The notes beneath the pieces were generated by a model. That model had not been told where the DNA came from. It worked only from the letters and a program-made list of their open reading frames with translations, and did no database searches. The position numbers and the translations under genes were made by a program. A stretch of 64,000 bases of DNA from Aotearoamyces nothofagi (taxonomy: Eukaryota > Ascomycota > Leotiomycetes > Leotiales > Tympanidaceae). Each line of letters begins with the position of its first letter. Position 1 is the first letter of the stretch. The stretch covers positions 1-64,000 of the forward strand of contig JADDTR010000037.1 in assembly GCA_015345905.1 (NCBI GenBank), in the 5' to 3' direction. Positions 1-64,000 of this stretch are shown piece after piece.

Positions 1-519
1 GAGGAGGAACTTGCTCGGGCGGTAGAAAACGTTCTGGCGGAGGCGGGCGCTCTGGTGGAGGACGACGCTTTCGGCGCTGTATCCGAAGGAAATGCTGTAG
101 CAGAAGGCGACGCTGTAGCCGAGGACAACGCTGTGGCCGAGGACAACGCTGTGACCGAAGGAAATGCTGTGGCCGAAGGAAATGCTGTGGCCGAAGGAAA
201 TACTGTGGCCGAGGACGCCGGCGACCACTAGACCACTGGGATGAAGATGCCGCTCACCCAGGCTGAGCCCGCCGATGCTGCAACCGAGGGAGACGGTAAG
301 GGTGCGACTGAGGGTGGCGGTGATGTTGAGGGCGGCGGTGATGTTGAGGGCGGCGGTGCTATTGAGGAGGAGAGTGCTATTGAGGAGGAGAGTGCTGATG
401 AGGAGGGGAGTGCTGTTGCTGAAGCCGCCTTGACACCGCCCCGCCTTCCTGCAGTGACACCTACCCGCGTGCTTCGATCAGCAACTCGGCGCAGTGTAGG
501 TCAGTGTACTACTCATTAG
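1..519 (+). CDS. Partial acidic low-complexity ORF(s), unknown protein
   Basis: The frame is open from base 1 to a TAG at 229-231. It resumes in the same frame from an ATG at 241 to a stop ending at 519. Both halves are acidic and built of 18-bp (6-codon) repeats: about eight AV(A/T)E(G/D)(N/D)-type units at 76-219, then GDVEGG and SAIEEE units at about 310-415. The shared frame and style suggest one gene, either broken at 229 or spliced across it by an intron ending at that TAG. The C-terminal part turns basic (TPTRVLRSATRR). The gene begins outside the window and I do not recognise a family. Confidence 0.4.
76..219 (+). repeat. 18-bp coding tandem repeat, about 8 units
   Basis: Units of the type GCTGTGGCCGAAGGAAAT repeat every 18 bp with small changes and keep the reading frame. 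The protein therefore carries a six-residue acidic repeat. Confidence 0.85.
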
Positions 520-906
520 TTTATATAGCCCTCATTTGAATACAGCGGCACACTAGCATGTACTTTAATGAGAATAGTCGTCCATGAATACAAACCTAAG
601 TCTGCGGCCCACTGATTTCCCCGGCCCGGCCCGCTAAATGACTGTGCTGACCTGTGTGACCCCGCCGACCCTTGAGACTACAGCTTCTGCAATATAACTC
701 AGGGAACCCTGTAAGTTGCTCTGCCCTGATTTTCCCAGCCCGGCTTGGAAAATGAACCTGGAGGTACATTATACAGGCGCATGCACCCGGCCGGTACAGC
801 GCCTGCAGAGGCGCCGCGACTGTCCAGTTACAGAAGGAGTGAACTGCACTTGAGTAACAAGGCTGGAGGCTCGTCATCGCGACTCGTTGTTCGGGGCACT
901 GCATCT
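520..906. other. Intergenic stretch, no gene seen
   Basis: GC-moderate sequence with short overlapping ORFs on both strands, none with a recognisable motif. It ends where the 38-bp tandem repeat begins. Confidence 0.5.
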
Positions 907-1248
907 ACCGAAGCATTGCTTGTACAACTCAGGGTAGCATGCTCACCGAAGCATTGCTTATACAACTCAGGGTAGCATGCTCACCGAAGCATTGCTTGTA
1001 CAACTCTAGGCAACAGGCCTACCAGAGCATTGCTTGAACAACTCAGGGCAACAAGCTCACCGAAGCATTGCTTATAGAACTCATGGCAACAGGCTCACCG
1101 AAGCATTGCCTATACAACTCAGGGTAGCAGGCTCACCAAAGCACTGCTTATACAACTCAGGGTGGCAGGCTTACCAAAGCATTGCTTGTACAACTCAGTG
1201 CAACAGGCTCACTGAACCACTGCTTATATAACTCGGGGCACTACTTCG
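907..1248. repeat. 38-bp minisatellite, about 9 copies
   Basis: Units of the form ACCGAAGCATTGCTTGTACA followed by ACTCAGGGTAGCATGCTC start at 907, 945, 983, 1021, 1059, 1097, 1135, 1173 and 1211, an exact 38-bp step. Divergence increases rightward. Two further partial units occur at about 1500-1560, on the other side of the lysyl-tRNA synthetase fragment. Confidence 0.9.
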
Positions 1249-1260
1249 GCTCTGTACTTA

Positions 1261-1467
1261 TACAAGTTCCAGGTTAACAGTAACCTCAAAGATTTCGTCG
1301 AGAAGTACGATTCCCTTAAGTCTAGCGAGCACTGCAAAGGTGTCGAGATCAGAGTGGAAGGTAGAATCTACAACAAGCGCATGTCAGGCCCCAAGCTTGT
1401 CGTCTACAACATAAGGTCTAGCGGCATCAAGATGCAAGTTATTTGCCAGGCTCAAGAGGCTACTGAA
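1261..1467 (+). pseudogene. Stranded lysyl-tRNA synthetase fragment (OB-fold region)
   Basis: Translation in frame from 1261 gives about 69 residues beginning YKFQVNSNLKDFVEKY and including VEGRIYNKRMSGPKLVVYN and IKMQVICQAQEAT. This matches the N-terminal anticodon-binding OB-fold of eukaryotic cytosolic lysyl-tRNA synthetase (family pattern FQV..L..F, GRI..KR.SG.KL.FYD, KVQVMCQA). Neither the upstream N-terminus nor the class II catalytic core is present. The fragment is bounded by the 38-bp minisatellite on both sides and its frame runs on into the 45-bp repeats. It is a copy of part of a host gene, not a working synthetase. Family assignment is confident; how the fragment arrived is unknown. 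Confidence 0.8.
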
Positions 1468-1592
1468 GGTGGGGTGCCTTTTGTACAACAGTACAAGTAC
1501 AGAACTCAGGGCAGTAGACTCACTGGAGCATTGCTTATACAGCTCAGGGCAGTAGACTTACTGTCACGACTTGCATCGGGAGGGTCTATAAT

Positions 1593-1767
1593 AAGGCTAC
1601 AAACACAAGTGTCTCCAGTCACTTGGGGGCCCGCGGTAAGGCTACAAACACAAGTGTCCCTAGTCACTTGGGGGCCTGCAGTAAGGCTACAAACACAGGT
1701 GTATCTAGTCACTCGAGGGCCTGTAATAAAGCTACAAATACAAACGGCGCCAGCCGCATTCACCAAG
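1593..1767. repeat. 45-bp tandem repeat, about 3.8 copies
   Basis: Units beginning AAGGCTACAAACACAAGTGT start at 1593, 1638, 1683 and 1728 (the last decayed). The 45-bp period keeps the frame and would encode a 15-residue repeat RLQTQVSPVTWGPAV in the frame continuing from the lysyl-tRNA synthetase fragment. Confidence 0.85.
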
Positions 1768-2054
1768 ATATCATGGCCTGGGAGTGTTTAGTTTACACTG
1801 CAGTTCCCTTAGAAAATAGTAAATAGTCTAATAAATTTAATATTTGTATATATATATATATAATATTTTGACAATTTAATTAAATAAATATTTATATAAA
1901 TAATAACTAGACCTCTATATAACTCTAATATTACAGCTACTACAGACCTTTAATTTAATGTCTAACTGGCTTATTAAAATACTTACTGTCTGTCTGTATA
2001 GTATATAGACTCTGACTCTATATACCTGCTCTAGACTGTCTCTTATATACACTA

Positions 2055-2505
2055 GGCAGAGTGTATATTACTGGAGCAAGCGTCTCTAGAGCAGGTGTCA
2101 CTATTAGTACAGAGGTGTCGATTGAGCCCTAGACTGTATACTTCATCTGCTTTAATTGAAGTAACCAACTAAGAGGCCTCTAGAGTTACAGCTAAAGTAG
2201 TAGGCCTATACACGATGGGTATATAACTCTAAGCATCTGGAGTGTAAAATAACTAAGGAATTGGATATAGACGCCTCTANGGCAGAGTGTATATTACTGG
2301 AGCAAGCGTCTCTAGAGCAGGTGTCACTATTAGTACAGAGGTGTCGATTGAGCCCTAGACTGTATACTTCATCTGCTTTAATTGAAGTAACCAACTAAGA
2401 GGCCTCTAGAGTTACAGCTAAAGTAGTAGGCCTATACACGATGGGTATATAACTCTAAGCATCTGGAGTGTAAAATAACTAAGGAATTGGATATAGACGC
2501 CTCTA
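2055..2505. other. Assembly junction: 225-bp sequence repeated on both sides of one N
   Basis: Bases 2055-2279 appear identical to 2281-2505, with a single N at 2280 exactly between them. This is what two overlapping but unmerged contig ends look like. Confidence 0.85.
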
Positions 2506-2519
2506 CAAACTGGACACCT

Positions 2520-3560
2520 GCACTCCTACAAATGGAGTGAATTGGGTGTATGCACTTCTAGGAATTGGGTGTATATGCTCCTAGGAATTGGGTGTACACG
2601 CTCCTGGGAATTCAGTGCCTGTATACTTAGGCAACCCCAGCACACCGAGGAATTCAGTACACCCGCCCCTACAAATTGAGTGAACTGGGTACATCCGCTC
2701 TTTAAGAGTACAGTGTATACAATTCTAAGAATTCTATATACCTGCTTCTATAAATTTAGTAAACTGGATATACATGCTCTCTAGGAATTCGGTACACACG
2801 CTCTCTAGTAATTCGNCACGCTCCTGGGAATTCAGTGCCTGTATACTTAGGCAACCCCAGCACACCGAGGAATTCAGTACACCCGCCCCTACAAATTGAG
2901 TGAACTGGGTACATCCGCTCTTTAAGAGTACAGTGTATACAATTCTAAGAATTCTATATACCTGCTTCTATAAATTTAGTAAACTGGATATACATGCTCT
3001 CTAGGAATTCGGTACACACGCTCTCTAGTAATTCGGTACCTGTATAATCAGGCAACCCTAATACTTAGGATATCCGCCTCTACAAATTGAGTGAATTGAG
3101 TGCACCCGCTCTCTAGGAATTCGGTGTATACTTCCTAGGAATTGAGTGAATTGAGTGCAACGGCTCTCTAGGAATTAGGTGTATGCTTCCTAGAAATTGG
3201 GTGAATTGGGTGTACACTGCTGTCTAGGAATTGGGTGCATGCACTCTCTAGGAATTGGGTTGCCTGTATACTCAGGCAACCCCATTCAGGAATTCGGTAC
3301 ATGCACTCGGTAGTGTGTACGCTCCTAGGAATTGAGTGAATTAGGTGTACACCGCTTCCTAGAAATTGGGTGCACACGCTCCTAGGAATTGGGTGTACAC
3401 ACTCTCTAGGAATTGGGTGTATATACTCTCCAGGAATTGGGTGTATATACACTTCCTAGGAATAGGAGTGTACACTCTCCAGGAATTGGGTGTGTACACT
3501 CCTAGAAATTGAGTGCCTATATACTCAGGCAACCCCATTCAGGAATTCGGTGCACATGCA
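2520..3560. repeat. Degenerate 20-30 bp minisatellite
   Basis: Variants of CTCCTAGGAATTGGGTGTAC recur dozens of times with irregular spacing. The reverse strand therefore reads as a spurious HPIPRE/CTQFLG repeat peptide. A diverged, AT-shifted version is present at about 5870-6180. Confidence 0.8.
2597..3035. other. Assembly junction: 219-bp sequence repeated on both sides of one N
   Basis: Bases 2597-2815 recur at 2817-3035 with a single N at 2816 between them, the same pattern as the junction at 2280. Confidence 0.85.
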
Positions 3561-3589
3561 TGCAACCGAAGAACAGGCAATTCCAGGAA

Positions 3590-3835
3590 CTAAACACATG
3601 AATAACTCAACAACCACTACAGATATACTAATTCTGAGAGCGGCAATGAAACTGCACGATTGAGTACATCTAGGCTCTAAATTCTAGGGCCTGTAGGACC
3701 ACGTTGAAATTCTTAGGGTTATTGGTATTACAGTGTAATACCGATGGGTGCCTGCATGGACCACACCTTAAATCTCCCATAGTAAAAAATTGGTATTACA
3801 GTGTAATACCAGAGCACTAGTATTAGAGCTCTACT
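3590..3835. repeat. Palindrome-bearing repeat, less mutated copy
   Basis: It contains the near-perfect palindrome GGTATTACAGTGTAATACC at 3724-3742 and again at 3792-3810, 68 bp apart. The outward halves resemble short terminal inverted repeats starting CAGTG/CACTG after TA, so the 68-bp block could be a very small MITE-like unit. The same block with transitions recurs at 6440-6842. Confidence 0.6.
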
Positions 3836-5159
3836 TACAAGGTAACTTAAGTCGATTCTTAAAGAAGGTAAAAAGAGAGAAATCGAGGAGAGGAATTGAC
3901 TCTTATATATTCCTGACTTAGTATAGAGGTTACTACTATTCTTTGTTGTCAATAGATAGAGGCTTTCTTTATTGTTAATAGACAGAAGCTTTCTTTGTTG
4001 TCAATAGTATACAGCTTAGTATTGTAAAACCTTTTCTTTGTTTGATTACTGTCTAAAATAAGCAATTCACTAAAAGGAAACAATAGCTGCCTAAAACAGT
4101 AAATTGCTTTTTCTTGTCTATAAAGAGAGTCTTCTCCCCTGCTTCTACTCTCTCCTTCTTTTTCTTCAAGACCCTCTCCCTCTACCAAAGTAAGTACAGT
4201 AATGTATAACAGTAATATAGAGTGTCTAGATTTTAGCTGATCTAATAGTATTACAATTTACAATACCTCAGGTGAAAAAGTCATCTAAGAAGGTCAGCCT
4301 TCAAGACTAAGGTAAGTATACCCTCTATCCTCTCTCTTCTCTTCTCTCCCTCTATTACTTCAGACTATTAACCTTACATTATAGACACTTGTACTACTTT
4401 ATATATCCCTTTATACACCAAGGCAATTGTAAACCATTGGTAGTATAATATCACCAAGGCTATATAGGATTGAACCTATAAGGCCAACAAGCTCTACCTC
4501 TACTCAAGGCCTTCTAGAGTCTTGAACAACCCTTGCTCTATAAAGGTAGATAGTAAGTAATCCCCTATCTAATATATATAGTTACTAATCAAGAATAGCC
4601 TATACTCTACTTGAAATTAGATACTACTAAAAGGAGGTTGGATTCCTTCTGCCAAAATTGGCATTCTAGCACCTAGTTTATAAAATCACCTAGGATATAA
4701 GGATAGACGGCAGTCTGTAGTACTAGTCCTCTACTATCCTAGTACTCTAGAAGGCCAGTAAGGTATACCTGACCTTGTTCTTTGAGAGTAAGTTGAATCT
4801 CCCTACTAATTAATGATGAAATAACTAATGAATTCTAGCTTCCAATATATATACAATCTATACTAAGTATATCACTATCTAGAGCAAGGATATACAGCTG
4901 ATAAAGTGGTTTTGTACCTCTGTAGTAGTCCAAGGAGTCTACAATTTGTAAATAAAAAAAATTTAACTGTAATCCTACTTTTGTAGTTATTAGTATAACA
5001 GTAACAGTAAACAGTAATACAATAACATCTGGAATTGTAGATATATTATACCTTTAAAATTCCTATATTTTCTAAACAGTAATACTCAACAGTAATACAA
5101 TGATATATAAAATCTTAAACTATTCCGATTTTAATATAAATAATCTAATAATACATTTA

Positions 5160-5460
5160 ATCATTATAGACCGTTTCTTAGACTGGACCGTTTTACTTTA
5201 GACTGAACTAGACTATTTTAAAACAGTTTAGTTTAGTCTAGAGATTCCTAGACTGAACTATTTTAAAATGGTCTAGTCTAGTCTTACTATCTAAATAGTC
5301 TATAGTATTATAATCTAGACCGGACCATTAATATCAATCTAGTCCTAGACTGGACTATTCCAAAATGGTCTAGTCTAGTTTCAGAAGAAACAGTCCAGTC
5401 TATAAAACAGTCTATAAATTACTCTTGAGACTAGACTAAACTGGACTGTTGGCTAGTCTA
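5160..5460. repeat. Cluster of AGACTGGAC-type palindromes
   Basis: Variants of TAGACTGGACTATTTT and its reverse complement AAAATGGTCTAGTCTA occur back-to-back several times (about 5200-5290 and 5340-5460). The block could fold into a series of hairpins. Confidence 0.65.
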
Positions 5461-5869
5461 ATTCTTACTATATCTTATAGTAAGTTACTATAAGCTATTA
5501 TAATATATAGTAAATTACAATAAGATATAGTACTTTAATATATACTACTAGATAAATATTCATTGTAATTCAATGAATTGAATTGTTTAAGAATAGATAT
5601 TACTAGAGATTTAAGATATATACTTATAAATATTGAAGAAGTTGTATAAAGAGTATTACTTAGACAAATTAGATAGATTTGGATATATATACCTCCTTTG
5701 AATTTTATATACTTAATAAGTACTAAGACCTTTATATTATCTTATAGTAACTTACTATAGTATTTATATACAGATCTAATATAATATACTAATAGCTGTA
5801 TATATACTAATATTTTTTATATAGGCCTTAGTATAGATTATATATAATCTACTAGGTTATAGAGATAGA

Positions 5870-6180
5870 AATTAGATATATACTTTTTAGAAATTGAGTA
5901 AATTAGATATATATTACTTTCTAGAAATTGTATATATACTGTTTTCTAAAAATAGAAGTATATACTTTCTAGAAATTGGATATATATATACTTTCTAGAA
6001 ATAGAAGCTTTTCTAGAAGTGTATACTTTTTAAGAATTAGATATATATATACTTTCTAGAAATAGAAGCTTTTCTAAAAGTATATACTTTCTAGAAATAG
6101 AAGTATACACTTTCTAGAAATAGAAGTATATACTTTCTAGAAATTAGATATATATATACTTTCTAGAAATAGAAGTATCT
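5870..6180. repeat. AT-shifted copy of the 2520-3560 minisatellite
   Basis: Units such as TACTTTCTAGAAATTAGATA align with CACTCTCTAGGAATTGGGTG of the first array by C-to-T and G-to-A changes only. Confidence 0.65.
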
Positions 6181-6439
6181 AATAACTATAGTTATTACTA
6201 TTGCCTTTACTAAAACCTTTATATTATCTTATAGTAAGCTATTATACTTTATAGTAATTTACTATATTATTTGTATATAGATCTAATATAATATACTAGT
6301 AGCTATATATATATTAATATCTTTTATATAGACCTTAGTATATATTATATATAATCTACTAGATTATAGAGATAGGTCTTAATATAGATTATATATAATC
6401 TACTAGATTATAGAGATAGAGATAGTATTAAAATAGCCA

Positions 6440-6842
6440 ACTCTAAGAACTAAATATATAAATAACTCAACAACTACTATAAATATATTAATTCTAAGAG
6501 TAGTATTAAAACTATACTATTAAGTATATTTAGACCTTAAATTCTAGAGCTTATAGAAGTACTTTGAAATTATTAGAGTTATTGGTATTATAGTATAATA
6601 CTATTAGATGTCTATATAGACCAAACCTTAAATCTCTTATAGTAAAAAATTGGTATTATAGTATAATACTAGAGAAATAGTATTAGAGCCTATAGAGACA
6701 CTTTGAAATTATTAGAGTTATTAGTATTATAGTATAATACCATTAGGTGCCTAGTCTATATAGACCAAACCTTAAATCTCCTATAGTAAAAAATTGGTAT
6801 TATAGTATAATACCAGAGAAATAGTATTAGGGGTCTGTAGAA
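6440..6842. repeat. Palindrome-bearing repeat, heavily mutated copy
   Basis: It aligns base for base with 3590-3835 but with most C read as T and most G as A. The palindrome is present four times (about 6584, 6652, 6723, 6796) because the inner block is duplicated. Its right end runs into the 3' end of the adjoining reverse-strand gene. Confidence 0.7.
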
Positions 6843-8275
6843 GCTGTCTTGGCTAGATCCTTAGCTATGCTTGAGACAGGTGGCTGTATCCGTTTGCTTC
6901 TGCGCGGAGTTACACGGTCAGGCAGAGGCGAGGGCTGCGGTTCTGCTGCATCTACACTAGAAGAGAATGGTAGGCTATCAGAGGATACATTTTGTAAGAT
7001 GTTCAGTCGCCGTTGAGGCCTGGGCTTTTTCTTTCCAGCTGCCTTTGATACCTTTGATGAATGGACTGGGCCAAGAGATGAACTTGTCGCTGGCTGCAGC
7101 TGCCCATCTTTATGGGAGGGCTTTTTCCCGCTTGGTCGTGATGCCTGCCCCGTTGTAGGACGAAGAACCCGTTTACCCGTTCTGAGACGAGGTGAATTTG
7201 GCGCTGAGGGAGAGCGCTCGGCGTCACCATTCTCTAATCGGGCTGTATCGATATCTCCAGACGGCCTCTGTTGAGAGGAATTCTTGGCGCCAGACGCCTG
7301 GCGGTGATTTGGTTCAACGGGAGAAGGAGATCCAAAAATGCCTATGGCAGATGCTTCTCCCACTTCATGGCTACCGTTTACAAGTGGGTTTGCTGGAACA
7401 GGGGCAGCATCGTCGGCGGCTTCCTCCTCAAGAGGCTCTTCATGCTTCCACGACATTCCAGGCAGTACACCCCATCGTTTGTTCCAAATCCCTCGCTTGG
7501 TCCAGGTGTTCTTGACATTCTCGTATGCCTTCGTATTGATATCGGGAAGGCCCACACCATCGGGAAGGCCTACACCGGTGCCTTCCCCACTCGTGGATTC
7601 GTCTTGATTTCGTTCGCGTTCTTTCGATATCTGATAAACAAACTGATGATATGGACGGGAAGCCTCACGTTCACGGTCCCGTATAACTCGCCGTTCTGCA
7701 ATCTGTCGCTTTTCTTCATCGCTCTTTGGCCGTTTCGGTTTCGGCTGTGGCTGCTTTGGGGAAAAAAGAGGAAGAGAGGTTTCTGCTTCCGAGTCCGTCT
7801 CCGATTCCGACTCAAGCTCGAGCGGTTCTTCGTGCTTCCACCGCCCAGAAGCGAACTTGTTCCATTTGTTGTTCCAGATGCCTTGCTCGACCCAGCGCTT
7901 CTTGACGTTTTCATAGGCAATTTCAGAGGGGTTGGACCCAACAGGTAGGCGGTGTGTTCTATTCAGACTTGCCTCGAAGATGCGCTTCCTTTCGTCGCTT
8001 CTCTGAGCTGCGAATTGTTTGCGAGGTTCTGAGGCGCGACGCTCGAGTCCTAACTGGACTCGTCGCTCCTGATAGCGTCGCTGCTCCTCGCTAGGAGGAT
8101 TTGGACTTTGAGATCGAGTTATTGTACCCGATCGATCTGATGTATATAGTGGTGGAGAATCGTCAAACCGTTCTCTCGCACGATCGAGTCGCTGCGGATC
8201 TCCCTCTAATCCTGCCAGAGCTCTCTGAGCCCTAGCCAACCCGTCCCCACGAAGAGTGTCGGCAAAACCAGCCAT
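6827..8275 (-). CDS. Unknown protein with internal duplication (YENV..W..GIWN repeats)
   Basis: A single-exon ORF of 482 residues. Two copies of a roughly 90-residue unit are visible at about residues 62-155 and 186-275. Each has a charged EE.R...ERRV segment, a QF..Q.S.ER segment, and a conserved AYENVK..W...GIWN..W core ending WKHEEPLE. The rest is acidic, Pro/Ser-rich and probably disordered, ending with basic stretches (RRSKR) that would suit a nuclear protein. I do not recognise a named family. Codon use is GC-normal, in sharp contrast to the AT-rich DNA on both sides. The TAA stop (6827-6829) and the last few residues lie inside the repeat copy described at 6440-6842, so the native C-terminus may have been replaced. 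Confidence 0.75.
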   Translation of the reverse strand: MAGFADTLRGDGLARAQRALAGLEGDPQRLDRARERFDDSPPLYTSDRSGTITRSQSPNPPSEEQRRYQERRVQLGLERRASEPRKQFAAQRSDERKRIFEASLNRTHRLPVGSNPSEIAYENVKKRWVEQGIWNNKWNKFASGRWKHEEPLELESESETDSEAETSLPLFSPKQPQPKPKRPKSDEEKRQIAERRVIRDREREASRPYHQFVYQISKERERNQDESTSGEGTGVGLPDGVGLPDINTKAYENVKNTWTKRGIWNKRWGVLPGMSWKHEEPLEEEAADDAAPVPANPLVNGSHEVGEASAIGIFGSPSPVEPNHRQASGAKNSSQQRPSGDIDTARLENGDAERSPSAPNSPRLRTGKRVLRPTTGQASRPSGKKPSHKDGQLQPATSSSLGPVHSSKVSKAAGKKKPRPQRRLNILQNVSSDSLPFSSSVDAAEPQPSPLPDRVTPRRSKRIQPPVSSIAKDLAKTASTDP

Positions 8276-10004
8276 GAGTATTATCGTCTAGCAGTAGACG
8301 CTAGATTGTATATAGAGGGAAGGTTGAGTGAAAAAGTATTTCATATAGGAGAAAGGCGGACACTGGTAGAAGTTTCGATAAAGAGCTGTATACAAGAAAC
8401 TATTCCGGAGGTTGCCGTGTTTATTTTAGGATTAGCGCCATGCAGCAGAGCGAATAGAACTTTATCCTGCCGATTTTTATACAGGGACAATTCACGTGAT
8501 TAGAGTGATTAGAGTAGGTGTCAACAAGACTTTTGTAGACTGTAGAACAACAGCAACAGCATTTATTTTCAGTATTAAAGTAGATTATAATAGTATATAG
8601 AGTATATATATAATAGATAATTCTTATCTATATCTTTAAATCCTATTAAAAGTAGAAAATTTCTTAGCAAATTCTAGGAAGTATAAATTTTATCTCTAGA
8701 ATATATTGAATTTTAGTATAAAATCAATATCAATAAAGAAAATTTATATTCTAGACAAGTTTTAGAAAATATTAAAGTAGAATAGAGTATTTTAGAAATA
8801 GAATAGAATACTTTAGAAATAGAATAAAGTATTTAATTATTAACAACAAGGAATTTATTAGATAATTTTAAAATTTAATATATTGAAAATATATTAACAA
8901 GTATAGACTATTAATTTAAAGTAATATTACTAAAAGTTATTGCTAAAGTTATTATTAACAAAGAATTAAATAAGTAAAAAAAATCAGCTAAAAATATATA
9001 AATCAATAAAAAGTATAGATATATATATATACTTTTTAATATAGCTATACTATTTTAATCTCTGTTTAAAATTTAATTTTTCTTATTAGTAATAAGTATA
9101 TATACTTTACTTTATATATAACTTTAAAAGTAATTACAATTGATAAAAATAGTATATAATTAGACTATATATAATTAAACTTTATATAATCAATAGATAT
9201 ATAACTTTAAAAACTTAGAATATAAATAACTAAAGAACTATTATAGATATATTAATTCTAAAAGTAGATATAAAAGATAAATAAATAAATTTAAAGAGCT
9301 CTTTATAAAGAGAATAAAAGTTTTTTAATACTGAATAGATTATTAATATCTATAATTTATTTAAAAACTAAAAAGAGAAAAGAGAAAAAGAAAAAAAGTA
9401 CTATATTTATCTTTCTCTATTATAGAGATTGATAAAAGTAGTATAAAGAAGGCTATTATTGTTGTTATTATTTGAAAGTAAGATTTTGTCTTTAGTATCT
9501 AAAATATATTATATATTTATAGCTTAAGTAGATTATAGAACCAAATCCTATATATAAGATTAATATTTATTTATATCTATTGTATTATATAACTACTATA
9601 TTATATAATCTTATCTACAAGATTATAGTAAAATCTGAGAGGCTCTAGAGCCTGTATAGAGCCGACCAGTAGGATTTTAGCAAAGCGGCTACTGACCTTG
9701 TATCTATATACTTATTAGATAGGCGGTCCGCTTGTATAGACAGCTCGCTTGTAAAATACGTTGTACTACTTCACTTATACTGGCCCTCGGTAGATAGTCA
9801 ATTCTGACGATTACAGGGGACCCTTGGAGCAAAGACTTTTTGTTGTCCGGCTTCTTGATATCCTCGGTAGAGGCGAATTAAAATGACCTGATTAGATAGA
9901 CCCTTCTAATCTTGATTTAGCGGAATAACATCAGCCTTATACAAACTGTATAGCAGCGTCGCCGACTCCTAGAAGACGTCTGCCCTATACGGCCAACTAT
10001 AACG
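8276..10004. other. AT-rich gene-free stretch, then P450 promoter
   Basis: 8520-9620 is strongly AT-rich with no usable ORF, probably decayed repeat DNA. Composition returns to normal from about 9650. 9650-10004 is the likely promoter and leader of the P450 gene. A 65-codon ORF at 8306-8503 has no supporting feature. Confidence 0.6.
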
Positions 10005-11752
10005 ATGGCTATTGTTGATATCCTGCCGTATCCTTACGTTACTGTGTCTGCCGTCGCGTTAGCACTGTACCTTATCGGCGACAGTGTCTACCGTCTTTAC
10101 TTCAGCCCTGTTGCAAAGTTCCCCGGACCTAAGCTTGCAGCTCTGACATTCTGGTACTGTTCAAGTCGTTCCACTTTATCCCCAGCAGTACGATTCTAGA
10201 AGCTAATATGCAAAGGTACGAGTTCTATTATGATGTGGTATGCCGCGGGCAATACACGTTCGAGATCCGCCGAATGCACGCGAAATACGGGCCTATCGTG
10301 CGCATCAACCCGTGCGAGTTGCACATCGACTCCGCCGATTTTTACGACGAAGTATACGCCGGCGCAGGCAGGAGGCGGGATAAGTGGCAATGGTTTACCA
10401 GTCAATTTGGTATCCCGGAATCGACCTTCGCGACCGTTACACATGAGACTCACCGCATAAGGCGCGCGGCACTGAACCCCTTCTTCTCGACAGGGAGCGT
10501 TAGGCGCTTACAACCAATGATTGAAGAGCGATTATATACATTGTTAGGCCGTTTTGTAGACTTTCAACAATCTGGCCTGCCAATGACTCTCTCTCTTGCT
10601 TATGCTGCTTTTACCAATGGTGCGAGCTGTTATACCATTTACGGAGCCTGAATTGGCGTGGATTTACAGCTGACTTCCACTTAGATGTTGCTATGCAGTA
10701 TGCTTTTGCACGATGTAGTCGTCGTATAGAAGCCAAAGATTTCGATCCGTCATTTCACGATGCTTCAATTGTCGGTAGTACTATGGGGCATCTTACAAAG
10801 CAAATTAGGTGGATATTGCCTGTTATGCAAATGTTGCCAGATTGGGTAACTATTCGATTGAACTCGGATATGGCATCTTATGTCAAACTTCAGCGAGTGA
10901 GTGCCCCCTTAAGTCAAATGTCAACCGTAGATTCCCTAAAGTGAGATACCATTGCAGGACATTTTCAAACAAATTGCCGAGATCCAAACAGACTCCTATA
11001 ACGCCCATCAGAAAGTGTCGCACGAAACCATCTTCCACGAAATCCTTAGTAGCAAACTACCAGATTCAGAAAAGTCATCTACGCGCTTGTGGCAAGATGG
11101 CCAAGTAACCGTCATTGCTGGGACTCTAACTACAGCTTGGGCTCTCTCCGTTGCTAGCTACCACCTACTTACGCTCCCCTCTGTTCTCCAGAAGCTAAAG
11201 GCAGAGCTGAACGCTGCAATTCCCGATACCTCCATATCTGTCCCAATTGCAACCCTAGAGCAGCTCCCATACCTTTCTGCATGTGTTCATGAGGGGCTTC
11301 GCCTATCCAACGGCGTCAGCTCCCGTCTGCAACGCATTTGCCCCGACGAGACGCTCGTGTTCAAAGATGGCACGAAAAGCTGGTCTATTCCACGAGGAAC
11401 CCCCGTCAGTCTTACTGGTATGCTGATCCACACCGATCCGCGCATATTCGAAGACCCGTACTCCTTCCGCCCCGAACGCTTCATCGAGAATCCCAACTTG
11501 TTGAAATACTTGGTGCCATTTTCAAAGGGCTCGCGTCAGTGTATTGGCATGAATCTTGCATATGCCGAGATATACCTCGGACTCGCAGTAGTTTTTAGGA
11601 GGTATGGCAGTAACATGGTGCGAAATGACGGAGATCTTGGCGTAATTAAACTATTCGAGACAACGATGGAAAGGGATGTGGAAATTGTTGGAGACGGGAT
11701 TACACCGCTTACGCGTCCGGGCTCAAAAGGGATCCGTGTACAAGTTATATAA
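10005..11752 (+). CDS. Cytochrome P450, trichodiene-oxygenase (CYP58)-like
   Basis: Heme-thiolate monooxygenase, likely ER-anchored. Exons 10005-10153, 10216-10619, 10685-10896 and 10958-11752 join in frame to 519 residues, the usual P450 length, with introns of 61-65 bp. An N-terminal membrane segment is followed by the proline-rich hinge [10 protein letters not shown]. The WYEFYYDVV...GQYTFEI and YGPIVRINP segments resemble Tri4-like enzymes. I-helix is AGTLTTAW, ExxR is EGLR, then FRPERF, and the heme loop [10 protein letters not shown] carries the cysteine ligand. The I-helix acidic residue of the usual AGxDT is replaced by Leu, as in some biosynthetic P450s. It ends 137 bp tail-to-tail from a LaeA-like methyltransferase, and a transporter lies beyond, suggesting a small secondary-metabolism or detoxification group. 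Substrate unknown. Confidence 0.88.
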
Positions 11753-11889
11753 AGCTCTCTTTTCCACTCATCAATACATTATTCAAATAATGATTGTTGC
11801 AGTTTACAGTATTCGAGGAGTTTTACACCGCGTTTTACCATTTGAATTCCATCAATTCGATGTAAATTTAGATGACCCTACTTGCCTTA

Positions 11890-13479
11890 CTATGGTCTCC
11901 TGCCATATATAAAGTGACAATAGACAAACAAATGCGTCCTATTGTTCAAAAACTCACTCCTTACACCAGCCATAAAAACTTGTGTCCTGGCCTCAGTCCA
12001 CTTCAAAATGCGCGTACAATACCCCAAACTAATTGGCTCTATAGAGTCCAGCATCTGCACCTGTAGAAAACGGCCCTGCTCCTTCAATTTTGGATCTCTG
12101 GGCCAACCGCCGATAGGAACTTTAAAGACATTATCTCTAACATCCTCAAAGCCGGCCTCTAAAACCGTTTGCTTCAGCTGTCCGGCGACGTTCAAGTGTT
12201 TTCCGAACAAGGAGCTAGCTGTCTCGAGGTACTGCTGCCACTGTACAATATAAGAATCGGCGGGCAAGGGACCATCTTCAGAGTGGAACCAGACTTCAAA
12301 CTCTTGCATCTCGAACCAGCCACCGGAGTTAAGCGACTCGAAGGCTTGGCCAGAAATGAAGGACCAGTCGCTGATACTGCCAGCCATACTGCGGCTGTGA
12401 ATAAAGTCGTACTTCTGACCTTCAACGCTGGGCCAGGTAGATTCGGCATCGTCAATTAAAAATACGCAGTTTGGCGGTACCCTAATATAGTAAGGAATTA
12501 GAGTTGAATAGAACTGATAATGGTGAGAAATGAGAATAATTGTACCAGGTTGGCTGTATTGGGCTGAGATCGGTTCCTATGCCAATGGTTAGCTCAAACC
12601 CAACTAAGACAATGACACCGAACTCACCTGTAACTACAGTATGAGGATACTCGCTGGATCTGTATTAGAAGTATATATAGAGAGTCGCAAGGAGAGGCCA
12701 TATACTCAGCAAAGTCGATAGCCCAGATGCCAGTCCCAGTACCCAAATCGAGTACCCGTTGTAGAGAGCGCCCTACTGGGGCCCTGAAGAGATCTCCTCC
12801 CAGGATAAGCCTGAAAATGTGATGCAGCTATATCACATAAGATTTTGAGAGATTTACTAGAGATACAACTTCAACATACCATATCAAGGCGATCTTGTTC
12901 CGATTCGTCGTTGGGCTATATATAATGTTAGTATTGTATCTTAGTATAAGGCAATAAAGACACTTACGAACATATATTGCCCTTCGCGGAAAGCATGATA
13001 TCGCCGTCCATTCTATCATACCGTTTTAGTTACAGTATACTTAGTTTCTCTTGGGAAATAGCACACCTCGTATCTACTAGCATTAGAGTGAATTCTGCTG
13101 CGGTTAAAAGGAAGTTGAGCTTTACGTATAGTCATAGACGCTGGATGATACAGATGTCGTGAGACTTCTTGTATCGCTAAATATCATATCAATTAGAAAG
13201 GCAACCAATTGTCTACTACAGCGTGGTAGACCTACACATCGCCAATCGCCGAGTCACCGTCAGCATGAGCGTCGACGCCAGATTCGCTCTGAGTAAGATC
13301 AGCCCACGGTTACAGCCATACACGCCGTGTCGAGATTGGAAACCTACATCTGGTTCAATTGCAACATCCCCTCCCTCGGTCTGGCTATCATACTGTGCGT
13401 CATTTGTATACTGAGCAGCTGTGGTAGGTAGTGGAGAGCTAGAAGTGTTGGCTCCGGTCGCAGATGCCTCAGTCGCCAT
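11890..13479 (-). CDS. LaeA-like SAM-dependent methyltransferase
   Basis: Ten exons join in frame to 366 residues: 13348-13479, 13236-13288, 13126-13176, 13067-13073, 12968-13012, 12880-12915, 12706-12827, 12628-12659, 12546-12576 and 11890-12481 (reverse strand). The product has an acidic, variable N-terminus, then YENGRRYHAF, PNDESEQDRLDM and FRLILGGDLF. The SAM motif I, RVLDLGTGTGIWAIDF, is near residues 132-147, followed by TGTDLSPIQPTWVPPN, DFIHSRSMAGSISDW, and the family's C-terminal part. These are hallmarks of fungal LaeA-like methyltransferases, many of which sit in or control metabolite clusters. The fourth exon is only 7 nt; without it the frame is lost. I took the ATG at 13479 because an upstream in-frame ATG (13566) adds only an unusual leader. 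Confidence 0.85.
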
Positions 13480-13687
13480 TTCTGTAACTGTTTGGCGATA
13501 TATGTAGCGGAGCGAGCTAGGTATTAAACAGGTACCACTGGAATATATACTCAGAAGACAACTCAATAGATATAGAAGTTCTTGCTTTCAGTTTAAGAAG
13601 GATATGCAGATACATAAAGTAAGAGATTATAGATAAACCCGAGGTTGAGTAATTTCGCACAGACCACCTTTCTTACAGGGGGGCTAG

Positions 13688-13757
<70 letters not shown>

Positions 13758-13940
13758 NNNNNNNNNNNNNNNNNNNNNNNNNNNNNNNNNNNNNNNNNNN
13801 NNNNNNNNNNNNNNNNNNNAACATCCAAGCTTGCCCTCTTCACTCGCAAGAATTGAATCCGCGACATCGAACGTCGCCTGTATACACCACATCGCCGCAC
13901 CGCTCGACATCTGCATCCCCGTCGCCCGTCGCCCCTTTTA

Positions 13941-13971
<31 letters not shown>

Positions 13972-14372
13972 GTCGCCACTGTCTGTCTATTCCAGCTTCA
14001 AAACAGACGTTCAAGAGACCGATCCACTTTCAACAATGACAACTACGTCTATGAAAGGGGGGAATATCAGGAACCGACACCGGAAGCTACACAATTTATT
14101 CTCTAAAATATAATGTCTACGTTGGCTGATATCTATATTATAAATCAGTTAACATCTAAAAGCAACCCGGCTAAAGTCATTCTACCGTTGGGCCGAAAGA
14201 AATAGAACTCCCAACTACTGTCAGACTTTTCATCACTCGAGAAACTGGCAGCGTTAATTCCTTATAAGTCGTGGCGTTCATTCAGAAATGCTATAGAACT
14301 GATAGTGGAACCGCCCTTGAAAGTGGTCTTGAGCGAACCATTATTCTCAAGTGACTCTCCATTTTCCAGCTC
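13480..14372. other. Intergenic region with assembly gap and homopolymers
   Basis: Holds a run of 66 G (13691-13756), a 62-N gap (13758-13819) and a run of 29 C (13941-13969). No gene is seen. It includes the methyltransferase promoter and the 3' flank of the MFS transporter gene. Confidence 0.7.
13691..13969. repeat. Poly-G run, N gap, poly-C run
   Basis: 66 consecutive G, then T, then 62 N, about 120 bp of ordinary sequence, then 29 C. Runs of this length next to a gap suggest either a true G/C homopolymer that defeated assembly or a sequencing artefact. Confidence 0.9.
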
Positions 14373-16141
14373 TCATATCGACGCAATGCCCCTAGTTTCA
14401 TAAGGCAGAGCAAGCCACAGGGCACCAATAACTACCCAAATAGCGCCAATAACCCACAGCGGTGCGCTAGATTCAGTACTGCAGAAAGTAGTAATGATTG
14501 TTCCGATTAGGGTGAACAGAAAGTAGGAGAAGCCAGTAGCGGCAACTCCAGCTGCACGGACCGGAGTTGTAAAAACCTCGTTGGTATAGGCAAAGAGGAC
14601 ACTAAAGCTCAGGTATTGGAAGAAGGATACAATGCAGTTAAAGCCCAGGACTGCACCTTCGGTACGTGCAAGGGTGTATAGGAAGAGGAAGAGACCGGTT
14701 AAGACCGAAGCAATTGCTCCACTGCGCTTCCGACCAAGGATCTTGGTCTCGACTGCGAAGCTGCCAACCAGAGGACCTGGAATTGCGCAAAGGCCTTGGT
14801 AAATGTAGTCTCGGAAAATCTTTGCTTCATTCGTGGTATTGTATTTGACGCCTTGAGACTCGAGATAGCTAACGATGTAGGTATTGTATAACGGGAAGGT
14901 AATACCAGCCAGAGCCCAGATTAGAATAAGAAGACCAGTCGAGCGGATCAACTGAGCTGAAAGGAGACTTGTAATCTTGGATGGGTTGAAAGACTTCACG
15001 ACTAGGAATGGTGAGATCTCCTCAACCTCCTGTTCCTCGACAACAGCAGCTCCAGATACGGTATCAATCTCACGGAGGTGGTTGACAGTCAGCCAAGTCT
15101 GCTTCTTGTTACCAGCAGCAATAGCTTGAAGGGTCTTGGCTGCTTCCGTGTCTCTGCCTTTTGAGAGTAGATATTTGGGAGTCTCGCGTAGACGGAAGCA
15201 GAATCGGCACACGTAGAAAAATAGGGTAATCATCCCATAGGTGTACCAAGTGTATCTCCAACCTCGGTTGTTGACGTAGTGACAGCTCTTTGCATCAGGA
15301 GCGCATGCATACAAGGTAATCAAGGGCCTAGCACAGTTAGTATATAACGACTTTCACAGAGACATCTCATCTTGACTCACCAGCCAAAGGCGGCAGTACA
15401 TAGATGTCCGAGACCCCAGAACATTCCCTGCATGGTAAGTAGATATTGGTGCGAGGCTGGGATTGACTCCGCGAATATGAGGCCATTCACAGCGTGGTTA
15501 CCTCCTATAGCAATGCCAATAACAAATCCACAAAGACAGAGTCCTATGAAGCTAGTCATACCAGCACCAACTATACCCGCAAGTCCCATCAATGCCACAG
15601 TTATATCAAAGGTTTGTTTTCTACCGATAGAATCGGCGATCATTGGCCAGGCTAGTGCGCCAACAGTGAGACCGACGTGCTGGCTGACACTTAAGTAGGA
15701 AATGTTTGAAACTCCAAACAAGTCTTCTTCTGAAGCAGGTGCAGCAATGACGGCTATGGCAAGCATCCACATCTAAGACGTATATAAGCTGGAGTTCCTC
15801 ACTACTTATTTCTCACTGGAGGTGCTACTTACGCTATCAAAGAACCATCCAAGGCCTGTTACAAGAGTAAGTAGCCACTGGTATCTTCCCATACCAATAT
15901 CAAGGATAGCCTCATTGAGGACCTTAGCCTTAGCCTCGTAAGTAGCATCAACTCCAGCATGAGCAATATGAATGTCAATGGTTGCGCCGTAAATGTTCTT
16001 GTATTGGCCATTTTTCTCAATCGAAGGTAGGTCGTGTGAGCATTTGGCTTTCTCCGTGACTGAGGCAACTGAGGTGCTCAAGTGCTCTTCAGTGTTAGAT
16101 ATGGCCCTTGTAGGGGCCCCTTCATCTTGCAGAGTCAACAT
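14373..16141 (-). CDS. MFS transporter (sugar-porter/SV2-like)
   Basis: Exons 15833-16141, 15381-15772 and 14373-15327 (reverse) give 551 residues, with introns of 60 and 53 bp. A long hydrophilic N-terminus precedes IGMGRYQWLLTLVTGLGWFF, a signature of a fungal major-facilitator group. PMIADSIGRKQTFD fits the MFS loop 2-3 motif (DxxGRr), and GFVIGIAIGGNHAVNGLIFAE is a typical helix 4-5 region. About 12 hydrophobic segments are visible, with a central cytosolic loop (RETPKYLLSKGRDTEAAKTL). It is a plasma- or vacuole-membrane proton-coupled carrier; the substrate cannot be read. It may serve the neighbouring P450/methyltransferase group. Confidence 0.85.
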
Positions 16142-17416
16142 GCCTCTATAGAAGAAGAAATTGATGGTTGTTGATATGGCTAGGATTAGAGGTTCAGCTG
16201 TCGCCGATATTCAGAGTATTATATGAATTTGAGGTACGACAACAATATATATAGTAGAGAAGAGGCGGCTTTTAGAATACTGATAAAGGTAGGACAACGA
16301 CCTCATTACTTAACTGATAACGACTATAATCAAAAGTGGGATGGGGATCTGGTGACCTTACTTAACCGGCATAGGTAATAATAAAGGTACGTATCCAATA
16401 AAACTAGGAAAAAGTGGAGAGATGTTAAGCTTTACTGTAGTACCGTAGATACCTTTTCCCAGTTTTTGATGATAAGGTTAGACTAAGAGCCTACAGCGCA
16501 AAAAAGATAGCGTATAGCAAATTGAGGGGGTGTATACGGGTAATTATCTTAGTATATCAGGCTGTATAGCTGTATCCTGTCTGGTAGTAAATAGCCTCCT
16601 TCAGCTCCGGCTACTACTGCTATAATTGCTTTTAAAGGCTGCTGGTATATCTATATAAGTATACACGTGTAGATATATATTCTGAAAAGAAAAGTCTATG
16701 ATTGAAGAATCGTCAGGCATGTTATTGATTGTGATAAACTTTTGATAAGATAGTATAGCGCTGGGCCTAGGCCACGGCTGAAATGTGAAGCCAACAGGTG
16801 CCGCGTCATCAATATCTTCACGAGTGGATATTCAAGGGAACTAATCAGGAGCCAAAGCACATGATTAGCTGCAGCAAGACGGCTGCCGATTTCAGGTTGG
16901 ACATAGTCCAAATCGAGCAGCTTTCTTTGCAGAGGCAAGGATTACGAAGACTTGCCCCCAGCAACTTTATTGCATAAACAGTGAACAGGCTCGAGGTGGG
17001 ACGTATATAGTCTTCTTATTTGTATTGGCATGTAATTAAAAAGATCCTCGCCTAAGTTATAGGATTGCTGCCTGAATGTCCGGACGGCATTCCTAAGGCT
17101 CCACAACATTGCGTCGAAGTGAGCCATTGGAGTATCACGAAGAAAGCAGAGGCTCTTGAGTATGTGGAATGCGATGTATTATTAAGAGTCTAATGAAGCT
17201 TAGGTATTTCTAAGTGCCCTGGGACCGTGGTCCTTGGCCTAAGTATACAGTACTAAAAGGCGGTATAAAACGGCAGTCGGAATTACTTCGGAAACGCACT
17301 TAGACCACTGGTTCGCCAGTCAGCGAGCCTTTCGACTACAGCTCATTCGAGGCAACCCCACGATATTTCTAGAGGCACTATCAGAGCCGCTTCATCTCCA
17401 TCCCCGTATTATCAAT
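16142..17416. other. Intergenic region; possible gene relic at 16696-17127
   Basis: The reverse strand between 17127 and 16696 is open for about 144 codons except one TAA at 16942-16944 (MAHFDAMLWSLRNAV... then LQRKLLDLDYVQPEIG...). I recognise no family. It could be a decayed small gene or chance. The rest is the promoter region of the MFS and Bet2 genes. Confidence 0.35.
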
Positions 17417-18659
17417 ATGTCACTTGCATCTGGTCCTGGTCGAGCTGGGGGTTCAGGACAGCTACCAGAAGAGATACAACTTGCTGTTGAAGAACACGTC
17501 AAATACATCCAGAGCCTTGACACAGTGCGTCCCTACGGCGATCTAGAAGTCTTATGGTGTGGGTAGCTGATTCTCGCATAGCGTAAAGACGAGGTTGAAT
17601 ACTGGCTTACCGAGCATCTGCGACTGAATGGATTGTATTGGGGCTTGACAGCATTACACCTCTTAGGTCGCCCGGATGCCCTGCCACGAGACGAGACCAT
17701 TGAATTCGTAATGTCCTGCCAACACGAGAGCGGAGGATTCGGTGCAGCTCCAAGGCACGATGCACACATGTTATATACGGTGAGCGCGGTGCAGATTCTT
17801 GCAACCATTGACGCGTTGGATGAGCTTGACAAGCGGGGACCAGGAAAGCAGGCACTAGGCAGATGCGAGTTGCTCCTAGTAATAATCTACCGCGGCTTTA
17901 TTGCTGACTTGTCCTCTTAATAGTCATCGCAAATCTCCAAAACAGAGACACGGGCACATTTGCCGGCGACGAGTGGGGGGAGGAAGATACTCGATTCCTC
18001 TGTGGAGCCCTGAACGCACTTTCCCTCCTTCATATGCTTGATCTGGTCGATGTGCACAAAGCCGCACTTTACATAGACAAATGTGCAAACTTTGATGGAG
18101 GATACGGAATTAGTCCTGGAGCAGAATCTCATTCCGGTCAAATCTTTGCGTGCCTTGGTGCACTTTCTATTGCTGGCCGGTTAGATTTGGTCAACACAGA
18201 TAAGCTCGCATCGTGGCTTAGTGAGCGACAGGTTGAGTGTGGTGGCCTAAATGGACGACCCGAGAAGCTTGAGGATGTCTGCTACAGCTGGTGGGTAATG
18301 AGCAGTCTTGCCATGATCGGACGTGCGCATTGGATCGACGGGAATAAGCTCACAAATTTTATCCTGAAGTGCCAGGTTAGTTTCACACATGAACCTTTCG
18401 CGCTGAACAATATTAATGGTTCGTAGGACCCAGACAATGGTGGTTTTGCCGACCGGCCTGGAAATATGGTTGATGTATACCACACAGCTTTCGCCCTGGG
18501 AGGACTGAGCCTGCTTGGATATCCGGGCTTGGAAGTCGTTGATCCTAGATAGTAAGCAAATGTGGAAGCTAGAATGCCTCGACTTGTTGCTGACAAAAAC
18601 TTAGTTTCATGCCCCAAAAGGTAACTCAAAATATTCTTGGTAACAAGCCAGATGCTTAA
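17417..18659 (+). CDS. bet2: Geranylgeranyltransferase type II beta subunit
   Basis: Catalytic beta subunit of Rab geranylgeranyltransferase, which attaches geranylgeranyl groups to Rab/Ypt C-terminal cysteines together with the alpha subunit and Rab escort protein. Exons 17417-17524, 17582-17858, 17924-18375, 18427-18551 and 18605-18659 give 338 residues, a normal length. Prenyltransferase repeats are clear: [80 protein letters not shown] and [17 protein letters not shown]. Zn ligands are the Asp and Cys of EDVCYSWW and the His of VYHT. The second intron can only be kept in frame with a GC donor (17859) and AG acceptor (17923). Confidence 0.9.
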
Positions 18660-19827
18660 TAGGATCCATGATTTCAATATGAGTAAAAGTCTTTGGCGTA
18701 CAGTGTACTACCATGCCGACTTCTAGATTCCATAAGTTATCTTTTCTATGCCTCATGAAGCCAACGCGCCTGCAGCACAACTACCTCGGTCTAGTGCCCC
18801 ATCCTCTTGCTATCTAATAACCCTCTGCCAAAATCTTTCAATTTGTGGCTCTTGGGATACAAGGCGAGAGAATAAAGAGACTCTGAGGCTCTCTTTACTT
18901 GCCATCATGTTATTGATCGAGCGCTTGAGACCTCAGTGGATATTACAATCTGAAAAGTTATTTTTCTTTATCGTAACTCCAATAAAATTTGGCATAATTT
19001 GTATGAATTCTCAGTATACAATTTTTCTGTGTTAGCCCTTGTGATTTATTTCAGTCAACTTTTATTTGTTGGAGAGGGCTGGAGTAGCACGATATGATGG
19101 TGAATTCTTGCCTTGTAACTCCCATTTTTTTCGGTTCCTGGAAAAGCATAGCCGGAGAAATGTAGTGCTCATACCTGAAACTCTAAACCAGCTTTTACCA
19201 ATATTTAGCGCCGTCACAACCTATTGTGGATGGCGAGCGTACGAGCTTGCCATGTAAAGATTATAGACGCCAAGCGTGCCTTCTACGTTGACTCTGCCGC
19301 ACTTCTACCGAACTTGTCATCTCTCTCTCGCTTTGCCTTCTCTGACGCCCTATAAGCCAGTCGACATTTCTCTGTTCATAATCCAAGAAGTAGTCACACC
19401 CAGCCTTACTATAATTGGCTTCCAAGTCCTTGGTCTGACTACCCCGACTTGATTCTACCTGCTATCAAAGATCGATTATCAATGTCAGTACGTTTGTTCC
19501 GGACCCATCTTCCGTCTTCATCAACGACAACACTCACAAAGCACTCAAAAGCCACCTACTATTTCACTAATCTCATAACTGCGATCACACAACCGAAGCT
19601 ACTACTTCGAGAATTCACCCAAGCTCCATGCTTGCAACTCTTCACCGTCCATTCTAGAAGTCTAGTAACTTCCACAATATCTGCATACCTATTTGTTATA
19701 TCCTCCTAACACCTTTTACTTATCTTTACCGTGCCATCGCCAGCCTCACAGAAATATGGCCATTACTTTACAATTGTTAAAAAGGGGATTCTACTAATCT
19801 TGCGCGTAGTAAAAGTCAGCAGCGATT
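18660..19827. other. Intergenic, no gene seen
   Basis: Short ORFs only, without motifs. The last few hundred bases are pyrimidine-rich, consistent with the promoter and leader of the next gene. Confidence 0.5.
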
Positions 19828-21798
19828 ATGTCCAAACGATTCGACAAATCATCCATCCCGCTGCTGTGTACACTTTGCCCAAAGAACCCTCGATTCTCCG
19901 ATGTATCCCACCTTCTCACTCATATCTCTTCGAAAGGCCACCTCTCCCACCGGTTTAAGTTGCAAATCCAATCTCAAGGAGACCCCGGAGCTAGAAAGGA
20001 GCTGGATAATTTTGAGACATGGTATGCCGAGAATGGAATCGAGGATCTCCTTTCCGAGCGCTTAGCGGCCAAGCAGCAGAAGAGGTCAACGAAGAGAAAC
20101 AGGGCATCCTTACCAACAGTAGGTTAACTATATGGATATAGCCCACTAAGTGTGTGAGACGTAACGTATAGCTGACTTCATGTCTGCCTCTAGATGATAG
20201 CCCATCCGATAAAGAATGAGACACTGAAAGCTAGCCCCATGAAAGATGAAGACAGAATAGAGTTATCTTTCGCAGCGACGCCGGTATATCAGCCCCCGTT
20301 TCCTCGCATGCATCTTTGGTCGACAGGATCTACAATAGCTGGCCTACCTCCTCCTACTTTTGCTTGTAACTGGATCCCAAACGACGTCTACGAAACCCCT
20401 ACCATGAAACGATTCATTCCGAACTTCTCCCCACACAATAAATCAGGAATTGGAGGGGGTTTCTTCATGTGAGCCGACTTAGATCATTTCTAAGCAATCT
20501 TGCTGACGCCGCCACGTAGGCATCCAACACCTCTAAAATCCGACGAAACAGAAGATGAAAATGGAAACGAAAATGAAAGAGATAACGACGCTGAGAGTGA
20601 TAGTTCTAAACTCAAAGGAGTATACTGGCCAGGAATGCATCTTTTCGACTCGGCCACAGCTGAAATGAAGAGAATGAGAAATCAGAAGAAGGACGGCACC
20701 ATCTTGGAGCAGATGAAGGTAAACTCTGCAGGGGTGGTACCAAATGAGTTGGTTTTCTACCCTGACGGCCAACTTCATAAAGTCAGAGATATCTATGACT
20801 CTTCAGCCGATAGTAGTCCGGTAAGTACTTTTCCTTACTATAAGCTTTCAAACAAATATACGCAGGATTTATGTGAGTCTTTACCACTGATAAAGCTATA
20901 CTAATTGTTTAGCAGATGAAGAGTGATCGTAGACAGTCACCCAAAAAGCCATCTCCTAAGAAACCTTCCCCAAGGAAGCGCCGATCTCGAAGGGCTGGCC
21001 TAACTAATATCAGCGTCAACATCCCCAGGCTCCAACCATCTGCCAGCCAAAGTTTTTCTGAAAATGCTCCCGCAAAGAAACGAGGATCTGTGACAACAGC
21101 CATTGGAAAACGTCTTCTTAAAGAATCACATAATGTCAAAAGCTCTAGTGGGCCTAGAAAAGCTACATTTATGATTGCCGAAGAGGATGAGGAGTTTAGA
21201 CTAGCAGGGAATTACAAGGGTAAGAAACGTCAGTTCGGAATTTTTCGAGACGACAATGCTGCCTCTCCTGGTAAGTCAACTTTTCATTAACGTCTTTTTT
21301 GGAGGAAATACTAATTCTTGAATAGCCCGTACAGAAAGTCCTTTTGAAGACCATGGGTAGGATACATTCTTTCCTTGTAGTATACTGTCCTGATTCATGC
21401 TTACAATTGGCAGCAGATTCGACTTTCAGCACGGTCTAATTCTGCAACCGAATATGTCTCATAATACAATGCATACTTCGCCGACGCCTCTTTACAAATC
21501 TTTTTCCATGCAGTTTGATGGAAAAGAAAACATGCAGCCGAATAGCCTACACCACCGGCCCATGTCAGTTACTGGAGGATTCCCTCCACAAGCTTTTCAT
21601 GATCAGACTTTCAACCCACTTCTTTACCAGTCTCATCCTCATACATTCACATATGACGACCATTTTACTTTCGAGAGTGACCAGATCCCTCAGTCAAGCT
21701 TCCATGGAGACTTCAAGCCTCTAATGAACAATGCGTACATAGGGGCTTCTACAATCAATGACCACTATGGTGGAGATGATAAGAGCTTTGGCATGTGA
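19828..21798 (+). CDS. Zinc-finger-like conserved fungal protein
   Basis: Six exons (19828-20118, 20194-20468, 20520-20820, 20916-21270, 21326-21356, 21417-21798) give about 544 residues. The N-terminus has a single C2H2-like finger: C14-x2-C17, then His28/32 and H38. A conserved middle follows (LKGVYWPGMHLFDSATAEMK, RMRNQKKDGTILEQM), and then a very basic tract of SPKK/SPRK repeats. SPKK-type motifs bind AT-rich DNA minor grooves in other proteins, so a nuclear DNA-binding role is plausible but inferred. The C-terminus is Phe/His/Met-rich and disordered. Two introns end in NAGNAG tandem acceptors (20912/20915 and 21413/21416), so isoforms differing by one residue are possible. I recall similar unnamed proteins in other ascomycetes. 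Confidence 0.75.
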
Positions 21799-22429
21799 CG
21801 ACAATGCTCTTTTGTTTATCTTTCGATGTATTAGTTGTGTCAAGCATGGTTTGGTGTATGGTATAGGGCTAGGTATACTAATTGAATGGCGAGCATGTGC
21901 TCTCTATCAATTGGAATTGGCGTCCAAAAAACGGGTCATTCTCTGGGATAATAACATTGATACAGCCTTTAATACAAAAGACTGGCACTAAATATTAGGA
22001 AGACAGTCTCTTCATTTTTCGAGTAGAGTATATTTTTATTTGCCAGGGCTTTGCTCTAGTTTGTATCATAGCTCTTCTAGACCTCTTCAATAAAACCTTT
22101 CGAACAACCTTTTTCACTCGCAGAAATTATCTTCATAACATCCATTAATGTTATATATCCTTCACATAATGCTGAGAATCCACCAGCAGGCACTGAAGGC
22201 TGATAGCTATGATAAGCAAGCACAACATGTGCCAACTCAGTGATTCAGATTAAGATTTGACACAGTCATTTGTAAGGTATGTATCACATCGGGAGGGAGG
22301 CTTCAGCGAGAGGTCTAATCTACGACACCGAAACCAATTTTAGATGTCACATTCAGTCTAGAAGAACTATTCGCCCTTGATGGAAATTGATATCAAAATC
22401 AGCTCGGGTCGGGGTATGATCACCACAAG
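21799..22429. other. Tail-to-tail intergenic region
   Basis: Carries the 3' ends of the zinc-finger gene and MSH3, which converge here. No gene is seen. Confidence 0.6.
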
Positions 22430-25400
22430 TTACAACTGCTCGATGCCCACAATCAACTGGTCCAGTTCGTCTACACCGCCCACTAACACGCCGCCTATAA
22501 TCCTCGACAAGCCCGTTAGTTTCTTCTGCCGAGCATCCTCCTCCATCTCCCGCGACTTAATCGCCGCCGTCTCAAGTACCGGCATCGGAACCCTCGCTAA
22601 CCTAGCAACATTCAAGCCATACGAGCGGTGGGCAACACCCTCAACGACTTGAAATAGGAAGGTGATATCTTCCTCGCCATTACCACCTTCTTCAGTGAAG
22701 CCCATGTATACGTTCCGCAGCTCACTGTGTTCAAATCCACGCGCAACGCTAGCGAGAGTTTGGTAATGCGTGATGAATAGGGTGAGGCATTTCACTTCTT
22801 GCACCACATGTTCGAGGACAGCTTGGGCGATTGCCACTCCATCATGCGTGCTAGTACCGCGGCCGAGCTCATCTAGAATTACGAGAGAGCGAGGAGTAGC
22901 TTGTTTTAAGATGTCAGACGTTTCGGAGAGCTCGACCATGAATGTAGACTCGCCAGCCATCATGTTGTCAAAGGCTCCCATCCGTGTGAACACTGCGTCA
23001 AGCATCCCTAAGCGTGCAGATTCAGCTGGGACATAAGAGCCAATTTGTGCCATGATGCAGATTAGGGCAACATGTCTCACGTAACTAGATTTCCCGCCCA
23101 TATTTGGACCAGTGATAAGCAGTGTTCGTGTTCCATCAGATCGGAGGGAAGTGTTGTTGGGGACGTAACCGTCCAGGAGTAGTTTCTCAACCATAGGGTG
23201 TCGGCCACCTACGATGGTAATTTCGGTGCAGTCCGTATACTGGGGCTTCACATAACCGGGTTGGGACGCCACGGTCGCGAGCGAGAGGAGACAGTCGAGT
23301 GTTGCTAGGGAGGAGACACAGTCACGAAATGATTGATAGTATGTGGAAATTTCAGCAAGTAAGTTGGAGAACGCGGCGTCGCATGCCGCGGCGAGAGCCT
23401 CTTTATGCTGATCGCGCTCGCGGATCATTCGAATCACTTCGGGCGTGTGGAAACGGGAGACCTTTTTGGTGCCGCTAACCTTGGCCCATGAAGCAGGAAC
23501 GTGCTTAAGGTCATTATTTGACACTTCGATCAGATACTCAATACCAGCAACTGTTACATAGGTGATGTTTTTCTTGCGAATCTTCTCTGCAGCAATGGGA
23601 CGATGAGCTTCGAGATCTTGCTCAACAGAGGCGATGCCTAGTTTATGGTCACTTATATCTTCGGTCTCTTCATTTTCACGGAAGAAAGCATATTTATCAT
23701 TAGATCTGGCGGCTTGGAGATTGATTTTGTCGAGGAAACCAACCACGCTTTCGCCAATGGTTGGTAGTGCTGCCACGGCTTCGTTCAAAAGAGATGATCC
23801 GAAGCCGGCGTCCGAGGGCGATTTCACCAAGGCGAATTCGTTCGCTATTTGCTGCATTGTTTGCAGGACGGTGAGCAGTTCTGGGCGGGTACATTTGCCG
23901 TAGTAGATACGGATAAGACTTCGTTCGAGATCTGATTTAACTTTCATCAATAAAGACTTAAGCTTATCAACTTGCATGGTCTGGTTGCTTTCTTTGAGCT
24001 CTTCGACTGCTGCTACACGTTCTTCTAGCTTTTCCTTGTCAATCAGCGGCCTGCCGACCCATTTGCGAAGCAGTCTTTGCCCGAATCTTGTCTGAGTCTT
24101 GTCTAGCGACCAAAAAAGGCTGCCTTTCTCTGATTGGTCTGTCTGATTGTGATATAACTCAAGACTAGTGAGAGTGTTTCCATTGAGTAGCATGTGTGAC
24201 CGAGCACTGAATGATTGGAAATACTTTGTTAAATCAAATACATGCTCAAGGCCATATTCTGTCATGTGAGTGATCATCGCTGATAGACAGATAGTGACAG
24301 GTTCAGAGAGCTTGAGCACCCTATCAAGAAGATTGCTAGCTCGCTCGTCGTCCGTGTTTGTATGCGCTTTCATCTTATCAGCGTAGAACTGAGCAACATG
24401 GGAGTAGCTTTGGGCTGCCATTGTCTTCGACTTTTCAACGCGTTCAATGCGAATTTTGTCGCCAAATATATTTGTGCTGCTGCCAGAAAGGTGCTGGACC
24501 AACTTCTCGGTTGCCTTGGTAAGTTCTCCAACAATTAAGAATTCGCAAGGTGATATATGTAATAATCGTGTCTCGATTTCACTTCTCATAAAACCATCCT
24601 CGAAGTTGTCATATATCACATCCCCAGTGCCCGGCTGAACCGCTAATATGCCTACATCAACCTTTTCATCTGTTCCTGACCCTTTAGGATTAGTCTCTGT
24701 TATGCACAGCAAGTATCCTGTTGCTGGGGCTCCACCAGAAGGCGCATCCGTGGGCTGGCTCAGCCCTTCAATATCGTCAATGTATGTCCCCTTGGTATAT
24801 AGATTCGTGAGCTTCCGGATAAACGGTGTATTTCGATTATCGCCTGCCTTTTTCAGGGCTGCAGTTTCGATCTGGCGTACAACACCGACCTTGTGGCCCG
24901 CCATCACGAGACGTTTTGCGTGAACCGGAAGTCGAAATACTGGTATGCTAGCAGTAGCAAACCGGTCAAGATGTGCTTCGGAAGGATCTGGCTAGAATAT
25001 CAGCCGCTATTTATGGTCTAATAATGATTGTACTTACGCTCATCATATCTGAACTTTCCAGGTATGCACACAATGCCAAGCTCTTTTGCAGCTATTCTAG
25101 CATCTTCGCCAAAGAACTTAAATTTATAGCCCACTTCAACGATTAAGATAGCATCTAAATGCTTCCGTTTAATTTCCAACATTTGAAGCTCCATTGGTGT
25201 GAGTTTTCCGGTCTTTGCTCCCTTCCGCTTTCCCTTCGGGGGTGGCGGCGTCTCATCTTCTACATCCTCCCCTTCTGCATCTTCTCCGTCCAGCTGCGCT
25301 GTCTCTTCGTCTATTTGCCAATTCCTCCTCTTGATCTGCGCTATGCTGTCAGGATGGCCGAGCTTCTTCACAAACTTGTGATGTAGTCTTTCCTTCTGCC

Positions 25401-25881
25401 TTCTCACTGTCTCGTCATCTTGTTCGTCGTCGTCTGTAGGTGGCAAGGTTTGGCTCGAGCCATTGTAGAGATAGTGGTCGGTTCGATGCGATATTTTCGA
25501 CTTCTTTGCTGCCATACATTGATTTGTTTCACTGCGGGCTTTGCGTAGTGAGTTCTCCGAGAAGAAGGTACTCTGTTCGTCATCAGCCTTTCTTCGTTGG
25601 CTGGGCCGCTCTAGATCGGCATTCGCAGCTTCTGCATCTTCTCCGAGCGGTCTCTTCAAATTAGATGTCGAGTCCCCCTTTGGTTCGTCCTCTTCATCTT
25701 CACTCTCAACATCGTAGATGTTGCCCAAGCCATTGGAACCACCACGCGCCTGATTCGCTACCGGAGGGGATTGGGGAGAAGGTTTTTGAGAAGAGGCACT
25801 AAATCCATTGACGGTCTTCGGCGTGAAAAAACTTGAAATCGATTGCTGCCCCTTCAACGTTGTAGCTTTGGTCGTGCCCAT
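22430..25881 (-). CDS. msh3: DNA mismatch repair protein MSH3
   Basis: MutS-beta subunit, partner of MSH2, recognising insertion/deletion loops. Exons 25038-25881 and 22430-24987 (reverse; 50-bp intron) give 1133 residues. QQSISSFF near residue 12 is a PCNA-interacting (PIP) box, followed by a disordered acidic linker. The MutS domain I then reads [31 protein letters not shown] and [15 protein letters not shown]. The ATPase has [11 protein letters not shown] (Walker A), [23 protein letters not shown] (Walker B and signature), and a conserved ITHY. The splice acceptor was set by the family string [12 protein letters not shown]. Complete and apparently intact. Confidence 0.95.
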
Positions 25882-26112
25882 TTTTACGTATGCAACGGCG
25901 TGTTGATGTCTGCTCCGGGAGACGCGATACGCGTTAAGTGGAACTGGGCCTGAGGCACGACGTCTTCTACATCGTTGTTCGTTTAGAGGACATGGTTACT
26001 TAAAAGTAATTGTACATTATGAATTTTAGCCAAATACGACAATTAATAATTATAATTTCAGACTACTCTCCTAGCAACTATAAGCTAAAGGTTCCACAAT
26101 TACTCTCTGTGT

Positions 26113-27764
26113 TTACATCCGATATCTAAACCCAACTGTATGCATGTCTGTAATATCCTCATAATCAACGGCCGTCAACTCCTTTTTATCCAGCTGTTCA
26201 GGCAACTGATCCGGCGCCACACTCGAATCACCCACTCCCTCCTCTCTATCCCTTCTCTTATTAACCCAGGTCAAGTACGCCCTCAATATAATTGCAAAGA
26301 CCACCACAAGTGCATAACAGGCCATAATCGCTTTAAACGCCGTCGGATATCCCTCTGACTTCTCCCTCGTCAAGAACGTCTGTGGACCAGCAATATTTCC
26401 TGCGCAGTAGAACACAAACAGAATAGCGGTGATCGTCATCTTCTTTGTGACTCCTTTGTAGTTTGAAGATATTAACCCCAGGGCGAGCGGAATGGCACTT
26501 GAGCCAGTAGAAAGACAGTAGTATGCGAAGAGACGCACGCCTTTATTCGTGAGACTGTAGATCAAAGCACTACCAACAACTGGTGGGATTACTACTGCGA
26601 TGAGCAAGTACGTCGTGATATTCCTATAGCGACTGGCCAAATATCCCGTGAACATAATTGACGACATTGCAATCACACTCGATGGCAAACCAACCAGCGT
26701 TGTCTGAAGACTCGTAAATCCAAACGACTTCAAAGCGAGATTTCCAAAGCTGCCCGTGCCGCCGTTGGGGATTTGAGTGAGCACAGAGATTGCGATGAAG
26801 ATCCAGGTTTTAGGATCAAGCACGCATTCAATGGCTTGCTCAGGCTTCCAGCTTGAGTTGATAGGGTCGAAGCGTCCTAGGCCTGCGAGCACGACGCGGT
26901 CTTCGGCGTATTGCTTTTCTTCTTCAGTCAGGAACTTTGCGTCGTTGATAGTATCAGGGAGCAAAAAGAACATTATTGCGCCCCAAATGCTTGTTGCTAC
27001 ACCAAATATCTAAGGATTGTTAGACCGGTTTGATGTGATGTGACAACACATAGGATCTTGGGGGTGGGGCTTACGATGAACATCCATTGCCATGCGTGAA
27101 GGGGGTGCGAGATCTGGCCAATGCCATAGGCTAAAAGAGAGGCAATGAATCCTCCAACCGAGTTGCCAGCAAACCAAATTCCGGTGCGGCCTGGAATTTC
27201 ATCGCGAGTATACCACTGTGCTGTGATATATACATGGGCCGGGGAAACAGTGGCCTCGGCCATGCCCAGGAGAAATCGACATGTTGCAAGACCGCCGAAG
27301 CTTGAGCATGCAGCCGTCACTGCCACGAACACACCCCAGAGAATGGTCACGCTCGAGAGGTATTTCGCAACTGGGAGCTTTTGGACCAGGATAGACGTAG
27401 GGTATTCCCAGAAGAGATATCTGCAACTGTCAGTACCTATATTATTTTATTTTATAGCAACGCTTCAAAGAGCTCCAAACAACAGGGTTTAAGCATACCC
27501 AAAATAGAAGATGGAGCTGACCCATGAATACTGGGTGCCCTGGAGGTTGTTGTCATCGGTGAGACCAAAGACGGAAGCCGAGGACAGGATCGTCTTATCC
27601 ATGAAATTGAAGTTGTAAGTCACAAACATAACGGCGAGGACGCGAAAGTCGATCTTGCGGATCACTCTCTTGGCCAGCACACTGGTCGAGGGGCTCAGTC
27701 CCGTCGGCGTCTCCTGGTCCTGCACGACAACATCACCACTCTTTGTTGCGAAGGGGTTTCTCAT
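26113..27764 (-). CDS. MFS permease, Dal5/allantoate (anion:cation symporter) type
   Basis: Exons 27499-27764, 27075-27420 and 26113-27009 (reverse) give 502 residues. The N-terminal RKIDFRVLAVMFVTYNFNFMDKT is the typical start of helix 1 in the fungal ACS family (Dal5, Tna1, Vht1). It is followed by YSWVSSIFYFGY, FWEYPTSILVQKLPVAKYL, CRFLLGMAEATVSPAH and QWYTRDEIPGRTGIWFAGNS. The central loop (LTEEEKQYAEDRV) and NYKGVTKKMTITAILFVFYCAGNIAGPQTF in the second half also match. It is a plasma-membrane importer of organic anions such as allantoate, nicotinate or small peptides; the substrate is not predictable. Confidence 0.88.
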
Positions 27765-28197
27765 CTTGTGTCTATCCTACCCGCACGTACGAGAGAGAGG
27801 CTTGCTTGGGGGGGCGGGACAATTATATCGCACACCTCAGCCGGGTTTGCAGATGGCAGTACGAAGGTCGGAGGACGAAGGTCAGAGGACGAAGCAAAAC
27901 AGCAGGCCGCAAGGCTAAAGTACATTTTCACGGGGCCGTTTCCTATCGCGCTGCGCGGGCAGGATGCCAGCAAATTGCGCGTCTGTGGGAACCAGGAGTA
28001 CGGGGAGCCAGGAAGAATCCAGGCATCCTTATCTCGCCGGGCTTTCATTCTTCCCTGCCTATCTAGGTAGGAGGCACTAGATTGGATAGATCGCGCGTTA
28101 TCGCGGAGCCGTCTCAGATGGGGGGCGGTGATTGGCGGGCACGGGAGCACATCGGGAAGGGCTGCCGGCTTTTCCCATCTACGGGAGGAGGGCACGT

Positions 28198-28360
28198 GGT
28201 CGGGCCACTTCCCGTGATCAACCTTTGCCGGGCAGAGATCAGAGATCGGGGCAGGCGTCAACGAGTCGGAGTCGAATCCCACCGAGCACCTCTCCTCTTC
28301 CCTCTGCCCAAGACTCTGCCTGGCAAGAGGTTGATCACGGGAACGGGAAGTGGCCCGACC
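28198..28360. repeat. Imperfect inverted repeat, arms of about 45 bp
   Basis: 28198-28240 is the reverse complement of 28312-28360 except for a few mismatches and a 6-bp extra ACGGGA-type duplication in the right arm. The shared core is GGTCGGGCCACTTCCC ... GTGATCAACCT ... GGCAGAG. The loop is about 70 bp. Confidence 0.75.
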
Positions 28361-29216
28361 GCTCCTGCCTGCCTCTGCTCGGCCAGCGCAGAAGGAAAGC
28401 CGATGCCACCCGGGATGTGGAGGGTCGAAGACTCTAAGACTGTCGACCCGGCACCAGTTCTCGTTGCCGACGGGCGTGCCTGGCTGGCTGATGGCAGCCT
28501 GATGGCAGCCTGGTCCCAGACGAGAGCTGCATTTGGCTGCGGGAGCCGAGATCGGTGGCGCGACAGCCGCGTGAGGCCACTCGCCCTCTCCTCTCAGCCC
28601 CCGCGCAAACTCGGTTACGGCTCTATCGTTATCAGCGCGCGAATGGCTCGCGAATGGCTCTAAAGTGACTACGTCGGAGACAGACTAGACGGGCTGCCGT
28701 GGCAGCCAATGCCAGCGGGCAGTCGCGAAAATATCAATGCAATCCCAATGCCAAGCATATCCTATCCACGCGGGCACCAGCCGCAGAGCAGAGTGGTCGG
28801 GCATAGTGCCACCATACGGCTGGTTTATTCCCTGATTAGGCAATAATGCCCAGGACAGAGATTTCCAAAGGGTATTTAGACACAGACAGCCGGTTCATAT
28901 TATACATATGATACAGTCAGCCCTCTGATACATACAGCCGGTGGCAGCCGGCAGCAGTTACAGTCCTGCCGTTTCACGGACTCCGGTATTGGGTAAGGCA
29001 GGTGAGGCATGAAAGGAAAGGGAAGGTCCCTGAGGCACTGCACGCACTCCATCAGGCACGCGGCAAGGCAGCCTCTTCCCCGGTAGCTCTTCGCCCGTGG
29101 GCCACTACAGGGCGCAACGCAGGCTACTAGTAATACAGTAGAGAGCGCCTGGAGCTGCCCGGTCCCACCGCCATCGCAAGCCGCTACTTTGCGTGTAGAG
29201 AAGAGAAGAGAGCTGG

Positions 29217-29217
29217 C

Positions 29218-29258
<41 letters not shown>

Positions 29259-29259
29259 G
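29217..29259. repeat. CTGT microsatellite
   Basis: About 10 perfect CTGT units lie in the leader region upstream of the deaminase gene. Confidence 0.95.
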
Positions 29260-29279
29260 GTGTCAGGCAACGTGACGGC

Positions 29280-29336
29280 GTGACAACTTGACAACTTGAC
29301 AACTTGGCAACTTGACAACTTGGCAACTTGACAACC
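29280..29336. repeat. 8-bp tandem repeat TGACAACT
   Basis: Seven to eight units of TGACAACT/TGGCAACT end about 60 bp before the deaminase ATG, so they are probably in the promoter or 5' UTR. Confidence 0.9.
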
Positions 29337-29394
29337 TAGAGCACTTCACATCAGTCGTCTCATCTTGGATTGCTACAAATCAAAGTACGGCGCA

Positions 29395-30548
29395 ATGGCT
29401 TCTGCGTCTCCAAGCCAGGTATCGGCTCCGGGTGCCGACTTCGTGCACAACCTGCCCAAGCTCGAGCTGCATGTGCACATCGAAGGCACTTTGACCTCGT
29501 CGCTACGATGGAAGCTCGCCCAGCGGAATCACGTGCCGCTCAAGTATGCGACGGAGCAGGACCTGGCAGATTCATACAAAGTAATGTATGGAAGACCTCG
29601 ACTCGACGTGTCTCCCGTCCGCCCAGTCCGCTGACCAGCCTCAGGTATAACCACCGCAAGAAAGCGCGCGGCGATAACGGCAATCCCACCTTTCTGGAGG
29701 CCTATTATGGCGGCATGGACGTCCTGCGCACTGAAGATGACTTCTATGAACTCGGGATGGACTATTTCCGCAAAGCAAACAGCATGAATGTCCGTTACGC
29801 CGAGCCATTCTTTGATCCTCAAGCACACACTCGTCGGGGAATCCCAATCGAGGCCGTCATGCGTGGCTTGCAACGCGCCAAAGTCGCTGCCGAGAGCGAA
29901 CTGGCCGTGTTCTCAAACTGGACGTTGTGTTTCCTGCGTGACATGTCGCCGGAGTCTGCGATGCAGCATTACGAAGCCGCTCTACCTTATCGAGATGTAT
30001 TCAGAGCCATAGGCCTCGACAGCGACGAGTTTGACCGGCCACCCTCGCTATTTGAGGATGTCTTCCTGCGGGCGAGGAAGGACGGCTTCAAGATTACAGC
30101 GCATTGCGACGTCTATCAGAAAGACACACACGACCATATTCGTCAAGTAGCGAGTACGATGGGTGGATACGGTGCTGACCGTATTGACCACGGATTAAAC
30201 GCCGCTGATAAGCCCGAGTTAATAAAGCTGATCAAGGACCGTGGGATTGGCATGACTCTTTGCCCTCATGCGTATCAGCGACATGAGCCAGCGGATATGG
30301 TGTTTCCACTGATTAGAAGGTTGTTTGATGCCGCAATACCGGTGACAATTAATAGTGATGACCCGACGTATATGCATGAGAATTGGGTTGAGGAAAATGT
30401 GGAACTAGCGAGACGCATGTGTCCATTTGATCGGAAGGAGCTGGTAAGGCTGGAGAGGAACGCAGTAGCAATAAGCTGGGCCGATGAGGATATTAAGGAA
30501 AGAATTTTGGCCGAGTTGGAGGTAGTTGAGAAAAGCATTGGAGTCTAG
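29395..30548 (+). CDS. Adenosine/adenine deaminase family protein
   Basis: Metal-dependent purine deaminase fold. Exons 29395-29585 and 29645-30548 give 364 residues. The Zn-binding LELHVHIEGTL (H26, H28) is near the N-terminus. Later motifs are GFKITAHCDV (third His ligand), GADRIDHGLNA and TINSDDPTYM (metal Asp). In classical adenosine and adenine deaminases the third motif reads HAGE, whose Glu is the proton shuttle; here it reads HCDV. The group therefore departs from the classical active site, and I recall other fungal relatives with the same change. Substrate (adenosine, adenine or another amino-purine) is uncertain. The splice donor at 29586 was chosen because it is the one that keeps frame into YNHRKKARG. 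Confidence 0.82.
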
Positions 30549-31065
30549 TCATGGAGGGGAGGGAGCAGACAGAAGCAACAAGACACTTGGTGTAATTGGT
30601 AATTAAATAAATCCCTGTCACATACCACTCACAGGCAGTTTTTATTTATTTTAAAGGGAATGATATCCTTCTAGGTTTCCTGAAGATTTTGTCTACCTCG
30701 TATGTATTACTTGCCTCCAGTATAATGTAGTCAATCCAATCCAATCATAACCTCAGGCAGATCGATCACAAGCTTTCTGCGCTTCCGTACATTAGCCATA
30801 TTCGGTAAACGGCACCTTGTAGATTGGCAGAGTATGAGTTCCCAGCTTACCCGTCGATCCATGCATATATTGTCACGTGAATCGGAGTTAAGGGTGATGT
30901 TCCTGTAGCGCTAAATGTCGTTGACATCCCATCCAGGTTACAGATTACAAACACGTCAGTCCTCTAGATAGATAGATAGATAGATAGATATAGGCTTTGC
31001 CCCTCTCTTTCGCCATCCACACTTCTCTATCCTTCAAAACTCTGACAGCTATACCAGCTATCAAA
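30549..31065. other. Intergenic with GATA microsatellite
   Basis: No gene. A GATA repeat of about six units lies at 30965-30991, roughly 75 bp before the next gene's ATG. Confidence 0.7.
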
Positions 31066-32367
31066 ATGGCCAGAACCCTCGTCACGGGTAGGAAACATCA
31101 ACCCCGCTTCGCGCTGATACGTACTCACGTGATACAGGTGGAAGCGGCTTTATCGCTACAAATCTCATCGAAGAGCTCCTCAAACGAGGTCATTCTGTCG
31201 TCACAACGGTCCGGTCGGCCGAGAAAGGGCAGAAGATCAAGGCTCTGTTTCCCGATTTCCCTCATGAGAAGCTTGACTTTGTGATAGTTGAAGATATAGC
31301 TCAGCCGGACTGTTAGTTGATCATGTACTCTGCCAATCCTTACTTATATGGTTCTGACAAAATCGAAAAGCTTTTGACAAAGCGGTCGTATCTGATCCGC
31401 CGTTTGAGGTCGTTCATCATACGGCGAGCCCTTTTCACCACAACTACAAGCATGCGAGAGAGCTTCTGGACCCGGGTCAGTTTAAAGCAGCCTCGCATTC
31501 TCAATTATATCTCTTACTAACTAGACACCGTAGCTATCATTGGAACTACTGGCATTCTGAAATCCATCAAGAAATTCGCCCCAACAGTGACGCGAGTAGT
31601 AGTAACATCTTCTGTCGCCGCAGTTCGGCCCTCTTCCGATCCTCCGGGGCACATCTACACAGAGGTAGTCTTCATCTCACCACTTGCTTCCAAATGCTTA
31701 CATATCATGAACAGGCAGACTGGAGCACTCTGACTGCAGAGGATGTAGAGAAAGATTCATCCACTGCGTACCGAGCCAGCAAGACGCTCGCCGAGCGCGC
31801 AGCCTGGGATTTCGTGGAGCATGAAAAGCCTGATTTCACACTTGCAGTCGTAAGCCGCCTCCAGCCATTGCTCCAAAAGCGACTCACGGAACTGATCCCC
31901 CACAGATAAACCCCACGCTCGTCTTCGGCCCCGTCGCCGCGCATTCGTCGCTCTCGGCAATCAACACTTCCAACCAGAAGATATACAGCATCCTGAGCGG
32001 CGCCACAAAGGACAGCCTGCCCGCGACCGGCAACAACTACCTTTGGGTTGACGTACGCGATGTCGCGCTCGCTCACGTCGCCGCGGGCGAGCGGGCCGAC
32101 GCAGCGAGCAAGCGCTTCCTACTGATCGCAGGCACCTACACGAACAAAGAGCTCGTCGAGATCGTCAGCGACGAGTTCCCCCCTCTCAGGGCCAACCTCC
32201 CGGCCGGCGAGGTGCTCGAGGCCGGCGGTGTTCGGACTGGCGATTACAGTTTCGACAACAGCCAGGCGGTGCATGTGCTAGGTGTCAGGTTCAGAACGCT
32301 CAGGGAGTCGGTAGCAGATACGGTAAGGAGCTTGCAGGCGTTGCAGGAGGAGGAGCGGGTATCTTGA
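31066..32367 (+). CDS. NAD(P)-dependent reductase, extended SDR (Gre2/dihydroflavonol-reductase-like)
   Basis: Six exons (31066-31087, 31138-31311, 31371-31475, 31534-31664, 31715-31849, 31906-32367) give 342 residues. The first exon is only 22 nt and splits the Rossmann motif VTGGSGFIATN. VIHTASPFHH, RVVVTSSVAAV and the catalytic YRASK (Tyr/Lys) follow, then INPTLVFGP and the WVDVRDVALAHVAA segment. This is the pattern of fungal ketone/aldehyde reductases of the Gre2 and dihydroflavonol-4-reductase type, acting in the cytosol. The carbonyl substrate is unknown. Confidence 0.88.
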
Positions 32368-33127
32368 CGGATCGGCAGATCACTCCCTCTCATTGCCATG
32401 GGCAGTGCAGGTGTCGATAACAGTACCCGGAGGTTGTGCAAGTATCTGCCTTGGATATCCTAGATCCTAGGCACAAGGCCGCTTTTAAATACGTGGCCAC
32501 GTGTTGCTGTGAGATATCCGCACTTTTAGGTCCAGGTGTGCACTTAAGATGTTTAAAGAAATGTGGAGGGCACCTGTATTGGAGATATCTCTTGGATATA
32601 ATCTATTTGTCAATATGATGGGACATAGTATCGGGTATACATATATATATTCATTTTCAATCTGCCAGCTATTACTAAACCACCTTCTTTATTTATTAGG
32701 ATAAAAAATGAATTGCCAATAATTACAGTCTTGGTTTCGGCGGAAAACAGATTCTTGAAGAATTATATAATTATATAAGTTATCCGTAGTTATATATATT
32801 TATAATGAGAATAGCAAAAGATAATCAAACTTCACATCAGATTTGAAGCAATTAAATCATTATTATATAATTGATAAATCTATTTCAAAACAATGAAAAG
32901 CTATGGTTCTGATATACACACATGTATATATTATTTTCGAATAGTCTATCTATTTGCAGCCGAGCCCCATCTGAAGGCTAGGAAAAGAAATAAAAGGAAA
33001 ATGACAGCGGGAAAATGTATCCAGCCAAGCATTCCTTGTCGTATACTAGAATCATCTAGTTGTTTAAAGGTATGTATAGAGGGACCACAGTTACACACGG
33101 CCAGACCATATACATTAAATGATACAA
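32368..33127. other. Intergenic, AT-rich in the middle
   Basis: Convergent 3' ends of the reductase and zinc transporter genes. 32620-32960 is AT-rich; no gene seen. Confidence 0.6.
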
Positions 33128-34341
33128 TCATGCCCATTTCCCAAGTAAAGCCATAAGAGCAGCCCCTAAAAAGACGCAGACAACCATGAACGTCAGGCGC
33201 TTGTTATCTCTCGTACGCTCCGGGTTGAAGAGGAAGTCTCGCGCAAGCAGCTCGACCAATCCTGTGTAAATCAGAATTCCAGCAGAGATGGCATCCAAGA
33301 CACCACTGACAACATTTGCCGTGAAGGAGCCACCATTGTAGGTAGTACGCAGACCAAGCCCAACAGCGATAGCGATAGGAGTCGTAAGACCGTAGCCAGC
33401 GCAGAGGACCCATGGGAGGCAGTAGTGGCGTTTCGGGATGGGAATGGCGGAGAGACGGGCGCCAATACCGAGACCCTCGAAGGATTGATGGAAGACGAGG
33501 ACGGGATACAGGGTTGAGAATTCCGCGCCTGTAGTGCCGAGGTTGAGACCGATGATGACAGAGTGGACGATGACGCCAAATTCGAGGATCAAGAAGGCTG
33601 CGATCTGTTGACGGAATTGGCGATCGTTGAAGATCTCTGTGTCGGTGACAGACGTAGCCTTTTCAAGAGTCGATGGATCGTCTTTGGAGTGGCTGGACTT
33701 TGATACTTCTGCTGGCCCGTTGGTGCCGGGAAAGTCGTGGATGGGTTGATCGTTCTGGTCGGCCGAGTGTAGGGCTTGGTGGGAGACGGCAGCGTGGTCG
33801 GTGATGACGCCTTCGACGTCTGGGCTGTGCCCGTAGCCGTATTTGATTTCAACGAAGCGCTCGGCACCAAAATCCAGGAGGAATACGCCCATAACAGAGG
33901 TGAGGACAATGCCGGCGACGAAGGAGTAGCTGGCCCAGCCGCCCGTCATGCCGACGCAAGTTTGGGGCCCGATTTCGGCATAGGCCGGGTCGAGGAGACT
34001 GGCTGGAGTTAGTGGTGCTTGTGCCTAGTGGATGATGCAATGGAAAGACAGAGGGAGAAGATGACGTACTGGATAAAGGCCGTAGCAATGATGACACCAG
34101 CACCGAAGTAGCGGGCAAAGAGGTAGACATAGACGGGGATCTTGAGTCTGGGGATGCGCGCGGCAAGGACGGGGAAGAAGGTGACGGCGGTAGAGACGAT
34201 GAGGATGACAAAGAGAGCAGAGATACGAGCTCCAAGGCGGCCATCATAGTCATTGGCGCCGAGATTCAGGTAGCAGGTGATTTCCGTCGGATCAGCCGTG
34301 TCCAAGTCGACATTGTTGGGGTCGAAGCCGGAGTCAGACAT
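33128..34341 (-). CDS. ZIP-family zinc/iron transporter (Zrt-like)
   Basis: Exons 34070-34341 and 33128-33998 (reverse; 71-bp intron) give 380 residues. The start MSDSGFDPNN at 34341 is preferred; an in-frame ATG at 34371 would add ten residues. The protein shows RISALFVILIVSTAVTFFPV, the helix 3 segment GVIIATAFIHLLDPAYAE, and a His-containing cytosolic loop between helices 3 and 4 (HSPD, HQALHSADQ). The metal-path helices IVHSVIIGLNLG (helix 4) and VFHQSFEGLGIGARL (helix 5) have the conserved His residues. It is a plasma-membrane importer of Zn2+ or Fe2+ into the cytosol, likely induced by metal shortage as in the family. Confidence 0.92.
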
Positions 34342-36295
34342 GATGCAGGATCCAGGGCCAGAAGGGATCAAGAATAGGAAAACAGAGCAGCGAAACGCGT
34401 TCTATCAGGCTGTCGAGATGTGAAATGTAAGATGTAAATTGAGGCAGACGGCGAAAGCAGTTGAAATAAGAAGAGAAGGCTAATCAGGGCGTGAAGGATG
34501 GTTGCGTTGGCATGAGGCTCCGGGGACAGAAAGATTATTTATGCGGACAGAGACAAGGCCCAAAGCGGCATTGCACGTTACCTTGGGGGTGTGCCTGCCT
34601 GGCTGCCTGGTGTCCGGTCTCAGCCAGTCCGGGCCAGCCCAGCCGCAACCTTGGTGGGTGCCCCGCCGGCCCCTCAGGCGCCCAGGCCGCCTGAGAACCG
34701 GGGTTTGGAGAAACCACGCTCCGGCGCCAAATCCGTAGCGTTCATGTTCATGGCTACAAGAAATACAGTAGTTTAAGGATCCTTTTAATAAATCATCGCA
34801 TTCCTCTCAAGTCTTCATTCCTCAAGTCTTTTTCCCTCTCTTTTTCTCCGCCCTCTCTGCCTCTCTCTCCCTCGCAACACCCTCGCAACAGGCGACGGCC
34901 CGCTGCAGCCGCTGCCGCTGCGCCATGTCGGTCTGCCGTATAGGCACAGAATGCATGTCTGCATCTTACATCCCTGAATTCCAGCACCAAGACGGCAACA
35001 CAGCTTCCTTATAAAGGGCCCGCCGCGCACTCTGCTGCCGGATACCCCAGGCTGTCTGGCTGCTGAAGCTGCTGAAGCTGCTCTGCACTTGTCACACAGG
35101 CCGCCTCCTGGGCCTCGAGTCGGCGCCAAGAGTACGCATACAGATACACATACAGATACAGAAACAGTGCATCCACCGCCCGGTATATATCGGCCTGTTC
35201 TATTATATGGCTCTATCGCCAATGCAGCGAGTGCAGCGTGCAGGAAGCACCTGTCCCAGGTCTTTTCTACTACAGAACAGAACGGCTGCGTAGCCGACGT
35301 TGTCGGCGACTCAGCACTGTGTCGTCTTTGAGGCATATCGCATTCAGGCATATCGCACTCGCATTCTCTCTTCTCTGCCCCGCGCTAGTCCCCACCCAGC
35401 CCTTCTCGCCTGGGTATAATCGCATTCTCTCTTCTCGGCCCCGCGCTAGTCCCCATCCAGCCCCTCTCGCGTCGGTATCTGGGCGGCTCAAATGCCGTCG
35501 AGGCTAGAGTCTAGCGCACGTATCGCTCTACTCGATGCAGACACACAATATCCTGATTCAAAGCCTTCAGTCGGCGTCTGGCGTTTAGCTACTGCCATTG
35601 CTTCCAGAAGCAACGGGCGGCGGAGCAGTCTCTCCGTTGGCGGCGTTCCGCGAGAAACACCAAGACTGCGGTACCTTGGTGGACATCCGCATGGGTAACG
35701 GAGAACTCGAAAGCTCGGAACCCGCTCTCAGTTAAGAGTTACAGGTTAGTTCATCCATCCACCAAGGTTGCGAACTTGTAATATCGCCATTATGGTGCGT
35801 CTAGTGGCTCGCCATCTCCGACCACAAATCTACGAAACCTTGGGATCGGGCGTAAGGTGATACTCTTGTTTTGTGCTTGGCCAGCCGAGCGGGAGTGGGT
35901 AGAGATACCCTGCGAGACGCGTCGTGGAACCCCATGGTTGCAAATGGATCAGATCTGTTATCGGCGCTTTGGTCGATGACAACTTCTTGCAAGATGCATT
36001 GCAGAGGTTGAAGAAGAATCTTATGTCAGTTATGGCTAACTGGCTCGTGTTTAGTTAAACGCTGTGCTTTAGATGTCATGCTGTTTCTTCCCATCTCGTA
36101 ACTTGCTACGGTGTTTTCATATGGCCATGTTGAGATTTCTACCTCCCAACTTCTATCCCTTCGGCACTAGGATGCTATACCATTACCACACCACAGATTC
36201 GAAAGAAATGCAGTGTGGTTCCAATGCCAGTTGTCCAAGAGCCTGTAATATCCTCCAAGTATATCTATCTCAGCACCAAGTTCCTACAACAGACG
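34342..36295. other. Large intergenic region, no supported gene
   Basis: About 2 kb with GC-rich (34550-34720) and pyrimidine-rich tracts, a 60-bp tandem duplication near 35350-35470, and the motif ACCTTGGTGG(G/A) at about 34650, 35670 and (inverted) 35757. ORFs up to 178 codons on the reverse strand (34815-35351) lack motifs. Confidence 0.5.
35351..35470. repeat. 60-bp tandem duplication
   Basis: The segment beginning CATTCTCTCTTCTCTGCCCC is followed about 60 bp later by a near-identical copy, CATTCTCTCTTCTCGGCCCC. Each copy includes CGCGCTAGTCCCCA. Confidence 0.8.
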
Positions 36296-39005
36296 CTACA
36301 CATCCCACGTAAAGTCACTCAACTCCCTCCCCTCCAACATATCCAAGAATACCCTCCTACACGTGCCCAAAAGCTCCTTCTCCATCGACACCTTTATGAC
36401 GTGCGGGTCCTCGTTCTGCCTATCCGCCTCTCTCAGCAACCGATCCGGCACGCACGCACAGATGCGCCCCCATTCCTGGCTCTCGTGATCGGCATGGCTG
36501 ATGCGTCGCATGATCTCGCAGCACGTCGTGTAGAGGCTGAAATAGTTGATTTTCGCAACCGGGGTGGTGTTGTCGAATTCGCGAACCAGGGCAGACTGGA
36601 TGTGGGATATGTGTTGGGCGATGGAGGGCTCGGTTTTCAGCTGTAATCGTGCTTTGGAGATGTCGTTGGCGGATGGCTGGGAGGGTTGTTAGTAATAGCT
36701 TAGTGGTATAAGGGTACTTTATGAGAGAGATACTGCCTCACCTTTTTGGCCTTGGTGGGATTATAGATCCGCATGAGAACGGCATCGTTCGTGATCGAGT
36801 TTTTTGCCATGATCAACGACAATAGCGACACCTTTGTCGAGTCAAACTTCCTCCACTTGTTATCCCCTCCCTGGCTAGCATCCCGCACGCATTCCAGCGT
36901 CCATTTGCGCCCCGAGACATGTCCTCGGTTATCATGGCTATGCATACCATGGCAATGCCTGCCCGCAAAATTCGGCTTCGCACCCGACCATCTCGCATAG
37001 CTACTCCACAGATTGCGTTGCGGCATCTGACCCATGAATACGGCGTCTTCGAAAAGCGAGCACAGGCTTTCCATCACGGGAATCTGATCACGGCGTAGGA
37101 CGGCGAGAGAGATGAGGCTGTTGTACATGTGCAGCAGCGTGCCGACAAAGTAGCCGTGGTGCCAGCATCTGAGACCGTAGTCCGAGGCGCGGGTGATGTT
37201 CTGAAGCGTCTGCGATCCGGATATCCAGGGTGCCTGATGGAAGATGTCGAAATTCTTGGTCTCGATGAAGTTCTGGAGCACGTAGTGGAAGCCGGCCACC
37301 TGGACGACGACTTTCCTCTTTTCAATTTCAAGACAGCCGCACGGCGCGTTTGTATCTCGTAGAAGATTCCTACGGTTTCGTTAGAATTGTTTTCTCTGCC
37401 TGATGTTATGCTGACTTACTTTATGCCAACGTTGATATCTGTGGCTAGTTGCAATGAGCTGATTCTACAACTGGCGAGCCGCGATGGTGTCACCTTCAGA
37501 TCTAGCAACTTGAAGCTTCGACATGGTGATGATGGTGGACTGGGCGGCGCGTCCTCCACAGATGAAAAGTACTGGGTTGGGATATGTTCCGAATCTCGGC
37601 TCGGAGGGGGCGTAATTGTCCCACTTGCTGCTGGTCGAAACGGTATTTGACTGGTCTCCTTCTGCTTCAGAGGGTGGACGGCAATCTTGCAGGATTCTAG
37701 TAACAGAAGCAGCCCAAAGCTCAAACTGATCAGTCTAGAGGACGGCTCTATCTTCTTATCGTCCAGCAATGGTGGTCGGGTGCCTTCTTCGTTTTGCAGG
37801 TAGCCATAGAGCTCCTCCGCTAATGGTACCTGAAATGGAAGGTCATGTCCGTTTTTCGATTCAGACGCAATTAACTGACCCATCCGCTCGAGCACAAGAT
37901 CCAGTAATTTGCGAGTGCCACTCTCTTCAGTGCAATCTTGTTCGGTTCCAGGATCCTCTATCGGAAACAGCTTTCTTAGATCATCGAATGGAGGTTTCTG
38001 CTTGGTTTGACACTCTTTGCAGCATGAGCACCTCCTGTCATTCCTTGCCAATTTTGCTTTCCACTTGCGCTTAAACGCCTTCAAAGCACGACAGCTTTCT
38101 CTGAGATCGTCTATCTTTGCGAATGGAAAATCTTCAGACTCCAAGATAGATGAAGTGTTGGGTCCTGGCCGTGACTCGTTACAGTTCAGGCATTCCATAC
38201 AGTACTTGTATCGAGCGGCCAGCTGTTCCGGATCCTTGATTTCGTACTCGTCCAAATGACAGTGGAGTGCTTCAGAGGCCTGGTGACACGCACTCGTCGT
38301 AAAAGAGGCTATGACTACCGAAAGTGATCCCGCGGCTGCTTTGTACCAGGAGTCTTGCACGGTGCAATATAAACGGTCGAGTTGCTATTATATAACATCA
38401 GTGTGAATCTCAATTCTTATGACAGCACCACTTACAGATAAATACATAGTAAGAGCCATGATTTCACCAACGATATCGTGATGAAATGTTGCTTCGCTTT
38501 CTTTTGGGTGTGGATAGCTATCAACCTGCGTAGCATGTTCTTTGGTCTCTAGTGTGACGTTGTGATCTTCAGGAGGTATATGGCAGTCAAGCCATTCAAA
38601 GATATTACCAGGCTTTGAAGAATTGTCTTGCCTCTCGTCGACAGGTTGATGAAACCTATCCATCCGTGCGTATAGCTTCCGATAGACGCTCAATAGTATG
38701 CTCGTGAAGAAGTTGTGAGATGAGTTCTCCTCTTCATGCTGCGTATTGCTGATATTTCTGAAGTGGTTGCCGATTTTCGTGCGGGCGTTGATAGTCCTTC
38801 GAAGGATACGCAGAATATTCTCCGGGACCAGGACATTGTTACGGACGGCCACGTCTGTAAGGTAGTCGAGCTTCCTAATTGTGTCAACGTGGGGATACTC
38901 AGAGGCGTCGCCGCTACATGAGGTCAGCCATTGGACGACTTCTCTCGTTCCCGTCTTGTACGAGGCATAAGTTTGGAAGAGGTGGCCTGGTAGTCGTAAA
39001 GACAT
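36296..39005 (-). CDS. DUF6604-like fungal protein of unknown function
   Basis: Exons 38436-39005, 37420-38384, 36742-37369 and 36296-36676 (reverse) give 847 residues, with introns of 51, 50 and 65 bp. The N-terminus, LPGHLFQTYASYKTGTREVVQWL, resembles the start of the fungal DUF6604 domain. The middle has a Cys-rich basic patch (RRCSCCKECQTKQK) and a proline-rich linker. The C-terminal third, with YYxHGYFVG-like and WSSYARWSGAKPNF segments, is also conserved in my recollection of these proteins. I see no enzyme motif. An in-frame ATG upstream (39107) would add 34 residues. Function unknown; the family call is moderate. Confidence 0.68.
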
Positions 39006-39861
39006 GGTTTTTATCGGAAGATTGCGTGGGGGGCTGTAAGTCTGAGATAGAAAGACGTCTTCTGAAGAATTGGTATCTTGTGATATAGCAGTATTTCTAA
39101 AAATCACGACAAAGACCTCTCTTGCGAGAGATACTGGTTCTTATCAATGATCCCACGTTAATCGTAGCAACACCCTTCGATAAGGTACCCACCAAGGTAC
39201 TCGACCTCATGCTCTCTCCACCATGCATTCATGGATTTTTACTCAACACGTGCTCACTACTCTGCTTGCAGGCATCAAATAGGGTGACTGTGGAGGTTTA
39301 CGAACACTTATTATCCTCTAGCGGCCAATCATAGAAGTGCACTTGTGGTTGCCGTGAACATATACCCACCAAGGTACAATAACTGGATCACGTGATCTCG
39401 ACCTCTGGTCGATGGGCTTTGTGTCACGTGTCTATGTTGTAAGCTCTATCGAATTGGTGGTGGGTGCTTTCAAATAAACAGTGGCACGTTTCTGAATGAG
39501 CTAGTAGAAAATGAATACATCGCCCTGCTAGGCTCAGGTATTAATAATTAATAATGACTTCTAGGTAGTTTATCCGATGCCATGCGGTACTTTTCAAGTC
39601 AAGGTTTTCGCATCGCGTTCACTTTATAAGGTATGGGACGATTAATAAGATGAATTGTCAGTACCCCTAACTAGGCCACGTTAAGAACAGCTTCCAAGGT
39701 CGAGTTATGTAAAATCAATGAGTGTCTCGTTATGTAAGACGGTAATGAAAGTCACTCCCGTCAGATCGCCCACCAGAGCCATCACAGGTACTACGGAAAT
39801 CGCTAGGGTCCAACGAGTGGAATGTATAACCAAGTCTCCCTCAGATCTGGTATATCGTTAT
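39006..39861. other. Intergenic; repeated ACCCACCAAGGTAC motif
   Basis: No gene. The 14-mer ACCCACCAAGGTAC occurs in direct repeat at about 39186 and 39363, matching the motif seen inverted at 34650 and 35670. Confidence 0.55.
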
Positions 39862-42755
39862 TCAGAGCCTTGCCAGTCCAGCTGTCTCGCTTGGAGCGTG
39901 GTAGTTTGGCACCTGGATATATTTGTTAGTATCGTTGTCCAATGTGATGTGCGTTGTCGGGGATTGATGAGAGAATAATACTGACCTTCATTTCTAGGGC
40001 AGCTCCACTATATCCCAAGTCTTCAGCAACGAGCATGGCGCACTTCTCTCCAATCAACAGGGCTGTTGAATCTGGGGATGTGTTAGGATATTTTAAGGTC
40101 TTGGATGCATGAGCGCTTACATGTGTTGCAGCCGACGTTGTCTGGGCAGATCGAAAGATCGGCGACCTTAAGTCCCTTCACGCCATGGACATTAAGACGC
40201 TCATCGAGGACACCGTGCTTCACGATGCTGTTGCCCTCTCTTGGGGCCATCGAGCATGTCTATGTCAAATCAGTACACGTCCTCTGGTGAATCAAAGTAT
40301 TGGTGAAGTATAGAATTAATACATACCCCAAGACTGTGCCACGTGGTCTCAACATGGCGCTTGACCCAGTCTTCGACTACTTCAATATCCTTGTTACTGT
40401 ACTTCAAGTCATCACGCACATCGCGCTGGTTGGTTGTGACGAAAGAAGCCTTCGGTTGCTTCCCAGGCTCAATTGGCAAGCTCCATGAGCCGTGCTGAAT
40501 TCCTGCCGTCAGGTTACCAGGGAGCGCATATGCCTTTGTCGTTTGAAGGTCCATGTCTTTAGCACGGGCTGGAGAATCGAAGGCAAAATATGGGTGCTAG
40601 TGCTTTTGTCAGTATATAGTGTACATATAGAGTACATAAAATCGAGAGATGGAGGAAATGTAAGAACGCCCAACTTACCATGTTCTGCACTTCTCCAGCA
40701 TAGGCGTCCATACGTCTCGCGGTCTCCCCTATATGCTTTGTTAGTTGGATAGTTAAGCCGTCATAGGTATTGAGTGGATGTTTACTGGATTTGATGTAGC
40801 CCCACACCATAGGTGCCATATCTCGCTCATCATTCATAAAGCCGGCATCAAAGTCCGGTGCCTCGTATGGGTTTGGGGAGTTGATGAAGGTTGATCCACG
40901 GGAGAATGGGTATTCCAAAAAGTCTATTATGGTTAGATGTTTATTTTACCTCGTCGTAACTGCGGTAAATACTTACGGAACATGGTGAAGAACTTTCCAG
41001 GTGGCCTATTATATATTATCAACTATCACGCCTTTACTACTTCTAGGTTGAAAACTCACATCAACATATGATCACCAAACCATCTTACCACTAGTTAGTA
41101 ATGTTCAGCAATGCATGATAGCTGGTAATGCTTACCCAGAAATCACAGAATAGTGCATAACTGGTTTGTCAGGCTTGTCCTTGAAGTAGCTGTCCCAGCC
41201 ACTCTTAAAGTGCGGAGTCGGCCAAGACTCAATCTCCTTCAGCTCTTCCGGTGTGGGTCTAATCTTGACACCAGCATCAATGCCATTGGTGGCCAAAGGG
41301 CCAGTCCCTTTGATGTTCCACTCATCAAAAACGCGTTTCTGCACTTTCGGATCACCACGCACAAAGTCATCGAAACTCTCAGTGTCTATGTAAGTTAGTA
41401 GCTGTTAGTGCTCAGTGTGTATTTTATGGACTTACCAGGCTTAGCTCGATATACTGTGGGGTGTCAGCTATGCATTTTTGTGACGAGGTAACTGGGAACT
41501 TACCAGAGAACGTCAAATAATGGTCTTGGAAGTTCAAGCCTACGCCGGGTAAGTCGACAATGGGCTTAACGCCAACATTTCTGAGCTTCGCAGCATCACC
41601 GATACCGCTGCGCTGGAGGATCAGCGGTGATGACAAAGTTCCGCCGGACACAACTATTTGCTTTCGAGCTTTAAATGTACGGGCTTGTTGCTGATTGGGG
41701 GACTCGTATCAGTAATGCTCATTCAGAAGCCTTCTGTGACTTACGTCTGGATGGAGAGGCTTGGTAGGTACAGTGCGAACACCGACAGCACGGCCATTCT
41801 CAATGATTACTTTGTCAACTTTAGTGTTACACAAGAGGTGGAGGTTAGAGTGGACTGCGCGGGTGGAATGGATATATGCGTGGGCACTGTCACTTCGACG
41901 TCCAGTCTGTGAATGGTTAGTTGGCGTACGCATTTATGGTGCAGCAACCTCACATCTCGGTTGATCCATTTGAGCCAGTGCTCAGCACCACTACGCATCT
42001 GGTCAGTGATGGGTACTGAGTGGTTGAGATTTAGCTACTTACTGGCCAGTAACAAGATCTTGGAGATCATCAGTAGTGGGGATGCCTTGTGATTCCGAGG
42101 CTCTTAAGAAGTCTTCCTTAATAGGGTACGTGTAATTGCCAAAAGACACTTTAATAGGACCCTCAAACCCATGGATTTCTCTGCCTTCACGTCAGAAGAG
42201 TTTTCGATCAGGTCATAATGAGGCCTTCTCACCTATTGTTGCAGGCACGCTGATATGTTTCATGCTTTCTCATTAGGGGTATAAGCTCCTTTGTGGTCCA
42301 TCCTTTAGCTTGGAAGTCGTCGTAATCAGAGGCAGAAGCCCGAGTGTACATCATAAAGTTGATTGATGACCCGCCACCAAGGATATGGGCACATGGAACT
42401 ATGGCTTTGCGTCCACCGAGCCAATCGGACGGGCGAGAGTAGTAGAACGAGGCTGTACTGCTGTCCAATTTCATATTACGGGGATCTTGAAGATATCAGT
42501 ATATAATTCATATTCATTTTCCCAAAACGGATAATGCTTACAAATGCCTGGTCGAAAGACCCACGGGTTATTTAGGTTGCTCTCTCCGCCCTCAATCAAG
42601 AGGACCTGAAGGTTGTGGTCAAGGTTGGCAAGTCTACAGGCCTATTAGCGTGTTGATTCAATCAAGACTGATGTCACGCAGTACCTGCCAGCAACGACAC
42701 AGCCAGCACTCCCTCCACCACACACAATAATATCGTACTCATCTGGAATCGTCAT
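39862..42755 (-). CDS. Peroxisomal alcohol oxidase (GMC oxidoreductase)
   Basis: FAD-dependent oxidase of methanol and other short alcohols, producing aldehyde and H2O2 in peroxisomes. Seventeen exons (reverse: 42685-42755, 42542-42633, 42233-42485, 42043-42180, 41954-41990, 41745-41906, 41504-41690, 41436-41453, 41136-41385, 41060-41083, 40977-41005, 40786-40923, 40679-40728, 40327-40596, 40121-40259, 39986-40071, 39862-39912) join in frame to 664 residues, the length of known alcohol oxidases. [16 protein letters not shown] is the FAD dinucleotide-binding motif, [16 protein letters not shown] is GMC signature 1, and [15 protein letters not shown] is signature 2. [15 protein letters not shown] carries the catalytic His, and the C-terminus ARL is a PTS1-type peroxisome signal. 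Several exons are tiny (18, 24 and 29 nt). Confidence 0.93.
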
Positions 42756-44290
42756 TTTGAATGTTGATGCTGATATTGAGATACCAGTTCCAGGTGATTC
42801 CTTTCTGCTTTGGACTATTGAAGTGGAGGTAAGAAAGGTACTTGTACATCTGAATTCTGAGGGGGCGGATGGGAATTTCGCCGTGTTTTATGGCCACTCT
42901 GACCCCGCTCAAAGCGCAGGAGCTGCTAACGTAGTGAGAAGAACCCCACCTCGCAGCTCGCACTTTTCTGCCAACCATTCCAAGAATTACCGCGTGGAAG
43001 ATGGGCGTGATGCTGCCTTATTCGTCTGCTTTATTCTACCCCGCACGTGGAGTACCAGGCGAAACCCTTGGGCAGTGAATCCGGAGATCACGGAGAGAAC
43101 CAGCACGTTGCATTACCTCCCTACCGGTAGGACACATAGACGGCATCATGCATGACGTTGGTATATTGCACACTTTACCCCGCCTTCGCCTATAGTCCTA
43201 GCTAATGCCCTAGGTTGTTAATCAACTACATCTTCTTCATGTCGAATTGAGGAGAGTCTTCTATGCATCTTCCATCTGCCGATCAGTCATGGCTGTTGTC
43301 GAGTTAGAAAAAATGCGTCATTTAGCTATGCAATGCTCGGGCTCTGCCCCAATTCCAATCATCACCGTGCTCCTTCCAGGTGCTGTAACTTACAGATATC
43401 TCTCACAGCATCTAGAGGGGGGCATTTAACGTTCAGTTGCTATTGCCAGGTGCAGCATGATTGAGTCTCTGTGCCCATTGGCGCTTGCACGAAGGCGCTG
43501 CATCAACATGGTTCAAGGCACAAAGTGATGATACGAGCAGAGATATGCACGTCTGATGGATGTTCAAGAGAAGGGCGAATGAAGGTACAAGGATGTCTAC
43601 GGATCGTTTGGGGTTACCCCCGAATGTCCCGAAACGGAAAATGAATTCAAGATACGGATGGAATGTCCTCAGACACACGTACTTGCCGCCAGACCCCGAA
43701 TTCTTAAGCTCGCCTCCCATGACCCTACTCGTTACACACTTTGTTTGTTGATGTTGGTCCTCCGATTATCAGATATCAATGGCGTCTGAATTTTATTTCG
43801 ATTTCAATTGGCAATACTGATCATCTTCTTCCAAAGGCTGTATTTTGATGATGTAGGGCTTCCAGACATCACACGCGGCACGGGGAGACGGCCAGGAATA
43901 GTACCAAGCTACCCCACAAGGCGCTAACTTTGACGCGCATCTACCCCGCACGATATGATGCACCACAGGCGTCAAAGCTCCGGATTCCATGCCGATCCGT
44001 TCCCTCCGTTTCGAGAATCTCCCCGTGTAGGGAAACACCATAGGCCACTAGAGTAGCATTCTTCCCAAGGTGTGCATGTTGCTGACGGCATAAAAGGCGA
44101 CGAATTGGTTTACGAGCAATGCCCAGCCTGGCCATCCTATCATGTACTCGCTGTCGCTCTATCAACGGTATTTTGCAGGTCTGCAGAGCCCATGACTCGC
44201 CACTGTAGGACCTCCCTAGGTTCGAAGTGGCAATTGTATATCTTCCCGTAGACTGGTCCGATGATCCCACGCGGTGCTCCACTGGCACAG
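42756..44290. other. Alcohol oxidase promoter and TERT 3' flank
   Basis: No supported gene. The string TACCCCGC occurs three times (about 43036, 43171, 43942). Its reverse complement GCGGGGTA contains GCGGGG, which fits the SYGGRG consensus of the carbon-catabolite repressor CreA. Repression by glucose is common for alcohol oxidases, so the sites are plausible but unproven. Confidence 0.4.
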
Positions 44291-47200
44291 TTATGCAGCG
44301 GGTGCAGCTGTCAAATTCCCGCACACTCCTTTTCTCCCCAATCTCGCGCGCTCTAGCTTGGTATCTAGCCAGGCAATAACCTCTCGATACTTGCTTTGCT
44401 TGCGTCCAAGCACAGTTTTGAATGCTGAGACGGCAAGCCTGAGGCAGTGAAGTACATCATTAGCGATGATCAGATATGGGGAGTTCCATAACCGCGGGAC
44501 AACTCACAACTCGACCTGCACCTTTGACACAGTGCAACAATATCCCATGTCCTTCTTGTTCTTCCCCTTGCTCTTCATCAATATAAAGGCCAGATCCACT
44601 AGGTTCTCTATTGTTCCTGGTTTATCACCTATCAGCGCTATCCTTACCCAATTTACGGTTCACTCACTGATTACCAATTTCGCAGCAGGCTGTTTCTGTA
44701 ATGGCAAGCACTTTGCATACATCCACATCTTCGTTGCCGTCTCTGTGAAACTTTCGTGAATGTTTTTAATCACTGTCGGTAATGCGTTAAAAGAGGTGTC
44801 GAGGAACATCGCATGCGCCTGAATCTTAAACGTATCTGAATAGTGTCAAATTAGCCGCGCAATCAGTAACACCAGCAGAATTAAAAAAAATTGCCCGCAC
44901 TGCAAAGTCATGCTTGTGATTAAGAAAATAAAACAAAAGTATTGCACGTTGAATAGATAAGATCAAAAAAGAAAACATACAACAGCAGGTATTCGCTGGT
45001 GGTCACCCACCCAACTACTAATCTGCCGATTTCAAGCTTATGTATGGCAGAGCGGACGGGATGCCCAGTTCTCTTGAATCTATGGTCGTATGTGATATAC
45101 ACTTCGCGTATCTCCTTTCATATCTCTAGAAGATAACGACCTAACTTTCCCCGCTAAAAGAAATTGTACTTACTCAAGACCTTGCGTTGGAACGTCTTCC
45201 CGGGAACCTTAGAGTATTCCACGGTTAATGAATCCGCGATCGCTATTAATGTTAGATATGGCAATAGCCTGTCAACGCATATACAAGTGCTTACCCATGT
45301 CCTGCCTTCGGTCAAGGTCCTTGGTGATATTGAGGGAGCGCGTATCAATTAAACTTCCGCAGTAGGGGAAATTTTGATTTCCTACCAGCCTTTGCACTTT
45401 GCTGCCATTGACTGATGCCTCAAAATTTACAAGAGTCTTGGTGGGATTGACGCTGACGCCGTATTCCGGTAGGCCATCATGCATGGTTTGCAGGAACATT
45501 TTTGCATGCGAGCGATCAGTGGTGATGAGCAAGAAGTCGTCGATGAGCCTAAGAAGCAAGCTGTCTCCGGCCTTCAAAAATGAGAGGTGGCGAGCTTCTA
45601 GGTCAGCATAGAAGTAGTTACACAGAATGGACGATAACACTGATCCTTGTGGAATGCCCTCTTTCTGTCGATAGAACTTCTTTCCAATTTTGACCATGTT
45701 ACTTCTAATGTGTTCGGATAGAAGGCAAAGAAGTTCATTCTTGCTTTTGAACTGATCGACGACATTTTCCACGAAGACAGTATTCTTCTTTCCGACCGCA
45801 AGACTATTTTTCACGATCTCGTCAAACTTTTGAAGGTCATTTAGTGAGGTGGCATGTGAATTCCACTTCCGGATGGGCTTATTCTTTGGTTGGCCCTCGT
45901 CACAGACTTGATAACCTTCCCCAGCCTTGATCTCGGCATATTTAGATATACGATACTCAGATTGATGTGGTAAACTGGATATCAACTTAATGACGGCAGC
46001 TTGTGGGATGGTATCAAAAGCGGATTTGACGTCAACTTTAGCAAAGAATAGAGGCTTCGAATGGCCATCGTGGCTCTCACCAAAAGCCTTAAGCTTGTAG
46101 TACAAATCTCCCACGGAGAAAAGGGCAGAGCCAAGACGACCTGGCGCCAGTTTCTACATATATTAGCTCACGCCTCCAAATGTAGTGTTAGCATACCTTC
46201 TCATAAATGAGCATGTTATACACTGGTGCCAACACGGAGTTGATGCTGCTTCCCAATTGCTTTTTATACCCCTTTTTCACAGCTCTCCGACGGAGGTTCA
46301 TAATCGGTCTTACCCCGGTTTTTTTAGGAAGTAGCCGGACCTGACTAAATCCAAGGTTTCGAGCGTTCAGAATTTTCTGCGCAGTTTCGGTCTTGACTTC
46401 TTCAAACATTGAGAGCTTCAGTGAGGCTAAAGCAGGTTCGGCTATGGACCGCCAAACATCGTGTCTGAAAAAGAAAATCCTGTAGCTGTGAGCATTGGAC
46501 TCGGTAATGTGGAAATTGGCTCGGATGAGAGGGATTAGAAGTGAATCAAAGACATAGTACACAAATTCCAAAAATATCTCCAGGCGTTTATAGGCATCTG
46601 ATTGGGGCATCTTTGAGGCAACTGAGTTTTTTGGGGCTAGCCATGGGATGTTTTTGACCTGCAGGACATTAGCGACCATCTTCCATATGATAGCATATGC
46701 AATATCTCAACATGTCCAGTAGAGGTTAATCTACAAATGTATGCTTGAGAGCGCTATATACCTTCATTCCTTGGACTACCTCGTGCAGGGACAAGCTCTC
46801 AAACCTCCTAAGTTTGATAAATCTGTCAACATTCCGCATAAGTAAAGATTTGTTGTATTGTTGTTCTACGCCGATACCCCAGAATTCATTTGGAACTATC
46901 CTAGAGAGAACAGCGCGGCAGAATGCAGATACGTCTGCTGTAGCTGTAGCATGGTCCATCATCGAACATTTCCGCGGCTGTAGCTTCACAGTGCTCTCTC
47001 CTGAAGTGGCAGTGCCATTTGCAACTTCTATGGAGCCTTGTGTGCCAAATGCTGTCGTATCACCAGAGACACTTTGTTGACTTGTAACTTCTGAGTTTGC
47101 GGTATTCCGATAAGAGCCCTGATAACTTAGCATAAATACAGGCTCTACCAGAACTAGGTACTTACAGGGATTGGGCAATAATATCGCAGTATTTCAGTAT

Positions 47201-48730
47201 ATGGGCAGCGGCTGTGTAATGTTTGTAATTTTCGTGTCAATTCGATTGCGTCTCCTCTGAGTCTCTTTGGCACTTTGGCAGCTGTGCTTGTGCCATCGGG
47301 GGTTTTAACCCTGAAAACAGTATTGATCTCATCTTCCCTAAGGGTATAGTCTTTGAATGGCTGAACGGTTTCCCTACGGTCAACAGTAGACGTAAAAACG
47401 TTGTGCAGGCCAAACTGTCTAGGAAAAATATACATCATCACGTGAATAGTGTTTGCTTGGTCATTACGAGAGGGTCTGTCCATATGATCTCCCCATGTAG
47501 CTTCCCCGGAGCTGTTATTGCTCCTACAAGGCTTGTATGGTATGCGATTGAGAATATCTATCCGATCAGTTATATATAGACGAAAGGACTAGATTGACCT
47601 ACGGATATGGCGAAAGCCGAATCTAACGCTGCCTTCTGCATTGAGCGCTGCTCGCGCATATAGCATGCGGTTTCGAACAAAAATGATACTTGCAGGCGTA
47701 TGGATCGTTTCAGGTTGCTGTGGCTTAAGAACATTTGAACCCATAAGAAGCTTCCTATTGGAGGTCGAGGTTATCGTTTTGCACGTCTGCACTTGTCGAA
47801 ATGGTTGCAAGTCACCAAGAGGTTTGCCTATTCATTAATCAGTCGTGAAGGCAAACATAAATGATAAACGCCCACCGCTTAGCTGGCAATAATTTCCGTA
47901 ACCACTCTGGACGGGGACAAAGATACCACAGTCTAGGATCAAATCAATCATGGCTCTTTCGCTCTCCTTTCCCAAAAGCCCCAGTACCTGGGGCCACGGC
48001 GACGCCTTCATTTGGACAACATGATTGTTTTGGTAAGCGGAAACTACTCCGGGTATTACAGATGTTGGGTTTTCATCGGCATTAACTGACCAAGAGCTGA
48101 TACCTTTCTGAAACCCCTGGCAGAGAAGGTGCTGTACTCTATTACCAGACCTTGTAGCCTTACTAAACAAAAGCCAGATAGAAAAGTCGACAATCTGGAA
48201 ACGAAAGTCAGCGGATTCCTGAGGTGTCTCAAGGTGATGGGGTGGGGAGATAGCAGTAATGGCACAATAGGATATTTTATTGGCTTGTGAGCACAAACCT
48301 CTGATTGACAAGAGCCTACTCCCCCGAGGCCGCTTTCATTTGCTGAGTCGCCATTATCCAGACGTTGAGAGAAAGTGTCCCATTGCTTCAGGCGCTCCTC
48401 CCTAGCATGGCTCTCTTGCTCGAGAACACCAATAAGTGTCTGGTCGAGATGCCGAGAGAAGCTTATGTCATCAAGATTGTCACGATTATTTGCATCAAGA
48501 TGCCGATCGTGGTGGCCAATAGCTGCGATCTTCTTCCGCCGAATCTTGGAAGACTCAGGGAGCTTGGAGAACAGATACTCTCGCAGAGAGAGCACCTTCG
48601 GGTAATATTGGGAAAGCACAGAATGTCTTACTACGGCTTCTCTCCAATTCGTATCACTAGACGACTTTAATCTCTTGCCAGAGCTCTCGGAGTCACGTGC
48701 AGGTCTAGTACGTTTCCTCTTGCCAGCCAT
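44291..48730 (-). CDS. tert: Telomerase reverse transcriptase (TERT)
   Basis: Catalytic protein of telomerase; a host gene, not a mobile element. Eleven exons (reverse: 48299-48730, 47876-48194, 47603-47827, 47166-47557, 46762-47118, 46197-46658, 45295-46153, 45174-45242, 44668-44835, 44508-44607, 44291-44438) give 1176 residues. The N-terminus MAGKRKRTRP with HSVLSQYYPKVLSLREYL is typical. The RNA-binding domain has motif T (FHITESNAHSYRIFFFRHDVW). RVLL-like RLLPKKTGVRPIMNLRRR covers motifs 1-2. Motif A is KVDVKSAFD (Asp 770), motif B' EGIPQGSVLS, motif C LRLIDDFLL (Asp 934/935), motif D GVSVNPTKTLVNFE, and the thumb FKTVLGRKQSKYREVI. In-frame ATGs at 48739 and 48748 are alternative starts. 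Intron 8 (44836-45173) is 338 bp against 43-104 for the others and contains a 5S rRNA gene. Confidence 0.94.
44965..44975 (-). terminator. RNA polymerase III T-run after the 5S gene
   Basis: On the reverse strand the 5S sequence is followed by TTTTCTTTTTT, the usual pol III termination signal. Confidence 0.85.
44975..45093 (-). rRNA. 5S ribosomal RNA gene inside a TERT intron
   Basis: On the reverse strand, 119 nt begin ACATACGACCATAG and end CTGTTGTATGT. The conserved strings CATCCCGTCCGCTC and TAGTAGTTGGGTGGGTGACC are followed by ACCAGCGAAT. These match filamentous-ascomycete 5S rRNA without length change. ACATAC pairs with GTATGT (helix I). GATTCAAG pairs with CTTGAAATC, replacing the usual GTGTGG/CCACAC, and GCAG pairs with CTGC in the 3' arm. 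Differences from the usual sequence thus fall in pairs, suggesting selection on structure. The internal pol III promoter (box A around ATAAGC, box C around GGTGGGTGACC) is present, and a T-run follows. Confidence 0.93.
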
Positions 48731-49591
48731 ATCGGACATTGTGCTCATATCAACGCTCAAAGAGTTCAGATCAGATTGCCCAGTCGGGAAAGCGGGTCGT
48801 GGCTGCGTCAAGGCGGTGTTGGGCTTGTATACATGACCATTCCAAGACCCCAACAATCACGGGTGTGAATATGGCTCGGAGTGGGCTTGGCGTCAAAGAC
48901 ACTCAGGACAATTCAAATGCTCATAACGCAGAGCAGAAGCACACCCGTCCAGGACTCTTTAGACGACGCGAAATAACAAAAGCAACCGGCCGGGAATCAC
49001 GTGGGACCTGGAAACGCCCTTTCTGAAGATGCCATTTCGAAGATCAACATACCTTTAACGATCATCATAAATATCGGCGCTCGACGCGACTCGACATGGG
49101 GCTTGATTCGCGAGAAGCGATAACCGAGCTTCTAACGGCCTACGGCCACGCCAAGCTCACGCTCGGCCATTGGTGTTCCAGTAATAGAACAAAACTTGAA
49201 AAGTAGCGCGGAAGACGAGAGATCAAGCGCTGCCTGCCGCGACGGCGAATACACCGGTATTCAACAGCTTCACCTCCTCTTGCCCAGCTCAACGGAGCCC
49301 CCTCGTTCTACGCAATTGGCATCTCTCCGTCAACGACAACCGCTGTTCTCGCCATTGCCACTTCATCCAGCGCGAGGCCTGTCGATATCGTCGTGCAGTC
49401 AGGCATCCACCATCGCAATTGGGCCGTGTACAGCATCACGTAGCTTGCAGGGGAAGGCACCGCCTTCTCAAACACTCCTCAACCACTCATATTGCAGTAG
49501 TGCTTCGCAATCGTGGCACGCTCAGACAACGGCAGGATATCGATGAATTGTCACTTTTGCACCTCCGTATGGCCACAGATGTCCAGACACG
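48731..49591. other. Divergent promoter region, TERT and RhoGEF
   Basis: 860 bp between head-to-head genes. Several short ORFs precede the RhoGEF start (one from about 49096); no independent gene is supported. Confidence 0.5.
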
Positions 49592-52500
49592 ATGGACGCA
49601 GGAATGAACACCGTCTATCCTAGACGCCCACCGCCTCACTCCTCTGAAGACGACGACCACATCACAATATACGACTCTCCCTCACTTCCTGACTTTGGTG
49701 CAACGCCGCCTCAAGTACCTCCGAAGATCTCAGTGCAGACCACCAATGTGCAAGCTGCAGGGTTGAATGGATATGTTGACATTGGTGCGACCGCTGGTGG
49801 AGATCCAGACGATTTTTACAGAGAATACCGCCGTTTACCATCCAACAACAACACCAGTTATAAGGATCTGAATATGACGAACGGGACGATGCTGCCAGTG
49901 CCTGCATCTCGGCAACCTCCGTCCTCTCTGCGATCAAATGGAAATGGCACAACCCCGAAGCATCCTGCGATATCGTCGCCGCGCAATGGCGTACAGCCTT
50001 CGTACCGTTCCGCGTCCGCGCCCGTTGATTCGAGAATGGCATTGAATACAACGAAAGCATCACCTTCATTCAATGGCCTACCAAAATCCAAGCAACCTAG
50101 TGTGAAGGACTTGCTAAAAAGGTTCGATCAGAATAACGAGCAAGCCACAACTCCTACAAGACGTCCTCCAAATCGATTACCAAAACCCGACAGTGGGGTT
50201 CCAGGCAATCCTGGATATCTTAGGGCTCGTGCTGCCATGGATAATCGGCCATTGGCTGGTACATCCAAAGCTGGACAGATGACAAGGGATCAGGGCAGAG
50301 GAAAAGTAAACGCCACCGATTCTAGAATAACACAAAGGAGCAGATTCGCAGTAGAAGATCAGCACTCGATTAATACCTTGTCAAGTATACCACGATCTAC
50401 TAGGCCTCGAAAACCCCTACCTGGGAATTCCCAAGCCTCACAATCGATGACAAACCTTGCACCCACCTCTCCTCCGACCCCTTCCTCTCTGATCACCTCC
50501 TCCCAAACAGCATCCACTCGAAAACCTCTATTCGGAGAAATACTTTCTGCAGACTCTGATATCACGGACCTGGGTTTTGGTATTCCAAATACTCGACCTC
50601 GCCGTACCTCGGACTCGAGCCTCCACCCTTCACGGTGGTCTCATCTTGACAGCCAACAGAATCACGATATCTCCCCATCTTCTCCAACAGCATGGTATCT
50701 AGGTGTTACTCCTACACTAGATGGCATAGATGCAAGTAGGGTACCGCAACCATCTCAGAAACACAGTCGCTCTCGCAGTGACATCACTGGTGTACATGGT
50801 AATTCCCGAAACGGATTTCAAAATGACTTTTTAAGTCTACAGACGGAATCCCCGAATGGATTTGTCTCTGTAGCTCAAAATACGCCCAAGGTATCAGGGA
50901 TGGACACTTCACGGAGATCGTCAAAGTCACGGTTACCCGTGAGCTCCAAACGTTCGAGCATTGAATCTAATTCTACTAGTCCGGTCATCACACCTACAGC
51001 TTCTCCTTCATCAATGAAAGCATCCATCTCCAATGGCGCAAAGCTACGAAAGCCTGATCCACAACCATGGGATCCAGCTAGTAGTGCAACGACACCTACC
51101 CACAGGTCTCCAGGACATCGAGTTAATAGTCCAGCAAAGATATCCACGAATAATACTAGTCTAAAAGCCTACATCTCTAATCCTCTTCCAAAGACCTCAC
51201 CTCCTTTGCGAAGCTCTCGCCCAAGACAACCTATTTCCACAGCCATGAATACAAGTTCAAAAGAGACAGCGACTCTTACAGCTAGCTCTTCTCAGTATCA
51301 AAATGGTGTCAAAATCCCTCGAAACGGGGTTACTGAGGGGAAGATGATTAGCAGAACTACAGCTAGCCCAATAGATTATGCAGCACGACGAGCGCGGATA
51401 CAAAAGGCATATTCTAAGACGATCCAAGAAAGTGAGCAAAAGGAGCTACAGGAGGCAGAGTTACGCCGATTAGCTCTAGAAGAAACGAAGAAGTCGACCA
51501 TAAGGCCGGAAAATCTCACTTCTGACGGCACACACCTTGATATTTCAACTTCAATCAATCCGGTAAAGCACGCTTTGGAGCCCAGACTGATTGTAAACAC
51601 GTCGTTCCTGACTCCTGGTCAAGGGCACGCAGGTGGGCGTGGCAATAGAGACGCCGAAGGTCTAGACTCGCCCACTCTAGGTATGCCAGGCAGCTTTCCG
51701 GATGCAGATTATTTTCCTACTTCTGCATTATCGAATACGACAGCGACAACCGATTTTGATAACGAGACTCAAACAGAAGCTCCTCAGCCAAACCGACAGA
51801 TACCACTTACGTACCAGACCGCCTCTAGCTCCTCGAATGAACTTATCCAGAACCCTGAAGGCTCTATCACAAGCTCTATGCACGCAAATAACGATAATGA
51901 ATCCATAAAAATCATTCTCGACACCAGCTCGATTGATGAATCGCCAAGAGGAAATATGGATGAAGATGTCTGGAAGTCTGTAGAGCGTTCCTCATGTAGG
52001 ACTGATGTGAGAGACAATTGTGTTACAGATTGCGCAACTGACGGATCTGAATCATCACTGAAGTTTGATGGCTCTGAAGCCTTGTCCACCTTAGACGAGT
52101 CTATGCGAAAACCCCACAATAGTGACCTTGATTTCATCCGCGACCAGAGCAGACGTCTCGACAACATCACGAAATCCTTGCCGCAGTATAATGACGAATT
52201 GCGATTATACAGGTCGGACGCACCTGGGGAAAGTACTTCTCCGAGGCATCCTCATCTGGACCCGGTTTCCAAGTGGAATCCAAGCGCAGTTTATACTCAT
52301 ACACCATCTATACAGCAGCCGCCGCTTGACACGACTCTTAATCCGCCGTACCCACCCGAGGCAGATGCTCGTTCAGACTTCTTGGGGACGCCTGTAACTG
52401 AGATTGACTATGATAGTTCTGACGGCATTGGAGATGGTTCAGTTAACGGCTATGGCGAAGCACGCCTTGCAGAGCCTTCAAGGACATACTCGAGATCGCA

Positions 52501-55500
52501 TCGAGGAAGTCAGCAATCCATTTGGACGGACTATACATTAAATAGTCAAGATACAGTATCCTTACAACATAAGCTATCCCAGCTTCCATTGTCACCAATC
52601 CCAGATGAGGGCCCGCCTCCGCCTCCAAAGGAGAGCTCGACGTCCCAAAACCCCGACGTTCCCCCAAAGTCTCCTTCATACAGTCCTCAGCCATCACCTC
52701 CATGTACTGGGGAATCACTCCAGATTGCAAGTCTGAGAAACGCCCAGTATTCTGAGTATCCTGTTGGCTTCGAATCTCATGACTCTAATGCTAGTACACC
52801 GTCTTTTCAAAATAATTCAGTCGTACCAGCTGTGCCTAATCATTCTCCACCGCCACCGCCACTGCAAACACCCGTTGACATCTCACTCATTACCAGTCGC
52901 TCGACACCACCAGCAAGCCTTTATAATCGACGTCCGCCTTCCAGCATCTATCGATCAAGCCACAGGGACTCAGAATCAAGACGTGCGAGTGGAGAAGACA
53001 TCTATTCAACTCGACCCTCAATATCCACGCCCAGATCTAGCTCTCAGATTTCTGTAGATGGTGATCCCGCAGGTAGTCGTACTTCTTTTAGCGAGCAGTC
53101 TAAATTAGACGTAGACGAAAACAAGGAAAATCAAGCAGCTGCAGCAAAGGTGAAAAGCAAACTCCGGCATCGACAGATGACTATCAAAGAGCTCATCGAT
53201 ACTGAGTCAGTGTACTTGAAGGACATGAATGTTGTCGAGGAGATATATAAGGGCACTGCTGAAGCTTGCCCAAAACTGGAACCTGGTGATATTACAACCA
53301 TATTCAGAAACACTGATCAAGTCGTTGCATTCTCGACTAGGTTCCTTGACGACCTTAAGGCTGCAAGCTCGAGCGTTTACTCTCCGCGCTCTCAAAAGTC
53401 AAGACAGAGTCGTGTAACCAATGCATCAACCTCGACAGACAGTGATGAAAGGTTCTCCGCGACTAGTACCGAGGAGAGTGACTGGGCAAAAGATCAAAAA
53501 ACCTATGTCGGGGCAAACTTTGGACGAAACATCAAAGAGATGCAAGCCGTATATGCAGACTACCTGAAAAATAGCGAGCAGGCAAGCGTTCGCCTACAGA
53601 CCCTTCAGAATGATCCTGCAGTGAAAGTTTGGCTTGGAGAATGCAACCTTGTAGCGAAAGATCTAACTGCTGCTTGGGACCTCGATGCTTTGTTGGTAAA
53701 GCCAGTTCAGCGAATCACACGGTATCAGCTTCTTCTAAACTCGATTCGCGATGACACTCCGGCCACTCACCCAGATTACGAGGCCTTATGCAGTACTTGC
53801 CTAGATATCACAGGGCTACTCACAAGCATTGATGAATTAAAGAAACGTATGGATACTGTTAGTAAGATTGTCAATCGGAAGCGCAAAGAGTCTGATGTGC
53901 GCGCTAATTTGACGAAAAATGCTATTGCACGTGCATTCGTTCGTCGTGACAAAGGGGACAAAGGGGACAGAGTGCCACCCGCAGGCTCGCATCGGCAAGA
54001 TGACGATGAAACGTACCGCAAGTTGCATGAGAAGTTCAGTGAAGACTATCTACATTTACAAGTGGTCTACCGCGATGTTCAATACTATACTCGACAAGTC
54101 AGCTCATATGTCGCGGACTTCCTGGTCTTTCTATCTAGCATTGAATTACTAGTAAGAATATCTCCGAGCCAGCACGCAGAGTTGGACAGTAAGTGGACAC
54201 GATTCAATATGTCAATGCGTAGTATGGGAACTATCGCCTTGGAAGATCATCTCTCAGGCGTACGGAAGCAAGTTATAGAGCCATTTGAGCAAGCCATCAA
54301 ACTTTACGGTCCGCCTAACCAGGCCATGAACAAGCGCAATAAGCGACGCATCGACTACGAAAAGTCGCTCCTCCTCAAGAGTCAGAATAAGAAGGTAGAC
54401 GACAAGTTAGCAGAAGCTGCTGAGCAATATGAGGCTCTCAACGAAACGTTAAAGCATGAACTCCCTAAGCTTACTTCACTGACCGACAAACTTGCGCGCA
54501 TGTGCTTAGTTCGGTTCATCGATATCCAGGTGCAATGGTTTGCTATATGGCAGGAAAAGGTCAGAACTGTACTTGAAGAAAGCCAACTACCAAGAGACAT
54601 TCCGGATATCGTTGATATGTTTAATCGAGATTTCCGATATCAAGATGAACGAGCCTCAGAACTTTCTATTCTAAATTTATCGAAAGACAATAGACTTAGT
54701 CAATCTACTACAAAGGAGTCTATAAGAGAAGATAACGCGTCGATGAAGACAAGGTCCCAGCCGCCCACGATAAGCCGCTCCAGAGGCTTATCAACCAACA
54801 GTGAGCATTCACCAAGCCTCCCTACGCCAATATTTGTCAAGAGACACAGTGAGAATTCACCAAGCCTTCCAACGCCGGATTTTGCGAAGAGACACAGTGG
54901 TCAATTCACGTTCTCCCCGATCATGGCCAGCGGTCCTGGTCTGCCTCAGTTCTCGTCGCGCGACTTCTCTCTTGAGAATGGGCACTCACGGGCTGGTTCC
55001 GGCTCTCCAGCAACACCCGATATATCAAGCAGTTCCAAGCCATATAATCCGAGACCAAGCACTGGTCGCAGTTACGACTCAGGGGGCTTGTCACGTCGAA
55101 GTGTGGAGTCCGGTGAAGTCTCAAGATCCCAGCCTGCGTCAGCATACCCTACGTCACACAGTTTTGTCGATGGACCGCCTGCGTTTTCTCGTCCATTCTC
55201 TGGTCTGTTCCATTCAGCTATGCCTGTACCTGATGATCCAGATGATAGTCGAAGATCCTCCCGCACATCAACTCGAGACCGCGAACAATCGAGCGATTAC
55301 AATGTCTTGTACCTAGCTGCAAGTCTCTTCGAATTCAATATCGGCACCACAAAATCAGAAGCCGGTTACCCCTATCTGTCGTATCAGGCAGGAGAGGTAA
55401 GTGCAGCCAGATCTCACCCTCAGCCATCCTTTACTGAGCCTTCCTAGATATTTGACGTTATCGGCGAAAAGGGTGAGATCTGGCTTGCCAAAAATCAAGA

Positions 55501-55564
55501 TGATCCTTCCAATCGAGTTGGGTGGATATGGAGCAAACACTTCGCTCAACTCGCTACCAACTGA
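49592..55564 (+). CDS. Rho guanine nucleotide exchange factor with DH, BAR and SH3 domains
   Basis: Exons 49592-55396 and 55448-55564 (51-bp intron) give 1973 residues. The first ~1170 residues are Ser/Pro-rich and disordered with PPPPP stretches. A Dbl-homology domain follows (about residues 1190-1450): RQMTIKELIDTESVYLKDMN, FLDDLKAAS, and LLVKPVQRITRYQLLLNSI, its hallmark helix. A BAR-like region comes next (about 1500-1690) with VIEPFEQAIKLYGPPNQAMN and KRRIDYEKSLL. The last exon completes an SH3 domain (YLSYQAGEIFDVIGEK, NRVGWIWSKH). This DH-BAR layout matches S. pombe Gef1-like and animal Tuba proteins, which activate Cdc42 at membranes. ATG at 49604 is an alternative start. An S/L-P repeat (HSPSLPTPIFVKRHSENSPS type) is present near residue 1735. 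Confidence 0.9.
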
Positions 55565-56834
55565 TCTCTCCATCAGCTGATGTAACGGTGATTCTGGAGC
55601 ACAGTATCCTATGTCACAGATGGCACGTATATACCGTCGCAATGCTTGCTCCAGCTGAGCTCTTTAGAGGTCAGCTACTGGACAGGTGGGGCTTTGAAAG
55701 CCTCGACACTTCAACTATGATTGCAGTTAGCGACAATAGCGAACATTTTTTGATTTTTTGATTTTGTCCTCACATTTCCCGGCGTCCGCTCATTTGTCAT
55801 GGTGAGGTTGTGGATGGTTGTGTTTGCACGATGGGACGGTTTAAATGTATTGAGCGACTTTTCTTGCGTTGACAGGCCGTTGTCTTTCAGGGATATAGAG
55901 CTATGTCTGAAACGGGACATTCAGCAAGGCGTTTACTGGACGCCGAAAGATAAAGAAAGGACTTCACGGCCCAGGAGTTAAAGATATAATCAGGTCTAGT
56001 GGCGCAAAATAAACCAGACGTTCTTAATATAACCTTCTCCGGTGTGATGAGAACGTGACCGTTGTTGATATACCCTAGCTTATGTACGGTACATACTATG
56101 ACGCTTAGCCAATATAATAAAAATCCTCGCATTACATGACTCGGGGTATTCCTATTCTATGTTTAGTTCAAGATCAATTAGACTCAATACTGTAAATAGT
56201 TTAGTAAACCGTGAAGTTGAACTATAGATCATATTTCCGAAAGCTTTTCAAAATCCAATAGATTTAAGACTTAGTACGTTTTCAAAAAATAATATCATAA
56301 ATTTCTAAAATAATAATACGGCGAGAACGTTCAAAATTTTAAATACAGACCCTCAGAATAGTATAAAAATCTATCTAATTGAATAGATATATTTAATAAT
56401 AATACATTCAAAAAATCAATAGTTTCTACTCTGGTCATAGCATGTGGAAGTAACGATTAGATATACTTGATCGTTGTTGGTTAGCCGGGTTCCGAGTTTC
56501 CCCGTTCAACACGTGATCTGCCTTCTTACCGACCTCGCTCACCCCAGAAGTTGCCGCTCGGACCGTGCCAGGGAATTCAATTCGCAATTGAAGTACGCTG
56601 ATTGGCTAAAATGATGACATAAGTCGGGTCATCCATCGCCTCATTTGACTTCCGAGGTACTCGAACCACCGGTGATGTTTACGACGGTGACATTTTCTTT
56701 TAGACTCAACTTCCTTTCAACGTCACCGTTTAAACGCATTCACCTCTAATCGCATTTTCGACTGTAAGGGAAAAGATCTTTATTGATACTTATAGCCCGA
56801 ACTGCCTGTCGCGCCTACTACAATCATCTCTACG
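55565..56834. other. Intergenic, AT-rich centre
   Basis: 56150-56440 is AT-rich with no gene. 56500-56834 is the likely SDHB promoter and leader, including CCAAT-like ATTGGCT at about 56600. Confidence 0.5.
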
Positions 56835-57863
56835 ATGGCAGCCCTTCGAAGCTCCTCATCCCGCCTTCTTGGAGCTACGCGGTCCTTCGGATACTCTGTT
56901 GTTTCTCGATCGTTCGCCTCAATTGCTCCATCTGATTCTTTTGCGGCGACTCAAAAGAAGACCTCTACAGTCCAGGAGCCTGCTTCCGAGCTCGAGCCAA
57001 AGACCAAGACTTTCCATATTTACCGATGGAATCCAGACACTCCATCGAAGAAACCGAGAATGCAATCATATACCCTTGATTTGAACAAGACTGGACCTAT
57101 GATGCTTGACGCATTGATCCGAATCAAAAATGAGGTTGATCCAACCCTTACATTCCGTCGAAGCTGTAGAGAGGGTATCTGTGGAAGCTGTGCAATGAAT
57201 ATCGATGGTGTGAATACCTTGGCTTGTTTATGTGAGTATATGGAACTCTTTCAAGTGTTGAACTCTTTCGACATACACCCGACCTGTACCTATAGCACGG
57301 CAAATTGCGTCGACCAACGACTGACAAGCTGTCACAACAGGTAGAATTCCTAGAGACACGAAGAAGGAGACAAAGATCTACCCGCTTCCTCATACCTACG
57401 TTGTCAAGGACATCGTACCTGATTTGACTCACTTCTACAAGCAATACAAGTCGATCAAGCCGTATTTGCAACGAACCACCCCTTCCCCGGATGTAAGCAT
57501 AGCTAAGCGTTCCTTAGCAAATTACAGCTAATTTTTTACCAGGGAAAGGAATATCTCCAAAGCAAGGAGGACAGGAAGAAGCTAGATGGTCTCTATGAAT
57601 GTATCCTCTGCGCATGTTGCTCCACTTCTTGCCCCTCATACTGGTGGAACTCAGAAGAATACCTCGGCCCAGCCATCCTTCTACAGTCATACCGATGGTT
57701 GGCTGATTCCAGAGACGAGACAAAAGAGGCGCGGAAGGCCGCTCTGGATAACTCGATGAGTGTGTACAGGTGTCATACTATTCTGAATTGCTCACGAACG
57801 TGCCCCAAAGGCCTCAATCCTGGCCTTGCGATTGCCGAAATTAAAAAGGAGCTGGTATATTAA
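56835..57863 (+). CDS. sdhB: Succinate dehydrogenase iron-sulfur subunit
   Basis: Mitochondrial complex II subunit passing electrons from succinate through three Fe-S centres to ubiquinone. Exons 56835-57231, 57341-57492 and 57543-57863 give 289 residues. The N-terminal 30-40 residues are Arg/Ser-rich without acids, a mitochondrial presequence. The 2Fe-2S ligands are C111, C116, C119 and C131 (CREGICGSC...C). [12 protein letters not shown] and [12 protein letters not shown] hold the 4Fe-4S and 3Fe-4S ligands. The quinone-site residues, Pro of [11 protein letters not shown], its Asn, and His of YRCHTILNC, are the common wild-type forms, so no known target-site change for carboxamide (SDHI) fungicides is visible in this subunit. 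Intron 1 (109 bp) is longer than average. Confidence 0.96.
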
Positions 57864-58768
57864 GCTGGGCAGAGATGTGTTTTATTTTATCAGCGTTGTG
57901 GCGACAGGTCGGCTTTGTTAGTCGAATTTGCTTAGTGACTTTTGTAGGTTGAAGGTACAAGTACGTAGCATTGTAATGGGTAGTGGAATTGACTACGGTT
58001 GAAAGCAACGGGCTTATCACTTAGTAATTTCTTATGATCTGTAAGTTATATATGATGCATGGCCGTCCTCTAACCTTGCTGCTTGGCGGAGTGGAGGGGC
58101 GGAGTGGAGGAGTGGAGGACTATTGCTCTGACCAATTACAGAGCTTGTAAAGATAATGCTTGAAATGGTGGGGACGCCGTTGGTGATGACAGCACTAGAA
58201 TTGTTACGTTACTCGTCCCGAACGCTCCTGATCACGTGCGCGGTAGCCTTGCTATATTCCGTATTCCGTATTCCGTGCGAATGTTCTGGCGGTGGGAAGA
58301 CAAAGCATTGGATGAGTCGAGCTATCATGCTGGGTAGGGAAGTACCTTGGCACGCTTGGGACAAGAGTTCCGACTCTGTCTGCGGACTTCCGGCGCCCCT
58401 GTGCCTGCTGCGCTAGTAACGATTGATAGCTTCCATCAGCCGAACCTTCAGCCTTGCCCAAATAAATTTGACCGCTCGCCACAGATGTTCCTTCCGCCAG
58501 CGAAACTCAAGGCAGCAGCAGCAGTAATCTCATTCTATTGTTGGGAATCTATTCTATTTTAGTTCAAAGTCGCCATATTCTCGAGGCGCACTTATTCCAC
58601 GGCTCACCGTTACATGCGGCTTTTGAACGAGCATACTATTCACAACTTAAAGCGCAAAATCAACCGTGGTCTCTGAGGTTGTAGACTACGGCGAGCCGGG
58701 CTGCTTTGCTTCTGCAAACGAATTCAAGTCGCTCTTGATTTCTAGATTTTTTAATTTTAGACCCAACC
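57864..58768. other. Intergenic, no gene seen
   Basis: Contains a short GGAGTGGAGGAG-type repeat at about 58085-58115 and TTCCGTATTCCG direct repeats at 58255-58275. No supported gene. Confidence 0.5.
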
Positions 58769-61700
58769 ATGTCTGCAACAGCCAGCCCGGCACCCTCTGC
58801 GAGCCAATCTCGAGGCAGCCGTCATCGTTATCGTAGACCTCGAAGAGGAGGACATCAGGATAGTCGGCCTGGGACGGCTACTCCAGTTGCTGTGACTGAT
58901 CCAGCAAACTCGCATGGATCCTTAGATCTCAGACCCGCGTCTGTAGCTCCCCAATCGAACCAACATCCGACAGCAGCTGCTGTGCCTCGGGAGGCGCACC
59001 GTGAGGGGCACTTGAGTCGTGGAGGACGAGGTGGAAGGGGTAGAAGAGGAGGCGGCCGAAATATGACGGCCAGTAGCGGCAGGACATTTGGGGGACAGCT
59101 CACGGTGACTCAGACAGACCTGCAGGCAGATGCACCGGTTTTCCAACCAGGTCAACCTGTGCTGCCTCGAAAGTATATTTATTATCTCATTTAAGTTTAC
59201 AACTTGCTGACAGGTGCTTCTTATAGCACCGGGAAACATCCATCATCATCTTCGAAACCGAGACGACTTTCTAAATCCTCCGCCCCGGATATTGCCTCAA
59301 GGACGCATGAAGATATTGCGAATGGGCTTTACGAATGTCCTATATGTACAAGCGAAGTTCTCCGTAATTCGAAGATATGGTCTTGTAAGACTTGCTGGAC
59401 AGTCTTTCACCTTTCCTGCATCAAGCGATGGTCAAAGAACGAAGGGTCTACTCTACAGCAGCGACAACAAGGTGAGGATGGGCAACTGCCGCCGCCAAGA
59501 CAATGGAGGTGTCCGGGCTGCAACTTGCCCAAGGATGGCCTTCCAACTTCATATACTTGCTGGTGCGCAAAAGAGGTGGATCCAAGGCCCATAGCTGGCC
59601 TTCCTCCACATTCTTGTGGCCAAACTTGTGGCAAGCCTAGAGCTCCGAGGAAATGCCCGCATCCTTGCGAGCTATTGTGCCATGCTGGCCCATGTCCCCC
59701 TTGCCCACATATGGGCCCGATATCAGCCTGTTTCTGCGGCAAGGAGGCTGTCGCAAAACGATGCATTGTCACGAATTATGACAGCGGTTGGAGCTGTGAA
59801 CAGATATGCGGTGATATTATGCCATGCGGAGAACATACCTGCCAGCGTAGATGTCATGAAGGACTTTGTGGAAGCTGTGAAGTCCTAGTGGACTGTCGGT
59901 GCTATTGTGGCAAGGTCCAGAAATTGTTGCCATGTTCAGACCGCGGCGATCCGAAAGAAAGTATGACCACGGCCGAATTATTCCAGGTTAAAGACCAAAC
60001 AAGCGAGATCAATTCGTTGCAAGTTGAAGACGCAACTCCCCAGCGAACTCAAGATTCCGGAAGCAATTTTCATTCTTTCGTAGCCGCAGAACAGATTGAA
60101 TCATGGGTAGGAACATTTGACTGCCAGAAACCTTGCGGAAGGATTTTCGACTGTGGAAAGCATACTTGTCAGAAGACCTGTCACGATCTGACAGCATGTC
60201 AAAAGACTTGCCCTGAACTGATAACGGGTCATCTTACAAGTCAGCTGCCACATTGTCCACTCTCGCCTGATTTCGTCACCCACTGCCCATGTGGAAAGAC
60301 ATCTTTAAATGAGCTAAACTGTTCGAGAACGACTTGCGAAAATGAAATCCCTCATTGCCAGAAGGTCTGTTTACGTCAACTGGCGTGTGGACATCTGTGT
60401 CAGCAGAAATGCCACATAGGAGAGTGCATGCCGTGCCTGGAAACAGTTTCAATCAAGTGCCGTTGCGGTAGGACATCATCGAGAACTATCTGCCACCAAG
60501 GTACCGAAGAACTGCCCCAATGTACGAGAGTTTGTAGGACCGTTCTCAATTGTGGAAGACACGAGTGTGGCGAGCGTTGCTGCCCTGGAGAGAAGCTTGC
60601 TGCAGAACGCCTGGCTGCGAAACGAAAGGGTAGAGCGCTGGACTCCACTCCGCGAATTGATAACTTCGAGGCCGAGCACGTGTGTCTACGGGAATGTGGG
60701 CGCCCTCTGAAATGCGGCGACGGTGAGCATTTTTGTCAAGAGCTGTGCCATAGAGGGCCGTGTGGTAGCTGTCGAGAAGCCATATTTGACGAGATCTCTT
60801 GCCATTGTGGTCGGACAGTCTTACAGCCGCCTCTTCCGTGTGGTACACAGCCTCCTGTATGTCAACGCCAATGCCAGAGACCTAAGATCTGTGGACATCC
60901 GCAGGTCCCTCATCACTGCCATATGGATGAGTCTTGTCCCAAATGTCCATATCTGGTGCAGAAGTCCTGTATGTGCGGGAAAAAGATGCTGAAGAATCAA
61001 CCATGCTGGTCAACTAATATCAGCTGTGGCATCCTTTGTGGCCGCAGACTCAAATGTGGTATTCATTCCTGCCAAAAGTCATGCCATCGCCCAGGAGAAT
61101 GTGAGGATGCTGAAGGACGACCATGCCCACATTCATGTGGCCAGAAGAAAACGGCTCCTGAGTGTGGCCATTTATGTCTAGAACCTTGTCATGCTCCTTA
61201 TCCATGTAAGGAGGATAAACCGTGCCAGGCCAAAATAATCATTACATGCGAGTGTCAACATAAAAAGCAAGAGATCAGATGCCTGATCTCTAAAATCACG
61301 GTAACCGAAATGGAAAGACGGACGTTGACATGCGACGACGAGTGCTTGAGACTTCAGAGAAATCAGAAGCTCGCAATGGCACTCAATGTCAACCCAGATC
61401 ATACCGATGATCATATCCCTTACTCTTCTACGACACTTGAACAATTCAAAGACAACGTCAAGTGGTGCCAAACCCAGGAGCGGGAGTTCAGGGTATTTGC
61501 GGCCGATGACACTGAAACTGGACGTACACTTAGGTTCAAGCCAATGTCTTCTCAACAGCGAGCATTTTTACATTCACTAGCAGAAGATTTTGGTCTTGAT
61601 AGTGAAAGTATGGACCCAGAACCTCATCGCCATGTTGCAATCTTCAAAACTCCACGATTTGTCTCTGCGCCTATGAAGACCTTGTCACAATGCCTCAAAA

Positions 61701-62239
61701 TTAAACCAGTGGTACTTCCATCAGCAACTGCATCCACAGCAGCCAATGCTGTGGAGGCGTACAATGCATTGCTTCTAATCTCTCCTCGATTTGCTTTGAC
61801 TATCGATGAGCTCCGCACCGTGATCCAAGGTGATCTCGCCTCGGTGCCGAACCGAGTATTTAGCATCTCCTTCCTGCCTTCCGAGGAAATAGTAATCTAT
61901 TCTGCACCCGGTTCTGCGCCTGTTGATGAAGCCGCTTTTATCCGTCTGAAGCCACTTGTCGCCAAGACAGTCCTGGCGCACTCCTTGGCAGCAAGTGCTG
62001 CATTGTCCCGAATTGACCATTCACTGAATGTCATCCGCCGTGAGGAAGAGTCGTCTCAAGAAGCTGGCTGGAGTCAGGTTGTGAAGGGGGCACCCGCGAA
62101 GGCAAGAGGACAGGAAGTGGGCGTTGGCGCAAAGAACTCTTTTATGATTCTTGGAACGAAGGCTGCAGCTGCGAAGAGGGCAAAGGAGAGCGCGAACGTG
62201 GTTGATAACTGGGAGAGTGCTGTGGATGGCTGGGATTGA
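58769..62239 (+). CDS. fap1: NFX1-type zinc-finger protein, FAP1 homologue
   Basis: Exons 58769-59172 and 59227-62239 (54-bp intron) give 1138 residues. The N-terminus is Arg/Gly-rich (RGG boxes such as GRGGRGRRGGGR). A RING-like/PHD-like finger follows (YECPICTSEV, CKTCWTVFHLSCIKRW). A long array of NFX1-type Cys/His fingers comes next, e.g. CGEHTCQRRCHEGLCGSC and CGKHTCQKTCHD. The C-terminal R3H domain (LAEDFGLDSESMDPEPHRHV) is predicted to bind single-stranded nucleic acid. Yeast Fap1 binds FKBP12 and gives rapamycin resistance; animal NFX1 represses transcription and, via one isoform, TERT. The acceptor at 59226 was chosen because the nearer AG at 59213 breaks the frame. It ends in an acidic WESAVDGWD tail. 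Confidence 0.93.
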
Positions 62240-62474
62240 TTTAGAGACTTTAGTCAAATGTTAAACTAAGGAGATAATACAAGCAATGAGAGCCAATGAC
62301 ACCAGTGCATGGAAGAATACAAGTTCGATGTTACTGATTAATGATATGGATTGCTAAGAATCTAATGCAAGATATATCATGGCTGGAAATAATGCTAAGC
62401 CGGAAGTCTATCTATAATTTTCGCCAAACGCCATGCTCCTATCACGATGACCCACCAACTCCTAAAGCAGGCAA

Positions 62475-63763
62475 TCATTTCTTAGATTTAGACTCAAGGT
62501 TTCCAACAAATTCGGAAACTGCCTCGAAATATCCTGTTTCCAATACACTTGAATTGTGGTCTCCACCTGGTAGAGGTTTCCAGACCTTCGTCGGGGATTG
62601 ACATATCTCGTATAATTTTCTCATATGACTTGGACTATGCAATCGTCAGTCATGGACTTGATAGATAGCATGAATAGGTGAGTAGGAGTTGGGTTAATCA
62701 GGAACGTCGAAACGTCATTCTATTTATGTAACCAGAGCCCAGAAGGGCGTCTTGTTTTGTGGATGGAAAATTGAGTCATCATTAAGGAGTGTCCAGGGGA
62801 AAAAAGAGAGGTTTGCTTACGGAACAATTTCGTCCCGAAGGCCGCTTAGGAAGAGGACAGGCACTTCGGTGATGGATGGGATAATGGTATCACTGGGCCA
62901 GATTTGATGGCAGAGGATGGCGAGGTATTTGGCGGGTGGGATGACACTGCGGCAATGGTTAGCAGGGATCAGTTGACAGGGTTTGTGAAGACTCACGAGG
63001 GGATTAATTTCCTCATAGATAAGAATGTGTTTTCGAGAATCAAGCCTGAAATGGCACCACCATGCTGATTCTTCGCTACCAGCCTGATGCTCACTGCCCC
63101 TCCCAAACTTTGCCCATATACGACAATCTGGTTATCTCTTGTCTCAGCACGCTGCGTGATATAGTCTAATGCAGTCTGTGCATCGATCATGAGGCCATTC
63201 TCGTCCGGTGAGCCAGTAGAGAGACCATAGCCTCGGTATTCCAACATGAAAACGCTGCAACCTATCGACTCGGTGAGCATTCGTGCGATGGGTATTCGAT
63301 GTCCGATATTGCCAGCATTCCCGTGGAACATCAACACAGTGACATTAGTGCTATGCGATTTATTGGGCGCTCGAATATAGAACGCCGATAACGTCTCTCC
63401 GTCAGGGGTCGGTATCATCAGCTCCTCGAAATCAGTGATTCCGTGCTGTGATGGTCGCGTGAGCTCAGTACGTGCATTCGCAGGCATGCTCGAAGGGTAT
63501 ATTAAAGCTCTGTCGGACATGACGTTAGCAGGGGAAGCTTCGGCGGCTGGACTCGGCACTCACTTCTGCTTGAAATATAGCAGCGAGCTCAACACTGCAG
63601 CCACGCCCTGATTGACGTCAGTACGAAGGCCGAGTGCAAAAGGAGGTCTGTCCAGACGTACCGACGAAGCCAGAACTGGCAGACGCATGTAGGAAGCCAG
63701 CGAGCCTGCCACAGAGGTGAAGGACTCCAGATAGCTTCCGCCAGAAGACCCCTGAGAAGACAT
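62475..63763 (-). CDS. bem46: Bem46-family alpha/beta hydrolase
   Basis: Exons 63564-63763, 62997-63509, 62821-62946 and 62475-62634 (reverse) give 332 residues. A hydrophobic N-terminal segment (GVAAVLSSLLYFKQ) anchors the protein to membrane, as in Bem46/WAV2 proteins of ER and plasma membrane. The hydrolase core has LMFHGNAGNIGHRI (oxyanion HG), YRGYGLSTGSPDE, the nucleophile elbow VYGQSLGGAV (Ser), LRDEIVPPSHM (Asp) and LPGGDHNSS (His). The third intron is 186 bp, longer than the others. Bem46 is linked to polarity and hyphal germination in Neurospora; its substrate is unknown. An ATG at 63775 would add four residues. Confidence 0.92.
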
Positions 63764-64000
63764 ACTGGACGGCACGCTCAGTATAAGGGTTTTGCTGGGA
63801 GTGTTTTTTTTTTTACAGATGGCTAGTGATTCTGTCTCGTGGCCTGTCGCGTCTCAGACTCTGCACCATTGGTCGTGGAGGGTCTCGTGCGCAGTCGATC
63901 GTTGGAGGGATGGGTGCTGGACACCTGCGCAGTCGACTCAGAGAGCGAAGAGCTCACGTGACGACAGAATTAGAACTGTTGGTGATTCCCAGACGGTCCT
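63764..64000. other. Bem46 promoter region
   Basis: Contains a T-run on the + strand at about 63805. No gene seen before the window ends. Confidence 0.5.

Follow-up and report, generated by a model that had tools for sequence, protein, structure and literature searches.

Dispersed 5S rRNA genes are usually intergenic. Dispersed 5S genes are documented in filamentous ascomycetes and similar fungi (PMC2911113, PMC2441463, PMC4022394). Podospora anserina carries 87 5S genes, 72 of which are dispersed full-length copies (PMC2441463), and dispersed 5S genes number 116 in Yarrowia and 30 in Blastobotrys (PMC4022394). The locus described here lies in a stretch of 64,000 bases, hereafter called the window. 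As in those three fungi, it holds a single full-length 5S gene (the only one in the window) with T-runs of its own; it differs from the dispersed 5S systems in that the copy lies within an intron of a protein gene, TERT.

Three other kinds of system bear a likeness to this locus. Pol III genes are known from the introns of pol II genes, and the nested gene here is likewise small, of pol III type, and codirectional with its host; however, it is a 5S gene rather than a tRNA gene or a SINE, and the host is TERT. P5SM, a mimic of 5S rRNA, occurs in the TFIIIA gene of plants. The present locus resembles P5SM in having a 5S-like structure on the sense strand of a protein-gene pre-mRNA, but its host is TERT and not TFIIIA, as judged by Pfam and PDB comparisons, and the element comprises a complete 5S gene followed by T-runs. 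Finally, 5S-derived SINEs (SINE3) share with it the occurrence of a 5S sequence at a new site. Among the matches listed in a search of the open-licence literature, assessed by titles and the beginnings of abstracts, no report of a TERT intron carrying a 5S gene was recognized, which is weak evidence of absence.

Results

The exons flanking intron 8 belong to one TERT gene, whose relevant parts are the following.

44291 to 48748, minus strand: TERT coding span, 11 exons, 1,185 aa (exon model, Pfam, PDB telomerase alignment)
45174 to 45242, minus strand: TERT exon 8, the 5′ neighbor of the nested 5S gene (exon model)
44836 to 45173, minus strand: TERT intron 8, 338 nt, phase 1, with GTAAGT donor and TTCAG acceptor
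44668 to 44835, minus strand: TERT exon 9, carrying the initial part of the C-terminal extension beyond the junction (exon model, Pfam, PDB alignment)

In the exon model, TERT introns 1 to 10 measure 104, 48, 45, 47, 103, 43, 52, 338, 51, and 69 nt, respectively; intron 8 is the longest, at the predicted 338 nt, and the other nine span 43 to 104 nt. Pfam analysis identified Telomerase_RBD (PF12009; 3.9e-49), RVT_1 (PF00078; 2.1e-14), and TERT_C (PF21399; 1.1e-10, TERT residues 1038-1158), such that the RNA-binding, RT, and C-terminal domains of a single TERT protein were all found above the curated cut-offs. The TERT_C match begins seven residues ahead of the exon 8/9 junction. When a 404-aa query comprising the RT and C-terminal part of TERT was compared with PDB at a threshold of E 0.001, all 15 matches were named telomerase reverse transcriptase. 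Chain 7qxa_A, which we take to be a human telomerase chain, matched with an E-value of 1.3e-47 over residues 1-389 of the query, and the alignment ran co-linearly through the exon 8/9 junction. The alternative that the exons belong to two distinct genes was rejected on the exon model, the Pfam domains, and this co-linear alignment.

Other features of the window were also recorded. A 1,966-aa open frame (49547-55447, plus strand), of which the part at 52400-54600 carries RhoGEF and BAR domains (Pfam), forms a head-to-head pair with TERT, the two starts lying about 0.8 kb apart on opposite strands. A MutS-family mismatch repair gene (22430-25995, minus strand), MSH3-like by eye, lies about 18 kb from TERT; in its part at 22430-24988, MutS domains I, III, IV, and V scored above the Pfam cut-offs and domain II just below. 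There is also a gap, a run of 62 N at 13758-13819, and the window thus seems to derive from a draft assembly.

Three features were located in and around the 5S sequence of intron 8.

44974 to 45093, minus strand: 5S rRNA gene (RF00001, 79.1 bits, E 3.9e-15, model positions 1-120 of 120)
44965 to 44975, minus strand: pol III terminator-like sequence TTTTCTTTTTT, read from the sequence
45116 to 45123, minus strand: AT-rich ATATGAAA, positions -30 to -23 relative to the 5S, a weak TATA-like candidate and no clear TATA

When all 64,000 bases were scanned with Rfam on both strands, one match reached the gathering level, namely RF00001 5S_rRNA, with a full-length score of 79.1 bits against a gathering cut-off of 38 bits. 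The covariance check thus bore out the 5S identity proposed in the original prediction, although the length given there, 119 nt, was one short of the 120-nt Rfam match. With the threshold relaxed to E 5, five matches were listed, of which this one alone is 5S; the window thus showed no second 5S at that level. TERT and the 5S lie on the same (minus) strand, and of the 338 nt of intron 8, 80 nt precede the 5S, 120 nt make it up, and 138 nt follow; the exon model and the Rfam match therefore agree on the predicted same-strand placement, 80 nt from the donor, and a full-length 5S rRNA gene inside TERT intron 8 is confirmed. The pol III T-run that had been proposed was found as TTTTCTTTTTT at 44975-44965, and consists of TTTT at 44975-44972 and TTTTTT at 44970-44965.

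Whether the 5S copy is intact was assessed by comparison with other fungal 5S sequences. An exact-pattern search of public contigs yielded two comparison copies, both from a single record set whose title names a bacterial MAG: a full-length 5S on NYXK01000105.1 (L002), which at 69.2 bits scored below the 79.1 bits of the window copy, and a 5S cut by the contig end on NYXK01000238.1 (L001), with 43.9 bits. T-runs follow all three copies, and L001 and L002 also have a short T-run and then a longer one. In Neurospora, 5S genes require a TATA box near -29. An AT-rich stretch at -30 to -23 is present in both copies for which there is upstream sequence; it reads TTTAAATA in L002 and is weak in the window copy.

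Between the window 5S and L002, 13 of 120 sites differ, with no indels. Of the 34 base pairs of the 5S model, 28 are standard in both the window copy and L002, and the remaining six are non-standard in both. At pairs 18-61, 19-60, 21-58, and 69-108, both sides have changed relative to L002 with pairing kept, and at pair 20-59 one side has changed and still pairs. When 200,000 copies with 13 random substitutions each were simulated and the 28 standard pairs assessed in each, leaving aside the six that are non-standard, at least four double-changed, kept pairs arose in a single copy, and 409 copies had no broken pair. With two full copies compared, these pair changes point to a lineage of functional 5S genes. 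Because there is one full-length comparison and the changes may predate the insertion, they are no proof of activity at the TERT site. Folded alone, the 5S was moderately more stable than shuffled sequences (z -1.40; 22 of 200 shuffles did as well), and its computed pairing probabilities were 0.75-1.0 for helix I and 0.10-0.26 for helix II. Such folding lends modest support, and single-sequence results do not on their own favor the 5S structure; the case for that structure lies in the covariance match and the changed pairs.

These data bear on the alternative that the 5S is a dead relic, that is, an unexpressed pseudogene carried in the intron. Its 13 differences from L002 would be compatible with decay, as would the precedent that 15 of the 87 Podospora 5S genes are not counted as full-length (PMC2441463). 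However, relative to L002 no pair has been lost and no indel has arisen, the T-runs are present, and the covariance score exceeds that of L002. We regard a relic as quite improbable; judging from its T-runs and kept pairs, the window 5S looks like a working gene.

The contigs that supplied the comparison copies were also characterized. NYXK01000238.1 and NYXK01000105.1 belong to a record titled Deltaproteobacteria MAG CPC1, and yet carry fungal-type 5S genes. The L002 contig also carries a tRNA-Glu(ctc) gene with an intron at 4453-4547, about 320 bases from the 5S, and would thus fit a fungal origin. Given the fungal-type 5S genes and the intron-bearing tRNA-Glu, MAG CPC1 seems to include fungal contigs. 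On the L001 contig, positions ~400-450 resemble the middle of a 5S, about 500 bases from the 5S copy, and are perhaps a degenerate 5S relic (by eye). Scoring of 150 of 307 candidates in the MAG with the Rfam 5S model gave at least two matches: the L002 locus scored 69.2 bits, and a locus on contig C6 (L003), presumably a bacterial 5S, scored 83.6 bits; the cut copy L001 was not among the matches listed. A 587-aa query of the RT and C-terminal regions found no TERT relatives in the MAG. None were found in viral contigs either, where two stretches fit the peptide pattern and neither proved a relative by tblastn; the 5S pattern was likewise absent from the viral contigs. Among three other window proteins compared with the MAG, there was a MutS-type match of 36%, which may be bacterial, and an NFX1-type match of 49% over about 150 aa; the RhoGEF part of the window frame had no match. 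From these protein matches, the contaminating fungus would appear to be either not close or only partly present.

The splice signals of intron 8 were then compared with those of the other TERT introns. In addition to its donor and acceptor, intron 8 has a branch-like CTAAT with the A 16 nt from the intron end; a similar word, with the A 9-22 nt from the end, is found in 8 of the 9 other TERT introns, intron 4 being the one without. Intron 8 has ordinary-looking splice sites. Donor-like and acceptor-like sites are also present within the intron; no exon spanning the 5S was seen. If the intron were retained, translation would reach a stop codon after six codons. The idea that the entire intron forms an exceptionally stable structure was rejected, its folding being not unusually stable (z -0.17; 41 of 100 shuffles folded equally well).

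Two sequences resembling 5′ splice sites occur within the 5S itself.

44975 to 44980, minus strand: GTATGT, cryptic 5′ splice-site-like sequence at the 5S 3′ end (PWM 7.13)
45005 to 45010, minus strand: GTGGGT, second cryptic 5′ splice-site-like sequence in the 5S (PWM 7.13)

Scores were obtained with a donor PWM built from the other nine TERT introns, a thin model, in which the real intron 8 donor reached 6.76, below the 7.13 of both 5S sites. At or above this rounded 7.13 were 8 of the 226 GT sites in the TERT gene. One might suppose, then, that the 5S does passive harm to its host: its donor-like GUAUGU and GUGGGU, or a slowing of pol II by pol III/TFIIIC, would cause some TERT mRNA to be mis-spliced and decayed. 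Beyond the two sense-strand scores, this idea draws on the early stop in a retained intron 8 and on the sparseness of comparable sites in the window, where 177 sites on both strands scored at least 6.7, or 0.17 per 120 nt, a limit that was chosen after the scores had been seen. However, the PWM comes from only nine introns, whose own donors scored 6.5-8.11 by the matrix they had trained, with 7 of 9 above 7.13. The antisense 5S also holds a GTATGT, at 6.39, so that 5S orientation hardly discriminates. Moreover, in computed folds of a pre-mRNA fragment GUAUGU is largely base-paired, with an unpaired probability of 0.01-0.11 as against 0.48-0.82 for the more open real donor. The suggested interference of pol III activity or the T-run with TERT transcription or splicing finds no support in this analysis: a T-run ends transcription by pol III, not by pol II, so that this part of the idea is weak, and the intron 8 splice sites are ordinary in appearance. 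On balance, passive harm to TERT appears unlikely.

It is also conceivable that the 5S serves as a functional TERT splicing element, similar in principle to P5SM, the folded or L5/TFIIIA-bound 5S setting donor choice and coupling TERT output to 5S or ribosome supply. In one such scheme, the GUAUGU in the 5S 3′ strand, which scores about as well as the real donor, would be locked in helix I; folding or L5/TFIIIA binding would hide this donor and permit productive splicing of TERT, and upon shortage of 5S-binding proteins the inner donors would be used and TERT mRNA lost. The shared strand, the presence of two donor-like sites within a structured element, and the early stop upon retention are what such an element might exhibit. 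Against it stand the unremarkable stability of intron 8 (z -0.17) and the computed pre-mRNA fold, in which 5S helix I barely forms (~0.017) and GTATGT does not pair through it, so that masking by the native 5S fold is not borne out. Furthermore, L002 and L001 carry both donor-like sites, which accordingly belong to the 5S sequence itself and are not special to the TERT location. The case for a P5SM-like switch is not made by the present evidence; we consider a splicing function of the 5S highly improbable, and give the detailed donor-hiding scheme very little credence. If it were true, telomerase output would be linked to ribosome supply.

The flanks of the 5S were also inspected for traces of mobility. 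Within 44700-45300, no direct repeat of at least 8 nt flanks the 5S, shorter duplications remaining possible; the one direct repeat in this interval joins a site in exon 9 with a site in the intron. By eye, there was no SINE-type tail beside the 5S. A SINE or transposon origin of the copy was rejected on these two grounds.

Discussion

We favor, at a probability of roughly 80%, a dispersed 5S gene placed by chance, transcribed by pol III, spliced out of the TERT pre-mRNA, and having no role in telomerase. According to this reading, a dispersed 5S of a filamentous ascomycete-like fungus, a grouping judged from 5S and gene features, would by chance have landed within a short spliceosomal intron of TERT. 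An earlier, short intron 8 presumably preceded its arrival; no relative with the site empty was found. Pol III would transcribe the nested gene from its internal promoter and stop at the T-runs, whereas pol II would read through the 5S, and the spliceosome would remove all 338 nt as an ordinary intron. We infer this ordinary removal from the ordinary splice sites and the intact TERT frame. The nested 5S itself would probably contribute nothing to telomerase.

How readily chance would lead to such a placement was estimated from Podospora anserina. This species has 10,545 genes, 1.27 introns per gene with a mean of 79 nt, and a genome of 35.5-36 Mb (PMC2441463). On these figures, introns make up about 3% of the genome, and random placement would put about 2.6 of the 87 5S copies in introns. 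For the TERT introns specifically, the same figures give about 0.16% when the target is taken as 562 nt with a further 80 nt assumed for intron 8 in its original state. This estimate is a proxy from another species; it treats placement as random and neutral and leaves out selection against insertions into genes. In addition, TERT was singled out as host afterwards, from some ten thousand genes, and the same-strand orientation is an even chance.

The TERT-nested 5S is a further case of a pol III gene within a host intron, and offers a natural example in which the host is the gene for the telomerase protein and the intronic 5S rRNA gene runs in the same direction. Should TERT be spliced normally, this would mean that the splicing machinery of fungi can accommodate a structured element of 120 nt that carries two donor-like sequences. 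The importance of the finding would be much greater if related species keep the 5S in intron 8, or if TERT splicing responds to the 5S.
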